A DNA stretch of 64,000 nt from Henriciella litoralis. Its GTDB lineage: Bacteria > Pseudomonadota > Alphaproteobacteria > Caulobacterales > Hyphomonadaceae. The notes under the pieces were generated by a model. That model worked only from the letters and a program-made list of their open reading frames with translations. It searched no databases and was not told where the DNA came from. Position numbers and translations under genes: made by a program. The stretch covers positions 1-64,000 of the forward strand of contig NZ_NCSS01000004.1 of NCBI RefSeq assembly GCF_002088935.1. The letters are read 5' to 3'. Below, piece after piece: positions 1 to 64,000 of this stretch (positions are counted from its first letter, which is position 1; every line of letters starts with the position of its first letter).

Positions 1-3
1 GTC

Positions 4-1194
4 TTACTTCTTGACCGAAGAGACGACGCCGGCACCGACGGTGCGGCCGCCTTCGCGGATGGCGAAGCGCAGGCCCTGGTCCATCGCGATTGGCGCGATC
101 AGCTCAACGTCCATTTTGACGTTGTCGCCTGGAAGAACCATTTCCTTGTCCGCTGGAAGCTGGACAACACCCGTCACGTCCGTCGTACGGAAGTAGAACT
201 GTGGACGGTAGTTGGTGAAGAATGGCGTGTGACGGCCACCCTCTTCCTTGGTCAGGATGTAGGCTTCAGCTTCGAACGTCGTGTGCGGCGTGATCGAGCC
301 TGGCTTACAGAGAACCTGGCCGCGCTCAACACCCTCACGGTCGATACCGCGGATCAGCGCGCCGATGTTGTCGCCAGCCTGGCCCTGGTCGAGCAGCTTG
401 CGGAACATTTCAACGCCCGTAACGGTCGTCTTCTGCGTGTCGCGGATACCAACGATCTCGACTTCTTCACCAACCTTGATGACGCCCGTCTCGACGCGGC
501 CGGTCACAACCGTACCACGGCCGGAGATCGAGAACACGTCCTCAACCGGCATCAGGAATGGCTTGTCCAGTGGACGCTCAGGGGTCGGGATGTACTCGTC
601 GACAGCTTTCATCAGCTCGAGGATCTTCTCCTTGCCGATCTTCTCGTCGCGGCCTTCAACAGCAGCGAGTGCAGAGCCGGAAATGATCGGAATCTCGTCG
701 CCCGGGAAGTCGTAGGACGACAGAAGTTCACGAACTTCCATCTCGACGAGCTCAAGAAGCTCCTCGTCGTCAACCTGGTCGACCTTGTTCATGAAGACAA
801 CCATCGCAGGCACACCGACCTGCTTGGCCAGCAGGATGTGCTCGCGGGTCTGCGGCATTGGGCCGTCAGCTGCGTTCACAACCAGGATCGCGCCGTCCAT
901 CTGAGCCGCACCGGTGATCATGTTCTTCACATAGTCAGCGTGACCCGGGCAGTCGACGTGAGCGTAGTGACGGTTTTCCGTCTCATACTCAACGTGTGCG
1001 GTGTTGATGGTGATGCCGCGTGCTTTTTCTTCAGGGGCGTTGTCGATGTCCGCATAGGACTTCGCCGCGCCGCCATAAACTTCTGCAAGCGTCATCGTGA
1101 TCGCTGCTGTCAGCGTCGTCTTGCCGTGGTCAACGTGACCAATCGTGCCGATGTTTACGTGCGGCTTGTTCCGCTCAAACTTTGCCTTGCCCAT
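4..1194 (-). CDS. tuf: Elongation factor Tu
   Basis: Translation GTPase that delivers aminoacyl-tRNA to the ribosome. The 396-residue protein is full length and begins [16 protein letters not shown], with the P-loop GHVDHGKT near residue 19, DCPGH near 81 and NKVD near 136, followed by the two beta-barrel domains. It is the last gene in the window of the rpsL-rpsG-fusA-tuf (str) cluster, 83 bases after fusA. Whether further ribosomal genes such as rpsJ follow cannot be seen because the window ends. Confidence 0.99.
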
Positions 1195-1277
1195 GGAGCT
1201 TCTCCTTCGCTCTAATTCTATCTATCAACCGAAATTCCGCGCATGGACCGCGAAGGGCCCGATGCGCGGATCTATCG

Positions 1278-3398
<2,121 letters not shown>

Positions 3399-3447
3399 AG
3401 GGATTACCTTTGTTGTCTGTTTCCGGGAGGGAACGGATAAATTGTGT

Positions 3448-3918
3448 TTACCAGCGGTAGTGCGAGAAGGCGCGGTTAGCTTCCGCCATGCGGTGCGTGT
3501 CTTCGCGTTTCTTCACAGCCGTACCACGGCCTTGCGAGGCATCCAGAAGCTCACCAGCGAGGCGTTCACGCATGGTGTTCTCGTTGCGGTTGCCAGCAGC
3601 CGATGCGAGCCAGCGAATCGCGAGCGCCTGACGGCGTTCCGGACGAACTTCAACTGGCACCTGATAGGTCGCACCACCAACGCGGCGCGAACGGACTTCT
3701 ACAGCCGGGGAAATGGCTTCAAGCGCAGAGTGGAACACCTCAACAGGGTCCTTCTTGGCTTTTTCTTCGACCAGATCGAAGGCACCATAAACGATGCGTT
3801 CGGCGGTCGATTTCTTACCGTCCTGCATGATCTGGTTCATGAACTTCGAGATAACGATGTCCTTGAACTTCGGATCAGGAAGAACGAGGCGTTTTTCAGC
3901 GCGGTGACGACGTGACAT
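3448..3918 (-). CDS. rpsG: 30S ribosomal protein S7
   Basis: Primary 16S rRNA-binding protein that nucleates 30S head assembly. It has 156 residues, beginning [18 protein letters not shown] and carrying the family segment [16 protein letters not shown] near residue 80. The spacing of 12 bases after rpsL indicates one transcript. In enterobacteria S7 represses the str operon; whether that holds here cannot be judged because the rpsL-rpsG spacer is too short to hold the enterobacterial type of binding site. Confidence 0.99.
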
Positions 3919-3930
3919 GCTCTATGACCC

Positions 3931-4302
3931 TTATTTCGGTTTCTTCACGCCGTAATGCGAGCGGCGTTGCTTACGGTTCTTGACGCCCTGCGTATCGAGG
4001 ACACCGCGGAGGATGTGGTAACGGACACCCGGAAGGTCTTTGACGCGGCCGCCGCGGATCAGGACAACAGAGTGCTCCTGAAGGTTGTGGCCTTCGCCCG
4101 GGATGTAGCAAAGCGATTCAAATCCGGTGGTCAGGCGCACCTTGGCAACCTTACGAAGCGCCGAGTTCGGCTTCTTCGGGGTCGTTGTGTAAACGCGCGT
4201 GCAGACGCCGCGACGTTGTGGATTGCCCTTGAGGGCTGGTGTCTTGGACCGCGCGGGCTTTGGCTTGCGCGGATTGCGGATAAGCTGTTGAATCGTGGGC
4301 AT
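3931..4302 (-). CDS. rpsL: 30S ribosomal protein S12
   Basis: Decoding-centre protein of 123 residues. The start is set at the ATG at 4302, giving the invariant beginning [12 protein letters not shown]; an upstream in-frame ATG at 4398 would add 32 residues that no S12 has. The streptomycin-site lysines are present in [11 protein letters not shown] and [11 protein letters not shown], so the allele looks streptomycin sensitive by family knowledge. It is the first gene of the str cluster, 251 bases after rpoC. Confidence 0.98.
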
Positions 4303-4553
4303 GAGGGCCTTTTTGCTTCTTTCTAACATGGCCCCATCGGACCAGTTCAAACCAAGATAGCCCGGTTGGGCCATAAGCTTGACCCACCGGACCATCAATT
4401 CCGTACTATGCCAGCTTTACAGCGCCCTGTCGGGCCGCCGGAGGTGATAAGAATATCGCCTCAGCCAGCGTTCGGCGCGTGTTAAGACCCTGCAGCCGTC
4501 CCGTCAAGTCTCTGCAACGGGCACGGCTGCGATATGGGTCTTTGCAACTGCAA
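4303..4553 (-). promoter_or_regulatory. rpoC-rpsL spacer with strong hairpin
   Basis: This 251-base spacer contains a long imperfect hairpin at 4492-4530. The outer stem GCAGCCGT/ACGGCTGC and inner stem CCCGT/ACGGG are separated by one unpaired base. On the minus-strand RNA it is not followed by a U-run, so it looks more like an RNA-processing or stabilising structure than an intrinsic terminator. A TTGACG hexamer lies inside the 3' half of the structure and could be a -35 element for a str promoter, but no convincing -10 accompanies it. Confidence 0.5.
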
Positions 4554-7500
4554 CTATTCGGCTGCGTCGGGAGCCGGCAGAGCTGCCGCAGCAGCCTGTT
4601 CGGCGGCCTGACGCCGCTTCGCCTTGAGCTTGGCATCGCGAACGCCCGCAATCCGGCGGAAGTTGCGCATGCCACCACCTGTACCGGCGGGAATCAGCCG
4701 GCCGACGATGACGTTCTCTTTCAGGCCTTCGAGTGTGTCGACCTTGCCCTGAAGGGCAGCTTCGGTCAGCACACGCGTCGTTTCCTGGAAGGAGGCCGCG
4801 GAGATGAAGCTGCGCGTCTGCAGGGACGCCTTGGTGATCCCCAGCAGGACCGGGACACCAATTGCTTCACGCTGGTCTTGCTTGCGCGAGCGGCGGACCG
4901 CTGCGTTCGCTTCGTCCAGCTCCATAAGGTCGACATGCTCGCCCTTGAGCAGCGTTGTCGTGCCTGGATCGGTGATTTCGATCTTCTGCAGCATCTGGCG
5001 AACGATCACCTCGATGTGCTTGTCGTTGATCGGAACACCTTGCAGGCGGTACACCTTCTGGACTTCGTCAACCAGATAGTTGGCCAGCGCTTCGATACCG
5101 AGTGAGCTCAGAATGTCCTGAGGCGCCGGGTTACCGTCGACAAGGTATTCGCCGCGACGGATGAAGTCGCCATCCTGGAACGAGATGCGCTTGTTCTTCG
5201 GCACGAGGTATTCTGCCGATTCTGCGCCCTCTTCTTCCGGGATAATGCCGATCTTGCGCTTGTTCTTGTAGTCGCGAAGGTACGACACGCGGCCATCGAT
5301 ATCGGCGATGACAGCATTGTCCTTCGGACGACGTGCTTCGAACAGTTCAGCAACACGCGGCAGACCACCGGTGATGTCCTTGGTCTTGGCACCGCCGGTC
5401 GAGGTCCGTGCAAGGCTGTCGCCTGCGCCGATCTCATCGCCATCATTGATGGAGAGAATGGCGCCTGGTGACAGCAGGTAGCGAGCCTCAGTGCCGTTGG
5501 CGAGCATTTTCGGCTCACCCTTGTCATCGACGATCAGGACGGACGGGCGAAGGTCATTGCCCTTGCTCGCACGGTAATCAACGATCACGCGGGAAGAGAT
5601 ACCCGTGGCTTCATCGGTCTCGTCGCGGGCGGTCATGCCATCGACAACGTCGATTAGCTTGGCCGTACCCGGCACTTCCGAGATCAGCGGCTGTGCGAAC
5701 GGATCCCAATCAGCAAGCTTGTCGCCTGGCTTCACCTTTGCGCCTTCCTTGGCGTAGAGGCGTGTACCGTAGCTTGGCTTGAAGGTCTGACGGGTGCGCC
5801 CGTCTGCATCGACAACCGATACCGACATCTGACGACCGACAACAACAAGCGTCTTGTCCGACTTGGTGACCGTGTCGCCGTTCTCGAAGGTGATCTTACC
5901 TTCGAAAGCCGACTCGACGGAGGAGTCTTCAGCCACGGAGGCCGCGCCACCAATGTGGAACGTCCGCATCGTAAGCTGCGTACCTGGCTCACCGATCGAC
6001 TGGGCCGCGATAACGCCGATGGCCTCACCCCGGTTAACGATCGTACCGCGCGCGAGGTCACGGCCGTAACAGGCGACACAGACACCGATCTTGGTTTCAC
6101 AGGTCAGCGGTGAACGGACCTTGATCTCGTCGACACCGGCATCCTCGACGGCCTGTGACAGGGCTTCGTCGAGATAGGTGTTTGCCGGGCAGACCAGTTC
6201 TTCGGTCTTCGGATTGATGACGTCCTGTCCGGTGGTCCGGCCTAGAATACGCTCGGCCAGTGGCACAACGATATCAGCGCCTTCCATGACAGCCGACAGC
6301 ATGATGCCGTTCTCAGTGCCGCAATCGTCTTCATTGACGATACAGTCCTGAGCCACGTCAACGAGGCGGCGTGTCAGGTAACCGGAGTTAGCGGTCTTCA
6401 GAGCGGTATCAGCCAGACCTTTACGAGCACCGTGGGTCGAGTTGAAGTATTCAAGAACGGTCAGGCCTTCCTTGAAGTTCGACACGATTGGCGTCTCGAT
6501 GATCTCGCCGGATGGCTTGGCCATCAGGCCGCGCATACCAGCCAGCTGCTTCATCTGGTTCTTCGAACCACGTGCACCGGAGTGCGCCATCATGAAGACC
6601 GAGTTGGTTTCTGCCAAGCGGCCCGTTTTCGGGTCGATTTCGGCTTCGCCAGCAGCATCCATCATGGCATCGGCAACCTTGTCGGTACAGGTCGACCAGG
6701 CATCCACAACCTTGTTGTACTTCTCACCGCGAGTGATGAGGCCTTCAGCGTACTGACGCTCGTATTCGGAGACCTGCTCACGCGTGTCCTCAACGAGTTT
6801 CGCCTTGGCAGCCGGGATCTTCATGTCGTCCTTACCGAACGAGATACCGGCCTTGCAGGCTTCCTTGAAGCCAAGCGCCATCAGCTGGTCACAGAAGATG
6901 ACAGTCGCCTTCTGACCACAGTTCCGGTAAACCTCGTCGATCAGCTTCGAGATGGCCTTCTTGGTCATCAGATCGTTGACGAGCTCGGCGCGCATGCCCT
7001 TCATCTTCGGCAGAAGCGAAGCGATCATGTAGCGGCCCGGCGTCGTCTCGATGACGCGGATCTCTTCATTGCCCTCTTCATCAACACCCTCGAAACGGGC
7101 CTTGATCTTGGCGTGAAGCGAAAGCTTGCCGCTTTGCAGAGCGTGCTCGAGCTCGGCCACATCGGAGATGGCCATGCCCTCGCCTGGCTCTGCATCCTTG
7201 TCGAGTGACAGGTAGTAGAGACCCAGAATGATATCCTGCGACGGAACGATGATTGGCTTACCGTTGGCTGGCGAGAGGATGTTGTTCGTCGACATCATCA
7301 GCACGCGGCACTCAAGCTGGGCTTCCAGCGACAGCGGCACGTGAACAGCCATCTGGTCACCGTCGAAGTCAGCGTTGAACGCGGCACAGACCAGCGGGTG
7401 AAGCTGGATGGCCTTACCTTCGATCAGTTTCGGCTCGAACGCCTGGATACCGAGACGGTGAAGCGTCGGCGCACGGTTCAGCATGACCGGGTGCTCGCGG

Positions 7501-8753
7501 ATAACCTCTTCCAGGATATCCCAGACTTCCGGCTTCTCTTTCTCGACGAGCTTCTTGGCCGCCTTGACGGTGCCAGCGAGGCCCTTGGCGTCGAGACGCG
7601 CATAGATGAACGGCTTGAACAGCTCGAGCGCCATCTTCTTCGGCAGGCCGCACTCATGCAGCTTCATGTTCGGGCCAACCACGATGACCGAACGGCCAGA
7701 ATAGTCGACGCGCTTACCGAGAAGGTTCTGACGGAAACGGCCGTGCTTGCCTTTCAGCATGTCGGACAGCGATTTCAGCGGGCGCTTGTTGGTGCCCGTG
7801 ATTGTGCGGCCGCGACGGCCATTGTCGAACAGCGCATCAACCGATTCCTGCAGCATCCGCTTTTCGTTACGGATGATGATGTCAGGCGCACGAAGCTCCA
7901 TCAGGCGCTTCAGGCGGTTGTTACGGTTGATGACGCGGCGATAGAGGTCGTTGAGGTCAGACGTTGCGAAACGTCCGCCATCCAGCGGCACCAGCGGACG
8001 AAGGTCCGGCGGGATCACTGGAACGATCGTCATGATCATCCACTCAGGCTTGGCGCCCGAAGCAAGGAAGGCCTCAACGACTTTCAGCCGCTTGGAGTAC
8101 TTCTTCGTTTTCAGTTCGCTGGTCGATGCGGCGAGGTCGTCGCGCAGCGTGTCAGCAAGCGATTCCAGGTCGAGACCGCGCAGCAGTTCGCGAACAGCTT
8201 CAGCACCGATCATGGCGGTGAAAGCATCTTCGCCATGCTCGTCCTGAGCTTCCATATACTCTTCTTCGGTGAGCAGCTGGTTTGGCTCGAGCGGCGTCAG
8301 GCCGGGCTCGATGACCACATAGCTTTCGAAGTAGAGAACGCGCTCAACATCCTTCAGCGCCATATCGAGCAGCGTCGAAATACGGGAAGGAAGCGATTTC
8401 AGGAACCAGATGTGCGCAACCGGGGCGGCAAGGTCGATATGACCCATGCGCTCACGGCGGACCTTGGCGAGGGTCACTTCAACGCCGCATTTCTCACAGA
8501 CAATGCCGCGATACTTGATGCGCTTATACTTGCCGCAAAGGCATTCGTAATCCTTGATCGGACCAAAGATACGAGCGCAGAAAAGGCCCTCACGCTCAGG
8601 CTTGAACGTACGGTAGTTGATGGTTTCCGGCTTCTTGATTTCGCCGGATGACCAGGACCGGATCTTCTCCGGGCTGGCAATGGAAATCTTGATCGCCTCA
8701 AAGCTCGGGGCTGGGGCGTTCTGGTTGAAGATGCTGGTGACGTCTTGGCGCAT
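4554..8753 (-). CDS. rpoC: RNA polymerase beta' subunit
   Basis: Catalytic subunit of RNA polymerase, 1399 residues. The N-terminal zinc ribbon ([20 protein letters not shown]) and the catalytic magnesium loop NADFDGDQM near residue 465 are intact, as is the second cysteine cluster ([19 protein letters not shown]) in the C-terminal half. The protein ends in an alanine/proline-rich tail. It follows rpoB by 89 bases in the same operon. Confidence 0.99.
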
Positions 8754-8842
8754 ATTTTCCGCTCCTCGGGAGGGGTGTGGCCGAGCCTGAACCCGACCTA
8801 GAAAAACTTAGTCTCTAATCATTCTAGTTGCCAGATGGCGGC

Positions 8843-12970
<4,128 letters not shown>

Positions 12971-13134
12971 CATTTGTTCCGTTTCTTGCTACCTGAAGCC
13001 TCTCGAGAGCCTCGGCAGCTTGCCACCTGAAACGCGAGCACGCGGCAGGACCTGAATGATCCCGCCGCGCAGTGTAATCTACAGAGATCGCGCCTCGCGC
13101 AGACACAATCCCATAATAAGCAAGCCTGACTGGC
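12971..13134 (-). promoter_or_regulatory. rplL-rpoB spacer
   Basis: This 164-base gap separates rplL from rpoB. On the minus strand it holds the self-complementary element CTCTCGAGAG close to rpoB, flanked by GAGGC/GCTTC. In enterobacteria this spacer carries a partial attenuator and an RNase III site. The location and palindrome suggest an analogous role, but no U-tract follows, so this is inference only. Confidence 0.35.
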
Positions 13135-13512
13135 TTACTTGATTTCAACCGTAGCACCGGCCTCTTCGAACTTCTTCTTGAGTTCTTCGGCTTCGTCCTT
13201 GGAAACGCCTTCCTTGATTGGCTTCGGAGCGCTCTCGACGAGGTCCTTGGCTTCTTTCAGGCCCAGGCCAGGCACGACTTCGCGCACAACCTTGATGACG
13301 TTGATTTTCTTGTCGCCGCCACCGGTCAGGATGACGTCGAATTCTGTTTTCTCTTCTGCAGCTGCGCCGGCGTCGCCGCCTGCAGCTGGGCCAGCCATAG
13401 CAACGGCTGCAGCCGCTTTGATGCCGCGCTCTTCGAGGTAATCGTTGAGTTCTTTGGCTTCGAGGATGGTGAGGCCGAGGAGCTCATCACCGAGTTTTGC
13501 AATATCTGCCAT
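13135..13512 (-). CDS. rplL: 50S ribosomal protein L7/L12
   Basis: Stalk protein that recruits translational GTPases, 125 residues. The N-terminal dimerisation helix is followed by the alanine/glycine-rich hinge ([18 protein letters not shown], about residues 38-55). The C-terminal domain contains [21 protein letters not shown]. It lies 63 bases after rplJ, with which it forms the stalk operon. Confidence 0.99.
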
Positions 13513-13575
13513 TTGTCTGATCGACTTTCTAATACAGGATTTGAGGTGTTCTGGTTTCGCGTTGATATCTTGACG

Positions 13576-14091
13576 TTAGGCCGCTGCCTGCTCGCCGATG
13601 ACTTCGATCGCTCCAGCAAGTTGTTGCCCAGGCGCGTTGAGGCGCTGTGCAATCTGGCTGGCTTGACCTGTCAGGCGGACGACGACGGTTGCAATCAGCT
13701 CTTCGCGCGATGGCAGTTTCGCAAGCGCTTCCACGCCGCTTACATCCATCACATCGGAACCCATCACGGCGCCGATAAGCTTCAGCTTGTCGTTATCCTT
13801 GGCGAACTCGGTGGTCGCCTTTGCAGGAACGGTTGGGTCCTCTGCATAAGCAATGGCCACCTGGCCCTTGAAAAGGTCGGTTGCCGCATCGCCGCCTTTG
13901 CCCTTCAGGGCAATCTTGGCAATCCGGTTCTTGACCACTTTAAGCCGCCCACCTTGCTCGATGAGCTTGGTCCGCAGCTTCGTCAGTTCCGCAACGCTCA
14001 AACCGGTGTAATGCGTGACAACGACTGCGCCGGAATTCTCGAATACTGTTTCGAGGTCCGCGAGTGCTGCCTGCTTTCCAGCTCTGTCCAT
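13576..14091 (-). CDS. rplJ: 50S ribosomal protein L10
   Basis: Base of the ribosomal stalk, 171 residues, beginning MDRAGKQAALADLETVFENS and carrying the family segment VVTHYTGLSVAELTKLRTKL. The C-terminal helix (ALAKLPSREELIATVVVRL onward) is the L7/L12 docking part. It is the first gene after a 412-base leader. By family knowledge, L10(L7/L12)4 binds such leaders to autoregulate, so the leader is a likely control site. Confidence 0.99.
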   Translation of the reverse strand: MDRAGKQAALADLETVFENSGAVVVTHYTGLSVAELTKLRTKLIEQGGRLKVVKNRIAKIALKGKGGDAATDLFKGQVAIAYAEDPTVPAKATTEFAKDNDKLKLIGAVMGSDVMDVSGVEALAKLPSREELIATVVVRLTGQASQIAQRLNAPGQQLAGAIEVIGEQAAA

Positions 14092-14455
14092 TACGGTTCT
14101 CCAGTTAAGGCGTCCGGCCCATCCGGGCGCCCGGGAATTCGCCTTCCACGGCTAGTGCCGCTTCCAGCGCCTGCCCAGGGCCTGGCGAAAACCAGACTGG
14201 CCGAAACAGATCGCTCCGACAGCCTCTATACTCGCCTCACCCCGTCTATATGGGAATTAAACACCTTGCGGCGCGACCCATGGTCTTGGACAGGAAAACG
14301 GGAGGCCTCCGAACTATTCGGTGATCTCCCGTCAAGCCGGACCTGTTAACGTGAAATTTCTGGCGTCGCAACCCCTCCCCCGCACAAAATCACATGCGGT
14401 AGGTTGGCCTCGCTAGATTGGGATTAGACATACTCCCAATCCCCCTGAAACGCAA
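14092..14455 (-). promoter_or_regulatory. rplJ leader with attenuator-like hairpin
   Basis: The long untranslated stretch upstream of rplJ contains, in the minus-strand sense, a nested hairpin at 14298-14332. The outer stem is ACGGGAG/CTCCCGT and the inner stem is CCGAA/TTCGG. It is followed at once by TTTTCC, the form of an intrinsic terminator. A second hairpin (ATTGGGA/TCCCAAT) lies near 14417-14440. Position and length match the L10-binding leaders of other bacteria, but a kink-turn consensus could not be assigned with certainty by eye. Confidence 0.5.
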
Positions 14456-14482
14456 ACACCCGGACCTTTCGGCCCGGGTGCT
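14456..14482 (-). terminator. Probable terminator of the rplK-rplA transcript
   Basis: A CACCCGG/CCGGGTG stem (14457-14463 with 14474-14480) around a GAAAGG-containing loop lies 24 bases after the rplA stop codon in the minus sense. A short, interrupted U-tract (TTTGCGTTT) follows. The weak tail means some readthrough into the rplJ leader is likely. Confidence 0.55.
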
Positions 14483-14503
14483 CACAATCAGATATGCGGT
14501 CGT

Positions 14504-15202
14504 TTACTCGACAGCGATGGCCTCTGCCGTATCAACCTGGACGCCTGGGCCCATGGTCGATGACAGCGCAACCTTGCGGACGAACGTGCCCTTCGCGCCG
14601 CTTGGACGTGCCTTGACCAGCGCGCCGACGAAAGCCTTGAAGTTCTGCTCAAGCGCATCTTCGGTGAAGCTCGCCTTGCCGATACCGGCATGGATGATGC
14701 CCTGCTTCTCGACGCGGAACTCGACAGAACCGCCCTTGGCGTCAGCAACAGCTTTCGCAACATTTGGCGTAACCGTACCGACCTTCGGGTTTGGCATCAG
14801 GCCGCGTGGGCCAAGCACCTTACCGAGACGGCCGACAACAGCCATCATGTCTGGTGTTGCGATAACGCGGTCGAAATCCATCATGCCGCCCTGGACCTGT
14901 TCCATCAGGTCTTCGGCGCCGACGAAATCAGCACCGGCTTCGCGGGCTTCGTCTGCTTTGGCGTCGCGTGCGAACACAGCAACGCGGACGTCCTTGCCGG
15001 TGCCCGATGGCAGCGAGACCATGCCGCGAACCATCTGGTCAGCATATTTCGGGTCAACGCCCAGATTGACGGCGACTTCGATCGTCTCGTCAAATTTGGA
15101 CGTGGCGTTGGATTTCACCAGCTTGATGGCTTCAGCGACACCGTAGGTCTTCTCTGCTTCCACCGTCGCGTTTGCCGCGCGATAACGTTTTCCGTGTGCC
15201 AT
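14504..15202 (-). CDS. rplA: 50S ribosomal protein L1
   Basis: Large-subunit L1-stalk protein of 232 residues, beginning [21 protein letters not shown]. It contains the RNA-binding segment [15 protein letters not shown] near residue 133 and the C-terminal [11 protein letters not shown]. In many bacteria L1 represses its own rplKA mRNA. It follows rplK by five bases, so the two are co-transcribed. Confidence 0.99.
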
Positions 15203-15207
15203 GTTTC

Positions 15208-15651
15208 TTATCCCACCACGTTGAGACCCATCGAGCGCGCAGAGCCTTTGATAATCTCTGTTGCGGCATCGAGGTCATTAGCGTTCAGATCGACCATTTT
15301 CATTTCGGCGATCTCGCGGCACTGGGCTTCGGTCACCTTACCGGCAACATCCTTGCCCGGCTGCTTGGCGCCTGAGTTCGGCTTGCCGATCTTGAGGCCG
15401 GCGGCCTTTTTCAGAAGCACGCTGGCAGGCGGCGTCTTGGTGATGAAGGTAAAGGACTTGTCCTGATAATAGTCGATCACGACTGGAATCGGCAGACCCT
15501 TTTCCATCTTCTCGGTCTTCGCGTTGAAGGCCTTACAGAATTCCATGATGTTGATGCCGCGCTGACCGAGCGCAGGACCAACGGGTGGAGACGGGTTGGC
15601 CGCACCGGCCGGGATCTGGAGCTTCAGCTGCCCCAGGAGTTTCTTCGCCAT
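15208..15651 (-). CDS. rplK: 50S ribosomal protein L11
   Basis: GTPase-centre protein of 147 residues. The proline-rich N-terminal segment [20 protein letters not shown] and the C-terminal rRNA-binding domain ending [11 protein letters not shown] are both intact. Its ribosome-binding site is GAGGATATC immediately before the ATG. In most bacteria nusG and secE sit directly upstream. Here the neighbour is an unrelated protease gene, so the ancestral secE-nusG-rplK order is broken. Confidence 0.99.
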
Positions 15652-15803
15652 GATATCCTCTCTGGCTTTGTAGGGCCGGTGGTCTTTCGATCCGGCCGCC
15701 TTTCGTTTGAGGTCCCGTGGTACAGCCCGGCCATGGTCTTATATGGACCGGCACTTCCCACAGACTTTTCACCCATTGCTGGGCGAAGCGCGTCCGTACA
15801 CAC

Positions 15804-15836
15804 GAAAAGACCCGGCAGGTCAAGCCCGCCGGGTCA
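15804..15836 (-). terminator. Terminator downstream of the M48 protease gene
   Basis: The stem GACCCGGC/GCCGGGTC (15809-15816 with 15828-15835) is followed on the minus strand by TTTTCG. It stands 32 bases beyond the protease stop codon and upstream of rplK, so it insulates the ribosomal operon. The rplK promoter should lie between it and 15651; a CATATAAG sequence near 15740 is a possible -10 element. Confidence 0.8.
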
Positions 15837-15867
15837 GTCGCTGATCTTTCAGATCCAGTCGTAGAGC

Positions 15868-16707
15868 CTAGTAGCCCTTTTGCTGGATATACTGGCGAAT
15901 ACGCTCACGGCGCGTGGCCGGATTGGGGTGCGTCGACAGGAAGTCAGCTGTGCCTGCGCTACCACCCTTGGCTTCCATGACTTCCCACAGGCGGATCGCC
16001 TGACGTGGGTCGTATCCAGCCTTGTGCATGTAGTCGACACCAGCAAGGTCAGCCTCAAGCTCGGCATTGCGGCTGTACGGCAGCACGACGCCGAGATTGG
16101 CAGCCACAGAGCCCAGCGCGCCGACCTGGTTGGCATATGCCCCCATGGACGAGCTGTTGGAAAGAACTGCCGTGCCGACCTGTACCGCCGTTGAAGCAGC
16201 CGCCGAGCGCGTCGCGCGCTGGTTGGCATGGCGATAGATCGCATGGCCGACTTCGTGGCCAAGGACGGCGGCGAGCTGGTCATCATTCTCCACGATGTCG
16301 AGAAGGCCGGTATAAACGCCGACCCGATTGCCCGGCATCACAAAGGCGTTGACCTGATCGGAGTTGAAGACACGAACCTCCCAGCTCTCGCCAGCCTTTG
16401 GCGTCGCTGCCGCGATGCGGTTCCAGACGCGCATGACGCGCTGATATTGTGCGCCGCTATTGATCGTAGGCGTCTCGGACTTCAGTTCCTGCCAGGCCGT
16501 CGCCGAGAGTTGCGACAGCTGCGCATCGTCATAGGCCGCAAACTGCGTCTCGCCGGTGTATGGGTTGGTCGTACAGGATGCGACAACTGCCACCATCCCG
16601 CCTGCTGCCAGAATTGACATGACCGAACGGGAAAGACGTCCGCGTCCCCAACCTGTGCCCTTGCCTGATCCAGTCTTCATCGCGAACTCCAATTCGTTCT
16701 CACTCAT
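15868..16707 (-). CDS. M48-family zinc metalloprotease, lipoprotein
   Basis: Predicted periplasmic zinc metalloprotease of 279 residues, related to the LoiP/YcaL/BepA group of envelope quality-control proteases. The zinc motif is HEVGH in LGHEVGHAIYRH, with a downstream glutamate in ELEADLAGVDYM. A basic N-terminus and hydrophobic stretch end in VVASC, a lipobox with Cys near residue 45. The start at 16707 is supported by a GAGGA ribosome-binding site. It lacks the TPR tail of BepA, so a small LoiP-like enzyme is the best guess. It is transcribed alone, with its own terminator. Confidence 0.9.
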   Translation of the reverse strand: MSENELEFAMKTGSGKGTGWGRGRLSRSVMSILAAGGMVAVVASCTTNPYTGETQFAAYDDAQLSQLSATAWQELKSETPTINSGAQYQRVMRVWNRIAAATPKAGESWEVRVFNSDQVNAFVMPGNRVGVYTGLLDIVENDDQLAAVLGHEVGHAIYRHANQRATRSAAASTAVQVGTAVLSNSSSMGAYANQVGALGSVAANLGVVLPYSRNAELEADLAGVDYMHKAGYDPRQAIRLWEVMEAKGGSAGTADFLSTHPNPATRRERIRQYIQQKGY

Positions 16708-16842
16708 GCAAATTTCCTCAAAGTGCGGTTGTCATATCCCGACTATGGAAACTCACCAAACGCCAAAGCGTTCAACCGGCCGAATTCTGGGCCGCGCTGG
16801 CTGAACCGGACATGAAGGCGCGGGTACCGATGGGGCGTTTCG

Positions 16843-18111
16843 TCAGGACAGGACGCGCGCCTGCCCAATCCAGTCATCCTGTAAGGGACGGCCGCCGAGG
16901 TTCAGCTCTTCATCCACCCAGCGCGCCTGCCCCTCATCCCAGTCGGCAATCTGTGAAAGATGCCAGATGCCGAGATCATTAAGCATACGCTGAAGACGCG
17001 CAGAGACGCCGGATATGCGTGTCAGATCATCTGCCCGCCCATTTGGCGAAGGCAGTGAAACCGGACGCGTGACCCCGTCTGCCACAGACGCCGGAGCCCG
17101 CTCTGTTTCCGGCTGGCTGCTCGACGCTTCATCCGCCGAGCTCCCGGCTGCAGCAAGCGCCGAGAAGACGCTAGGCCCATCCGCGTCGCCAATAGGTCCA
17201 AAACGCGGGCCATTGCGCTCCCGCGAGAATGAGACAGGTGTGCTTGCAACCTTCTCTTCCGCCGGCGCGGGCGCTGCCACGACTGGCTCAGGCTGAGGCT
17301 GCGGTGTGTCGGCCTCGCCAAGCTCAGGCGTTTCCTCAAAATAGGCCAGACGCCCTTCCAGATAGCGGTTGCGCCAACGAAGGCGCGCAAGATCCTGCTG
17401 AACGGAGCTATCGTCGCCAGCATCAGACAGCGCACTATCTTCCTCTGGTTCCGCAAGCCCCAACTCGAGGAGCTTTTCCTGAAGGCTCTCGACACGCAGC
17501 TTTAGATAATTTGTCTGCCAAGCCTGCTTCTGCTGGATCACATCCGGCGCAGGCCCCTCTTTGGCGACGGCGGCAACCGGCGCTTCAGCCCGCGGCGCGT
17601 CGCTGGCCTGAGTCCGCGACTTGGCAACACTGTGAAGCTTCAACTCTACTGTATGGATGCGGTCTTCCAGATACTGGTTTCGGGCAATCAACGCGTTGCG
17701 GACTGTGTCGGCCTCGCGGTCGCGCGCTGGCGCAGGCTTGGCAGCAGCAGGTTCCGCTGGCGCCGGTCGGCTCGCGTCGGCCCGCAGCGATTCGAGTTCG
17801 CCATTGGCTTTCTGAAGCGCGTCCTTTGCTGCCTCAAGTTCGGCAACGGTTTTGGCGTGCTTCTCGGCAAGCGCAGGATCAGCTACGGCACCCGCAGCCT
17901 TAGCCGCAGCTTTCTGGCGCCGCTGCGCCTCAAACAGGCTGTCGAGCTCACTGCGCGCCTGATCGCGTTCATGAAAGGCGACGTCGCGGTCCATCAAAGC
18001 CCGCTGCTCGGTCTTCGACGGGCGCATGCCCTGAATGATCCACGCAATCACGAATCCCACCAGCAGGGCTGCCGCCAGAAACGCCCAGATATATGTGTGG
18101 ATCAGTGTCAT
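16843..18111 (-). CDS. Membrane-anchored coiled-coil protein with C-terminal helix-hairpin-helix domain
   Basis: A 422-residue protein of unknown function. One transmembrane helix lies at residues 5-27. A charged heptad-rich coiled coil follows (about 35-110), then Ala/Pro-rich linkers alternating with short helical segments (YLEDRIHTVELKL, YLKLRVESLQEKL, YLEGRLAYFEE). The last about 60 residues (DDLTRISGVSARLQRMLNDL and on) resemble the HhH module found at the C-terminus of some NADH dehydrogenase subunit E proteins and membrane coiled-coil proteins. It may be an envelope or nucleoid tether; no enzymatic motif is visible. Confidence 0.85.
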   Translation of the reverse strand: MTLIHTYIWAFLAAALLVGFVIAWIIQGMRPSKTEQRALMDRDVAFHERDQARSELDSLFEAQRRQKAAAKAAGAVADPALAEKHAKTVAELEAAKDALQKANGELESLRADASRPAPAEPAAAKPAPARDREADTVRNALIARNQYLEDRIHTVELKLHSVAKSRTQASDAPRAEAPVAAVAKEGPAPDVIQQKQAWQTNYLKLRVESLQEKLLELGLAEPEEDSALSDAGDDSSVQQDLARLRWRNRYLEGRLAYFEETPELGEADTPQPQPEPVVAAPAPAEEKVASTPVSFSRERNGPRFGPIGDADGPSVFSALAAAGSSADEASSSQPETERAPASVADGVTRPVSLPSPNGRADDLTRISGVSARLQRMLNDLGIWHLSQIADWDEGQARWVDEELNLGGRPLQDDWIGQARVLS

Positions 18112-18289
18112 GCGTGACGCTCCTCAGTGACCATGAAGGCGGGCAACCTGTCAGTGCAAATGAGCCGCTCGGAATTCGGTCGAACCGGCAGCACAAAAGC
18201 ACAGGCTGCCCCCCCTGATTCCTGCAAAACAGGACAGTGATGCATGCCCTATCAATTGTTTTCAGGCAAGTCTGTGATAAACGCCGCGC

Positions 18290-19102
18290 ATGCAGCCCGC
18301 CCTTGAAATCATTTCCAGCTCATCCAACCCGCTGGTCAAAACGCTCCGCAGCCTTGAGCGAAAGAAAGCCCGTACTGAAACCGGGCTCTTTCTGGCAGAA
18401 GGCGCGCGCCTTGTAGAACAAGGCCTCGCAGCCGGTTGGGAGCTCGACAGCCTCGTCGTTTCAGCCTCCAGCGCAGAGCGGCCATTCGTCCAGAACCTCG
18501 TTCGCCGCGCCGCCAGTTCCGGCACGCGCACGGTGCAAGTTCCTGACAGGCTGGCCGGTCAGATTGCACGTAAAGACAATCCGCAAGCTGTGATCGGCGC
18601 CTTCAAACAGCGCCAACGCGCAATTTCCGCGCTCGAAGCGCCAGCTGATTCGCTCTGGATCGGCCTTTATGAGGTCCGCGACCCCGGCAATCTCGGCACC
18701 ATATTGCGCACTGCAGACTGCGCCGCGCTTTCCGGTGTCCTTCTCATCAATCAGTGCTGTGATCCGTTCAGCGTCGAAGGCGTACGCGCCTCCATGGGAT
18801 CTGTCTTCGACATCCCGTTCGCAGAGGGCACGTTTGAAGAGTTTCAAGCCTGGCGCACCGACGCCAGTCTCACCGTCAAAGCCGCCAGCGTGAACGGCAC
18901 CGTCCGCCATACTGAAGCTGACTTCAAACAGCCCTCCGTCATCCTGATGGGCAATGAACAGGCTGGCCTGCCGCCCGAAGTCGAAGCGACGTGCGACACG
19001 CTCTGCCTCATCCCGATGCGCGGCGGCGCCGACAGCCTCAACCTCGCACAAGCCACCGCAGTGATGACCTATGAAGCCTGGCGCCAGAGGGATTTCGCAT
19101 GA
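18290..19102 (+). CDS. TrmH/SpoU-family RNA 2'-O-methyltransferase
   Basis: SAM-dependent RNA ribose methyltransferase of the SPOUT class, 270 residues. The N-terminal substrate-binding domain starts MQPALEIISSSSNPLVKTL. The knot motifs are YEVRDPGNLGTILRTADC, LMGNEQAGLP and IPMRGGADSLNLAQATAVM. The target (23S rRNA or tRNA) cannot be told from sequence. Its last four bases overlap the start of the next methyltransferase (ATGA), so the two are translationally coupled. Confidence 0.93.
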   Translation: MQPALEIISSSSNPLVKTLRSLERKKARTETGLFLAEGARLVEQGLAAGWELDSLVVSASSAERPFVQNLVRRAASSGTRTVQVPDRLAGQIARKDNPQAVIGAFKQRQRAISALEAPADSLWIGLYEVRDPGNLGTILRTADCAALSGVLLINQCCDPFSVEGVRASMGSVFDIPFAEGTFEEFQAWRTDASLTVKAASVNGTVRHTEADFKQPSVILMGNEQAGLPPEVEATCDTLCLIPMRGGADSLNLAQATAVMTYEAWRQRDFA

Positions 19103-19986
19103 AGTATGACAGCACCCTGTTTCTCGCCGATGACTGGTCAGACTACGCCCTGCTCGACAGCGGCGACGGCCACAAGTTCGAGCGCTTCGGCAATCAGAAG
19201 ATCGTCCGGCCTGACCCGCAAGCCTTCTGGCGCCCACATCGGCCCGTCCAGTCCTGGAACGCCGATGCCTGGTTTGACCCGAAAGCCGGCGACGATGATC
19301 GCGGGCAGTGGCGCCGCCTGAACAACAAGGCGCCAGACACCTGGCCGATGCACTGGAATAATCTGAAATTCATGGCGCGGCGCACGCCCTTCCGCCACCT
19401 CGGCGTCTTTCAGGAGCATTCGGTGCACTGGGCCTTCGCGCAGGAAAAGCTGAAAGCTGCCGGTCGCCCGACCAAGGTGCTGAACCTCTTTGGCTATACC
19501 GGCATGATGTCGCTCGCCTGCGCGGAAGCGGGTGCAGAAGTCGTCCACCTCGATGCCAGCCCCAAATCCAACGGCTTCGGCAAGGATCACCAGAGCCTCT
19601 CAGGCCTCGATCACGAAACCATTCGCTGGATCGCCGACGACGCCATGAAGTTCGTCGCCCGCGAAGGCCGGCGCGGCAACAAGTATGACGCCATCATCCT
19701 CGATCCGCCGAAATTTGGCCGCGGCACCAATGGCGAGACCTGGAAGTTCGAAGAAGACCTGCCAGGCCTGCTCGACGGCATTTCGGCGCTTCTCGTGGAT
19801 GACCCTCTTTTCGTCATCCTGACCGCCTATGCTGTGCGCCTGTCGCACATCGCGCTCGCGCAAGCTTTGGGTGACCGGCTGGAAGCCTGGGGCGGGCGCA
19901 TCGAGATGGGCGAGATGGCCATCCCCGAACAAAAAAGCGGCCGGCTATTGCCGACCGCTATCTGTGCTCGTTGGCGGCCTGACTAG
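19099..19986 (+). CDS. Class I SAM-dependent methyltransferase (RlmI/RlmK-like)
   Basis: A 295-residue Rossmann-fold methyltransferase. The SAM motif is VLNLFGYTGMMSLACAEAG near residue 132 and motif IV is ILDPPKFGRG near 203; the latter is the signature of RNA m5C/m2G-type and RlmI-like enzymes. There is no PUA domain. It overlaps the upstream TrmH-type gene by four bases, which supports an RNA-modification role. The end lies four bases from the convergent cckA gene. Confidence 0.88.
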   Translation: MKYDSTLFLADDWSDYALLDSGDGHKFERFGNQKIVRPDPQAFWRPHRPVQSWNADAWFDPKAGDDDRGQWRRLNNKAPDTWPMHWNNLKFMARRTPFRHLGVFQEHSVHWAFAQEKLKAAGRPTKVLNLFGYTGMMSLACAEAGAEVVHLDASPKSNGFGKDHQSLSGLDHETIRWIADDAMKFVAREGRRGNKYDAIILDPPKFGRGTNGETWKFEEDLPGLLDGISALLVDDPLFVILTAYAVRLSHIALAQALGDRLEAWGGRIEMGEMAIPEQKSGRLLPTAICARWRPD

Positions 19987-19989
19987 GCC

Positions 19990-22581
19990 CTAAGCTGCCT
20001 CACGCTCCTTGCGAACGCCCAGCTGCTGCTTCACGCGCTCGGCAAGCTGGCGCACATTGAACGGCTTCGGCAGGAATGAAATCTCGCGGTCATCGTCCAG
20101 CTGTTTGGCGATATCGCGTTCGGCATAGCCAGACACAAAGATCACCCGTGCTTCGCCCAGATAGGCCTTCGCCTCACGAATAAGCGTCGGCCCATCCATG
20201 CCCGGCATGACGACGTCGGAAATGATGAGGTCAAAGCTGCCCGGCTCATCCTCAAGGATTTCCAGCGCCTCTTCGCCATCTCCGGCCGATTCCACTTCAT
20301 AGCCGCGCGAGATGAGATGCATGACCGCAATATCGCGCAGGCCTTTCTCATCTTCGACCAGCAGGATGCGGCCACGACCGGAAATATCCATCGGGCGTGG
20401 TTCGGCAGGTTCGTCATCCGGCCCTGCAATCTCAGGCATCGGAATGTCTTCAGCCTTGAGTGCCGGCAGGTAGATCTGGAACTTCGTGCCCTCACCCACT
20501 GTCGAGAGCGGACAGATATAGCCTTCGGACTGTTTGATGATGCCGTAGACCGTCGCGAGACCAAGCCCGGTGCCCACGCCAACATCCTTGGTCGTGAAGA
20601 AAGGCTGGAAGATCTTGTTGAGAATGTTCTCAGGAATGCCGTGGCCGGTATCGGCGACTTCGATCAGCAGATAGTCGCCATCGTCAACATAGCCAAAGCC
20701 CTGCGCGTGCGCGTCTTCGGCTGACGCTGCCGCCGTGCGGATCGTCAGGCTTCCGCCGGTCCGGCCCGAAAGCAGCATCGCGTCACGCGCATTGGTCACA
20801 AGGTTCAGGATCGCCGTTTCAAGCTGGTTCTTGTCCGCCTTGATATACGGCAGATTACGCCCGTGCACAGTCTTGAACTCAATCCGCTCGTCCAGGATCT
20901 GGCGGATCAGGATGGAGAATTCTGACAGGAAGTCCGAGACATTGAAAACCTCGCGCTTGAAGGTCTGCTGACGCGCATAGGCGAGCAACATATGGACCAG
21001 ATCCTTCGCGCGCACCGAGAACTCATAGATGCTCTTGATGTACTCGTAAGACGGGTCACCGACGGGGTGTTTGCTCATCAGCTCATCATTGTTGAGCATG
21101 ATGCCCGTCAGGACGTTGTTGAAGTCATGCGCGACGCCGCCGGCCAGCTGGCCAATCGCCTGCATCTTCTCGCCCTGCGCCAGGCGCAGTTCCAGCTCGC
21201 GCTGCTCGGTCATGTCGATGATGTAGGCCACCGAAGGGCGCCCCATTGCGTCCAGCGTCACGAAGACGTTGACGTGCTTAGGGTCATCACCCGCAAGCTT
21301 CAGCCCGACCGGCTTGTCGACCGCATCGACCAGCTTGGCGGCGAGCGCATCAGGTTCTTCAGCGTCTTGCACGAAGAGATCGGCAAAGCGCGTGCCAGGC
21401 GCTGACTTGCCGTCGGCGATCTCAAGAAGCGCGCGGTTGGCGTCCATGATAACGGCGCTCTCGACCGAATTGCCTTCAAGGCGCACCGCGCCAAACGGTG
21501 CATCGTCAAACATCGGATCACCGCCAGCCTGCGCCGGGCGGCTCGCCGAAGCTGGAAAGCGCCCTTCCCGGCCAAGCCCGGCCTGCGCATTGGTCAGCAA
21601 GATGGTGCGTCCCTGCGCCTGAACGCCTTTGCCGGTCCAGGTCGTGATCGTCTGCACCGGCATTTCAACGCCATCGCGGGTGCGGATCATGATGTCGGCG
21701 CGGCCCGGCGCGCCGCTCTTGCGGTCCTTGGCCAGCATCCGCACAAACTCAGGGCGCATGATATCGTCGAGGCGAACCTTGTGCGTCGTCTCATGCAGGC
21801 CAATCAGCTCACGCACCCAGTTATTGGCATAGGTGATCGTGCCGTCGGGCTTGGCCGCAAAGAAGCCAAGCGGCGCATCTTCAACATAGAGCGCCTTCAT
21901 GTCGGCGGCCCCTGCCCCATCAACGGCCGCATTGAGCTGACGAAGACGCCAGATCACGCGCTCTCTCGGCAGCGGCGCAACGGTAACTTCGTACTGCACG
22001 GGCAGCGCGTCCGGTCCGATCGTGATCGCTGGCAAAATCTCGCGGCGCGATTCGCTTGCCTTTGCCGCCTTGGACAGGCGGAAGACGGGCGCAGCCAGGC
22101 CCGGCACAGCACTGAAAATACGGTCAACCGCAACCGGGCTCGCCGAATCCGGCTGGCCCGAAAGCGCAATCTGCGTGAGCTCTTTATAGTGAACGTTCGC
22201 CGCAATCGGCGCACCGCCAAGATCGGAAATAAGAACCGCTTCATCCAGCGACTCAATCCAGCCAAAGCGCGGTGAGGCATTCGCAACCGCCTCTTCTGCA
22301 GCGCCCTTCTCAGGGAACAGGCCAAGGCGCCGTCCGGCCCCCTTCAGGACCCAGAGCAGGAACACCATACCGCCTGCTGCCATCGAGATCAGAAGCACTG
22401 GCCCTGTCCCGCCGACAGCCTGTGGCCAGGCGATGGCGACGCTGGCGGCTGCAACCGCGATCAGGAGGCATCCCCAGAAGGCGAGCTGCAACATGTCCGT
22501 CCGGCTCATCTCCGTATCGGGATCCATATCGTCCAGGCTCTCGCCAGCTTTTTCAGTTTCGTTCGAAGCTTGCAGTTTCAT
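19990..22581 (-). CDS. cckA: Cell-cycle hybrid histidine kinase CckA
   Basis: Hybrid sensor kinase of 863 residues that, in Caulobacter and relatives, feeds phosphate through ChpT to CtrA and CpdR. Two transmembrane helices (about 31-52 and 57-80) are followed by PAS-like regions. The HisKA motif has phospho-His near 485 ([13 protein letters not shown]). The HATPase carries [18 protein letters not shown] and [11 protein letters not shown]. The receiver domain has Asp near 789 ([13 protein letters not shown]) and Lys in FLPKPF. The HisKA sequence context is strongly CckA-like. A possible -10 (TATAAA on the minus strand, 22633-22638) and a GANTC site lie just upstream. Confidence 0.95.
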
Positions 22582-22621
22582 TGCGCCAACTCCTGCCGCA
22601 GCGGATGTGCGCCATTTCGGC

Positions 22622-22638
22622 GATTCGCTAAGTTTATA
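22622..22638 (-). promoter_or_regulatory. Candidate cckA promoter element with GANTC site
   Basis: On the minus strand a TATAAA hexamer (22633-22638) is followed about six bases later by GAATC (22622-22626), a CcrM-type GANTC site, 41-57 bases before the cckA start codon. No clear -35 was found. The function is inferred from position only. Confidence 0.35.
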
Positions 22639-22859
22639 CTACCGCCACGCCAATTGCACTGCACGGCCCGGCGGCACACTCGCCGGCATTTCTGGCCGTG
22701 AATGGTTAACCAATTCGAAAGAAGTGTTAATTTTTGCCCGCAAAGGCGTGTGGGGCCGGTTTGTCCACGAGATTGTCCACCGTTTCCGCCCTCTCGCTTG
22801 CCTAGTGGCCACCATCGCGCCAGTTAGAGGGACACATCAGTTCACTAGCGGGGCCCGAC

Positions 22860-23729
22860 ATGCCTGAGATTTTCGGCGATCTTTTCACCACCAGCGGGTT
22901 TTTCACGCTGCTCATGCTGCTCCTGCTCCAGGCGGTGCTGGGCTTTGACAACCTTCTCTACATCTCCATCGAATCGAAACGTACCGGCGAGAACGCCCCC
23001 ATGGTGCGCCGTTGGGGGATCGGCCTGGCGATGGTCTTCCGCGTCATTCTGCTGATCATCATTGTCAGCCTGTTCGGCCTGCTTGCGGAGCCGCTGTTCG
23101 CCATCGCCATTCCGCGCGTGTTCGACGGTGAGTTCACCTTACAGGCCCTGGTAACGCTCGCCGGCGGTAGCTTCATCATTTACACAGCCATCAAGGAGAT
23201 TACCCATCTTCTGACGATTGATGAGGTCGGCGCTCACGGCAAGACAGGCAAGAAATCGGTGACGCAGGCCATCTTGATGATCGTCGCGATGAACCTCGTC
23301 TTCTCCTTCGACTCCATCCTGTCAGCGATGGCGATTGCCAACGTCAAGGAGACGATCGATGGCGTCACCGAGACCCGCTATCAGGTCACCATCATGACCA
23401 TCGCGATCATCGCCTCCGGCATCGTGATGATGCTGATGGCGGACTATGTGGCTGAATTCCTCAAGAGGAACCGGATGTATGAAGTGCTTGGCCTCTTCAT
23501 CCTGTTCCTGGTCGGCGTCCTGCTGGTGACCGAGGGCGCACACCTTGCGCACATGCACATCTTCACCTTCCCGATCGAAGCGATGTCGAAGTCGAGCTTC
23601 TATCTCGTCGTCGGTGTGCTGGTGATCACTGATGTTATCTCAACGAATTACCAGAAGCGGCTCTGGGCCCAGCGCGAACGCGAGCTTAGCTCCCGTCAGG
23701 CGGGCGAAACGCCGGCAGATACGCACTAG
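22860..23729 (+). CDS. TerC-family integral membrane protein
   Basis: A 289-residue polytopic inner-membrane protein. The family signature is LLQAVLGFDNLLYISIESK near residue 20, and the repeated acidic motif MNLVFSFDSILSAMAIANV lies in the second half, with seven to nine hydrophobic segments. TerC homologues are tied to tellurite resistance, manganese export and metallation of exported proteins; no ter cluster surrounds this one. It converges on fliM and shares a terminator with it. Confidence 0.93.
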   Translation: MPEIFGDLFTTSGFFTLLMLLLLQAVLGFDNLLYISIESKRTGENAPMVRRWGIGLAMVFRVILLIIIVSLFGLLAEPLFAIAIPRVFDGEFTLQALVTLAGGSFIIYTAIKEITHLLTIDEVGAHGKTGKKSVTQAILMIVAMNLVFSFDSILSAMAIANVKETIDGVTETRYQVTIMTIAIIASGIVMMLMADYVAEFLKRNRMYEVLGLFILFLVGVLLVTEGAHLAHMHIFTFPIEAMSKSSFYLVVGVLVITDVISTNYQKRLWAQRERELSSRQAGETPADTH

Positions 23730-23739
23730 AAGAATTGAG

Positions 23740-23768
23740 AGCGCTGCCTATCGCTGGCAGCGCTTCTT
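23740..23768. terminator. Shared terminator between terC-like gene and fliM
   Basis: The stem AGCGCTGCC/GGCAGCGCT (23740-23748 with 23755-23763) is followed by TTCTTG on the plus strand. The right arm overlaps the last codons and stop of the convergent fliM gene. Confidence 0.65.
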
Positions 23769-24818
23769 GATCCGGATTGCCATACTGTTGCCCTTGCGGC
23801 CAACATCACCTTCGAAAGCGACGCGTCCATCGCGGCCGCCTGACAACAGCTCGACCGGTTGGTCGGCTGGCACGCCCAGCAGCATCGTGTCGCCTGGCTT
23901 GAGGTTCGACAGACGACTCACCGGCACGCTCAAAGATGCGATGCGGGCCGTCAAAAGCGCGGTCACTGGTGCTTGATGTGCGTTCAGTGGCGAAACGCGG
24001 TCAGCAGTCGCTTCCTCGTCAGCGCTCAGTCTCAGCAATGAGATATCGCTTGCGCTTCCGATTGACGGCACCGTGAAACAGAACTCCTCACCGGTATCGA
24101 CCGGGAGGATGGATTCCAGGAAGTCCGCGTCCGTCTCGATCCCGATAAAGCTGAGATCATGCCCCATCATGGTTGAGAATGGCGCGATCACCGGCTCGAG
24201 CAGCGCACAGTCGATTGCGCTCAATTCCCGCGCAGCTGAAACCGGGGCAGATGTCGCGCCGCCGCCGCAAACCACTGTGATCAGCCTGTCCACGACTGAA
24301 GGGCTGAGGAAAATAACCTGCGAAATATCGCCGTGGCGTTCACCAAAGCAGAGATAGGCCGCGCCTGCCCCGCCGAGGCGTTTGGTCATCGTCGCTTCGA
24401 AACCGTCAAATTCTTGCGCCTTACGAAAGGACAGGGCCGCTTTCAGACCGGCATGCTGACCGAATGCGCGCGACAAGCGCGCTGCAATCCGGCGCCCTTC
24501 TGCAGCTGCATAGTCCGGACGGCTTTCAAGGTCCCGGTCCAGATCAAGCGGGCGTTCACCTGACTGTTTGGGTTCATCGGCATTGATCGTCGGCAGATTG
24601 CTCGGGCGCAGCAGCGCCTGGATTTCTTCCTTGGAAAGGATGCCGCGTCCGGTCGGCAATTTGAAGTCATCTACAAAACCGGTCGGTGGCACGATGTTTG
24701 ATCCTCGCTTGCCAGCGCCCTTCGGCGCCGCGTCATCTCCGGGCATATCTCTCATGACAGCCCGCTCGCGCCGTGCGGACATTGACCAATCTTCATCATT
24801 TGATGCCGAGCCCTGCAT
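23748..24818 (-). CDS. fliM: Flagellar motor switch protein FliM (divergent, N-terminally extended)
   Basis: C-ring protein that controls flagellar rotation direction. The CheY-binding motif ILSKEEIQALL is recognisable at residues 60-70 rather than near residue 6. A CheC-like middle domain spans about 95-260. A C-terminal SpoA domain is seen in NLKPGDTMLLGVPADQPVEL near 300-350. The roughly 55-residue N-terminal extension is basic and low in complexity; later in-frame ATGs (codons 13, 22 and 25) could be the true start but would still leave an extension. No other C-ring gene is adjacent, unlike the common fliL-fliM arrangement. A CtrA-like box lies upstream. Confidence 0.85.
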   Translation of the reverse strand: MQGSASNDEDWSMSARRERAVMRDMPGDDAAPKGAGKRGSNIVPPTGFVDDFKLPTGRGILSKEEIQALLRPSNLPTINADEPKQSGERPLDLDRDLESRPDYAAAEGRRIAARLSRAFGQHAGLKAALSFRKAQEFDGFEATMTKRLGGAGAAYLCFGERHGDISQVIFLSPSVVDRLITVVCGGGATSAPVSAARELSAIDCALLEPVIAPFSTMMGHDLSFIGIETDADFLESILPVDTGEEFCFTVPSIGSASDISLLRLSADEEATADRVSPLNAHQAPVTALLTARIASLSVPVSRLSNLKPGDTMLLGVPADQPVELLSGGRDGRVAFEGDVGRKGNSMAIRIKKRCQR

Positions 24819-24858
24819 GCCATCCCGCCTTATAGTCCCACCATTAGTGGCTTGCGCT

Positions 24859-24875
24859 GGTTAATGAGTCGTTAG
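24859..24875 (-). promoter_or_regulatory. fliM: CtrA-like box upstream of fliM
   Basis: The minus strand reads CTAA-N7-TTAACC, one mismatch from the CtrA consensus TTAA-N7-TTAA(C), 41-57 bases before the annotated fliM start. The seven-base spacer contains a GAGTC, a CcrM-type site. Class II flagellar genes are CtrA controlled in Caulobacter, which makes this placement plausible. Confidence 0.55.
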
Positions 24876-25081
24876 GATTTCTGAGTCCGTCTGCAGAGAA
24901 TCGGTGGATTTCGCATATTTTTGGGCGCCCGAAGTAAACAGCAGCGCGCTTAAAATTTACGAAGACGGGGCTGGATTAATCTGTCCGAAACATCCGGGTA
25001 ATCTTTGATTCGGATTCATATGACATGTTTCAACTCAACGGACCGGCACACAGAACCGCCGGGCGTTGGGTGATGACAAAG
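24876..25081. other. fliM-dksA intergenic region rich in GANTC
   Basis: No gene is visible here. Four more GANTC sites occur at 24883, 24898, 25007 and 25013, beyond the one inside the CtrA-like box. The region is A+T richer than the flanking genes, as expected for a promoter zone serving fliM on the minus strand. Confidence 0.6.
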
Positions 25082-25113
25082 AAACGGCAGCGATCGAAAG
25101 ACGCTGCCGTTTT
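25082..25113. terminator. Terminator of dksA (bidirectional in form)
   Basis: An 11-base perfect stem AAACGGCAGCG/CGCTGCCGTTT (25082-25092 with 25102-25112) with a nine-base loop lies 28 bases past the dksA stop codon. U-runs are available on both strands, so it could also end transcripts arriving from the other side. Confidence 0.9.
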
Positions 25114-25140
25114 GATTCAGTTTAGCAAACTTTGTCGCGC

Positions 25141-25566
25141 TTAGTCGTCCCGGACGGTGCGCTCCTTGCGCTCATGACGCTCCTGGGCCTCCAGGCTCAG
25201 CGTCGCTGTCGGGCGTGCTTCCAGCCGGCGCAGGCTGATCGGCTCACCTGTTTCGTCGCAGTAACCATAAGTCCCTTCATCGATACGGCGCAGGGCCGCG
25301 TCGATTTTTGAAATCAGCTTCCGCTGACGGTCACGCGTACGAAGCTCCAATGCCTTGTCGCTTTCCGAAGACGCACGGTCGACGACGTCCGGCAAGTTAC
25401 TAGAGGCTTCCTGCAAATTGTTGATGGTTGATTTAGTCCCCGCAAGGATGTCCGACTTCCACTTCTCCAGACGGGCGCGAAAGAAAGCTTGCTGACGAGG
25501 GTTCATGAACTCTTCACCCTCGGTTGGGACATAGTCCTCAGTGCCTGAGTTAGTCATAATATCCAT
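25141..25566 (-). CDS. dksA: RNA polymerase-binding transcription factor DksA
   Basis: A 141-residue secondary-channel regulator that works with ppGpp. The coiled-coil segment (about 20-85) ends in DAALRRIDEGTYGYCDETGEPI, and the globular part ends RLEARPTATLSLEAQERHER. Only one cysteine (YCDETGE) remains of the four that bind zinc in E. coli DksA, a pattern known from other alphaproteobacterial DksA proteins. Start choice is uncertain: MDIMTNSGTEDY offers two ATGs. The tip aspartates in the coiled coil were not checked residue by residue. Confidence 0.93.
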   Translation of the reverse strand: MDIMTNSGTEDYVPTEGEEFMNPRQQAFFRARLEKWKSDILAGTKSTINNLQEASSNLPDVVDRASSESDKALELRTRDRQRKLISKIDAALRRIDEGTYGYCDETGEPISLRRLEARPTATLSLEAQERHERKERTVRDD

Positions 25567-25807
25567 TCCTCCAACAAGGCGGCGCTATAATGCGTGTCGG
25601 CCTTTCGCGCAATTCCACATTGCATTTAGCGTAGAAACCATATGGCACCTGAATGCGGCCTGAATTCGCCCGGCTTATGGCGAGCCCGGGAATCAGCCCA
25701 ATGTCGCCTGCAACCCGCTCTTGCTATCATTTGCGGTCCAGTGCGGTATGAAACTTGCCGGGTATGCCGGTGGTGGTCAGTTCTGTAATCTCAAGGTCAG
25801 GTCCTTT

Positions 25808-27115
25808 ATGGCCCGCATTCATTTCCGACGAGATAGGGAGACCAAGGGCGCGTGGCGTCAGGCACTGGTCTTCAACAGCCTTTTGATTCTCCTGGCCGTG
25901 CTGGGAACGCGTGTCTTGGTAAACGCCTACACGGCCGAAAGCGTGGGCGACGCGCCAGACGCCCAGGCGCTGAAGGAAACGCGCCAGGAAATTGATCAGG
26001 CGTTTGAGACCGTGTTTTCCAGTGGCGACGGCACGCGCCAGGTCTGGGCCGACCATATCGCCAGTGAGCTGGACGTTCGGGACTTCTCAGCCGCACGCGG
26101 CTATCTGCTCGCCGCGCCCGTCATGCTTGACCGCGAAGACTCGCGCGCCATTCTGGCCGCAGCAGCCGCCGAGGAGTCGGGGGATAACGATCAGCGCCTG
26201 ACGAATGCGGCGCTCCTATTCTTGCCGAATGACGTTCGGGCAAGCTATCAACGCGCGATAGAACGCCCCCAGGTGCTGACCTCGACGGACCCGGCACCGA
26301 CGTCTGAAGAGCCATCCGACAGCGACGCAGATGCTGAAGCCGACAGCGACATCGCCTCAAACGAGAGCGTGGCTGAGTCTCCACCGGCCGACGCAGCGCC
26401 TTCCGATACGCCGGCCACAACCGAGCCGTCACAGTCCTTCACGCTCATCGGCGACAATTCAGATCTTGTGCGCCGCTCACAGCGCTGGGCCAATGGTGAA
26501 CCGGTCAACACAACGCAGCTGCGCCTGATCGCAATCAGCCAGTTGCAGCAGGATGATCCGGCAGTTGAAGACACCTATCGCAGCGCAATTTCAGTCCTTC
26601 GCGGCGCGTCGCGGGCCCGCCGACTGACGCCCCAGTACACCGATTATATCATCCAGCGCGTGGACCTCGCCATGCCGGAAGCCCAAACACTGGCAAGCCT
26701 TCGCCGCGCCCTTGTGGGCGTTGCCCCCAATGCAGAGCGTGAACGCCGCGTCCTGGCCGCCTACCAGTCTGCGATTGACGCTGACGGCATGGCCCGGCTT
26801 GAACGGGACCTCTTCTTCATCGCCCGCATCGCCAAGCTCACCAGCCCGACAGGCGCCATGACGATGCTCGAAGTGGCCGAAACCCCTGAAGACGTGAAGA
26901 AAATGCGGCTCGTCGCCGAAGCAGGCGGTGATCGCGGTGTCGCCCTGACCAAGCAGATCGGCCGTAGTGTCACGTCGCTCGCTCAGATCGGCGTGCAATG
27001 GTCAACTTCGCTGATACTGCAGCTTCTGGCATTGCTCGCCATCGTGATCGCGCTGTGCTGGTCGACTTATTCCGCGCTGGGTCGAATGACGCCCCAGGAC
27101 CGATATCACCGCTAG
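25808..27115 (+). CDS. Unrecognised membrane protein with N- and C-terminal transmembrane helices
   Basis: A 435-residue protein not matched to any family by eye. The start at 25808 (MARIHFRRDRETKG) is preferred because a basic stretch leads straight into a transmembrane helix (about residues 22-40). A helical periplasmic region follows, then a Ser/Asp/Ala/Pro-rich acidic linker (about 155-215) and a second helical region. A C-terminal transmembrane helix (SLILQLLALLAIVIALCW) is followed by a short basic tail. It is divergent from dksA and followed by convergent marC. The layout suggests an envelope scaffold, but no function can be assigned. Confidence 0.8.
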   Translation: MARIHFRRDRETKGAWRQALVFNSLLILLAVLGTRVLVNAYTAESVGDAPDAQALKETRQEIDQAFETVFSSGDGTRQVWADHIASELDVRDFSAARGYLLAAPVMLDREDSRAILAAAAAEESGDNDQRLTNAALLFLPNDVRASYQRAIERPQVLTSTDPAPTSEEPSDSDADAEADSDIASNESVAESPPADAAPSDTPATTEPSQSFTLIGDNSDLVRRSQRWANGEPVNTTQLRLIAISQLQQDDPAVEDTYRSAISVLRGASRARRLTPQYTDYIIQRVDLAMPEAQTLASLRRALVGVAPNAERERRVLAAYQSAIDADGMARLERDLFFIARIAKLTSPTGAMTMLEVAETPEDVKKMRLVAEAGGDRGVALTKQIGRSVTSLAQIGVQWSTSLILQLLALLAIVIALCWSTYSALGRMTPQDRYHR

Positions 27116-27118
27116 ACC

Positions 27119-27760
27119 CTAGTTCAGCGCGAACGCACCGGTCAGGCCGTCGATCAGCAATTGCACCGACAAGGCCGCCAGGATCACACCGAAAATCCGT
27201 GTAATCGCACCGGCGACGCTTTCACCCATGGCTTTCACAAGCGGTGACGCCAGCAGGAACACAATCAGGCACAGCAGCATGTTGAGGCCAATCGCCAATA
27301 GCACCGCCCCTTGCGTCATCCAGTTCGCCGATTCCGACATGAACAGCATGGCCGTCGCAATGGAGCCCGGCCCGGCCAGCATCGGGATGCCGATTGGAAA
27401 GACCGAAACATCTTCAAGTGTTTCGTGTTCTTCCAGATACTCGTCGGCGCGTGTTTCCCGCCGCTCGGTCCGTTTCTCGAACACCATGTCCAGCGCGATC
27501 AGGAACAGAAGCGCGCCGCCAGCGGCCCGGAAGGCGTCAATCGTGATGTGAAGCTGCTGCAGCAACCAGGCGCCGAAAAACGCAAAGCCGAAAATGATGA
27601 CCGTCGCGACCAGGATTGATCGGATCGCCATGCTGCGACGATACTTTGCATCGCCTTTCGCCGTCAGCGACGCAAAGATCGGCGCAACGCCAAGCGCGTC
27701 GATCAGGACGAAGAACGTCACGAAGGATGCTGTGAATACGGAGAGAAGGTCGCCTGTCAT
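27119..27760 (-). CDS. MarC-family (UPF0056) integral membrane protein
   Basis: A 213-residue polytopic membrane protein of the MarC/YhgN family with about six hydrophobic segments. Family-typical segments are FFVLIDALGVAPIFASLT near the start and PIGIPMLAGPGSIATAML in the middle. The ATG at 27760 gives the standard MTGDLLSVFTASF start; longer reading upstream would run into the preceding gene. Function in the family is not settled. It starts ten bases after the flbT-linked small gene, so it is probably in the same transcript. Confidence 0.9.
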   Translation of the reverse strand: MTGDLLSVFTASFVTFFVLIDALGVAPIFASLTAKGDAKYRRSMAIRSILVATVIIFGFAFFGAWLLQQLHITIDAFRAAGGALLFLIALDMVFEKRTERRETRADEYLEEHETLEDVSVFPIGIPMLAGPGSIATAMLFMSESANWMTQGAVLLAIGLNMLLCLIVFLLASPLVKAMGESVAGAITRIFGVILAALSVQLLIDGLTGAFALN

Positions 27761-27770
27761 GGGCGGCGCA

Positions 27771-28079
27771 CTAGCTGGACTGACGCAACGCGTCCAGTAT
27801 TTCTTCAGTGACAGCGTGCAAGGTTGGGCTGCCAGAACGCATACTTGCCGGCCGCTCAACGTTTCTGTTCTCTGACATGATCGTGATCAGGCGTAATCCG
27901 CGAGCCCGTTGGAGCAGATTGTCCAAATCGTTGGCGCTCGTCGCTTCACCGGTCAGCCCATTGCCGAAATCGATCCGGATGCACGCATCAGCCTTGCCTT
28001 TTTCAAGCAGTTCGATGCCTTCGTCCAGGCTCACAATCGGCGCGAGTGTATCCAGTTTTTTTGCGTTGCACTCAACCAT
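27771..28079 (-). CDS. Small unrecognised protein coupled to flbT
   Basis: A 102-residue soluble acidic protein with no family recognised. Its ATG overlaps the end of flbT by eight bases, so its translation should depend on that of flbT. It has an alpha/beta look: IDEGIELLEKGKADACIRI-like segments, then NDLDNLLQRARGLRLITIM, and an acidic C-terminal helix (AVTEEILDALRQSS). It is not FlaF, the usual flbT neighbour, which is all-helical and begins differently. Overlap with flbT suggests a flagellin-expression role, by inference only. Confidence 0.75.
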   Translation of the reverse strand: MVECNAKKLDTLAPIVSLDEGIELLEKGKADACIRIDFGNGLTGEATSANDLDNLLQRARGLRLITIMSENRNVERPASMRSGSPTLHAVTEEILDALRQSS

Positions 28080-28464
28080 GGCCAGCCTCGCTAAATCCGC
28101 GTCTCAGCAGTTTCCGGCAAGACCCAAGCGCCTTGTACAGATCTCCGGCAGCGACCTGTCGTGCAATATTCAGAATATCTTCGCGCTCGGACTCGTCAGG
28201 CGTGGCCGCCATCAGGTCCGCGATCGCTGAAATGGCGCCATCGTACAGCAATCCGCTGGCCTCACCGGTCAGATACATCTGCATGACCGCGAAATAGACC
28301 GCATCATGCGGCGTGCGGATATCTTCGGGAAACATGATGTCGCGCTCGCGCAGAATCCGCGCTTTTGTCTCAAGCAGCATCGTACCGCGCCGTTCCCCAT
28401 TGCGGATCACGGCTTCGTTGATGACAACAGCCTCTAGCGGCTTCAGCGACAATTTTAGAGGCAT
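28072..28464 (-). CDS. flbT: Flagellin synthesis repressor FlbT
   Basis: A 130-residue post-transcriptional regulator that in Caulobacter binds the flagellin mRNA leader and lowers its stability until the hook is complete. The ATG at 28464 gives the family start MPLKLSLKPLEAVVINEAV, followed by KARILRERDIMFPEDI and AVYFAVMQMYL. No flagellin or flaF gene lies nearby, which is unusual for flbT. The gene is followed by an overlapping unknown gene and marC. Confidence 0.93.
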   Translation of the reverse strand: MPLKLSLKPLEAVVINEAVIRNGERRGTMLLETKARILRERDIMFPEDIRTPHDAVYFAVMQMYLTGEASGLLYDGAISAIADLMAATPDESEREDILNIARQVAAGDLYKALGSCRKLLRRGFSEAGHG

Positions 28465-28655
28465 AATCGCCCCCCACAGCAATTCGTTCGGCCCGATTCG
28501 GTCCCTTATACTTAAAACTGTAAAGGTTACCACCGTCTTGAAAATTTCTTGTTTCCGAAAGGGCTGCACATTTACGCAAAGGCAGGGGTGACTTGGAGGT
28601 TGCCCTTGGCGACCGGGCGTCTATCATCGACGGCAGTGAGGAATTGGAGACCCAT

Positions 28656-29522
28656 ATGCGTTTTGAAGGCACCGAGAACTATGTCGCAACCGAAGATCTG
28701 CGGGTTGCCGTCAACGCTGCGATCGCGTTGCAACGCCCATTGCTGATCAAGGGCGAGCCCGGAACCGGCAAAACGGTGCTGGCGATTGAGGTGGCAAAAG
28801 CGCTCGGCGTTCCGCTGATCGAGTGGCACATCAAGTCCAGCACAAAGGCGCAACAGGGCCTCTACGAATATGATGCGGTCAGCCGCCTGCGGGATGGCCA
28901 GATGGGCGATGAGCGCGCCAAGGACATCTCCAACTACATCAAGAAGGGCAAATTGTGGGAGGCGTTCACCTCTGACCAGCGCCCGATCCTGCTGATCGAC
29001 GAGATCGACAAGGCCGACATCGAATTCCCGAATGACCTTCTGCAAGAGCTCGATCGGATGGAGTTCTACGTTTACGAGACCGATGAGACGATCAAGGCCA
29101 AACAGCGCCCGCTCGTCATCATCACCTCGAACAATGAGAAAGAGCTGCCGGACGCCTTCCTGCGCCGCTGCTTCTTCCACTTCATCAAATTCCCGGACGA
29201 GCAGACGATGAAACAGATCATCGACGTTCACTATCCCGGCATCAAACAGAAGCTGGTGAGCGAGGCCCTGACGACCTTCTACTCGATGCGCGAAGTGCCT
29301 GGCATGAAGAAGAAGCCATCGACGAGCGAGCTGCTCGACTGGCTGAAACTCCTCATGAACGAGGATATCGATCTTGAGACGATGAAAGAGCAGGACCCTG
29401 ACAAGCTCACGCCGCCACTGCACGGCGCGCTTCTCAAGAATGAGCAGGATGTCGCCCTCTTCGAACGCCTCGCCTTCCTGTCGCGCCGAGAAAGCGGCAG
29501 CCGCCGCGGCCCGGCAGGCTAA
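28656..29522 (+). CDS. MoxR-family AAA+ ATPase
   Basis: A 288-residue AAA+ chaperone-like ATPase of the MoxR/CbbQ group. The start at 28656 is chosen for its GAGGAATTGGAG ribosome-binding site. Walker A is GEPGTGKTVLA near residue 38, Walker B is PILLIDEIDKAD near 112, sensor 1 is VIITSNNEKELPDAF and the arginine finger region is LRRCFFHF. The C-terminal lid has the MKKKPSTSELLDWLKLL segment. Partners normally carry a VWA domain (CoxE-like) and lie immediately downstream; here the next gene is a secreted unknown protein. Confidence 0.93.
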   Translation: MRFEGTENYVATEDLRVAVNAAIALQRPLLIKGEPGTGKTVLAIEVAKALGVPLIEWHIKSSTKAQQGLYEYDAVSRLRDGQMGDERAKDISNYIKKGKLWEAFTSDQRPILLIDEIDKADIEFPNDLLQELDRMEFYVYETDETIKAKQRPLVIITSNNEKELPDAFLRRCFFHFIKFPDEQTMKQIIDVHYPGIKQKLVSEALTTFYSMREVPGMKKKPSTSELLDWLKLLMNEDIDLETMKEQDPDKLTPPLHGALLKNEQDVALFERLAFLSRRESGSRRGPAG

Positions 29523-29531
29523 GGCCTCGCC

Positions 29532-30677
29532 ATGAAGCGGGTAGTTGCTCTCCTCTGTCTGGGCATCGCCTCTGCTGGTTCCGCTTTAGCGGCCCCGGAA
29601 AATGGCGGTGTTCTTGAAGAGAAGAGCCTTCCGCTCGAAAATGGCGACGCATTCTTCTTTGATATCTCGCAGGAGACGCAGCAGGCCGTTCACGGATTGA
29701 GCGGTCTTGTCTGCCCGTTTGATATAGACGGCCACCAGCTGACACGGGTCGTCCAGTTCAGCTTGACGGGTCGTGATGTCAGCTGCGGCTACAATTCCCC
29801 GGGCGGTGATTCCACGCTGACCTTTTACATGTCGTGGTACGGCACAGGCGCAGTGCCGGACGCCATTGTAAAAAGCGGCCTCGATGCCATGCGTCAGGCT
29901 GGCCTGTTCGGTGACATCTCCGACACAAAGTCCCTCGATCTGGCCTTTGGCGGAAAACCGCTGGACAACTGCCTCTCCGCCACCATGGACATCAGTGATC
30001 CCGCGCGCCCGGAAAAGTCCTCAGTAACGGCGTGCGAGATCGATGGCTGGTCTTTCAAGGTTCGTGCGTCGTGGAGCACGCCTGATACCATTCCGAATGG
30101 TGGTATAACTGATTTCACGTCCACCCAGGCACAAGCCCGCGAACGCCTCGACGCGTGTGTCGACTGGCGCGAAAATCCTTCGCCCGAAGCTGACAGTCTC
30201 AATCAAAAAACAGAAATTCTGCTAGCCATACTCACCGGTTTTGCAGCCGACTCTGAATCACCTGACGAAAAAGCAGATGACAAACTTGCCGATGATGCCT
30301 GCTACGTAACTGAGTTCGCAGGAAACAATACCGCGTGGCTGATGACGGCGTCCCCCTCCGCGCAGCCCGACGCCTGGCAGATGTCCCGAGCGACCCTTGA
30401 TGGTCTTGTTGAGCCCGCAGCGCTGAAAATCACTCGAGGCATCACTGGCCTCACTTCACTGCTCGACGACGGCAAGGACGACCCCCGCGGCGTCTGGTAT
30501 CTCTCTGGCGCGCTTTCTGAGAGCGAAATTGGACTATTCCGGGTTTATCGCGGTCGCCCGACATATGAGCAGGCGCGAAACGATTTCATCGGCGTACTAA
30601 AAGGCGAGATCGGGTCAATATCCAGCATTGAGTTCGAGGAAGGCGGCGGCTCAACGATTAATCTCGCCGTAGACTAG
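29532..30677 (+). CDS. Secreted protein of unknown function
   Basis: A 381-residue protein with a clear signal peptide (MKRVVALLCLGIASAGSALA) and predicted periplasmic location. Several cysteines (CPFDID, SCGYN, DNCLS, TACEID, DACVDW, DACYVTEF) suggest disulfides. No family is recognised. It starts ten bases after the MoxR-type ATPase gene and is probably co-transcribed with it. The last 27 bases overlap the convergent tlyA gene. Confidence 0.75.
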   Translation: MKRVVALLCLGIASAGSALAAPENGGVLEEKSLPLENGDAFFFDISQETQQAVHGLSGLVCPFDIDGHQLTRVVQFSLTGRDVSCGYNSPGGDSTLTFYMSWYGTGAVPDAIVKSGLDAMRQAGLFGDISDTKSLDLAFGGKPLDNCLSATMDISDPARPEKSSVTACEIDGWSFKVRASWSTPDTIPNGGITDFTSTQAQARERLDACVDWRENPSPEADSLNQKTEILLAILTGFAADSESPDEKADDKLADDACYVTEFAGNNTAWLMTASPSAQPDAWQMSRATLDGLVEPAALKITRGITGLTSLLDDGKDDPRGVWYLSGALSESEIGLFRVYRGRPTYEQARNDFIGVLKGEIGSISSIEFEEGGGSTINLAVD

Positions 30678-31388
30678 TCGCTCGCGATTGCCATCGCCGC
30701 CCCGGATAGGGCTATCAGCGCGGCTTTTGACACGCCAGCCCTGCTCCACCAGCCAGTCGCAGAACGCCGCCTCAGCGCGCTCCACAGCCGCCTGGTCGCT
30801 CACAAGACCGCCCTTCCCCACATTCTCGCGGCCCACCTGAAACTGTGGCTTGAACAGTGTGACCAGCTCTGCCCCCTCCCCCACGAGCGACAATGGCACG
30901 GCCAAAAGCTTTTCCAGCGCAATGAAGCTCGCATCACAAACGATAAGCGATGGCGCCTCGCCCAACATGTCCGCCGTCAGCGCCCTTGCATCCGTCGCTT
31001 CCAGGGACGTCACACGTGCATCGCCTGCAATCTTCGCATGAAGCTGCCCGCGCCCGACATCTACCGCCACGACAGACCGCGCCCCGCGCGACAGGAGCAC
31101 ATCGGTGAACCCGCCCGTGGACGCCCCCACATCCAGGCAGTGGCGCCCAGACGGGTCCACAGCGAACACGTCCAGCGCATGGGCGAGCTTCACGCCGCCG
31201 CGCGACACCCATGGATGCGCAGCCTCGGCCTCGATCCGGTCTTCAGCCGATATCTTCTGCGACGGCTTGGTCACGACCCTGCCGTTCACCTGCACACGGC
31301 CCGCCGCAATCGCCGCCTGCGCCGCCGAGCGCGTCTCGAACGCGCCGGTTTCAACGAGGATCCGGTCTGCGCGGTCTATTCTTGCCAT
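30651..31388 (-). CDS. tlyA: TlyA-family rRNA 2'-O-methyltransferase
   Basis: A 245-residue protein with an N-terminal S4 RNA-binding domain (RADRILVETGAFETRSAAQ) and an FtsJ-like methyltransferase domain. SAM motifs are CLDVGASTGGFTDVLLSRGA near residue 85 and VAVDVGRGQLH, with catalytic-type FKPQFQVGR near 183. TlyA enzymes methylate 16S and 23S rRNA and set capreomycin susceptibility in mycobacteria. It is often linked to dxs in alphaproteobacteria, but not here. Confidence 0.92.
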   Translation of the reverse strand: MARIDRADRILVETGAFETRSAAQAAIAAGRVQVNGRVVTKPSQKISAEDRIEAEAAHPWVSRGGVKLAHALDVFAVDPSGRHCLDVGASTGGFTDVLLSRGARSVVAVDVGRGQLHAKIAGDARVTSLEATDARALTADMLGEAPSLIVCDASFIALEKLLAVPLSLVGEGAELVTLFKPQFQVGRENVGKGGLVSDQAAVERAEAAFCDWLVEQGWRVKSRADSPIRGGDGNRERLVYGEINR

Positions 31389-31477
31389 TGCCTGCCTTTA
31401 CGGAACAGATACCTTGGGGAAGTGTTGTTTTATCAGGTCTGATTACAGGTCCGGACCTCAGAACCAAGGAGATTTTC

Positions 31478-32098
31478 ATGACACGCTATCTGACAACATC
31501 AGCAGCAGTTGCATCGCTCGCCGTCCTCTTCGCCTGCTCCCAGCAGACGTCGAACGCGCAGGAAGAAGCCGCAACACCGCCGCCAGAACCAACCGAAGCA
31601 CAGGACCAGATCCCTGACGACGCCGGCATGGATGGACCAAAATCCATCCCATCGATGATGCGCGCCACCGGCGACCTGATGGGCGTCGACGGCAACACGA
31701 TCGGCTCGGTCAACCTCATCGAAGGGCCGAACGGCATTGCGATGAACGTCTCAATTGAAGAGGGCAGCCTTGAGCCCGGCTGGCACGCAATCCACCTGCA
31801 CCAGACTGGTGATTGCAGTGACACCGGAGAATATAAGGCATCCGGCGGCCACATCGGCAAGATTGAAGGCGGCCACGGCCTGCTCAATCCGGATGGCCCG
31901 GAAAAGGGCGATCTGCCCAACCTCTATGTCGCTGCAGACGGCTCAGTTGAGTATGAAACCTTCACCAATCTCGTCGCCATGTCAGACATCCTGGACGATG
32001 ATGGCAGTGCCGCGATCATCCATGAAGGCCGCGACGATCATATGAGCCAGCCAATTGGCGGCGCAGGGGCCCGTGTGGCTTGCGCCGTGATCGAATAG
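31478..32098 (+). CDS. sodC: Cu/Zn superoxide dismutase-family lipoprotein
   Basis: A 206-residue periplasmic superoxide dismutase. AAGGAGAT precedes the ATG at 31478. A signal sequence ends in a lipobox (LAVLFAC, Cys near residue 20), then an acidic Gln/Glu/Pro linker leads into the SOD beta-barrel. Metal ligands are visible in WHAIHLHQTGDC (His-x-His), GGHIGKIEGGHG, LPNLYV and IIHEGRDDH, and the cysteines in GDC and ARVACAVIE should form the family disulfide. The lipid anchor places it on the outer or inner membrane. Confidence 0.93.
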   Translation: MTRYLTTSAAVASLAVLFACSQQTSNAQEEAATPPPEPTEAQDQIPDDAGMDGPKSIPSMMRATGDLMGVDGNTIGSVNLIEGPNGIAMNVSIEEGSLEPGWHAIHLHQTGDCSDTGEYKASGGHIGKIEGGHGLLNPDGPEKGDLPNLYVAADGSVEYETFTNLVAMSDILDDDGSAAIIHEGRDDHMSQPIGGAGARVACAVIE

Positions 32099-32125
32099 GT
32101 CCACATCGCACCAGCTGAAAAACTT

Positions 32126-32162
32126 AAGCGCCGCAGACATCTGTTTGCGGCGCTTTTTTTGT
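32126..32162. terminator. Bidirectional terminator between sodC and arfB
   Basis: A ten-base stem AAGCGCCGCA/TGCGGCGCTT (32126-32135 with 32146-32155) is followed by a run of T on the plus strand and by TTAAGTTTTT on the minus strand. It therefore serves both convergent genes. Confidence 0.93.
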
Positions 32163-32174
32163 TTGCCTCAGAGC

Positions 32175-32609
32175 CTAGTCCTGCCGCGTGACCTTCCCGC
32201 GCAGCGCCTTCTTTTCTCCTGTTTCCTTCTTGGCCTTGATGCGCCGCTCAATGGCCCCTCGCCCGGGCCGCGTCGGAATTCGGCGCTTTCGCTTGCGGGT
32301 CGCCTTCTGGATCATCGAAATCAACCGCTCGCGCGCTTCGTCCCGGTTGCGCGCCTGAGAGCGATGTTCGCTCGCATCGACGATCACATCGCCATCCTTG
32401 GTAATCCGGTTCTTCCAGAGCTGGCGGAAACGCGATTTGATGTGAGGCGGCACGCTCGAGGCATCGACATTCCAGCGCAGCTGCACAGCCGTCGAAACCT
32501 TGTTCACATTTTGCCCACCCGGCCCCGATGCCCGCGTGAAGGTTTCGACGAGCTCCCAATAAGGCACTGTAATTTCGTCGTTTATTTCGAGATCTTTTGA
32601 TGCGCTCAT
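32175..32609 (-). CDS. arfB: Alternative ribosome-rescue factor ArfB (YaeJ)
   Basis: A 144-residue peptidyl-tRNA hydrolase that releases stalled ribosomes lacking a stop codon. The catalytic GGQ loop is RASGPGGQNVNKVSTAVQL near residue 30. The basic tail (RKRKRRIPTRPGRGAIERRI-type) that enters the empty mRNA channel is present, which separates ArfB from release factors. smpB, of the tmRNA rescue system, lies 4 kb away. Confidence 0.95.
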   Translation of the reverse strand: MSASKDLEINDEITVPYWELVETFTRASGPGGQNVNKVSTAVQLRWNVDASSVPPHIKSRFRQLWKNRITKDGDVIVDASEHRSQARNRDEARERLISMIQKATRKRKRRIPTRPGRGAIERRIKAKKETGEKKALRGKVTRQD

Positions 32610-32726
32610 GATGAAGGACCTGTTCAGCTAAGGTTCAAGCTGGGAACTGTAGGATTAGTTAACGCTTTAATATTGCTGAAAACCACCCGCCGGACCGCTG
32701 GCGGTCAACACCCTAGGAGACCCCAG

Positions 32727-33320
32727 ATGGCCCTCTTTTCCTTATTGTCAAAGCTAAGCGCGGCGAGCGCGCTTGTTCTGGTAACACTTACACCGGCAGC
32801 CATGGCTGACCAGCGCCGGGGCGACCGTGGTGACCGAGGTCATTATGATCGCGGCGGACATCATAGCGATCGCGGTGATCGTCATCGCAATCGCGGCGAC
32901 CGCCATAACGACCGCTATGACCGCGGACGTCGGCACGGTGACTGGAATCGTCGTGATAATAACCGCTATGACTACAATCGCGGCCGGCACTATTCAAACA
33001 ACTACTATCGGGCACCAAGCCATACCTACCGCCGCCCGGTTGTCCGGCAGTACTATTACAATCGCCCTGCCTATTCCTACAGCCGCCCGTCGGTGAGGTA
33101 CTACTATAATTCCGGATACAGCCATCCACGCTATCACATCGGCAGCCGGTATTCGTACAATCCGAACACGATCGTGATCAGTGATTATGGCAGCTACGGC
33201 CTCTACGCCCCGCCGCAAGGCCACCACTGGGTTCGTGACCGCTATAGCGGCGACGCAGTCCTCGCATCGGTTGCAACAGGCGCCATTATCGGCCTCGCCA
33301 TCGGTATCCTGTCAAACTAG
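32727..33320 (+). CDS. RcnB-like periplasmic protein, Arg/Asp/Tyr/His rich
   Basis: A 197-residue exported protein; TAGGAGA precedes the ATG at 32727. The signal peptide runs to about residue 27 (PAAMADQRR). The next about 70 residues are imperfect repeats of RGD, DRGDR, HYDR and HHSDR, then a Tyr/Arg/Ser-rich stretch. The C-terminal YGLYAPPQGHHWVRDRY and a following hydrophobic ATGAIIGLAIG match the end of RcnB-family proteins. RcnB of E. coli acts in nickel/cobalt homeostasis. A metal role fits the His-rich repeats but is not shown. Confidence 0.8.
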   Translation: MALFSLLSKLSAASALVLVTLTPAAMADQRRGDRGDRGHYDRGGHHSDRGDRHRNRGDRHNDRYDRGRRHGDWNRRDNNRYDYNRGRHYSNNYYRAPSHTYRRPVVRQYYYNRPAYSYSRPSVRYYYNSGYSHPRYHIGSRYSYNPNTIVISDYGSYGLYAPPQGHHWVRDRYSGDAVLASVATGAIIGLAIGILSN

Positions 33321-33342
33321 TCAAGTTTGATACCCCATATTC

Positions 33343-33381
33343 AAAAGCCCGGCATTTCCTTTGAAATGCCGGGCTTTTTCG
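33343..33381 (+). terminator. Terminator of the RcnB-like gene
   Basis: A perfect 13-base stem AGCCCGGCATTTC/GAAATGCCGGGCT with a four-base loop, followed by TTTTTC, 25 bases after the stop codon at 33320. Confidence 0.95.
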
Positions 33382-33403
33382 TCGTTCATCTTCCATTTAG
33401 CGC

Positions 33404-33483
33404 GAGTCATGTTTTATATGAATCACCGGCACAGATTTTTTGCGGTCGGTGTTCTGTTCAAACAGCTGAAAGGAGGTGATCCA
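33404..33483 (+). promoter_or_regulatory. Leader with 16S-complementary ribosome-binding site
   Basis: Two GANTC sites (33404-33408 and 33420-33424) flank a TATATG sequence that may be a -10. Downstream a CACCG/CGGTG hairpin precedes AAAGGAGGTGATCCA at 33469-33483. These 15 bases are the exact complement of the universally conserved 3' end of 16S rRNA, and they run up to the ATG at 33484. Confidence 0.6.
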
Positions 33484-33564
33484 ATGTCGAGTGAGAAACC
33501 AGGTACGGCGATTGGGTCCGTTCGGGCTGGTGGACTTGGAGAGCAACCTCTCTTCGTTTGCTAG
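33484..33564 (+). CDS. 26-codon ORF with maximal Shine-Dalgarno
   Basis: This small ORF encodes MSSEKPGTAIGSVRAGGLGE then QPLFVC and a TAG stop. The peptide is glycine rich with a single C-terminal cysteine and no recognised family. The AGGAGG core is seven bases from the ATG, ideal spacing, within a 15-base perfect anti-16S match. It has its own terminator at 33620 and is insulated upstream by another, so it forms a compact transcript of roughly 200 bases. It could be a small protein, a leader peptide, or a ribosome-binding RNA. Confidence 0.6.
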   Translation: MSSEKPGTAIGSVRAGGLGEQPLFVC

Positions 33565-33696
33565 CACAACATCGACAAGGCCTTGTGCCCTGTCAGGATT
33601 CAGAGCCAAGCCGGCTCACGGAGGCCACCCAAACGGGTGGCCTTTTCGTTTTCAGGCTTTCAGAAACAAGGGCTGATCGACGGCCTTCGCAACCGA
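33565..33696 (+). terminator. Untranslated tail and terminator of the 26-codon transcript
   Basis: The stem GGCCACCC/GGGTGGCC (33623-33630 with 33635-33642) with an AAAC loop is followed by TTTTCGTTTTC. It lies about 60 bases after the stop codon of the small ORF. Between stop and stem no further structure or ORF is evident, and the rest of the interval to the convergent transglycosylase gene is empty. Confidence 0.85.
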
Positions 33697-35730
33697 TCAG
33701 AATTTACCGCGGTTCAGGTCTTCGCTGAGGCGCACCTCAACCGGCTCACCGGCCAGTCTCTGGCGATAGACCTGCGTATTTTCCAGCACGCGCTGGACAT
33801 AGTTGCGGGTCTCGGCAAACGGGATGAACTCCACCCAGTCGATGACATCCACCTCGCCGGCACGCGGATCGCCATATTCCTGCATCCAGCGACGAGGGCG
33901 AGACGCCCCGGCATTATAGGCCGCAGCTGCCATGATATAGCTGCCATTGAACTGGCCGAGCAGCGTATCGAGATGGGCGCCGCCCAGCGTCATGTTGTAG
34001 CCTGGATCATCGGTCAGCCATGAGGTGCGATAATCGAGCCCAATGTTACGGGCTTCTGTGCGCGCCGTACTTGGAATGAACTGCATCAGGCCGCGCGCAT
34101 TGGCATGCGACACCGCTGACGGGTTCATCTCGCTTTCCTGCCGCGCAAGCGCATACATCATGGCGCGCTCGACACGCGGCTCTCTCTGCAGCTGGTAATC
34201 GGGGACAGGGAACACCGCTTCAGTCGCAACCAGCCCTTTGGCCAGCCCGGCTTTAGCCCCGCGCACGCCAATGTCCTGGAACATGTAATCTGACGACATT
34301 TCCGACAGGAGGATGTAGTCCGCCTCGCTGTCGAGCATGTCATCGACATGATAGGCGAACTGGCGGAACTCCGCGGCCTGTCCGTTCTCCGCGAGCAGGC
34401 GCATCGCGCGGATCAGCGGACGGCTGTAAAAGGAGTTGCGATCCGCCTCCGTCACATCCGCCTGTTTTTCGAGATAGAGCTGCGTCTTGGCGACCTTCTC
34501 TGCAGCGAGCTGGCCGTAATAGACGTAAGGATATTGCGCCGCACGCTCATAGTACTGCATCGCCGCGCCGGGATTGCCCAGCGCGTCATGCGAGCGGCCC
34601 TGCCAATAGAGCGCACGTGCCTGGCTGATGGGCGTCGATGAGCCTTCCTCCAGCGCTTTGAAGTGCACCAATGCCGCTTGCGGGTCTTTCAGATGGCGCA
34701 GCGCCGTCCAGCCAGCCACCCACGTCGCCTCGGCAAAATTATTGCCTGACGACAGACCATGGTTCTTCGCGAGCGCGTAGGCCGACTTGTAATTCTTTTC
34801 CCGGAGCGCGGTGCGGATCAGACCATGTCTTGCATTCCACAACTCATTGCGCCCGGCCTCCGGTATCCTGTTACCGTCCACCTGCTCCAGCAGAGGCACA
34901 TAGGCCGAAGACCCTTGTCCGGCCTTACGGCGCCAGACCGCTCGGTCATAAACGAGACCATCATTGTTGATCAGCGACGCTGGAACCGCATCGATCGCCG
35001 CGTCGACACCAGCTGCACGCGCCTGCAGCTTGCTGCGCGCGGTTATCAGCTTCTGCCAGTCGCTGCCGACATAGGGCGACAGGCGCGAGGCGGCCGAGCG
35101 CTGGTTCGTCCAGAGCAGGAAATCGGCGCGCTGTTGATGGTCGGTCTGCGTCAGAACACTGCCATATGTGTCCAGCACAAACTGCGTCGTCTCATTGTCC
35201 AGCGTGTTGCGGTGCCAGGCTTCGCGGATGACTTCGGTCGCCTTGGCAGAATTGCCGGTCGCGCGGTAAGCTTCTGCCAGCGCGACCCGTCCTTCGCCGG
35301 AAACAGGCCCACCAACAGAGTCGAACCAGGCGATTCGATCTTCCATCGACAGAGTCGAATCAGCAATCGCCTCTTCTGCACGCACTTGCGGCCGCGTCAT
35401 ATAGGGCCAGTCGCCCTGCGTCCGTAACAGGCCGCTCAGCTCATCGAAGGACATTTCGACATCGCCGCGCCCGCGATACCAGCGGATCAATTGACGCACG
35501 GTCTCGTCCCGCGCCTGCGCCTCAAGACGGCGAACTTCGGTCCAATTGCCGCTATCTGCTGCGTTGATGGCATCGCGCAGGATCGCAGCGTCTGTGGTAG
35601 ACACCACCGAAGACGCCGGAACGAGGTCAGGCTTGAGGCCCGGCGTTGCCGGCATTGCCGCTGATGCCAGCGATGCTGTTGATATCAGTAAGAAAGATGC
35701 GAATGTTGCCTTGTATGTGCTAACGCGCAT
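33697..35730 (-). CDS. Soluble-type lytic transglycosylase (Slt70-like)
   Basis: Periplasmic murein hydrolase of about 677 residues. The start at 35730 (MRVSTYKATFASFL) gives a good signal peptide ending SLASAAMPA; an upstream start would precede it with non-signal sequence. A long alpha-superhelical region (about 60-480) is followed by the catalytic SLT domain. That domain holds the catalytic Glu in ALARQESEMNPSAVS and the GLMQFIPSTA motif near 530-560, then YNMTLGGAHLDTLLGQFNGS. It makes 1,6-anhydro-muropeptides. It is divergent from dapA by 98 bases. Confidence 0.95.
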   Translation of the reverse strand: MRVSTYKATFASFLLISTASLASAAMPATPGLKPDLVPASSVVSTTDAAILRDAINAADSGNWTEVRRLEAQARDETVRQLIRWYRGRGDVEMSFDELSGLLRTQGDWPYMTRPQVRAEEAIADSTLSMEDRIAWFDSVGGPVSGEGRVALAEAYRATGNSAKATEVIREAWHRNTLDNETTQFVLDTYGSVLTQTDHQQRADFLLWTNQRSAASRLSPYVGSDWQKLITARSKLQARAAGVDAAIDAVPASLINNDGLVYDRAVWRRKAGQGSSAYVPLLEQVDGNRIPEAGRNELWNARHGLIRTALREKNYKSAYALAKNHGLSSGNNFAEATWVAGWTALRHLKDPQAALVHFKALEEGSSTPISQARALYWQGRSHDALGNPGAAMQYYERAAQYPYVYYGQLAAEKVAKTQLYLEKQADVTEADRNSFYSRPLIRAMRLLAENGQAAEFRQFAYHVDDMLDSEADYILLSEMSSDYMFQDIGVRGAKAGLAKGLVATEAVFPVPDYQLQREPRVERAMMYALARQESEMNPSAVSHANARGLMQFIPSTARTEARNIGLDYRTSWLTDDPGYNMTLGGAHLDTLLGQFNGSYIMAAAAYNAGASRPRRWMQEYGDPRAGEVDVIDWVEFIPFAETRNYVQRVLENTQVYRQRLAGEPVEVRLSEDLNRGKF

Positions 35731-35828
35731 AAAGCCCTGCCTGTTTTCTAATATTAGCTGACGTGTCACACAGAACGCCAGTGAGTCCAATTCAAAGTGT
35801 TCAACTAATAAATCGCGGCAAGATTACG

Positions 35829-36704
35829 ATGTTCCATGGTTCCATTCCTGCGCTGGTCACTCCATTCAAAAATGGGGCCATCGACAAGACCGCATTTGCC
35901 GACCTGGTCGAGCGCCAGATCGAGTGCGGTGCGGGCGCGCTCGTCCCCTGCGGCACGACCGGCGAGTCCGCTACGCTGAGCCATGAGGAGCACCGCGAGG
36001 TCGTTTCTCTTTGTATCGAAGTCGCAAAAGGCCGCATACCGGTCATCGCGGGCGCAGGTTCGAATTCCACTCGAGAAGCCATCGGCCTTGTCCAGCATGC
36101 CAAGGACGCCGGCGCTGACGCCGCCCTTTGTGTCTGCCCCTATTACAACCGGCCCGATCAAGCAGGCCTCGAAGCCCACTTCACGGCCATTGCAGACGCG
36201 GTGGCCCTGCCCATCATTCTCTACAATGTGCCCGCACGGACCGTCTCCGACGTCCAGCCAGACACGGTGATACGCCTCGGCAAACATCCGAACATTGTCG
36301 GCATCAAGGACGCAACGGGTGACCTGTCACGCGTCACGCTTCACGCCGCTGGCCTTGAAGGCGAACAATTCGTCCAGATCTGCGGTGAAGACCCTGTGAC
36401 GCTCGGCTATCGCGCCATGGGCGGCGTTGGCTGCATTACGGTCACCGGCAATGTCGCGCCGCAGGAAATGGCAGACATGCACACTGCGGTCGATAACGGC
36501 GATCTTGCCAAGGCGCAGGAGATCGAAAAGCGGTTCATCGCCCTGCACAAAGCCCTCTTCTGCTCACCATCGCCTGGCCCAGCAAAATACGCGCTGTCGC
36601 AGCTTGGCCTCTGCTCTCCTGAGACCCGCCTGCCAATTGTCGGGCCCGATGCTGCAGCCAGAGCGAAGATCGACGCTGCAATGGCGATTGCCGGTCTTAT
36701 ATAG
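35829..36704 (+). CDS. dapA: 4-hydroxy-tetrahydrodipicolinate synthase
   Basis: A 291-residue lysine and peptidoglycan precursor enzyme condensing pyruvate with aspartate semialdehyde. The ATG at 35829 gives MFHGSIPALVTPFKNG, the normal family start. Motifs are GTTGESATLSHEEH near residue 44, the catalytic Tyr in YNVPARTV near 134, and the Schiff-base Lys in GIKDATGDLSR near 162. It is six bases from smpB; this dapA-smpB pairing is common in alphaproteobacteria. It sits beside a murein hydrolase gene, though divergently. Confidence 0.97.
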   Translation: MFHGSIPALVTPFKNGAIDKTAFADLVERQIECGAGALVPCGTTGESATLSHEEHREVVSLCIEVAKGRIPVIAGAGSNSTREAIGLVQHAKDAGADAALCVCPYYNRPDQAGLEAHFTAIADAVALPIILYNVPARTVSDVQPDTVIRLGKHPNIVGIKDATGDLSRVTLHAAGLEGEQFVQICGEDPVTLGYRAMGGVGCITVTGNVAPQEMADMHTAVDNGDLAKAQEIEKRFIALHKALFCSPSPGPAKYALSQLGLCSPETRLPIVGPDAAARAKIDAAMAIAGLI

Positions 36705-36710
36705 AGCGAC

Positions 36711-37190
36711 ATGTCGAAGAAGAATCAGATCAAGGGCCGTAATGACGGCCTCGTTGCAGAAAACCGCCGCTCGCGGTTCGACTATCATGTCGAAGACACG
36801 CTTGAGGCCGGACTGGAGCTGCGCGGCAGCGAGGTGAAATCCCTGCGCAATGGCCGCGCCAATATCGCTGAATCCTATGCTGGCGTGGAAAATGGGGAGC
36901 TCTGGCTCATCAATTCCGATTTCCCGCCCTATGAAGGCGCCAACCAGTTCAATCATGACCCGCGCCGCCGACGCAAACTGCTCGTTTCCAAACGGGAACT
37001 CTCAAAGCTGGCCCAGTCGGTCGAGCGTGCCGGCCGCACAATCGTGCCGCTAAAGCTCTATTTCAATGAGCGCGGGATCGCCAAGCTCCTGATCGGCGTG
37101 GCCACCGGTAAACGCGCGCCCGACAAGCGTGAGACCGCCAAGAAACGTGACTGGCAGCGCGACAAGGCCCGCATCCTCAAGGAAAACTAG
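36711..37190 (+). CDS. smpB: SsrA-binding protein SmpB
   Basis: A 159-residue tmRNA partner in trans-translation. It begins [20 protein letters not shown] and contains [19 protein letters not shown] and the basic C-terminal tail ([20 protein letters not shown]) that occupies the decoding channel. The stop overlaps the convergent threonine dehydratase stop by four bases. No ssrA gene was seen in the window. Confidence 0.97.
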
Positions 37191-38167
37191 GCGCCGATAA
37201 TCTCGGCGAACTGCGCCGGGTCAACATTGCCGCCTGAGAGGATCACGCCGACATTTTTTCCGCGTGCCTCATCCGGCAAGTCAAACAGCGCGCAGGCGAG
37301 CGCCGCCGCCCCGCCCGGCTCGACGACCAGCTTCAGCTCTGAAAACGCAAGCTGCATCGCCTGCCTGATCTCAGCATCGCTAACGGCAAGGCCGCCCGTG
37401 AGTTGCTCTCGCCCCAGCGCCCAGGTCAACTTGCCCGGTGCTGGCGTCAGGATCGCATCGCAGATGGAGCGCGTGCCCGGCGCATTGGTGACAACTTCGC
37501 CGGCCTTCAGGGACCGTCGCCAGTCATCATGCTCCTCCGGCTCAGCCGCCCAGACCTTCGTGCCCTTCGCCTTTGCGTCGTAGCCGAGCGCCAGTCCATT
37601 GATCAGCCCGCCGCCGCCCGCACAGCAGATGATGTGGTCCAGCACCGTGCCCGCCTCATCCATCTGCTCGGCAAACTCCACACCGGCGCTGCCCTGCCCC
37701 GCAATGATGTAAGGGTCGTCGAAACTAGGCACGAGCACCGCGCCGCGGCGCTCGACTTCCTCTTCTGCAATCGCCTCGCGGCTTTCACGCTCGCGGTCAT
37801 AGAGGCGGACTTCGCCGCCATCCCGCTTCACTCCTGCAATCTTGATCGCAGGCGCATCGGACGGCATCACGATGAGCGCTGGCATGCCAAGCCGCTTGGC
37901 CGCGCGCGCAACGCCCTGCGCGTGATTACCGGATGAGAAAGCCACGACACCTGCGGCGCGCTCGTCTTCCGGGATTTGCAGCAGCCGATTGCTCGCTCCG
38001 CGCAGCTTGAAGCTCCCCGTGGTCTGCAGATTTTCGCACTTGATAAAGAGCCTGGCACCGGCGCGTTCATCCAGCGCTTCATTGCGGATGACAGGCGTGC
38101 GCACGACATGGGCCCGCACCCGCTCGGCGGCCTCGACCACGGTCTGATGTGTCGGCAATTGCATCAT
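37187..38167 (-). CDS. Threonine/serine dehydratase (fold-type II PLP enzyme)
   Basis: A 326-residue enzyme that deaminates threonine or serine to 2-oxo acids. The PLP lysine is in [14 protein letters not shown] near residue 55, the glycine loop is [15 protein letters not shown] near 180, and the substrate loop is [10 protein letters not shown] near 80. It lacks the C-terminal ACT regulatory domain of biosynthetic IlvA, so it is of the catabolic or short type. Two adjacent ATGs leave one residue of doubt at the start. Confidence 0.9.
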
Positions 38168-38177
38168 TCAGAACGCT

Positions 38178-39179
38178 CTACTGGGTTCGGAACGCAGCGC
38201 CAGATGCAACGCGTTGGGACCGGAACCATTCGACAAAGGCCGACAGCCCGTCTTCCAGGCTAACCTGCGGATTATAGCCATAGTCGGCCTGCATGCGGGA
38301 TATGTCCGCGCAGGTTTCCGTCACGTCGCCCGGCTGCATCGGCTCCATCGCCATGCGGGCCTTCTTGCCAGTGACCTTCTCGATCGTCGCAATGAAATCC
38401 ATCAGCGTGACCGGCTGATTGTGTCCGATATTGTAAAGCTTGTGGGCGCGCTCGCCCTCAACAAAGACTGCACGGCGCGTCGCAATCGCTTTCAGTCCGG
38501 CAATGGCGTCTTCGATGAAGGTGAAGTCACGCTTCATTTTGCCACCATTGAAAACGCGGATCGTTTCGCCGCGAAGAATACGGTCTGTGAACGACCAGTA
38601 CGCCATGTCCGGGCGCCCCCACGGCCCATAGACCGTAAAGAAGCGCACACCGATCTGGCGCATATCATAGAGCTTGGAATAGGCCTGGCTCATCAGCTCA
38701 TCTGCGCGCTTGGTCGCCGCATAGAGTGAAACAGGACGGTCTACATTCGCGTCCTCGCTGAAGGGCGCGACCGCATCGTCCCCATAGACAGAACTAGATG
38801 AGGCATAGACCAGAAGCGGCGCCCGCGCGGCCCGGCGGCAGAATTCCAGCACCGCCAGATGACCCGTCATATTTGACTGCGCATAGGCGAACGGATTTTC
38901 GAGCGAATACCGAACACCCGCCTGCGCCGCGAGATGGATCACCCGATCAATCGAATCGCGCTCCGGCAGCGCCAGCAGTTTCTCATGATTGGAAATATCC
39001 AGCTTCTGAAAGCGGAAATTGTCATGCCGCTGCAACTCGTGCAGGCGGGCCTGTTTCAGCGCGATATCGTAATAGGCATTGAGGTTATCGATACCAATGA
39101 CATCATGGCCATCCGCAAGGAGGGATTTCGAAATTCGCGATCCGATAAAACCGGCGGCGCCCGTTACAAGAAATCTCAT
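38178..39179 (-). CDS. NAD-dependent epimerase (UDP-glucuronate 4-epimerase type)
   Basis: A 333-residue extended SDR. The cofactor motif is VTGAAGFIGSRISKSL at the N-terminus, and the catalytic triad is indicated by YASSSSVYG and YAATKRADELM. The segments YSFTDRILRGETIRVFNGG and MKRDFTFIEDAI then the YNIGHNQPVTLMDF and MQPGDVTETCAD stretches match UDP-glucuronate 4-epimerases that make UDP-galacturonate for surface polysaccharide. galU lies 75 bases upstream on the same strand, which fits a UDP-sugar role. Confidence 0.9.
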   Translation of the reverse strand: MRFLVTGAAGFIGSRISKSLLADGHDVIGIDNLNAYYDIALKQARLHELQRHDNFRFQKLDISNHEKLLALPERDSIDRVIHLAAQAGVRYSLENPFAYAQSNMTGHLAVLEFCRRAARAPLLVYASSSSVYGDDAVAPFSEDANVDRPVSLYAATKRADELMSQAYSKLYDMRQIGVRFFTVYGPWGRPDMAYWSFTDRILRGETIRVFNGGKMKRDFTFIEDAIAGLKAIATRRAVFVEGERAHKLYNIGHNQPVTLMDFIATIEKVTGKKARMAMEPMQPGDVTETCADISRMQADYGYNPQVSLEDGLSAFVEWFRSQRVASGAAFRTQ

Positions 39180-39254
39180 GCGCTCTCCTCGTTCATTAGG
39201 CTATACCCGCCCTTGAACTACAGGAAAAGCAGGACGCTGCACTTGCGCATGACC

Positions 39255-40121
39255 TCACAGATACTTGGACAGGATGCGCTTTGCCTCACTTGCTGTTTCA
39301 GGATGCTTCAGCGCATGCGCAACAACCGCCTCGAAATAGCCAGCCTTTGAGCCGCAGTCGAACTCTTCGCCGTCAAATTCGTAGGCGTAGAAAGGCTGGC
39401 TTTCCATCAATCGAACCATCGCATCGGTCAGCTGAATCTCGCCTCCGGCGCCTTTGCCCTGATCTTCCAGCAGCCCAAAGATTTCAGGACGCAGGATATA
39501 GCGACCGGTAATCTTCAGATTGGATGGTGCCTCAGCGCGCGGCGGCTTCTCGACCATGCCGGACATCTCAATCAGACGCCCATCGCGGGACTTCGGCGCA
39601 ATGACGCCGTATGACGACACATTCTCTTCCGGCACCGGGTCAACCGCTACGATGTTTCCGCCCGTCTTGTCATAGGCCTCAACCATCTGCGCCAGGCATG
39701 AGGGCTTTGCCCTCACAATCACGTCCGGCAGCAGAACGGCAAAAGGCTCGTTTCCAATAATGTCCTTGGCGCACCAGACCGCATGACCAAGCCCAAGCGG
39801 CGCTTGCTGACGGGTAAAGCTCGCCGCGCCCGCAGGCAGCTTCGTGCTTTGCACCTCCTTGAGAATTTCGGCTTTGGACGCTTTGGCCGACAGCGAATGC
39901 TCAAGCTCGTAAGCTTCGTCGAAATAATCCTCGATGGCGCCTTTGCCGCGCCCGGTCACGAAGACGAAGTGTTCGATACCGGCTTCACGGGCCTCGTCGA
40001 CGACATATTGCAGCGCAGGTCGATCAACGACCGGCAATAATTCCTTTGGAATGGATTTCGTAGCTGGCAGCACACGGGTCCCATGCCCCGCCACTGGCAA
40101 TACTGCTTTGCGAATTCCCAT
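39255..40121 (-). CDS. galU: UTP-glucose-1-phosphate uridylyltransferase
   Basis: A 288-residue nucleotidyltransferase making UDP-glucose. It begins MGIRKAVLPVAGHGTRVLPATKSIPKE (nucleotide and metal loop), with KELLPVVDRPALQYVVDEA next. It contains FAVLLPDVIV and DPVPEENVSSYGVIAP in the middle. The C-terminal part holds GGEIQLTDAMVRLM and FDCGSKAGYFEA. It precedes the UDP-glucuronate epimerase gene and probably supplies the same surface polysaccharide pathway. Confidence 0.96.
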   Translation of the reverse strand: MGIRKAVLPVAGHGTRVLPATKSIPKELLPVVDRPALQYVVDEAREAGIEHFVFVTGRGKGAIEDYFDEAYELEHSLSAKASKAEILKEVQSTKLPAGAASFTRQQAPLGLGHAVWCAKDIIGNEPFAVLLPDVIVRAKPSCLAQMVEAYDKTGGNIVAVDPVPEENVSSYGVIAPKSRDGRLIEMSGMVEKPPRAEAPSNLKITGRYILRPEIFGLLEDQGKGAGGEIQLTDAMVRLMESQPFYAYEFDGEEFDCGSKAGYFEAVVAHALKHPETASEAKRILSKYL

Positions 40122-40195
40122 TAAACGCCCTCCGGTCCGCGAGTCACTGACTGGGCGCGATCATACGGGTCTGCGGCGCCAATACCAGAACAGAG

Positions 40196-40462
40196 CTACC
40201 AAATTCCGGAAAAGATGAACACGCCAAGGATCGCAGTGATGCCGGACGCCGACGCCAGAACCCGTCCCATATCCATGATCTGGCGCTTTGGTGAAGGGGC
40301 TGCAATCTTCTGCTCCAGATGTTCCTGAAGCTCACGCGCAGGCGACGAACTCACCTCTTCGCTATGCGTTTCACCCGCCTCGCGCAGGGACGGCGCAGCG
40401 TCCGGCGTCACAACCGAAGCTGGCTTGTTCGGATCATCGAAGTGTTTTTTCTTGGCTGCCAT
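40196..40462 (-). CDS. Small single-pass membrane protein, unknown
   Basis: An 88-residue protein when started at 40462 (MAAKKKHFDDPNKP). The N-terminal two thirds are hydrophilic and Ser/Pro/Glu rich; one C-terminal hydrophobic segment (LASASGITAILGVFIFSGIW) suggests a tail-anchored protein. No family is recognised. A longer start at 40495 is possible. It lies 74 bases upstream of galU in the minus sense and may share its transcript. Confidence 0.6.
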   Translation of the reverse strand: MAAKKKHFDDPNKPASVVTPDAAPSLREAGETHSEEVSSSPARELQEHLEQKIAAPSPKRQIMDMGRVLASASGITAILGVFIFSGIW

Positions 40463-40572
40463 TGAGAACGCCTTTCCTGGCAGGCGTTTTCGCATCCCAT
40501 CCCTAATGAAGCGCTAAATCGGTCTGCGGAATTGGACACGACTCGAAGTTTCGTCTGCGCCGCTGTCACCCG

Positions 40573-41325
40573 TCAGGCAGGCTTGAAAGCCCCGTTGCCG
40601 GCATCAACCACCGAAAACACAGAGTGCAACACATCATTGTGCAGGGCTTCTCTGGGCGGCCCGTCAGCAACGCACCCACCTTTATCCAGCACGATCACCC
40701 GGTTACACCAGGCCTGCGCCAGCCTGAGGTCGTGCAGCGCCAGACAGACTGTCTTGCCTTCACTCCGCTTGCGCTCCAGCGCCGCCATGATCGACAGCTG
40801 ATGGGCAATATCCAGCGCGGCCAGTGGCTCATCCAGCAAGAGCACGTCGCCATCACCCGCAAAAAAGCGCGCCAGATGCACCCGTGCCTGTTCGCCGCCC
40901 GACAGCGACAGAACGTGCCGCCCGGCCAGCGCCGACGCGCCCGCTTCTTCCATGGCGGAGACCACCCGGGCACGATCTTCCTCTCCAAGCCGTCCGAACC
41001 GGCCGCCGCCCCAGGCATGCCGGCCAAGCGCAACAACATCCTCGACCAGAAGGTCCCAGCTCAACTGCCGTGTTTGCGCCAGCCACGTCACCTGACGCGC
41101 CAGCACAGATGGTTTCAGCCAGTCTATATCATTCCCGTTCACATGAACGTCCGTGACAGCGCTTGCGAGCAGGCCGCCCATCAGCTTCAACAGCGTCGAC
41201 TTGCCTGCGCCATTCGGCCCGACCAGCCCGACCAGCTCGCCCGGCGCCATACGGTAGGATTGTGGCTGCAACACCGTCTTGTCGCCCAGCTGAACACCGG
41301 GCGCATAAATATCGATCTCTATCAT
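40573..41325 (-). CDS. btuD: ABC transporter ATP-binding protein, cobalamin type
   Basis: A 250-residue ATPase of the FecE/BtuD group. Walker A is VGPNGAGKSTLLKLMGG near residue 35, the signature is SLSGGEQARVHLARF near 143 and Walker B is DVLLLDEPLAALDIAH near 161. It is the last gene of the btuB-btuF-btuC-btuD operon and overlaps the permease gene by four bases. Cobalamin specificity is inferred from the upstream riboswitch; by sequence alone it could serve heme or siderophore uptake. Confidence 0.9.
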   Translation of the reverse strand: MIEIDIYAPGVQLGDKTVLQPQSYRMAPGELVGLVGPNGAGKSTLLKLMGGLLASAVTDVHVNGNDIDWLKPSVLARQVTWLAQTRQLSWDLLVEDVVALGRHAWGGGRFGRLGEEDRARVVSAMEEAGASALAGRHVLSLSGGEQARVHLARFFAGDGDVLLLDEPLAALDIAHQLSIMAALERKRSEGKTVCLALHDLRLAQAWCNRVIVLDKGGCVADGPPREALHNDVLHSVFSVVDAGNGAFKPA

Positions 41326-42302
41326 AGACGCCCCCGGGTCAGACGCGCTGAAATCCAGATGAAGACAGGTGCACCAAACAAGGCCGCCGCCACGCCTAGC
41401 CGCAGCTCCCGGTCAAATGGCAGCACCCGAATTACAATGTCTGCGCCCAACAGAATGACGCCAGCCAGAAGCGCTGATGGAACCAGCAACCGTGCCGGAT
41501 CTGACCTCACAAATGGCCGCACGATATGGGGTGCAACAATCCCAACAAATCCGATCGCGCCAGCAATGGCGACGCTCGCGCCTGTCAGCAAGGATGTGCC
41601 AGCAATCACCAGAGCGCGGGTCCGTCCAGGCCGCGCGCCAAGCGAGGCCGCCGTTTCATCTCCAAGGCTCAGTGCCCGAAGGCCCGGTCCCGCGACCAGC
41701 ACGATGCCAAGTCCCAGCGCCATCACAGGCAACACGAGCACGATGTCAGCCCAGGACCGGTTCGACACAGACCCAAGCAGCCAGTTCATCAAATCAGCCA
41801 GCGAATAAGGATTGGGCGCAAGGTTGAGCGCCAGCGCGATCATCGCCCCGCCCGCACTCGACAGGCCGATGCCGACCAGCAGCGTGCGCACCGTATCGCC
41901 CTTCGGACCGGCCGCCACCAGCAGAAGGATCACCGCCACGACCGAAAACCCGATCGCCAGCAGCGGCACTGCCAGCCAGGTGAGGCTCGCCAGCCCGAAA
42001 TAGAGCGCAATCACTGCGCCCAGCGACGCAAAGGCCGACACACCGAGGACTCCGGGGTCAGCGAGAGGGTTGCGCAGCAGCCCCTGCAAGGCCGCACCGG
42101 CAAGCCCAAGGCTGGCGCCCGTCACAAACGCCGCGACAGCCCGCGGCATCCGTATCTCCCAGATGATGATCGAGGATGGCCCGGTCTGGCCCAACAGGCC
42201 CGACCAGAGGTCGTCCGCCGAAAGGTCGGCCGTTCCGATCATTGCCGAGGCCGCGATCAGTAAAATGGCGAGCACGCCAAGGGTGAGATTAAGCCGGCTC
42301 AT
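41322..42302 (-). CDS. btuC: FecCD-family ABC permease, cobalamin type
   Basis: A 326-residue polytopic permease with about ten transmembrane helices. Family segments are EIRMPRAVAAFVTGASLGLAG near residue 48, LRNPLADPGVLGVSAFASLGA near 77, and IGFVGIVAPHIVRPFV near 256, the cytoplasmic coupling helix region. It overlaps its neighbours by four bases on each side, indicating translational coupling with BtuF and BtuD. Confidence 0.93.
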   Translation of the reverse strand: MSRLNLTLGVLAILLIAASAMIGTADLSADDLWSGLLGQTGPSSIIIWEIRMPRAVAAFVTGASLGLAGAALQGLLRNPLADPGVLGVSAFASLGAVIALYFGLASLTWLAVPLLAIGFSVVAVILLLVAAGPKGDTVRTLLVGIGLSSAGGAMIALALNLAPNPYSLADLMNWLLGSVSNRSWADIVLVLPVMALGLGIVLVAGPGLRALSLGDETAASLGARPGRTRALVIAGTSLLTGASVAIAGAIGFVGIVAPHIVRPFVRSDPARLLVPSALLAGVILLGADIVIRVLPFDRELRLGVAAALFGAPVFIWISARLTRGRL

Positions 42303-43096
42303 TTGCTTGCCACCGCATCGGCGACATCGGCCGCCTCACCCGCCACAAACCAGGCCGGACAGGCCAGGCGTGATTCGTCGAGTTCGATCGTCTCTGCATT
42401 CTTCATAACTCTCTGCATGACCGGATGACGGCTGAGGCTCCAGTTTGAGGCAGTGTCCTCATCAAAGCCAAAAAACGCCGCCAGCACGCGATCTGGCGGT
42501 GACTGGACAAGCTGCTCGAGTGGCAGGTTGATCCATCCTGTCTCCTGCACAACATTGGTAAGTCCTGCCGCCTGCATAATCGCGTCGACCATTGTCCCCT
42601 TTCCGGCAGTGACCCCGCCCGGCGTGAGATAAAGCGCCCGCTTGCCGGTTGCCGCCACGCCAAAGCCGAGCCGTTTGGCCAACGCCTCTGCCCGCTCGGA
42701 CTGGCCGAGCGCCTCGCCCACTTGCCGGGTGACCCGCGCAGCGCCTTCAAAGTCCGACGCATAACCGATCTGGATCACCTCGATGCCAAGGCGCTCATAG
42801 AACGCCAGGGCCCGCGAATCGCCGCCCCAACTGCGCACGACAAGGTCAGGCTGTAGCGCGATAACGTCTTCAGCCAGCGCCCGCACGACTGGCAGGCCTT
42901 TGGCCTTGTCGCGCAGGTGGCTGAAGGCGCGTCCGGCATGCGGGCTCACGGCAAGGATCTGGTCCCTGTCCGCAAGCCCCATGACAAACTGGTCCGCACA
43001 ATAATCCAGCGAGACGACACGCGGCTTGACGGGCGTTTCAGCAGTGCCCGCAAGCGCGCCGGTCAACCAGATCAGGAGGACCGCGATCGCTCTCAT
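42299..43096 (-). CDS. btuF: Periplasmic cobalamin-binding protein
   Basis: A 265-residue substrate-binding protein of the BtuF/FepB class with a signal peptide (MRAIAVLLIWLTGALAGTAE). The N-terminal lobe begins PRVVSLDYCADQFVMGLADR, and ALAEDVIALQPDLVVRSWGG matches the helix-strand typical of the family. It is shorter than siderophore-binding members. It overlaps the receptor gene by four bases (ATGA). Confidence 0.88.
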   Translation of the reverse strand: MRAIAVLLIWLTGALAGTAETPVKPRVVSLDYCADQFVMGLADRDQILAVSPHAGRAFSHLRDKAKGLPVVRALAEDVIALQPDLVVRSWGGDSRALAFYERLGIEVIQIGYASDFEGAARVTRQVGEALGQSERAEALAKRLGFGVAATGKRALYLTPGGVTAGKGTMVDAIMQAAGLTNVVQETGWINLPLEQLVQSPPDRVLAAFFGFDEDTASNWSLSRHPVMQRVMKNAETIELDESRLACPAWFVAGEAADVADAVASK

Positions 43097-44967
43097 CTGA
43101 GCTTCAGCCCGATAAAGCCGGCAGCCCCTGCTGACGCATAGCCGAACACATCGACCGTATCTTCATCAAACAGGTTTTCCCCGCGAACGGTCAGACTGAT
43201 CCGGTCATTGATCGGCCATTCCGCGCTGGCAGACACCAGCGTGTACGCGTCCAGCTTCACGAGCTCAGCCGGGTACACACCGAAATTGGTGTCGTCCTGC
43301 TCACCGACATGATCCAGGGCCACGCCAAGGCGCACGCCATCCTTCACAGGCTGCCACGACACAGCGAGGCTGCCCGTCCATTCCGGAATACGGATTTCAT
43401 CCACGCCCGTATCGTTTTCGGAAGTGAAGCTCGTCGCCTGCGCCCGAAGGTTCAGCCGCTTGGCGAGTTCAATCTGCACGGCCGCCTCAACACCTGACCG
43501 CTCGCTCTTGGCGGCGCGGTTCATCGCCGTCGACTCGAAGGTCGGCGTGTATGCGGTGTAGATTTCATCTTCGAGGTCAGCCTGGAAGTAGGTCAGCGAC
43601 GCCTTGCCCTTGTTCCATTCCTGATCGATGCCGATTTCCCAGCTCTCCGACGTCTCCGGCTCAAGGTCCGGATTGCCGACGAAGCTGCCAGGATAGTAGC
43701 CGAAAAGCTCGGTAAAGGATGGGTTTTTGATCCCCCGGCCAAAGGAGGCTCTGAGGCGCGTGCGGCTATTGAACGTGTACGACGCACCGGCCCGGTAGGT
43801 CGTGGCATCATCAAAATCATCGCCATTGAAGTCTTGCCGGATGGAGGCGTTCGCATTGAAGCCGCCGACCCGGATCGCATACTCACCGGCAATGCCGACG
43901 GTTTCGAAAGACTTGCTCTGATTTGGATCGCCATACGCCAGATCGGTGGAGACGCGCTCATAATCCTCGCGCTCATAATCGATCAGGAGGCTCGCGACAT
44001 AGGCGACGACACCCGACTTGCTGTAAGACGGGCTCCACGACACCTTTGTGCGCTGACCCGTTGTTTCATCGGTGAATTTTCCGTCAGCCCGGTTTTCCCG
44101 GTTCACATCATTGTAGTTCGCCCGGAAGATGTGATCGATCGGGCCGGTCTCGCCAGCCAGCGCCGCGCCGACCATCCATTGCGTGCCGTCTGTCTTGCGG
44201 TCTGCATTGTCCAGCTGGCCATCGAAATCGAGGTCAGGATCGCTCTCGGCATAGGTATCGCGATAGCTCGCCAGCGTGGACAGCTTCCATCCGCTAAAAA
44301 CCTCGCCCTGCCCTTTCAGCAGAAATCCGCCATTGCGCGAGCCATCCGCTTCGCCATTGCGGCCGGACACATCATACCCGTCCGTCGTAAAGCCAGAGGC
44401 GACGGCTTGCAGATTAAACCCGCCAAGGTCAGTCCCGCCGCCAATCGAGCCACGGACCGTTTCCCGGCTGCCGATCTCGAAATCACCACGAAGGCCTTCT
44501 TCCTCGCTCGTATAGATGCCGATGACGCCGCCAATGGCATCAGACCCGTAGAGCGATGATTGCTCTCCCCGCAGGACTTCGATGCGGCTAATGCCGAGCG
44601 ATGTCAGCAGGCCAAAATCGGTTTCCCCGGTCACCGGATCGGAAAACTCGATCCCGTCGACCAGCACCAGCGTATGGTTCGCTTCCGCGCCGCGCAGACG
44701 CACCTGCGTCAGACCACCGACAGTGCCAGAGCGTGAGACCGCCACGCCGGGGACCGCCCGCAGCTGGTCTGCCACATAAGGCGTGTCGCGGATTTCGAGG
44801 TCTTCCTCGGTCAGGATCGACACGTCTTCGGTCAGACGCGAATCGATCACCGGGCGCAAACCGGACACCATCACGGAGTCGAGACGGCGCTCGCCAATTT
44901 CCTGCGCCAGTGCCGTCGCTGGCAGGGCAAGGGCGAACAGCCCCATCGGAATAAACTTATACATCAT
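43093..44967 (-). CDS. btuB: TonB-dependent cobalamin receptor
   Basis: A 624-residue outer-membrane receptor. The start at 44967 follows a GAGGAG ribosome-binding site and yields a signal peptide (KFIPMGLFALALPATALAQ). The TonB box region is GERRLDSVMVSG, and the plug domain carries TPYVADQLRAVPGVAVSRSG and RGAEANHTLVLVDGIEF. A 22-strand barrel is predicted, ending in the aromatic-poor FIGLKLR. Size, plug sequence and the cobalamin riboswitch all point to BtuB rather than a siderophore receptor. Confidence 0.92.
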   Translation of the reverse strand: MMYKFIPMGLFALALPATALAQEIGERRLDSVMVSGLRPVIDSRLTEDVSILTEEDLEIRDTPYVADQLRAVPGVAVSRSGTVGGLTQVRLRGAEANHTLVLVDGIEFSDPVTGETDFGLLTSLGISRIEVLRGEQSSLYGSDAIGGVIGIYTSEEEGLRGDFEIGSRETVRGSIGGGTDLGGFNLQAVASGFTTDGYDVSGRNGEADGSRNGGFLLKGQGEVFSGWKLSTLASYRDTYAESDPDLDFDGQLDNADRKTDGTQWMVGAALAGETGPIDHIFRANYNDVNRENRADGKFTDETTGQRTKVSWSPSYSKSGVVAYVASLLIDYEREDYERVSTDLAYGDPNQSKSFETVGIAGEYAIRVGGFNANASIRQDFNGDDFDDATTYRAGASYTFNSRTRLRASFGRGIKNPSFTELFGYYPGSFVGNPDLEPETSESWEIGIDQEWNKGKASLTYFQADLEDEIYTAYTPTFESTAMNRAAKSERSGVEAAVQIELAKRLNLRAQATSFTSENDTGVDEIRIPEWTGSLAVSWQPVKDGVRLGVALDHVGEQDDTNFGVYPAELVKLDAYTLVSASAEWPINDRISLTVRGENLFDEDTVDVFGYASAGAAGFIGLKLR

Positions 44968-45028
44968 TGTCCGAACTCCTCGGAACACAGGGCCCGGCAC
45001 ACAAGGCCAGCCCGATCACAAAACCAGC

Positions 45029-45080
45029 CGGACAGGACCTGTCCGACGCGAAATGTGTCGTGAAACGGAGGATACTCCGC
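45029..45080 (-). promoter_or_regulatory. Hairpins between riboswitch and btuB
   Basis: Two inverted repeats lie between the aptamer and the btuB start. One is a 17-base near-perfect palindrome CGGACAGG-A-CCTGTCCG (45029-45045), followed in the RNA sense by GCTGGTTTTG. The other is CGGAG-GATA-CTCCG (45066-45079). One of them is probably the expression platform; the first has a late, short U-run like a weak terminator. Confidence 0.45.
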
Positions 45081-45112
45081 CTGCCTGTCCGCTGATCCCG
45101 GCGGCGGGCAAA

Positions 45113-45288
45113 CGACGTGACGGCAGGTCTCCTGACTTCGCGGATGCTCACCTTCTCGCCGCCTTCCCGGATTGCTCCAGTGGCATCTTGGCGAGGGCTA
45201 GCCGCTTACAGTTGCGGGCACAGCGCCGGATTTACACCGGCTTCCCTTTTCACCCGTCCCCCATGAGGACAGGCACCGTCAGAGGCGG
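45113..45288 (-). ncRNA. Cobalamin (adenosylcobalamin) riboswitch
   Basis: On the minus strand the conserved segments appear in order: GGTGCC at the 5' side, GGGTGAAAAGGGAAGCCGG, the L5 element with CCCGCAACTGTAAGCGG, the B12 box GATGCCACTGG near 45177-45187, GGGAAGGC, and the closing GTCAGGAGACCTGCC. These are the hallmarks of the cobalamin aptamer. Binding of the coenzyme normally represses the downstream uptake operon. Confidence 0.97.
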
Positions 45289-45436
45289 TCTCTACGCCGT
45301 TGCGCGGCCCACGGCAAGCCCTGCATAAAGACCGTGCAGCGGCTTTGATCGCGGCGTGTCTCTGCTCACAGTGTCGGGCAGGAAAGCAGACAATCTGCTA
45401 AACATCCCAACAGTCACCAGTCCCGATGGGAGATGC

Positions 45437-46477
45437 ATGAAAACGTCGAAGCCAAAGAAATCATCCTGGATGGCGCGCCTGCGTCTGCCGATCCTTATCC
45501 TTCTCGCCGCCGCCGCACTCTGGGCGGCCGCAAGCTTTGGCTGGCCGGACACCGATTATACATCCGCAACACTCATCGGCGTGAAATTCCTGACGATCAT
45601 CGCCATTGGCTGGGCGGTCGTCTCCTTGATCGACTATTCGCTGATGCGCCGGATGAACCGGCTTGAGATCGATGTCGACGACAATCTCGAAGCGCGCCGA
45701 ATCGCGACCAAGCTCGATGTCATGCGCCGCGTGATCGTTGTGGTCGGCGCGATTGCTACCCTGGCCAGCGCGCTTGTCGTGGTGCCGTGGGCGCGCCAGC
45801 TCGGCGTTTCTCTTCTGGCCTCTGCCGGTATCATTGGTATCGCCGTCGGCCTCGCCGCGCGGCCCGTCCTGTCCAACCTCATCGCCGGCATCCAGATCGC
45901 TTTCACCCAGCCGATCCGGATCGAGGACGCTGTCGTCGTTGAAAACGAATGGGGCTGGATCGAGGAAATCGATCTCTTCTACGTCGTCATCCGCATCTGG
46001 GACCGGCGCCGCCTTATCGTGCCGCTCACCTATTTCATCGAGAAACCCTTCCAGAACTGGACCCGGAAATCGGGCACCATCATCGGATCGGTCTTCTGGT
46101 ATCTCGACTATCGCGCCCCCATCGCCGCCATGCGTGAGAAGCTGGAAGAGATCTGTAAGTCGACAGACCTCTGGGACGGCGAGGTGGTAAACCTGCAAGT
46201 CTCAGAGACCGACAAGACCTCCATTCAGGTCCGCGCCCTCGCCACGGCCAGCACCAGCCCCCGCGCCTGGGATCTGCGCTGCTACATTCGCGAACAGATG
46301 ATCAACTGGCTACAGGCCGAACACCCAGAGGCCTTCCCACGTTTCCGCGCGACGACTGAAGTGGAGGAAAAGCCCGCTCCGTTCGAAATGCCGCCGCAGG
46401 GCGAGCGCGACATCGCCCTCGGTGACCAGTCGCTGGATGGAACCGAGGCGCTGCCACAGGATCGCCGGGAGCCCTAG
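45437..46477 (+). CDS. MscS-family mechanosensitive channel
   Basis: A 346-residue inner-membrane channel. The ATG at 45437 gives a short basic N-terminus before the first of about four transmembrane helices. The pore helix region is LLASAGIIGIAVGLAARPVL near residue 125-145, followed by the beta domain segment IAGIQIAFTQPIRIEDAVVV and the characteristic WGWIEEIDLFYVVIRIWDRR. Longer starts reach back towards the opposite-strand riboswitch and are unlikely. It is divergent from the btu operon. Confidence 0.93.
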   Translation: MKTSKPKKSSWMARLRLPILILLAAAALWAAASFGWPDTDYTSATLIGVKFLTIIAIGWAVVSLIDYSLMRRMNRLEIDVDDNLEARRIATKLDVMRRVIVVVGAIATLASALVVVPWARQLGVSLLASAGIIGIAVGLAARPVLSNLIAGIQIAFTQPIRIEDAVVVENEWGWIEEIDLFYVVIRIWDRRRLIVPLTYFIEKPFQNWTRKSGTIIGSVFWYLDYRAPIAAMREKLEEICKSTDLWDGEVVNLQVSETDKTSIQVRALATASTSPRAWDLRCYIREQMINWLQAEHPEAFPRFRATTEVEEKPAPFEMPPQGERDIALGDQSLDGTEALPQDRREP

Positions 46478-46492
46478 ATTTACTCGTTCCCG

Positions 46493-47059
46493 TCAGACGT
46501 CATCTGGTTCGAAGACTGTGAAATAGAGGTCGCACAGCACGCTACCTTGCAGCGGTGTCCCGCCATCTAGCCGTTCAATGAGCATCGACTTGAAGAATAG
46601 CTCGCCGTCGCGATCGTCATTTGCGACTTCGATCTGCCCCACCTTAATATCCCACTGACTTTCCACAACTGTCGTTACGGCTTGAGTGAATTCCGACGAT
46701 GCCCGCGACGATCCAGCTAGCCTGCCGTTTAACGCTGACCTGACATTGACGGGCAATAGGAACCCATCACGAAATGGGTAAGCGTGGTTCTGGACCAGCG
46801 CCGAACACCAGTCCTTGTCAGCGACACGATACGTACCAAATTCGCGTAAGCGACCGTCTTCTAGCCATATATTGCACGTCAGTTCATCGCCTTCGCCTGC
46901 GCAGTCCATCCAATGAGCCGGATTGCCAAGATATGACGGGCCGGGACGATGAAAAATTGCGGACTCGGGCACGGTATCGGGACGGTCTGGCACACCTTCA
47001 CTGCAGGCAACGCAAAACGCGAACGCGAGTACAATGGCAGAAGAGCCAGTCCTGATCAT
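46493..47059 (-). CDS. Lipoprotein of unknown function
   Basis: A 188-residue predicted lipoprotein: hydrophobic signal then lipobox FCVAC with Cys near residue 19. The mature part has several cysteines (MDCAG, LTCNIW, DWCSAL, VLCDLY) and no recognised family. It begins seven bases after the end of the SDR gene on the same strand, so co-transcription is likely, but the two have no obvious functional tie. Codon choice looks less biased than in neighbours, as seen from A/T-ending codons. Confidence 0.7.
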   Translation of the reverse strand: MIRTGSSAIVLAFAFCVACSEGVPDRPDTVPESAIFHRPGPSYLGNPAHWMDCAGEGDELTCNIWLEDGRLREFGTYRVADKDWCSALVQNHAYPFRDGFLLPVNVRSALNGRLAGSSRASSEFTQAVTTVVESQWDIKVGQIEVANDDRDGELFFKSMLIERLDGGTPLQGSVLCDLYFTVFEPDDV

Positions 47060-47066
47060 ACTGAAC

Positions 47067-47834
47067 CTAAAGCGTGCTCACCAGATGCCCGCCATCGACG
47101 ACAATCGTCGTACCGGTCATATAGCTGCCTGCATCGGACGCCAGCAGCAGCAGCGCGCCAGACAGCTCGCGATAGTCGCCAAACCGGCGCATCGGCACGC
47201 GCTTGCGCATCTTTTCGCCCTGCTCACTATCGAGAAACTCATCATTGATGTCGGTCTTGAAATAGCCGGGCGCGATCGCGTTCGCGCGGATACCGTAACG
47301 TGCAAGCTCAAGCGCCATCACACGCGTGAAGTGCTCCACCGCCGCTTTCGAGGCCGCATAGGCTGCAATCGTATGCTGCGGACGCCGCGCCGTAATCGAC
47401 GCAATATTGATGATGGAGCCGGGCTTTCCGGCCTCCATCAAGGCGTTTGCCCCGCCTTTCGCGACACGCCAGACGCCGTCGAGATTCGTGTTCATCACCG
47501 CGCGCCAGTCTTCTTCGGTCATCTTCGTGAACCAGTCGTCGCGAGAAATGCCGGAATTGTTGATAATGATGTCGCAAGGCTGGCCAAGCTTGTCATGAAT
47601 GGTCGCGAAAGCTGCATCCACGCTGTCCGGGTCGGTCACATCCATCTGCACCGCCAGTGCCTTACCGCCGGACGCTTCAATCGCGTTTGCCAGCGATTCG
47701 AGTTTGTCGAGCCGACGTGCCGCCAGCACGACATGTGCCCCTGCGGCCGCCAGTTCCCGCGCAAAACTCGCGCCCAGACCACCTGAAGAGCCCGTCACGA
47801 GCGCCGCTTTTCCTGAGAGATCAAACAATTCCAT
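47067..47834 (-). CDS. Short-chain dehydrogenase/reductase
   Basis: A 255-residue classical SDR. The NAD(P) motif is VTGSSGGLGASFARELAA near residue 15, NNSG lies near 91, and the active-site Tyr-Lys pair is in YAASKAAVEHFTRVM near 158, with IAPGYFKTDIN after. The Ser-Tyr-Lys arrangement is complete. It resembles 3-oxoacyl-ACP reductase and gluconate dehydrogenase-like members; substrate cannot be set. Confidence 0.9.
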   Translation of the reverse strand: MELFDLSGKAALVTGSSGGLGASFARELAAAGAHVVLAARRLDKLESLANAIEASGGKALAVQMDVTDPDSVDAAFATIHDKLGQPCDIIINNSGISRDDWFTKMTEEDWRAVMNTNLDGVWRVAKGGANALMEAGKPGSIINIASITARRPQHTIAAYAASKAAVEHFTRVMALELARYGIRANAIAPGYFKTDINDEFLDSEQGEKMRKRVPMRRFGDYRELSGALLLLASDAGSYMTGTTIVVDGGHLVSTL

Positions 47835-47891
47835 GCCTCAAATCCTGATTTACTATTGCTTTGGAGCAATATTTTTCCGATCACTCGCCCC

Positions 47892-49019
47892 ATGAAGCTG
47901 ACAATCATAAAAGAAACAAGTCCGGGAGAGACGCGCGTCGCGGCAACCCCGGAATCGGTGAAGAAGCTTGTCGGGCTCGGACATACCGTCACCATTGAGT
48001 CTGGTGCCGGTACCGTTGCGGGCTTTCCCGACAAGGCTTTTTCAGATGAAGGAGCCACAATTGCCGGATCGGCAGCTGACGCGCTGAAAGGCGCCGATGT
48101 CCTGTTGAAGGTGCGCGGACCAAGCGCTGCCGAAGCAGCCGCGTATCCGGAAGGCCTCACGGTCATCGCCCTGATGAACCCGTTTGCCATGGGCGATGTC
48201 ACTGACGCCCTGAACAAGAAAAAGCTCAACGCGCTGGCAATGGAATTCACCCCGCGCATCACACGCGCCCAGTCCATGGACGCGCTCTCCTCGCAATCAA
48301 ACCTCGCTGGCTACCGCGCCATGATCGAAGGCGCGCAAATCTATGGCCGCGCCATGCCGATGATGATGACGGCCGCCGGCACAGTTGCCCCGGCCAAAGT
48401 GTTCGTCATGGGCGCTGGTGTTGCCGGCCTTCAGGCCATCGCGACCGCCCGCCGTCTTGGCGGTGTCGTGACGGCCACTGACGTTCGCCCGGCCGCGAAA
48501 GAACAGGTCGCCTCGCTCGGCGCGAAATTCATCGCCGTCGAGAATGACGAGTTCAAGGAAGCCGAGACCGCCGGCGGTTACGCCAAGGAGATGTCGGACG
48601 ACTATAAGAAGCAACAGGCCGAGCTGACAGCCAGCCATATTGCGAAACAGGACATCGTCATCACAACGGCGCTTATTCCGGGCCGTCCGGCCCCTGTCCT
48701 CGTCACCGATGAGATGGTCGCGTCCATGCGCCCCGGCTCGGTGATCGTGGATATGGCTGTGGCCGCAGGCGGCAACTGCCCTGCGTCCAAGGCTGATGAA
48801 GTGGTCGATGTCAACGGCGTGAAAGTGGCCGGGTTCTCCAACCTGCCCGCCCGTCTGCCAGCCGATAGTTCATCGCTCTACGCCAAGAACCTGCTCGCCT
48901 TCCTGCCGCTGATCACAGCAGAGGATGGCTCGCTCAATCTCGACACCGATGATGAGATCGTCACCGCGATGATGCTCACGCGCGGCGGCGAGACCGTCAA
49001 TGAAAGGCTGAAATCATGA
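47892..49019 (+). CDS. pntAA: Proton-translocating NAD(P) transhydrogenase alpha subunit, part 1
   Basis: The 375-residue NAD(H)-binding domain I of the membrane transhydrogenase that uses the proton gradient to reduce NADP+. The ATG at 47892 gives MKLTIIKETSPGETRVAATP. The domain carries the NAD Rossmann loop VMGAGVAGLQAIATARRLGG near residue 175 and the RPAP mobile loop segment GRPAPVLVTDEMV. The transmembrane part is in the separate next gene, the split arrangement typical of alphaproteobacteria. Confidence 0.95.
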   Translation: MKLTIIKETSPGETRVAATPESVKKLVGLGHTVTIESGAGTVAGFPDKAFSDEGATIAGSAADALKGADVLLKVRGPSAAEAAAYPEGLTVIALMNPFAMGDVTDALNKKKLNALAMEFTPRITRAQSMDALSSQSNLAGYRAMIEGAQIYGRAMPMMMTAAGTVAPAKVFVMGAGVAGLQAIATARRLGGVVTATDVRPAAKEQVASLGAKFIAVENDEFKEAETAGGYAKEMSDDYKKQQAELTASHIAKQDIVITTALIPGRPAPVLVTDEMVASMRPGSVIVDMAVAAGGNCPASKADEVVDVNGVKVAGFSNLPARLPADSSSLYAKNLLAFLPLITAEDGSLNLDTDDEIVTAMMLTRGGETVNERLKS

Positions 49020-49050
49020 TGCGAAGCGCGACCGCCAAGCGGCCCTCGTC

Positions 49051-49124
49051 CTTCGACTTCGCTCAGGATGAGCGCCTTTCCCAAGCACCGTTTCAGACCG
49101 CGCTCATGCTGAGCGAAGTCGAAG
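49051..49124. repeat. 25-base inverted repeat between pntAA and pntAB
   Basis: The left arm 49051-49075 starts CTTCGACTTCGCTCAG; the right arm 49100-49124 is its reverse complement with a single mismatch. The loop is 24 bases. The element fills most of the 136-base gap inside the operon. Palindromes of this CTTCGACTTCGCTCAGGATGA type resemble dispersed intergenic repeats of alphaproteobacteria. In RNA it would form a strong hairpin without a U-tract. Confidence 0.9.
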
Positions 49125-49155
49125 CACGCGTGCGCTTTCGCAAGGAGAGCAATTA

Positions 49156-49527
49156 ATGTCCAAATTCATACCCGTAACCCTCTCGGTTGCTGCGCTGGCT
49201 CTGCCAGCCCATGCCGCTGAGATCTCCAACCTCAACCCAACCGTCTTCCTGGCCGCCATCTTCGCGCTCGCCTGTTTCGTCGGTTACTATGTTGTCTGGT
49301 CGGTCACCCCGGCCCTGCACACCCCGCTAATGGCTGTGACGAACGCCATTTCTTCGGTGATCATCGTCGGCGCCATCGTTGCAGCTTCGGCCTCCGGTGC
49401 CATCAATGGCGGCTGGATCGCCAAGGCTCTTGGCGGATTCGCCGTGGCACTTGCCAGCGTGAACATCTTCGGCGGCTTCCTCGTCACCCAGCGCATGCTG
49501 GCGATGTACAAGAAGAAGGGGGAGTAA
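49156..49527 (+). CDS. pntAB: NAD(P) transhydrogenase alpha subunit, part 2
   Basis: A 123-residue membrane protein with four hydrophobic segments, equal to the C-terminal membrane part of E. coli PntA. The sequence [21 protein letters not shown] near residue 40-60 is the conserved core. AAGGAGAG precedes the start, right after the inverted repeat. Its stop lies four bases before pntB. Confidence 0.95.
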
Positions 49528-49531
49528 GCAC

Positions 49532-50950
49532 ATGACACAGTTTGCAAACACATGGGCCCCGCTGCTCTATCTCGTCGCGGGTATCCTCTTCATCCTCGCC
49601 CTTCGCGGTCTCTCCAGCCCGGCCACCAGCCGCACAGGTAACCGCAATGGCATGATCGGCATGACCATCGCTGTGGTCACCACGCTTATCCTGCTCTGGG
49701 AAAGCCTTGACCCGGCAACATGGGGCATCCTGCTCGGCGGAGCGGTCATTGGCGGCACGATCGGCGCGGTCATTGCCCGCAAGATCGCCATGACGGCGAT
49801 GCCGCAACTTGTCGCCGCTTTCCACTCGCTGGTCGGTCTGGCAGCTGTGCTCGTTGCCGCTGCAGCGCTTTATGCACCGCTCGGCTTCGGCATCGGCACG
49901 GTTGGCGACATCCACCTCGTCTCCCTGATCGAGCTCTCCATCGGCTCTGCCATTGGCGCGCTGACCTTTACCGGTTCAGTCATTGCCTTTGCCAAGCTCA
50001 ACGGAAATATGGGCGGCGCGCCAATCATGCTTCCGGCCCGCCACCTGCTGAACATCGCACTGGCCGCTGGCATCATTGCTCTGGTCGTCGTGCTCATCAT
50101 GTCCGGCGGCGCAGCCACCTGGGCGTTCTGGGGCGTTACCGTCCTCGCTCTGATCCTCGGCATCACGCTGATCATCCCGATTGGCGGCGCGGACATGCCG
50201 GTCGTTGTCTCGATGCTCAACTCCTATTCCGGTTGGGCCGCAGCAGCGCTTGGCTTCACGCTCGGCAACTTCGCCCTGATCATCACCGGCGCGCTCGTCG
50301 GTTCGTCCGGTGCGATCCTGTCCTACATCATGTGTAAGGGCATGAACCGCAGCTTCATCTCGGTCATCCTTGGCGGCTTCGGCGGCGATGATGGCGGAGA
50401 CTCGGCAGCGGCTGGCGCAGACGACCGTCCGTTCAAGCGCGGCTCTGCCGAAGACGCAGCCTTCATCATGAAGAACGCGTCCAAGGTCATCATCGTGCCA
50501 GGTTACGGCATGGCGGTTGCGCAGGCGCAGCACGCCCTGAAAGAGATGGCCGAAGCACTGAAAGAAGAAGGCGTCGAAGTGAAATACGCCATCCACCCCG
50601 TTGCGGGCCGGATGCCGGGTCACATGAACGTTCTACTGGCCGAAGCTCAGGTGCCTTATGACGAAGTCTTCGAACTGGAAGACATCAACTCCGACTTCCG
50701 CAATTCAGAAGTCGCCTTCGTCATCGGCGCGAATGATGTGACCAACCCGGCCGCCAAGACTGACAAGACCAGCCCGATCTACGGTATGCCGGTCCTGAAC
50801 GTCGAAGACTCCGGCACGGTGCTCTTCATTAAACGCTCCATGGGTTCGGGCTATGCCGGCATCCAGAATGAGCTGTTCTACAAGGACAATACGATGATGC
50901 TTCTCGCCGACGCGAAGAAGATGGTCGAAGACATCGTGAAGAACCTCTAG
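49532..50950 (+). CDS. pntB: NAD(P) transhydrogenase beta subunit
   Basis: A 472-residue subunit with about nine transmembrane helices (residues 1-270) and the NADP(H)-binding domain III at the C-terminus. Key segments are AFHSLVGLAAVLVAAA (proton-pathway His near residue 91), GGADMPVVVSMLNSYSGWAAA, VPGYGMAVAQAQHAL, HPVAGRMPGHMNVLLAEA and IGANDVTNPAAKTD. It completes the three-gene pnt operon. Confidence 0.97.
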   Translation: MTQFANTWAPLLYLVAGILFILALRGLSSPATSRTGNRNGMIGMTIAVVTTLILLWESLDPATWGILLGGAVIGGTIGAVIARKIAMTAMPQLVAAFHSLVGLAAVLVAAAALYAPLGFGIGTVGDIHLVSLIELSIGSAIGALTFTGSVIAFAKLNGNMGGAPIMLPARHLLNIALAAGIIALVVVLIMSGGAATWAFWGVTVLALILGITLIIPIGGADMPVVVSMLNSYSGWAAAALGFTLGNFALIITGALVGSSGAILSYIMCKGMNRSFISVILGGFGGDDGGDSAAAGADDRPFKRGSAEDAAFIMKNASKVIIVPGYGMAVAQAQHALKEMAEALKEEGVEVKYAIHPVAGRMPGHMNVLLAEAQVPYDEVFELEDINSDFRNSEVAFVIGANDVTNPAAKTDKTSPIYGMPVLNVEDSGTVLFIKRSMGSGYAGIQNELFYKDNTMMLLADAKKMVEDIVKNL

Positions 50951-50976
50951 CGAGGCTTTACGTTCGCCAAAAAGGA

Positions 50977-51008
50977 AGCCCGGCCGCACATTGGCCGGGC
51001 TTTTTTTG
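50977..51008 (+). terminator. Terminator of the pnt operon
   Basis: The stem AGCCCGGCC/GGCCGGGCT (50977-50985 with 50993-51001) with a seven-base loop is followed by seven T, 27 bases after the pntB stop. Confidence 0.95.
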
Positions 51009-51112
51009 TTGGTGGCCCAGCCCGGTGGTTGATCAATCCTTATGCGCCATTCGACAATTGCGCGGACCTATCAACCTCATCGCAACCTGTTAGGCCCATT
51101 GCAGTTCTCTAG

Positions 51113-52873
51113 ATGAACATCTCGGCCCTCCGCATCTGTCTACTCGGTCTCGCTGCGCTTTTCTGCGTGATGACCGGCGCTGCAGCGCAAACCGTCAATA
51201 TTGGCGACCGCTTTTGCGTGCTCACAGATGCCGGAGATCTTTCAGCTGAAGACGCGCTCGCCCGGCCTGAGCTATTTGACTGCTCCGAAGACCGTCTGCG
51301 AGTTGCAACGGAGCATTTCTGGCTCCTCGGCGACGTCGCCGACATAGCCGCCGGAATTGAATCTTCGGTCCTGCTTCTTCGCATGTCCCGACATCTCGAT
51401 ATCTCGATCTACGTCACCTACACAGACGGCTCTTTCTCGTTCCGCGAGTATGACACGGATGCCCTGCGCGAGATGTGGCAGGCGCCATCCAGCATGCAGT
51501 TTCCCCTGACACTTGGTCCTTCTGACACCCGCATCCCGGAACGCGTCATGTTTGGCGTCACCGCCCCGTGGGATCCGGTCAACTGGTCCGCGGTCGCCAT
51601 CACCAGCGCCCAGACCGCCCATGCGGCAAATCACAGAGCGATTGGCGCGGTTCTCTTCTCCGTGGGGCTTCTCAGCGCGCCGATCCTTTTCAGCTTCCTG
51701 TTCTTCGGTGTGCTGCGCTACCCGTTCCTGTTGCTGAACGCGCTCACCAGCCTCTCAACCGTAATGTATGTTATCTTCTGGTCCGGCATCATCTTCGCCA
51801 TTCTGCCGCAAGTGACTGTGACAATGCGGTCGGTCGCAGATCACATGACTATCGTTCTATCGCTGGCGCTTGGATGCCTGATGGTTCGCGCATTATGTGA
51901 GCCTGGAACACTCGGTCCGCGAAACCGCCTGGCGCTGGCTGTTACGGCCGTCTTCATCATGGTGAGCAGCGCTATCATCATCGGTCTGTCACCGCGGTTT
52001 GCTTATATCGGCTCGGAAGTTTTCCACCTGCTCGGCCTGCTGCCCTTCATTGTCGTCGTGATCGCGCTTGTGACGGCGGTCCGCAATGGCAGCAAACTCG
52101 CCATCTTTCAGATGATTGCCTGGACTCCCATCTCCATGTTCGCGATCGGCCGAGTTCTGCGGGGCCTCGGTATTCTCGATTTCACCGGAATCCTCGACTA
52201 CATCTTTCTTCCAGCGCTGGTCTTCGAGGCGCTCGTCATCAGCCTTGCCGTCGCGCTGCGCCTGTTGAATATGCGTAATGAGCTCGAACAACTCAGCGCT
52301 GAACGAGAGATTTTGCTCGAATATGCCGACACAGACCCACTGACGGGCCTGCTCAATCGCCGCGCCCTTGCGCAGGCCATGAAAAGCCGGCCCAAGGCGC
52401 CCGAGGGTAAGCCACTTTACTCAGCCATTTTGGTCATCGACATCGACCACTTCAAGGCGATCAATGACACGTTTGGTCATGACGTCGGCGATATCGCGCT
52501 GGTCCAGCTCGCCGCGATCCTGCGCGCGCATTGCCGATCAAATGATTTGTGTTCCCGCTTTGGCGGCGAGGAGTTCGTCATGATTCTCTCCGCCACGAAT
52601 GCCGACGGAGCCCGTCTCGTAGCGGACCGCATCCGCACGCGCGTCGCAGAAAAGACGTTTGGCAGCGATACGCGCCCCATTGACCAGATCACGGTGTCCA
52701 TCGGCATCTCAATCATGACGACCGCAGACGATAGTCGTTTCGATGACCACTATCGCGCTGCGGACCAGGCGCTCTATTCGGCCAAAACAAGCGGGCGCAA
52801 CAAGGTGTGCATGGCGTTGCCGATCACAGACCCGCTCGCAGACACCAGAGCTGAAACGAAACGCTCAGCCTGA
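51113..52873 (+). CDS. Membrane diguanylate cyclase with 7TM sensory module
   Basis: A 586-residue c-di-GMP synthase. The signal peptide (to about residue 25) is followed by a 7TMR-DISM-like extracytoplasmic domain and seven hydrophobic helices (about 175-385). A linker coiled coil leads into the GGDEF domain. The active site is GGEEF near residue 484 in SRFGGEEFVMI, and five residues before it lies RSND, a match to the inhibitory RxxD site. It should be active and feedback inhibited. No EAL domain is present. It stands alone after the pnt terminator. Confidence 0.93.
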   Translation: MNISALRICLLGLAALFCVMTGAAAQTVNIGDRFCVLTDAGDLSAEDALARPELFDCSEDRLRVATEHFWLLGDVADIAAGIESSVLLLRMSRHLDISIYVTYTDGSFSFREYDTDALREMWQAPSSMQFPLTLGPSDTRIPERVMFGVTAPWDPVNWSAVAITSAQTAHAANHRAIGAVLFSVGLLSAPILFSFLFFGVLRYPFLLLNALTSLSTVMYVIFWSGIIFAILPQVTVTMRSVADHMTIVLSLALGCLMVRALCEPGTLGPRNRLALAVTAVFIMVSSAIIIGLSPRFAYIGSEVFHLLGLLPFIVVVIALVTAVRNGSKLAIFQMIAWTPISMFAIGRVLRGLGILDFTGILDYIFLPALVFEALVISLAVALRLLNMRNELEQLSAEREILLEYADTDPLTGLLNRRALAQAMKSRPKAPEGKPLYSAILVIDIDHFKAINDTFGHDVGDIALVQLAAILRAHCRSNDLCSRFGGEEFVMILSATNADGARLVADRIRTRVAEKTFGSDTRPIDQITVSIGISIMTTADDSRFDDHYRAADQALYSAKTSGRNKVCMALPITDPLADTRAETKRSA

Positions 52874-52890
52874 CACTCTAGAAGGTCCGG

Positions 52891-53133
52891 CTACGCGGCC
52901 GGGTTAAGCAGACTGCCTTGAGGCATCGGGATCTTCCGCGGCCACCAAACGTCATCACGCAATCGGCTATCCAGGTCGGAGGCTTCCGTCGTTGCGCCTT
53001 GCTCAGCTCCCCTGGAGGACCGGCCGTCCTCACCTGAACAGGAAGCGACCTCTTGGAATTCAGCATGCGACAATCTTTCGGACGACTGCGCCTCTGGGTC
53101 ATAACTCTTTTCTCGAATTGCAGAACAACTCAT
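52891..53133 (-). CDS. Possible small hypothetical protein
   Basis: An 80-codon ORF fills most of the 279-base gap between the cyclase and the GNAT genes. It is hydrophilic, Ser/Glu rich, with DDVWWPRKIPMPQGSLLNPAA at the end. The third-codon-position bias is weak, there is only a GGCGGA as possible ribosome-binding site, and no family is recognised. A second overlapping minus-strand frame (52878-53102) is also open, so either or neither may be real. Confidence 0.3.
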   Translation of the reverse strand: MSCSAIREKSYDPEAQSSERLSHAEFQEVASCSGEDGRSSRGAEQGATTEASDLDSRLRDDVWWPRKIPMPQGSLLNPAA

Positions 53134-53152
53134 ACCGGATTATCCGCCTCTG

Positions 53153-53626
53153 ATGGCAACTGAAACCCTATCTATCCGAAGCGGCAACAACGCCGATCAT
53201 GAGCTGCTCGGCCAGCTCATACATGATGCTGTGCGCACCGGCCCCAGCCCCTACTCCGAAACTCAACGCGCCGCGTGGGTCCCGGCGCCGCGCAAAGGCA
53301 AAGACTGGTCCGCGCGCCTCGCGGCGCAGACCATCTTTATTGCCGAGGCCGATGGACAGGCGCTCGGCTTCATGACGCTCGCCGCCGACGGCTATCTCGA
53401 CTTTGCCTACATCCTGCCAGCGGCACGCGGGCTCGGCCTCTTTCGCCAACTCTATGAGTGCGTCGAAACTGAAGCGCGCAAGACGGGCGAGCCCCGCATC
53501 TGGGTCCATGCCAGCCTGATGGCCGCCCCAGCCTTCAAAGCGATGGGCTTTAAAGAGATCGAGCGCGAAACCGTCCACATAGACGACGTCGCGCTCGACA
53601 GGTTTCTCATGGAGAAGCCGCTTTAG
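53153..53626 (+). CDS. GNAT-family N-acetyltransferase
   Basis: A 157-residue acetyl-CoA-dependent acetyltransferase. The acetyl-CoA loop is ILPAARGLGLFRQLYECVE near residue 92 and the C-terminal ASLMAAPAFKAMGFKEIERE is the usual motif B. ETQRAAWVP near residue 38 is shared with small bacterial GNATs. Substrate is unknown. The downstream gene converges on it. Confidence 0.9.
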   Translation: MATETLSIRSGNNADHELLGQLIHDAVRTGPSPYSETQRAAWVPAPRKGKDWSARLAAQTIFIAEADGQALGFMTLAADGYLDFAYILPAARGLGLFRQLYECVETEARKTGEPRIWVHASLMAAPAFKAMGFKEIERETVHIDDVALDRFLMEKPL

Positions 53627-53635
53627 TCCGGGGGC

Positions 53636-55405
53636 CTATTCCCCAAACACCGCATGGGCTTCATCCTCGTCCATCATGGCCTGACGGACCTGCGGAATAT
53701 TCGGCCCACCATAGGACAGAAACTCGTCGTGGAATTCCTTCCAGCCCTCGGTGCCGGTGGCGTCCGGATAGTTTTCCGCCACCCAGTCATCGCGCAGCTT
53801 GCGGATCATCAGCTTGCCCATCGTGTAATTGAGATAGGCCGGATCATACGTTCCGCGCGCGGCTTGCTGCGTGGCGTTGCCCTTGTCGATATAGCATTCC
53901 TTGCGGAAGAGCTCGTAGCTGTCATCAACGCTCCAACCCTGCGTATGCAGACCGATCGCCGAGAGATAACGGCAATTGCGCAGGAGCGCGTTTGAGAGCT
54001 GGCCAATCCTTGTTTCTGCATCATAGTCGTGCAGACCAGCGTCCAGCATCATTTCTTCGGTATAGTGCGCCCAGCCCTCTGCAAAAGCATAGCCCACGAA
54101 GATCTGGCCGAACTTCGAGTCCGACCGCACCGCATGCAGGAAATTGAGGAAGTGACCCGGCCAGACCTCATGCACCGTCGTACCGAGGAGGTCCATCTTG
54201 CCGGGGATGTAGGCCGCGCGAGTCGCCTCGTCCCAGCTCGGGTCCGGCGGCGAGATGTAGTAAACCGACGGCATGCCCGTCTCATAAGGCCCGGGAATGG
54301 AAATATAGGCCGAGTTCTGCCGGTTATAGGGCGGCGATTCCTCGACCAGCGCTTCCTCTGTGCCGGGGATCGTCACAAGGTCCTTTTCAAGGATGAACGC
54401 CTTTAGCGCCGCAAGAGAATCGCGCGCTTCCTGCACCGGGCCATTCTCCGGCTTGTTGGCGGCCATCTTGGCCATGCAGTCTTCCATAGATGCGCCGGGC
54501 GCAAAGACACTGCACGCCTCGGCAAGCGCATCCTGATTGGCCTTGAGGTCAGCGCGGCCGATGGCTTCCAATTCGTCAAGCGGGATATCCACGCCTTCGG
54601 TCAGGCGGATCATGTCAGAAAACTTTTCCGGACCGAGCGCAAAGCCGTCCGGTGTGCCCGGCTGGGAGCCGACATAATCCGCAAGCGATTGCATCGCAGT
54701 GGAGGCTGCGGCGGCTGCCGTCTCAAACTCAGCCTGCAGCTCTAGATTATCGACGTCGGCAAAGGCTGCCTTCCCATCACCCTGATAATAGTCGGCAAAG
54801 CCGCCGAAGCCTGCCGTGCCGTATTTCACATAGGTTTCCGGCATTGGCAGAGTGAAGTTTGCTTTGATCTGCTCTGCGACGGCTGGAATGTTGTGGAGAT
54901 AATCGATGAAGGCGCGAAACCGCGTCTCCTTGTCGGCATAAGGCCTGGATATGTAGACGTCCGGGTCCAGGCCGCCGGTGTAGATGTAGAAATCCGGATT
55001 GCTGTGCGGGAAATCAGCTTCCGTCAGCCAGAACAGCTCGCCTTTCATCGTGTTGATGAAATATTGGCGCTCAAAGGCCTCTTCCTCGCTGAGCGTTGCC
55101 GGATCGATCGATTGCGCGGCGGCAATGGCGTTCTCACGGTAGTCAATCTGCGCCTGTATGCCGGCTTCGCTCCAGTCGGGCAGCTGGCCGTCAAATTCGT
55201 GTCGCCCCTGCACGACGGCAAAGCTTGGATTGAGCTCGAAATAGCCGTTCAGAAACTCGCCCATGAAGTCCGGCCAGGTTTCAGACACCTCGACCGTCGC
55301 TTTGGCCGCAGATGTGCTTGTCTCAGCAGGTGTGGTGTTCGCCGCGCAACCGGACAGAAGGATCGCCGTTGCAGATGCTGCTGCCATCAGGCCCAGTCGT
55401 TTCAT
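53636..55405 (-). CDS. DUF885-family (COG4805) lipoprotein, putative metallopeptidase
   Basis: A 589-residue lipoprotein; the start at 55405 gives MKRLGLMAAASATAILLSGC with Cys at residue 20. The DUF885 hallmark is TVHEVWPGHFLNFLHAV near residue 395, a HExxxGH zinc-type motif, followed by EGWAHYTEEMMLDAG where a downstream Glu ligand is expected. These proteins are treated as periplasmic peptidases, though few are characterised. Length is as usual for the family. Confidence 0.9.
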   Translation of the reverse strand: MKRLGLMAAASATAILLSGCAANTTPAETSTSAAKATVEVSETWPDFMGEFLNGYFELNPSFAVVQGRHEFDGQLPDWSEAGIQAQIDYRENAIAAAQSIDPATLSEEEAFERQYFINTMKGELFWLTEADFPHSNPDFYIYTGGLDPDVYISRPYADKETRFRAFIDYLHNIPAVAEQIKANFTLPMPETYVKYGTAGFGGFADYYQGDGKAAFADVDNLELQAEFETAAAAASTAMQSLADYVGSQPGTPDGFALGPEKFSDMIRLTEGVDIPLDELEAIGRADLKANQDALAEACSVFAPGASMEDCMAKMAANKPENGPVQEARDSLAALKAFILEKDLVTIPGTEEALVEESPPYNRQNSAYISIPGPYETGMPSVYYISPPDPSWDEATRAAYIPGKMDLLGTTVHEVWPGHFLNFLHAVRSDSKFGQIFVGYAFAEGWAHYTEEMMLDAGLHDYDAETRIGQLSNALLRNCRYLSAIGLHTQGWSVDDSYELFRKECYIDKGNATQQAARGTYDPAYLNYTMGKLMIRKLRDDWVAENYPDATGTEGWKEFHDEFLSYGGPNIPQVRQAMMDEDEAHAVFGE

Positions 55406-55483
55406 GGGATGTCTCCAGGTTTGGTCTTCGTTAAGGCCGGACCTAACTACACAGCCGCGCGTCCCACAATGTTTCAATCGAAA

Positions 55484-55512
55484 CAAAAAAGCCCGGCGCA
55501 TTGGCCGGGCTC
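55484..55512 (-). terminator. Terminator of the small acidic protein gene
   Basis: On the minus strand the stem AGCCCGGC/GCCGGGCT (55504-55511 with 55490-55497) is followed by TTTTTTG, 13 bases after the stop codon of the 109-residue gene. Confidence 0.9.
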
Positions 55513-55524
55513 TCTCACAAATCT

Positions 55525-55854
55525 CTATTCTTTTGGCTCGACGCCCGGGTCTGGGACCGAATAGGCATCCTCCAGAAGGTGGCCATCAGGCTTCTTCTTG
55601 AGCGACGCGTGACCTTCAACCGTGGCGCTCGAATCGTCGTCTGTGCCGTCATTCGGCGCATTCGGGACGCGCTCATCATCCATCGTAGTTACGAGGTCAT
55701 CGGGCTCAGCGCCCTGCTGTGCGACGGGTGAACCCTTTTTATAACCTGCGCCATCAGCATCCTGATTTTCGAGGCCTTTTCCGTTCCGGAACTCTTCGCC
55801 ATAGCCACGCTGGCGGCTGACTTCTTCTTCTCGTTCAATATCGCGCTCGGCCAT
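55525..55854 (-). CDS. Small hydrophilic acidic protein, unknown
   Basis: A 109-residue protein starting at 55854 behind an AGGAGAAACAC ribosome-binding site. It is rich in Asp, Glu, Gly and Lys with no hydrophobic core, probably intrinsically disordered (GYGEEFRNGKGLENQDADGA, DDLVTTMDDERVPNAPNDG). The composition is like that of small stress or desiccation-linked proteins, but no family is recognised. It has its own terminator. Confidence 0.7.
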   Translation of the reverse strand: MAERDIEREEEVSRQRGYGEEFRNGKGLENQDADGAGYKKGSPVAQQGAEPDDLVTTMDDERVPNAPNDGTDDDSSATVEGHASLKKKPDGHLLEDAYSVPDPGVEPKE

Positions 55855-55966
55855 GTGTTTCTCCTGTCTATCTATCAACAGGACCAACGGGCAGCCGCCT
55901 TCAAGGGTTCCGAAAACACCTCATTTATCGGCACGTGCCTTGCCGCGCCCGGTCCCCGAGGGAATG

Positions 55967-57955
55967 CTATACCAGATCGCCCAGCGCCTCTCTCAGCGGT
56001 CCGAGCCATGGATCGAAATTCTTCCACTGCTCCATACCGGACCGCGAAATGGGCTTGCGAACCTGGCTGGCGCTTGGCGTAAAAACCGCGCGGTCCTGCT
56101 TGTGATAGTTCAGACAGGCCTCCTCGAATTCCAGCCCCAGGAAATCAAGAATGCGCCGGACTTCACCCTCCAGATCGTCGATGACATCTTCATTGTTCAC
56201 CCGCAGGATCTGGCCGGGCAAAACCTCGTTGAAATGGCTCATCAGATCGTCATAGAGGCGATAATACGCGCCCATATCTTCAAGTGAGTAGGAGAACTCC
56301 GCGCCCGAACTGAACAATTGCTTGAAGCATGAAAACCCGCACGCCATGGGATGACGGCGCGCATCAATGATCTTCGCATGAGGGAGGATCAGCTTGATGA
56401 AGCCAACATGTTTGAAATTATCCGGCAACTTGTCGGTAAAAAAGCGGCCTGACTTTCGGTAAGGCGCCAGCTGTTTCAGATAGGTCTGTCCGAGTCTTTC
56501 CGCCATCTCTGCATCGATCGCTTCCATGCTTTTTGTATAGGCGTCGTCTTCGTCCGGTCCGATTGTGTTTTTTAAATTTCGGATCAGCGCTGTCACGAAC
56601 TTCAGCTCTTGCGTGCCATCGACCTGGCTATGTGCGGACAATATCTGCTCAAGCAGTGTCGAGCCGGACCGCTGCAGTCCGACAATAAAGATCGGTGCGG
56701 GATCGGCGTCGCCGAATTCGGGGCGCGATCTGTAGAAGTCATCGGTAAAAACGTCCTTCACAGCCTCGAAGTTGCGGCGCGTCGCTTCATCATCGAAACG
56801 GAAACGCTTGCTGGCGAGCTCATTGCCAGCCTGATAGTGCGCAAACGACGCTTCAAATCGCTTTTCATCCTCAAGCGCTTTACCCAACGCGAATTCGATC
56901 TCGGTGCGATCGCCGTCCTGGAGCTCTCCGGAAAGCTGGCGCTCCATCGCTGTGATGTCCTCGGGCGGAAACCGGAACGTCTTCAAATTGGCAAGCCCCC
57001 ACCAGGCGGCGCCGGACGCTGGATTACTCGCGATTGCCCGGCGATAGGAGGTGACCGCTCCGTCTTGATCGCCTTGCGTATTGAGCGCCAGAGCGCGGAA
57101 ATTCAGCAATTGCGTCGGCGCCTGCAACTTCGGCAAGAGCGCATCGTAAATCCGTACGGCCTCTTCTGGTCGCCCCAGATGCGCCGCCTGAGAGGCGATC
57201 AGAATTTCGATATTAGGGTGGCCGGGGTGATGTTCAGCAAGCGTCTGGGCGGCTTTGTAGGCCTCCTCATACCGGTGAAGCTTGCTGAGCAGGTTTACGA
57301 AGTCGATGCCGCAACGAACATTGTTCGGTTCGTCCTGCACCGCCTGTTCCAGCAATCGTACAGCATCTTCCATTCGGCCAAACTCGACACCCATTTTCGC
57401 TAGCAGGCGCTTGGCCTCAGCACTGTCCGGATGGGCTTCAAGAAATTCCCGGCAGAGGGCTTCTGCTTCCTCGAACCTGCGATCATTCAAAAGATTGCCA
57501 ATCGCGACGAGTTGCTGAGGCAACCCCTGCAAATAGCTGACTTCCTGACCGGCCATGCGCGCGCCTAGCTGGTTTCCGATCCACGCCTCATAAGCAGCAA
57601 TCGCCTGCCAACTGCCGACAAGATAATCATTCGCGTCAACGGCCTGCCGGTAGGCGTAAGCTGCCGCATCCGGCGAGCCGATGGCCCTGCGGCAATGACC
57701 AAGCTCCTGCCAGGCGCGGCCGTGTTTCGGCGTTTGCTCAAGCAACGTTTCAAGCGTCTTTATCGCTGCCGCGCCCTTGCCAGCCCTTCGCTCACACAGC
57801 GCCAGAACCATTTGTGGCTCGGTCTCGTCAGGATAGCTCTCGACCAAAGCGCCAGCCTTCTTGAGCCCTTGCTCAGCTCGTCCGGCCTGAAGGTCGGTGA
57901 TGATGTCCAGTATGGCTGCGTCCATCTTGCGCTTCGTCTCAGTTTCATCAGCCAT
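55967..57955 (-). CDS. TPR-repeat protein with C-terminal sulfotransferase domain
   Basis: A 662-residue protein started at 57955 (MADETETKRKMDAAILDI). About ten TPR-like helical repeats occupy residues 20-385. The C-terminal domain starts with the PAPS-binding loop PIFIVGLQRSGSTLLEQILS near 432, then ELKFVTALIRNL and DKLPDNFKHVGFI, ending in VRKPISRSGMEQWKNF. This architecture is common in alphaproteobacteria; the acceptor is unknown. It is divergent from the E1-like gene by 159 bases. Confidence 0.9.
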   Translation of the reverse strand: MADETETKRKMDAAILDIITDLQAGRAEQGLKKAGALVESYPDETEPQMVLALCERRAGKGAAAIKTLETLLEQTPKHGRAWQELGHCRRAIGSPDAAAYAYRQAVDANDYLVGSWQAIAAYEAWIGNQLGARMAGQEVSYLQGLPQQLVAIGNLLNDRRFEEAEALCREFLEAHPDSAEAKRLLAKMGVEFGRMEDAVRLLEQAVQDEPNNVRCGIDFVNLLSKLHRYEEAYKAAQTLAEHHPGHPNIEILIASQAAHLGRPEEAVRIYDALLPKLQAPTQLLNFRALALNTQGDQDGAVTSYRRAIASNPASGAAWWGLANLKTFRFPPEDITAMERQLSGELQDGDRTEIEFALGKALEDEKRFEASFAHYQAGNELASKRFRFDDEATRRNFEAVKDVFTDDFYRSRPEFGDADPAPIFIVGLQRSGSTLLEQILSAHSQVDGTQELKFVTALIRNLKNTIGPDEDDAYTKSMEAIDAEMAERLGQTYLKQLAPYRKSGRFFTDKLPDNFKHVGFIKLILPHAKIIDARRHPMACGFSCFKQLFSSGAEFSYSLEDMGAYYRLYDDLMSHFNEVLPGQILRVNNEDVIDDLEGEVRRILDFLGLEFEEACLNYHKQDRAVFTPSASQVRKPISRSGMEQWKNFDPWLGPLREALGDLV

Positions 57956-58114
57956 AAACGTTGCTCCCTTGCGTTCTGGTTTGTGGCCAAAACACAAACC
58001 TGCGTCCAGTCGGCAACTGATACCACTACGCGTTCAACAGACGTGAAACTGGACCCTGATTGCGCGCCATGCCAAGAGGTGCGCCATCTTAGTTGCACCA
58101 GCATAGAGTTTGCC

Positions 58115-60502
58115 ATGACTGCCAATCTTGACGCCCTTCACACCATCGAGCAGCGCCTGCTCTGGCTCTCGGCCTGGACGGTCCACAACGCCAACAATAT
58201 CCGCAAGAAGGATGATGGCGCGATCAAGGTGGGCGGGCACCAGGCCTCCTGCGCGTCGATGGTGCCGATCATGACGGCGCTCTATTTCAACACGCTGAAG
58301 CCAGAAGACCGCGTCGCCGTCAAACCGCACGCCTCGCCCGTCTTCCACGCCATGCAATATCTGATGGGCAACCAGACCCGAGAGAAGCTCGAAGACTTCC
58401 GCGGCTGGGGCGGCGCGCAATCCTATCCAAGCCGCACCAAGGATGTCGACGATGTCGACTTCTCCACCGGCTCAGTCGGCCTCGGCGTCGCAGCGACCGC
58501 CTTCAACTCGCTGGTGCAGGACTATATTGCCGCCAAATCCTGGGCGAAGGACTTTCCACTTGGCCGTCAGGTCGCGCTCGTCGGGGACGCAGAGCTTGAT
58601 GAAGGCAATATCTATGAATGCCTTCAGGAAGGCTGGAAGCACGACTTGCGCAACACCTGGTGGATCATCGATTACAACCGCCAGAGCCTCGACGGCGTTG
58701 TCCATGAAGGCCTCTGGGAGAAGATCGACGCCATCTTCAAGGCGTTCGGCTGGCGCACGGTGGTGCTGCGCCATGGCGTCCTGCAACGAGAAGCCTTCAA
58801 GGAGCCGGGCGGCGAAGCCCTGAAAGAATGGATCCAGTCCTGCCCGAACATGGATTACTCCGCCCTCACCTACAAAGGCGGCGCGGCCTGGCGCAAACGC
58901 CTGATGAACGATATCGGCGACCAGGGCGAGGTTTCCAAACTACTCGACAAGCGCACCGATGAAGAGCTCGACGCCCTGATGAACAATCTCGGCGGCCAGT
59001 GCCTTACCACGCTGACTGAAGCCTTCGACTCCATCACCGACGACAAGCCAACCGTCTTCCTCGCCTATACGATCAAGGGCTGGAAAACCCCGCTCGCCGG
59101 CCACAAGGACAATCATGGCGGCTACATGAACAATCCCCAGTTCGAAGACTTCCAGAAGCGCATGGGCGTGCCGGGCGGTGAGGAATGGGAAAAGTTCGCG
59201 ACGGTCGAAGACCCCGAAGCCCTTCAGGCGTTCCTCGATGACGTCCCCTTCTTCGCCAAAGGCACGCGCCGCTTCACCGCACCAGAGGTCAAAAGCCCCG
59301 GCCCTGTCTGGCTCGATGATCGTGAGCTTGCGACGCAAGCCGGCTTCGGCAAAATCCTCGACGGCCTCGCCCGCTCGCAGTCAGAGCTCGCAGACCGCAT
59401 CGTCACCATGTCGCCAGACGTGACCAGCTCCACCAACCTCACCGGCTGGGTCAATCGCCGCTCGCTCTTTGCCCGGCGCGAGGTCTCTGACACGTTCAAG
59501 GAGCAATCCATCCCGTCTGCCCAGAAGTGGGAATTCTCGCCTGAGGGCCAGCATCTCGAACTTGGTATCGCCGAGATGAACCTCATGCTGCTGCTCGGTC
59601 AGGCGGGCCTTGCCCATTCGCATTTCGGTGAGCGCCTGCTCCCCATCGGCACCGTCTATGACCCCTTCATCGCGCGCGGCCTCGATGCGCTGAACTATGC
59701 CTGTTATCAGGATGCTCGCTTCATCATCGTCGGCACCCCGTCCGGCATCACGCTCGCGCCCGAAGGCGGCGCCCACCAGTCCATCGGCACGCAGCTCATC
59801 GGCATGAGCCAGGACGGCCTTGTCAGCTTTGAGCCGGCCTTCCTGGATGAGCTGTCCATCATCATGGACTGGAGCTTCGACTATCTGCAGCGCTCTGGTG
59901 AGAATGACCCGGATGAGCGCACATGGCTGCGCGACGAGACCGGCGGCTCTGTTTACCTCCGCCTCTCAACCCGTCCGATCGAACAGCTCGGCCCCCGCAA
60001 CCGCGACGATGAAGAGTTCCGCCGCGGCGTCGTCGACGGCGCTTACTGGCTCAGAAAGCCCGGCCCGAATTGCGAGGTTGTCATTGCCTATCAGGGCGTC
60101 ATCGCCCCGGAAGCCATTGAGGCGGCAGGCCGTATCGGCAATGATCGGCGCGACATCGGCGTCCTCGCCGTCACCTCCGCCGACCGCCTTAACTCAGGCT
60201 GGACCGCCGCCCGCCGCGCCCGCGCGCGCGGTCACACCAGCGCCGTCAGCCAGATCGAGCGGCTCATGGCTGACGTCCCGCGCGACGCGACCCTCATCAC
60301 CGTCACCGACGGCCACCCCGCCACGCTCGCCTGGATCGGCTCCGTCGCCGGCCATATGACGGCCCCCCTCGGCGTCGAACACTTCGGCCAGACCGGCACC
60401 ATCCCCGACCTCCACAAACACTACCAGATCGACACCGATGCCATCGTGAACGCCGCGCAGCACCTCAGCGCAGGACGGAAGATCAGGCTGGCCAAGGGCT
60501 AA
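58115..60502 (+). CDS. Single-chain pyruvate-dehydrogenase-like E1 component
   Basis: A 795-residue ThDP enzyme of the AceE/transketolase group. The ATG at 58115 is chosen because the frame upstream lies under the sulfotransferase gene. The ThDP and Mg motif is VGDAELDEGNIYECLQEGW then IIDYNRQSLDG near residues 155-200; the second half has LELGIAEMNLMLLLGQAG near 480. E. coli AceE is about 90 residues longer. No E2 or E3 gene is beside it. It may act on another 2-oxo acid, as MdeB of Pseudomonas does; this is not resolved by sequence. Confidence 0.85.
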   Translation: MTANLDALHTIEQRLLWLSAWTVHNANNIRKKDDGAIKVGGHQASCASMVPIMTALYFNTLKPEDRVAVKPHASPVFHAMQYLMGNQTREKLEDFRGWGGAQSYPSRTKDVDDVDFSTGSVGLGVAATAFNSLVQDYIAAKSWAKDFPLGRQVALVGDAELDEGNIYECLQEGWKHDLRNTWWIIDYNRQSLDGVVHEGLWEKIDAIFKAFGWRTVVLRHGVLQREAFKEPGGEALKEWIQSCPNMDYSALTYKGGAAWRKRLMNDIGDQGEVSKLLDKRTDEELDALMNNLGGQCLTTLTEAFDSITDDKPTVFLAYTIKGWKTPLAGHKDNHGGYMNNPQFEDFQKRMGVPGGEEWEKFATVEDPEALQAFLDDVPFFAKGTRRFTAPEVKSPGPVWLDDRELATQAGFGKILDGLARSQSELADRIVTMSPDVTSSTNLTGWVNRRSLFARREVSDTFKEQSIPSAQKWEFSPEGQHLELGIAEMNLMLLLGQAGLAHSHFGERLLPIGTVYDPFIARGLDALNYACYQDARFIIVGTPSGITLAPEGGAHQSIGTQLIGMSQDGLVSFEPAFLDELSIIMDWSFDYLQRSGENDPDERTWLRDETGGSVYLRLSTRPIEQLGPRNRDDEEFRRGVVDGAYWLRKPGPNCEVVIAYQGVIAPEAIEAAGRIGNDRRDIGVLAVTSADRLNSGWTAARRARARGHTSAVSQIERLMADVPRDATLITVTDGHPATLAWIGSVAGHMTAPLGVEHFGQTGTIPDLHKHYQIDTDAIVNAAQHLSAGRKIRLAKG

Positions 60503-60518
60503 GGCGCCGCGTCTGCAA

Positions 60519-61325
60519 TCAATGCATCTGCCGCACATCGGCGGGGGCCGCCTTCTGCCTGAACAGGAAGATCAGCGCGACGATGGCCCCGCCGAGCACC
60601 AGGCTTGCGCTCACCCGGCTCAATTCGAGGCCGCCCTGCGAGTAGGGTTTGTCGAGGAAATCGCCAACGACGGCACCAAGTGGTCTCGTCAGGATGAACG
60701 CGGCCCAGAACAGTGCCACCCGGTCAATTTTGCTCCAGAAATAGGCCATCGCAATCAGCGCCAGAAGCGATCCAAATATCAGCGCAGAGCCGAGATAGCC
60801 GAGCGGACCGTCCGCGATCCAATCACCAAGCGCTGTCCCGAGCGTCTGCGAGAACGTGATCGTGATCCAGTAGAAGATTTCGGCTTTTGGCCGGTGGATA
60901 GACGCGACAGAAACCGTGCCCAGCGTCTGACGCCACACGAAAATCGACGCCAGAACACACAGAAATAACAGAAGCGATCCACCCGAATACCCAATCCCGA
61001 GCGACCGGGTCGCAAAATCCGCCATTGTCGTCCCGGCGGTCGTGGACGCGATGATCGCAGCCCAATAGAGCCATGGATTGAAGCGCCGGGCCCTGATCTG
61101 CGCGAAGACGAGCACCGCCAGGGCGAGGCCAAAGATGCCCGTGCCAATCAGATAACCGTTCTGCCAGAACGCGTTTGACGCCTTGGCCGTCGTCTCGCCG
61201 AGCCACGACATCGACACGCTATCGCCTGCCGTCTCGCCGAATGTTGTTGCCAGTATCTTGATGATCCAGAACCCCAGCGTAATCGCGGGGACTTTGGTCA
61301 GGATGGCTTTGTCAGTCTCGTTCAC
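60519..61325 (-). CDS. COG4705-family membrane protein
   Basis: A 268-residue polytopic membrane protein with about seven to eight helices. Four copies of a short motif recur at helix ends: ATTFGETAGD (about 27), TTAGTTMADF (about 95), SQTLGTALGDW (about 160) and TRPLGAVVGDF (about 215), each with a conserved small-Gly-x3-Asp pattern, signs of internal duplication. This repeat is the mark of COG4705 proteins, whose function is unknown. It is divergent from a membrane-anchored LuxR-type gene. Confidence 0.85.
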   Translation of the reverse strand: MNETDKAILTKVPAITLGFWIIKILATTFGETAGDSVSMSWLGETTAKASNAFWQNGYLIGTGIFGLALAVLVFAQIRARRFNPWLYWAAIIASTTAGTTMADFATRSLGIGYSGGSLLLFLCVLASIFVWRQTLGTVSVASIHRPKAEIFYWITITFSQTLGTALGDWIADGPLGYLGSALIFGSLLALIAMAYFWSKIDRVALFWAAFILTRPLGAVVGDFLDKPYSQGGLELSRVSASLVLGGAIVALIFLFRQKAAPADVRQMH

Positions 61326-61459
61326 AGCGTCTTACCTCTTGAGTTGCTGGATAGGATCGCGACTTAATGAGACGGTGGGGAAAGCCTATAAGCACCCGCT
61401 TAGAGCGGGCCGAATAAGCAGAAGTCCACGCAGACCGCGCAGCCAGAAAGCACCATACG

Positions 61460-61969
61460 ATGAAGCATCACAGCAACCTCAAACTGGCCTTCCCAATAGG
61501 TCTGATGGTCCTGCAACTGCTCGCAGCGGGCTTCTTCGTCGTCGACGGATTTGAAGACTGGATCGCTGCAAGCACCACCGGACTTGGGCTGGAACTCGCC
61601 ATGGAATGCGTGATCGCGCTCGCCCTGCTGACGGGCGTGGTTCTCAGCTCACGCAATCTTATTCGCCTGATGGCAGACCTCCGCCAAAAGGAGCGCTCGC
61701 TTGCTCAGGCGCGCGGCGCGCTTGGCGAGCATATCATGATCCGGTTCAAGGAATGGGGGCTGACCAGGGGCGAAGGCGAGGTCGCGCTCTTTGCGTTAAA
61801 GGGCTTCGACAGCCAGGAAATTGCCCGCCTGCGAGGTGCGGCAGCTGGGACAGTCAGATCTCAGCTCAGCCAGGTCTACGCCAAGGCCGGCGTCAGCAGC
61901 CAAGCGACGCTCATGTCCGTTTTCATCGACGACCTCATCGAGAGCCCGCCGCAGACTGCGGCTCAGTAG
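61460..61969 (+). CDS. Membrane-anchored LuxR-type transcription regulator
   Basis: A 169-residue protein. Two hydrophobic segments (residues 10-30 and 40-62) precede a charged linker helix (LIRLMADLRQKERSLAQARG). The C-terminal HTH of GerE/LuxR type reads ALKGFDSQEIARLRGAAAGT then VRSQLSQVYAKAGVSSQATL. There is no receiver or autoinducer domain, so the membrane part is the likely input. It lies head to head with the COG4705 gene 134 bases away, a plausible target or partner. Confidence 0.85.
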   Translation: MKHHSNLKLAFPIGLMVLQLLAAGFFVVDGFEDWIAASTTGLGLELAMECVIALALLTGVVLSSRNLIRLMADLRQKERSLAQARGALGEHIMIRFKEWGLTRGEGEVALFALKGFDSQEIARLRGAAAGTVRSQLSQVYAKAGVSSQATLMSVFIDDLIESPPQTAAQ

Positions 61970-61993
61970 ACAGTTTCAGTATGCTCGTCCCCC

Positions 61994-63496
61994 TCAATCG
62001 ACCCGCGTGAACATGACCTCAGGGCTCGACAGATTAAACGTCAGCCCACTCTCGACGAAGGTGACACGGAAGAAGTCCACATTCAGCCCAAGCGGCAGCT
62101 CTTCAGCTACCGCAAGCCCGAACGTGTCGCCGTCTTCATGGGTCAGGAGAAACGTCGCTGCTGGCGTTTTCAGTCTCAAACCGCCCGCTTCATGGGTGAT
62201 TTCAATCTGGCCATACCCTTCCGCCCGATAGGATCCGACGAGCGCCTGCGGCGTCTGGCGCATCGCGGCTTTATCCGCATCGCTCAGTCTCGCCGCTTCG
62301 GGTGATGCGAGACCATCAACCGGTTTCACAACAACAGGATACTCCTCCACCGGCGTTTCCGTGAGGCCCAGCATACGCCGCATCAGAAGGTCATTCACGA
62401 CGTTCGGTAGAAGGGAGTCCTGCTGGTTTGTCAGCGTAACAAATCCGAGATTTTCCGACGGGACGAAAAGGACGTGCGCAGTAAAGCCGTTTTCGTTGCC
62501 GCCATGATGCACGACATAATGCCCGTCGACCGACTTGATGAACCAGCCATAACCATAGCCGAACAGATAGATGCCCGGCGCGTCGCTTTTGGGAGGGCTG
62601 CCATCATCAATGGCCTGCATCGAAATCGCGCGCGTGACATAGTCTGCTGGAAGCACATCTCCGCCCTCATTCATCCAGACATTTGCCCACTTCGCCAGAT
62701 CGCGCGCCGATGCGTAGACCTGCTCGCCGAACACATATTCCGTCGCTTTCGGGACATTTGCCCCGTCTCGCAGACCGTATCCCGTGGCCGCTCTATCGGA
62801 TGATTTGAAGTCTGCGGTCGCGCTGACACTGTCCGCCATGCCGACAGGCTCCAGAATACGCGTCGCCAGCAGGTCGGACTTTGACTGGCCCGTGACCGCC
62901 TCAGCGATCATGTCGAGCATGATGAAGTTGAAATTGTTGTAGGCCCAGCAATCGCCAACGCGGCAGGACGACCCAAAGCTGGACAGCCGGCCTGCCAGCT
63001 CGCCCTGCGTCGCTTCCGGAAACAGCACATACGATCCCTCAAGCCAAGGCAGACCCGAGGTTTGCGATAGAAGGTTCGAGACGCGCAGATCCTCCTGAAG
63101 ATTCTGATCACCGAATTCGAGGCCGGGAACATAGTCGGACGGATGCGCCTCGAGATCGACCAGCCCCTCCTCTTCAAGCGTGCCGATTAGCCCACTTGTG
63201 AAGGACTTCGCGATCGACCCGATGGCATATTGCGTTTCCGGGGTCGCTGGCGCGCCTGACGCGATATCCTGCAACCCGGCCGCATGGGTGAAGATGATCT
63301 CCCCGTCCTTGATAACGGCCACCGACACCGACGCCGCTTCATAGCGCGCCAGCACTTCGGAGATATCGCTCACGGCGCGGGCCTTATCCAGGCCGATCGT
63401 GGGCTCACCTGCCCCATCGGATTGCGCCTGCCCCGCAAGGCCTGACAAGGACATCACCCCCGCACAACAATAGGCTTTGAAAACGCGTATCAACAT
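61994..63496 (-). CDS. Serine beta-lactamase-like hydrolase (class C/PBP-like)
   Basis: A 500-residue exported serine hydrolase of the beta-lactamase/transpeptidase superfamily with a signal peptide (to about residue 26). The nucleophile motif is SIAK in AIGSIAKSFTSG near residue 93, the second is YNN in CWAYNNFNFIM near 188, and the third is HHGGNENGF near 338 in place of KTG. A separate C-terminal beta domain follows (about 385-500). It is more likely an esterase or D-aminopeptidase-like enzyme than a drug-resistance beta-lactamase. Confidence 0.9.
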   Translation of the reverse strand: MLIRVFKAYCCAGVMSLSGLAGQAQSDGAGEPTIGLDKARAVSDISEVLARYEAASVSVAVIKDGEIIFTHAAGLQDIASGAPATPETQYAIGSIAKSFTSGLIGTLEEEGLVDLEAHPSDYVPGLEFGDQNLQEDLRVSNLLSQTSGLPWLEGSYVLFPEATQGELAGRLSSFGSSCRVGDCWAYNNFNFIMLDMIAEAVTGQSKSDLLATRILEPVGMADSVSATADFKSSDRAATGYGLRDGANVPKATEYVFGEQVYASARDLAKWANVWMNEGGDVLPADYVTRAISMQAIDDGSPPKSDAPGIYLFGYGYGWFIKSVDGHYVVHHGGNENGFTAHVLFVPSENLGFVTLTNQQDSLLPNVVNDLLMRRMLGLTETPVEEYPVVVKPVDGLASPEAARLSDADKAAMRQTPQALVGSYRAEGYGQIEITHEAGGLRLKTPAATFLLTHEDGDTFGLAVAEELPLGLNVDFFRVTFVESGLTFNLSSPEVMFTRVD

Positions 63497-63558
63497 GTAC
63501 CGACTCCAGATTTCGAAAGTCGGCGAACTAGGCTGTGAACCTGCCTGCTTTCGTCCGA

Positions 63559-64000
63559 CTACGCGAAGTCGAACGCTTTTGACGGCGCCGCGACCGCCGT
63601 TCGGCGATACTCGCTCGGTGTCATCCCGACATGTTTGCGGAACGCGGTATTAAACGATGATTTCGAATTGAACCCCGACGCATAGAGCACTGTCAGCACA
63701 GATTGCTTTGGCATTGCCAGCAGCTCCGCTTTGGCGTGTTCGACGCGGTACATGTTCACAAAATCAAAGAAGTGAAGCCCCAGCGACTGGTTCAACAGTT
63801 CCGACAATTCGCGCGGGGTGAGCGCCACTTGCTCGGCCAGCCCCGAAAGCGTCAGCTCAGGGTCGAGATAGGGCTGCTCGGTATCCATATGTCGTTTCAA
63901 CCGATCCGCGTCAGCCTGGCCATTCGAAGCCGCATCGTGCGATCGCAACAACCGCCGGTCCACATCCCGAAAGAGCTCAGGTTGGAGGAGCGATTTCAGC
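63559..64000 (-). CDS. AraC-family transcriptional regulator (5' end outside window)
   Basis: The C-terminal part of an AraC/XylS regulator. The frame remains open from a GTG at 63963 to the window end (…LLQPELFRDVD), so the gene is cut by the border and the true start is not visible. Two HTH units occur: LSGLAEQVALTPRELSELLN, and VLYASGFNSKSSFNTAFRKH leading to the GMTPSEYRR signature. It precedes the serine hydrolase gene on the same strand by 62 bases and may control it. Confidence 0.9.
   Translation of the reverse strand, partial: LKSLLQPELFRDVDRRLLRSHDAASNGQADADRLKRHMDTEQPYLDPELTLSGLAEQVALTPRELSELLNQSLGLHFFDFVNMYRVEHAKAELLAMPKQSVLTVLYASGFNSKSSFNTAFRKHVGMTPSEYRRTAVAAPSKAFDFA

Follow-up and report, generated by a model that had tools for sequence, protein, structure and literature searches.

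We conclude that a locus in the window (the whole 64,000-nt stretch of Henriciella litoralis DNA analyzed here) probably specifies a small stand-alone mRNA of about 225 nt, which doubles as a structured RNA and is a divergent homologue of the rre/CC2171 elements. Its mechanism would be ribosome gating, and we give this reading as a whole a probability of roughly 0.5. Comparison among relatives shows three features on which the reading is built: a 16-nt Shine-Dalgarno (SD) sequence for the whole free tail of 16S rRNA, a predicted downstream domain closed by a long-range helix (P1), and a short open reading frame (ORF) that stays open and short while its peptide drifts (Table 1).

Table 1. Features of the small mRNA locus and of its borders, in window coordinates
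Feature	Position	Strand	Basis
Terminator-like palindrome at the end of the RcnB-like gene; left border	33343..33378	+	sequence by eye; self-inverted match
Putative promoter region, GANTC (GAGTC) beside putative -10	33402..33415	+	-10 by inference
5' hairpin CACCGGC...GTCGGTG	33424..33451	+	folds of 26 relatives
Leader TTCAAACAGCT (class consensus TTCAACAAyn)	33457..33467	+	sequence comparison
SD16, 16-nt complement of the complete single-stranded 16S 3' tail	33468..33483	+	sequence, pairing energy; invariant in family alignment A1
26-codon ORF MSSEKPGTAIGSVRAGGLGEQPLFVC, stop TAG 33562-33564	33484..33564	+	sequence, alignment, pN/pS
P1 5' strand GUGAG (codons 3-4)	33491..33495	+	folds, covariation, partner test
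P2 5' strand, imperfect helix with 33596-33614	33499..33519	+	folds, covariation
P3 hairpin, apex GGAGAG-CAAC-CUCUCU (33538-33553)	33520..33570	+	folds, covariation
P4 hairpin, variable sequence	33571..33595	+	folds, covariation
P2 3' strand	33596..33614	+	folds, covariation
P1 3' strand CUCAC, immediately 5' of terminator	33615..33619	+	folds, covariation, partner test
Intrinsic terminator, stacked directly on P1	33620..33650	+	terminator search gives 33620-33645

The original prediction described a 15-base perfect complement of the 16S rRNA 3' end abutting the ATG of a 26-codon ORF. The 15-mer, AAAGGAGGTGATCCA (33469-33483), does lie directly 5' of the ATG at 33484-33486, and because the 3' end of the organism's own 16S gene, TGGATCACCTCCTTTC(T), also pairs with G33468, the complement is in fact 16 bases long. 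This is about the length of the entire single-stranded 16S rRNA tail beyond helix 45. The 3.78-Mb genome holds the exact 15-mer in just one other place, the 16S gene itself (3' region TGGATCACCTCCTTTCTAAGG), and a reversed control pattern gave no matches in 105 family genomes. Pairing of SD16 with the 16S tail is predicted at -29.7 kcal/mol, whereas the best start-site pairing of the 45 long ORFs in the window has a median of -8.3 kcal/mol and reaches -13.4 kcal/mol at its strongest; the SD energy of the element is an extreme outlier. Against this, accessibility of the SD in the predicted fold is only slightly higher than in shuffles (0.45 versus 0.41). Across the sequences compared, the extreme SD is the most conserved part of the unit, and of the uses originally suggested for it, holding 30S subunits seems to us the most plausible.

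The unit was expected to lie between two intrinsic terminators, and both borders hold up, the right one in a terminator search and the left one as a palindrome recognized by a self-inverted match and by eye. A simple scan for a sigma-70-type promoter found none at the locus. Of the two GANTC sites said to flank a possible -10, one (GAGTC) adjoins the putative promoter. By eye, about 17 of 26 family upstream regions have a GANTC (GAGTC, GACTC, or GAATC) at this site next to the putative -10, and the retention of its position despite a varying middle base hints at control of the small RNA by CcrM methylation. The arms of the 5' hairpin differ among the 26 relatives folded, with complementarity mostly retained.

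The locus is indeed near two ribosome-rescue genes, as first noted: an arfB-like gene for an RF-1-domain protein (32175-32609, - strand) and smpB (36711-37190, + strand). The association is not general, because flanking genes differ between lineages. We rejected a general link, as arfB recurs only near family members and on one Rhodobacteraceae contig, where it lies on the other side of the element; tlyA is found near the element in some sphingomonads. A role as a cis-regulatory leader was likewise rejected, because the terminator follows directly and the flanking genes vary from lineage to lineage. Elsewhere, the window carries a cobalamin riboswitch (45106-45295, - strand, 124.9 bits).

The original prediction named conservation as a check, and the 15-mer, followed by an ORF that is kept open and short, is conserved in the genus and class-wide. 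DNA of positions 33330-33700 matches 38 of the 61 genomes searched, including 27 of 29 from the genus (own genome counted). An alignment of 27 distinct family sequences has no gap in its first 100 columns and shows no variation in the SD, the ATG, or the TC.AGTGAGA that comes next. Homologues with the arrangement CAACA-N-GAAAGGAGGTGATCC-R-[A/G]TGTC, a short ORF, and a terminator occur across many alphaproteobacterial orders, and a pattern scan of named genomes gave at least 120 matches with the same leader. Among the matches listed are Sphingomonas, Hyphomicrobium, Devosia, Hoeflea, Mesorhizobium, Parvibaculum, Inquilinus, Rhodospirillaceae, Rhodobacteraceae, Kiloniellales, and others; all of those listed are alphaproteobacterial apart from one record labeled Mycobacterium. 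That record (Mycobacterium sp. KBS0706) is probably mislabeled, its element differing hardly at all from the one in Inquilinus limosus. In I. limosus itself, a Whalefall-1 RNA (RF01762; 7753-7804, + strand, of L122) lies about 6 kb from the SD16 element.

A 33-nt leader model under strict filters found the element in 108 of 387 genomes of the class and in 83 of 264 genera, counts that are lower bounds because known positives (G032, for example) were missed. In 199 genomes sampled phylum-wide, for which the number from outside the class is not given, there were 40 matches, all in the same class. Some lineages have paralogues, as genomes G354, G751, and G758 each carry the leader twice.

The RNA is predicted to fold more stably than its own shuffles (z = -3.1). 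Per-sequence folds share a common plan from the start codon onward, comprising P1, an imperfect P2, P3, a variable P4, and the terminator; at the locus itself, the ORF stop codon lies in the 3' arm of P3. In the family alignment (A1), 29 of 50 pairs show double changes, and covariation is 0.270 versus 0.159 when shuffled (0/500), every slid control being lower. P1 does not vary within the window's own family and was therefore tested class-wide, so that its covariation comes only from other lineages. In 65 nonredundant lineages, P1 strands pair at -15.3 kcal/mol with their own partner and at -10.2 kcal/mol with a foreign one, and the own-partner mean was reached by none of 20,000 permutations. 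Examples are GUGAG:CUCAC, AUGAGAUU:AAUCUCAU, CAUUGUCA:UGACAAUG, and CAUGG:CCAUG. In most lineages examined, P1 starts at +4 to +8.

Support is weak for P4 and for the outer pairs of P3, and several inner pairs are weak as well. With RNAalifold alone, poor alignment of the variable 3' half left the fold incomplete, and per-sequence folds and the own-versus-foreign partner test were used in its place. The P3 apex has the consensus GGAG-CARC-CUCY across the folded sequences and turns up in each of the three reading frames (37, 11, and 2 cases), so that the motif is explained by the RNA and not by the peptide. In an alternative pairing, the apex (TGGAGCARCCTC) would mimic the 16S anti-SD and sequester the SD; we set this aside as the main fold because the local hairpin fits better and covaries.

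Frame 0 is open past codon 17 in all 86 lineages, compared with 48 for frame +1 and 29 for frame +2; the leader pattern used for collection (ATGTC) explains part of this openness and fixes the first two codons only. ORF lengths cluster at 18 to 31 codons, with exactly 26 codons in 27 of the 86 lineages. The pN/pS ratio is 0.32 in close relatives (0.19 for codons 2 to 13) and 0.60 over the family, values that are confounded because synonymous sites of codons 3 to 13 pair in P1 and P2. The N terminus MS(S/N/H/K) recurs; beyond "MS," peptides share little between orders and are conserved only within lineages, and a Pfam search with the 26-codon ORF peptide gave no match. One lineage has a 50- to 58-codon ORF behind the same SD in three records, with the look of a signal-peptide protein (MSHGASPVVAALFGLAALLTAGIANA...), and one of these genomes also carries a short-ORF copy.

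Since the pairing covaries and the ORF stays open and short while the peptide drifts, we conclude that translation, or at least the openness and length of the ORF, has been selected together with the fold. The original prediction had opposed conservation of a peptide to conservation of the 15-mer and stem only. The outcome has elements of both, in that fold and ORF openness and length are kept class-wide and peptide sequence within lineages only. Its suggestion that a tiny Gly-rich peptide is made at very high levels found no support: the Gly-rich stretch is not conserved, and the extended SD of rreB reportedly impedes translation.

How such an RNA might gate ribosomes can be pictured from the geometry of its start site. 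A 30S subunit, once bound, occupies the mRNA as far as about +15, and the bases immediately ahead of the start codon must be unpaired. Here, the SD duplex would extend to -1 and P1 would occupy a stretch starting at +4 to +8, leaving the start codon in a gap of 3 to 7 nt. The duplex would have to unwind partly, and P1 to open, before the AUG could settle in the P site. As full SD pairing, P1, and an AUG in the P site could not coexist, 30S subunits would dock tightly on the RNA and initiate slowly. Translation through the 26 codons would then unfold P1 to P3, and the proportions of the RNA that are docked, under translation, or free would indicate ribosome supply and determine how long the RNA lasts or how active it is. 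The lead toward ribosome gating comes from the reported properties of rreB. More tentatively, and at less than even odds, CC2171, rreB, rreR, and this locus may form one class-wide ribosome-gated family, in which SD duplex and helix clamp the start codon, the RNA reads the supply of free 30S subunits, and the ORF matters less for its peptide than as a track along which ribosomes unfold the RNA.

Other readings take up parts of the same evidence. Were the peptide the product, the locus would encode an ordinary small protein behind an exceptionally strong SD, which would agree with the invariably open frame 0, the constrained ORF length, the low pN/pS of codons 2 to 13 in close relatives, and the recurring N terminus. 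We consider this improbable, given that peptides differ almost completely between orders, that the conserved EQPL is encoded by the hairpin motif present in three frames, and that pairing in P1 and P2 confounds the pN/pS values; moreover, the published 14-aa Bradyrhizobium and 18-aa Dinoroseobacter peptides are listed as unstructured (PMC7217052). A decoy is another unlikely account. The SD would titrate or store 30S subunits or free 16S tails and so lower SD-led initiation relative to that of leaderless or SD-less mRNAs, the ORF only clearing trapped ribosomes. The full-tail complement and its pairing energy are what such a decoy would use, and because most Caulobacter starts lack an SD (PMC4117421), competition for it could be selective; however, the RNA would have to be nearly as abundant as ribosomes, and the conserved ORF length would be left unexplained.

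Quite unlikely, in our estimate, is a base-pairing regulatory RNA switched by ribosome binding, with the ORF secondary. The Caulobacter homologue CC2171 is listed as an sRNA in Rfam, the fold is stable and followed by a terminator, and the apex CARCCUC resembles an anti-SD, but the only unpaired stretch conserved class-wide is the ribosome-binding leader, and frame 0 is protected from stops. An explanation by chance or artifact, in which an SD-like string merely happens to lie between genes, has nothing found in its favor and is refuted by conservation, both across the class and in 27 of the 29 genomes of the genus, and by covariation.

Records of this element, known here from at least 83 of 264 sampled alphaproteobacterial genera, are split between "noncoding sRNA" and "small mRNA," and the finding that selection acts on both RNA fold and ORF openness unifies them. 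If real, the gate would serve in nature as a sensor of free ribosomes and would make a clean system for studying what an over-long SD and a helix shortly after the start codon do to initiation, in bacteria in which most starts lack an SD.

Among known systems, the locus is close to CC2171 (RF01867). At Rfam gathering cutoffs there was no match at the locus; with an E-value setting on a short stretch, positions 33460-33643 aligned end to end with the model (1-159 of 159; E = 1.9e-5). The score of 32.2 bits lies below the gathering cutoff of 75 bits, so the locus is not a formal member of RF01867. The model was matched in a Caulobacter vibrioides control, and its stronger matches in other genomes have the same SD, GTG or ATG, and short ORFs. 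Leader and SD are near-identical (a few bases differ), both have a terminator, and a closing helix runs in both from after the start codon to before the terminator, in the same position but in other letters (CAUUGUCA:UGACAAUG there, GUGAG:CUCAC here). Although CC2171 is classed in Rfam as an sRNA, its members carry the same short ORF. We know of no function for elements of the CC2171, rreB, or rreR type.

The rre small mRNAs offer the second comparison. The rreB mRNA is said to have a GTG start, 14 aa, and a 17-nt SD, to cosediment with 30S subunits, and to be weakly translated; rreR reportedly encodes 18 aa, Caulobacterales are said to be among the lineages reported, and removal of the start codon reportedly stabilizes the RNA. 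In our comparison, two 7- to 8-Mb genomes of one genus have GTG and 14 codons after GAAAGGAGGTGATCCA, presumably the published rreB, and a Rhodobacteraceae MAG contig has 18 codons after the same SD. The locus shares with rreB and rreR an SD of at least 16 nt abutting the start codon, a very short ORF, and a stand-alone transcript unit with its own terminator (here predicted). It differs in having 26 codons, where the published members have 14 and 18, in its peptide, and in being a longer RNA with a 5' hairpin and the long-range P1 described here by comparison. The ATG start also sets it apart from rreB, but because homologues use both ATG and GTG, GTG marks rreB and not the group. The rnTrpL/peTrpL RNA of Sinorhizobium meliloti is likewise an alphaproteobacterial small RNA with a very short translated ORF and action beyond it (PMC7298713, PMC10117765); unlike the locus here, which has neither an attached gene nor a Trp-codon cluster, rnTrpL is an attenuator before a gene. 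PMC7298713 cites the rreB study (Hahn et al. 2017) by title. Because the CC2171 alignment and the 14- and 18-codon homologues fit the same plan, we read the locus as a divergent member of an rreB/rreR/CC2171 group spread across the class Alphaproteobacteria.
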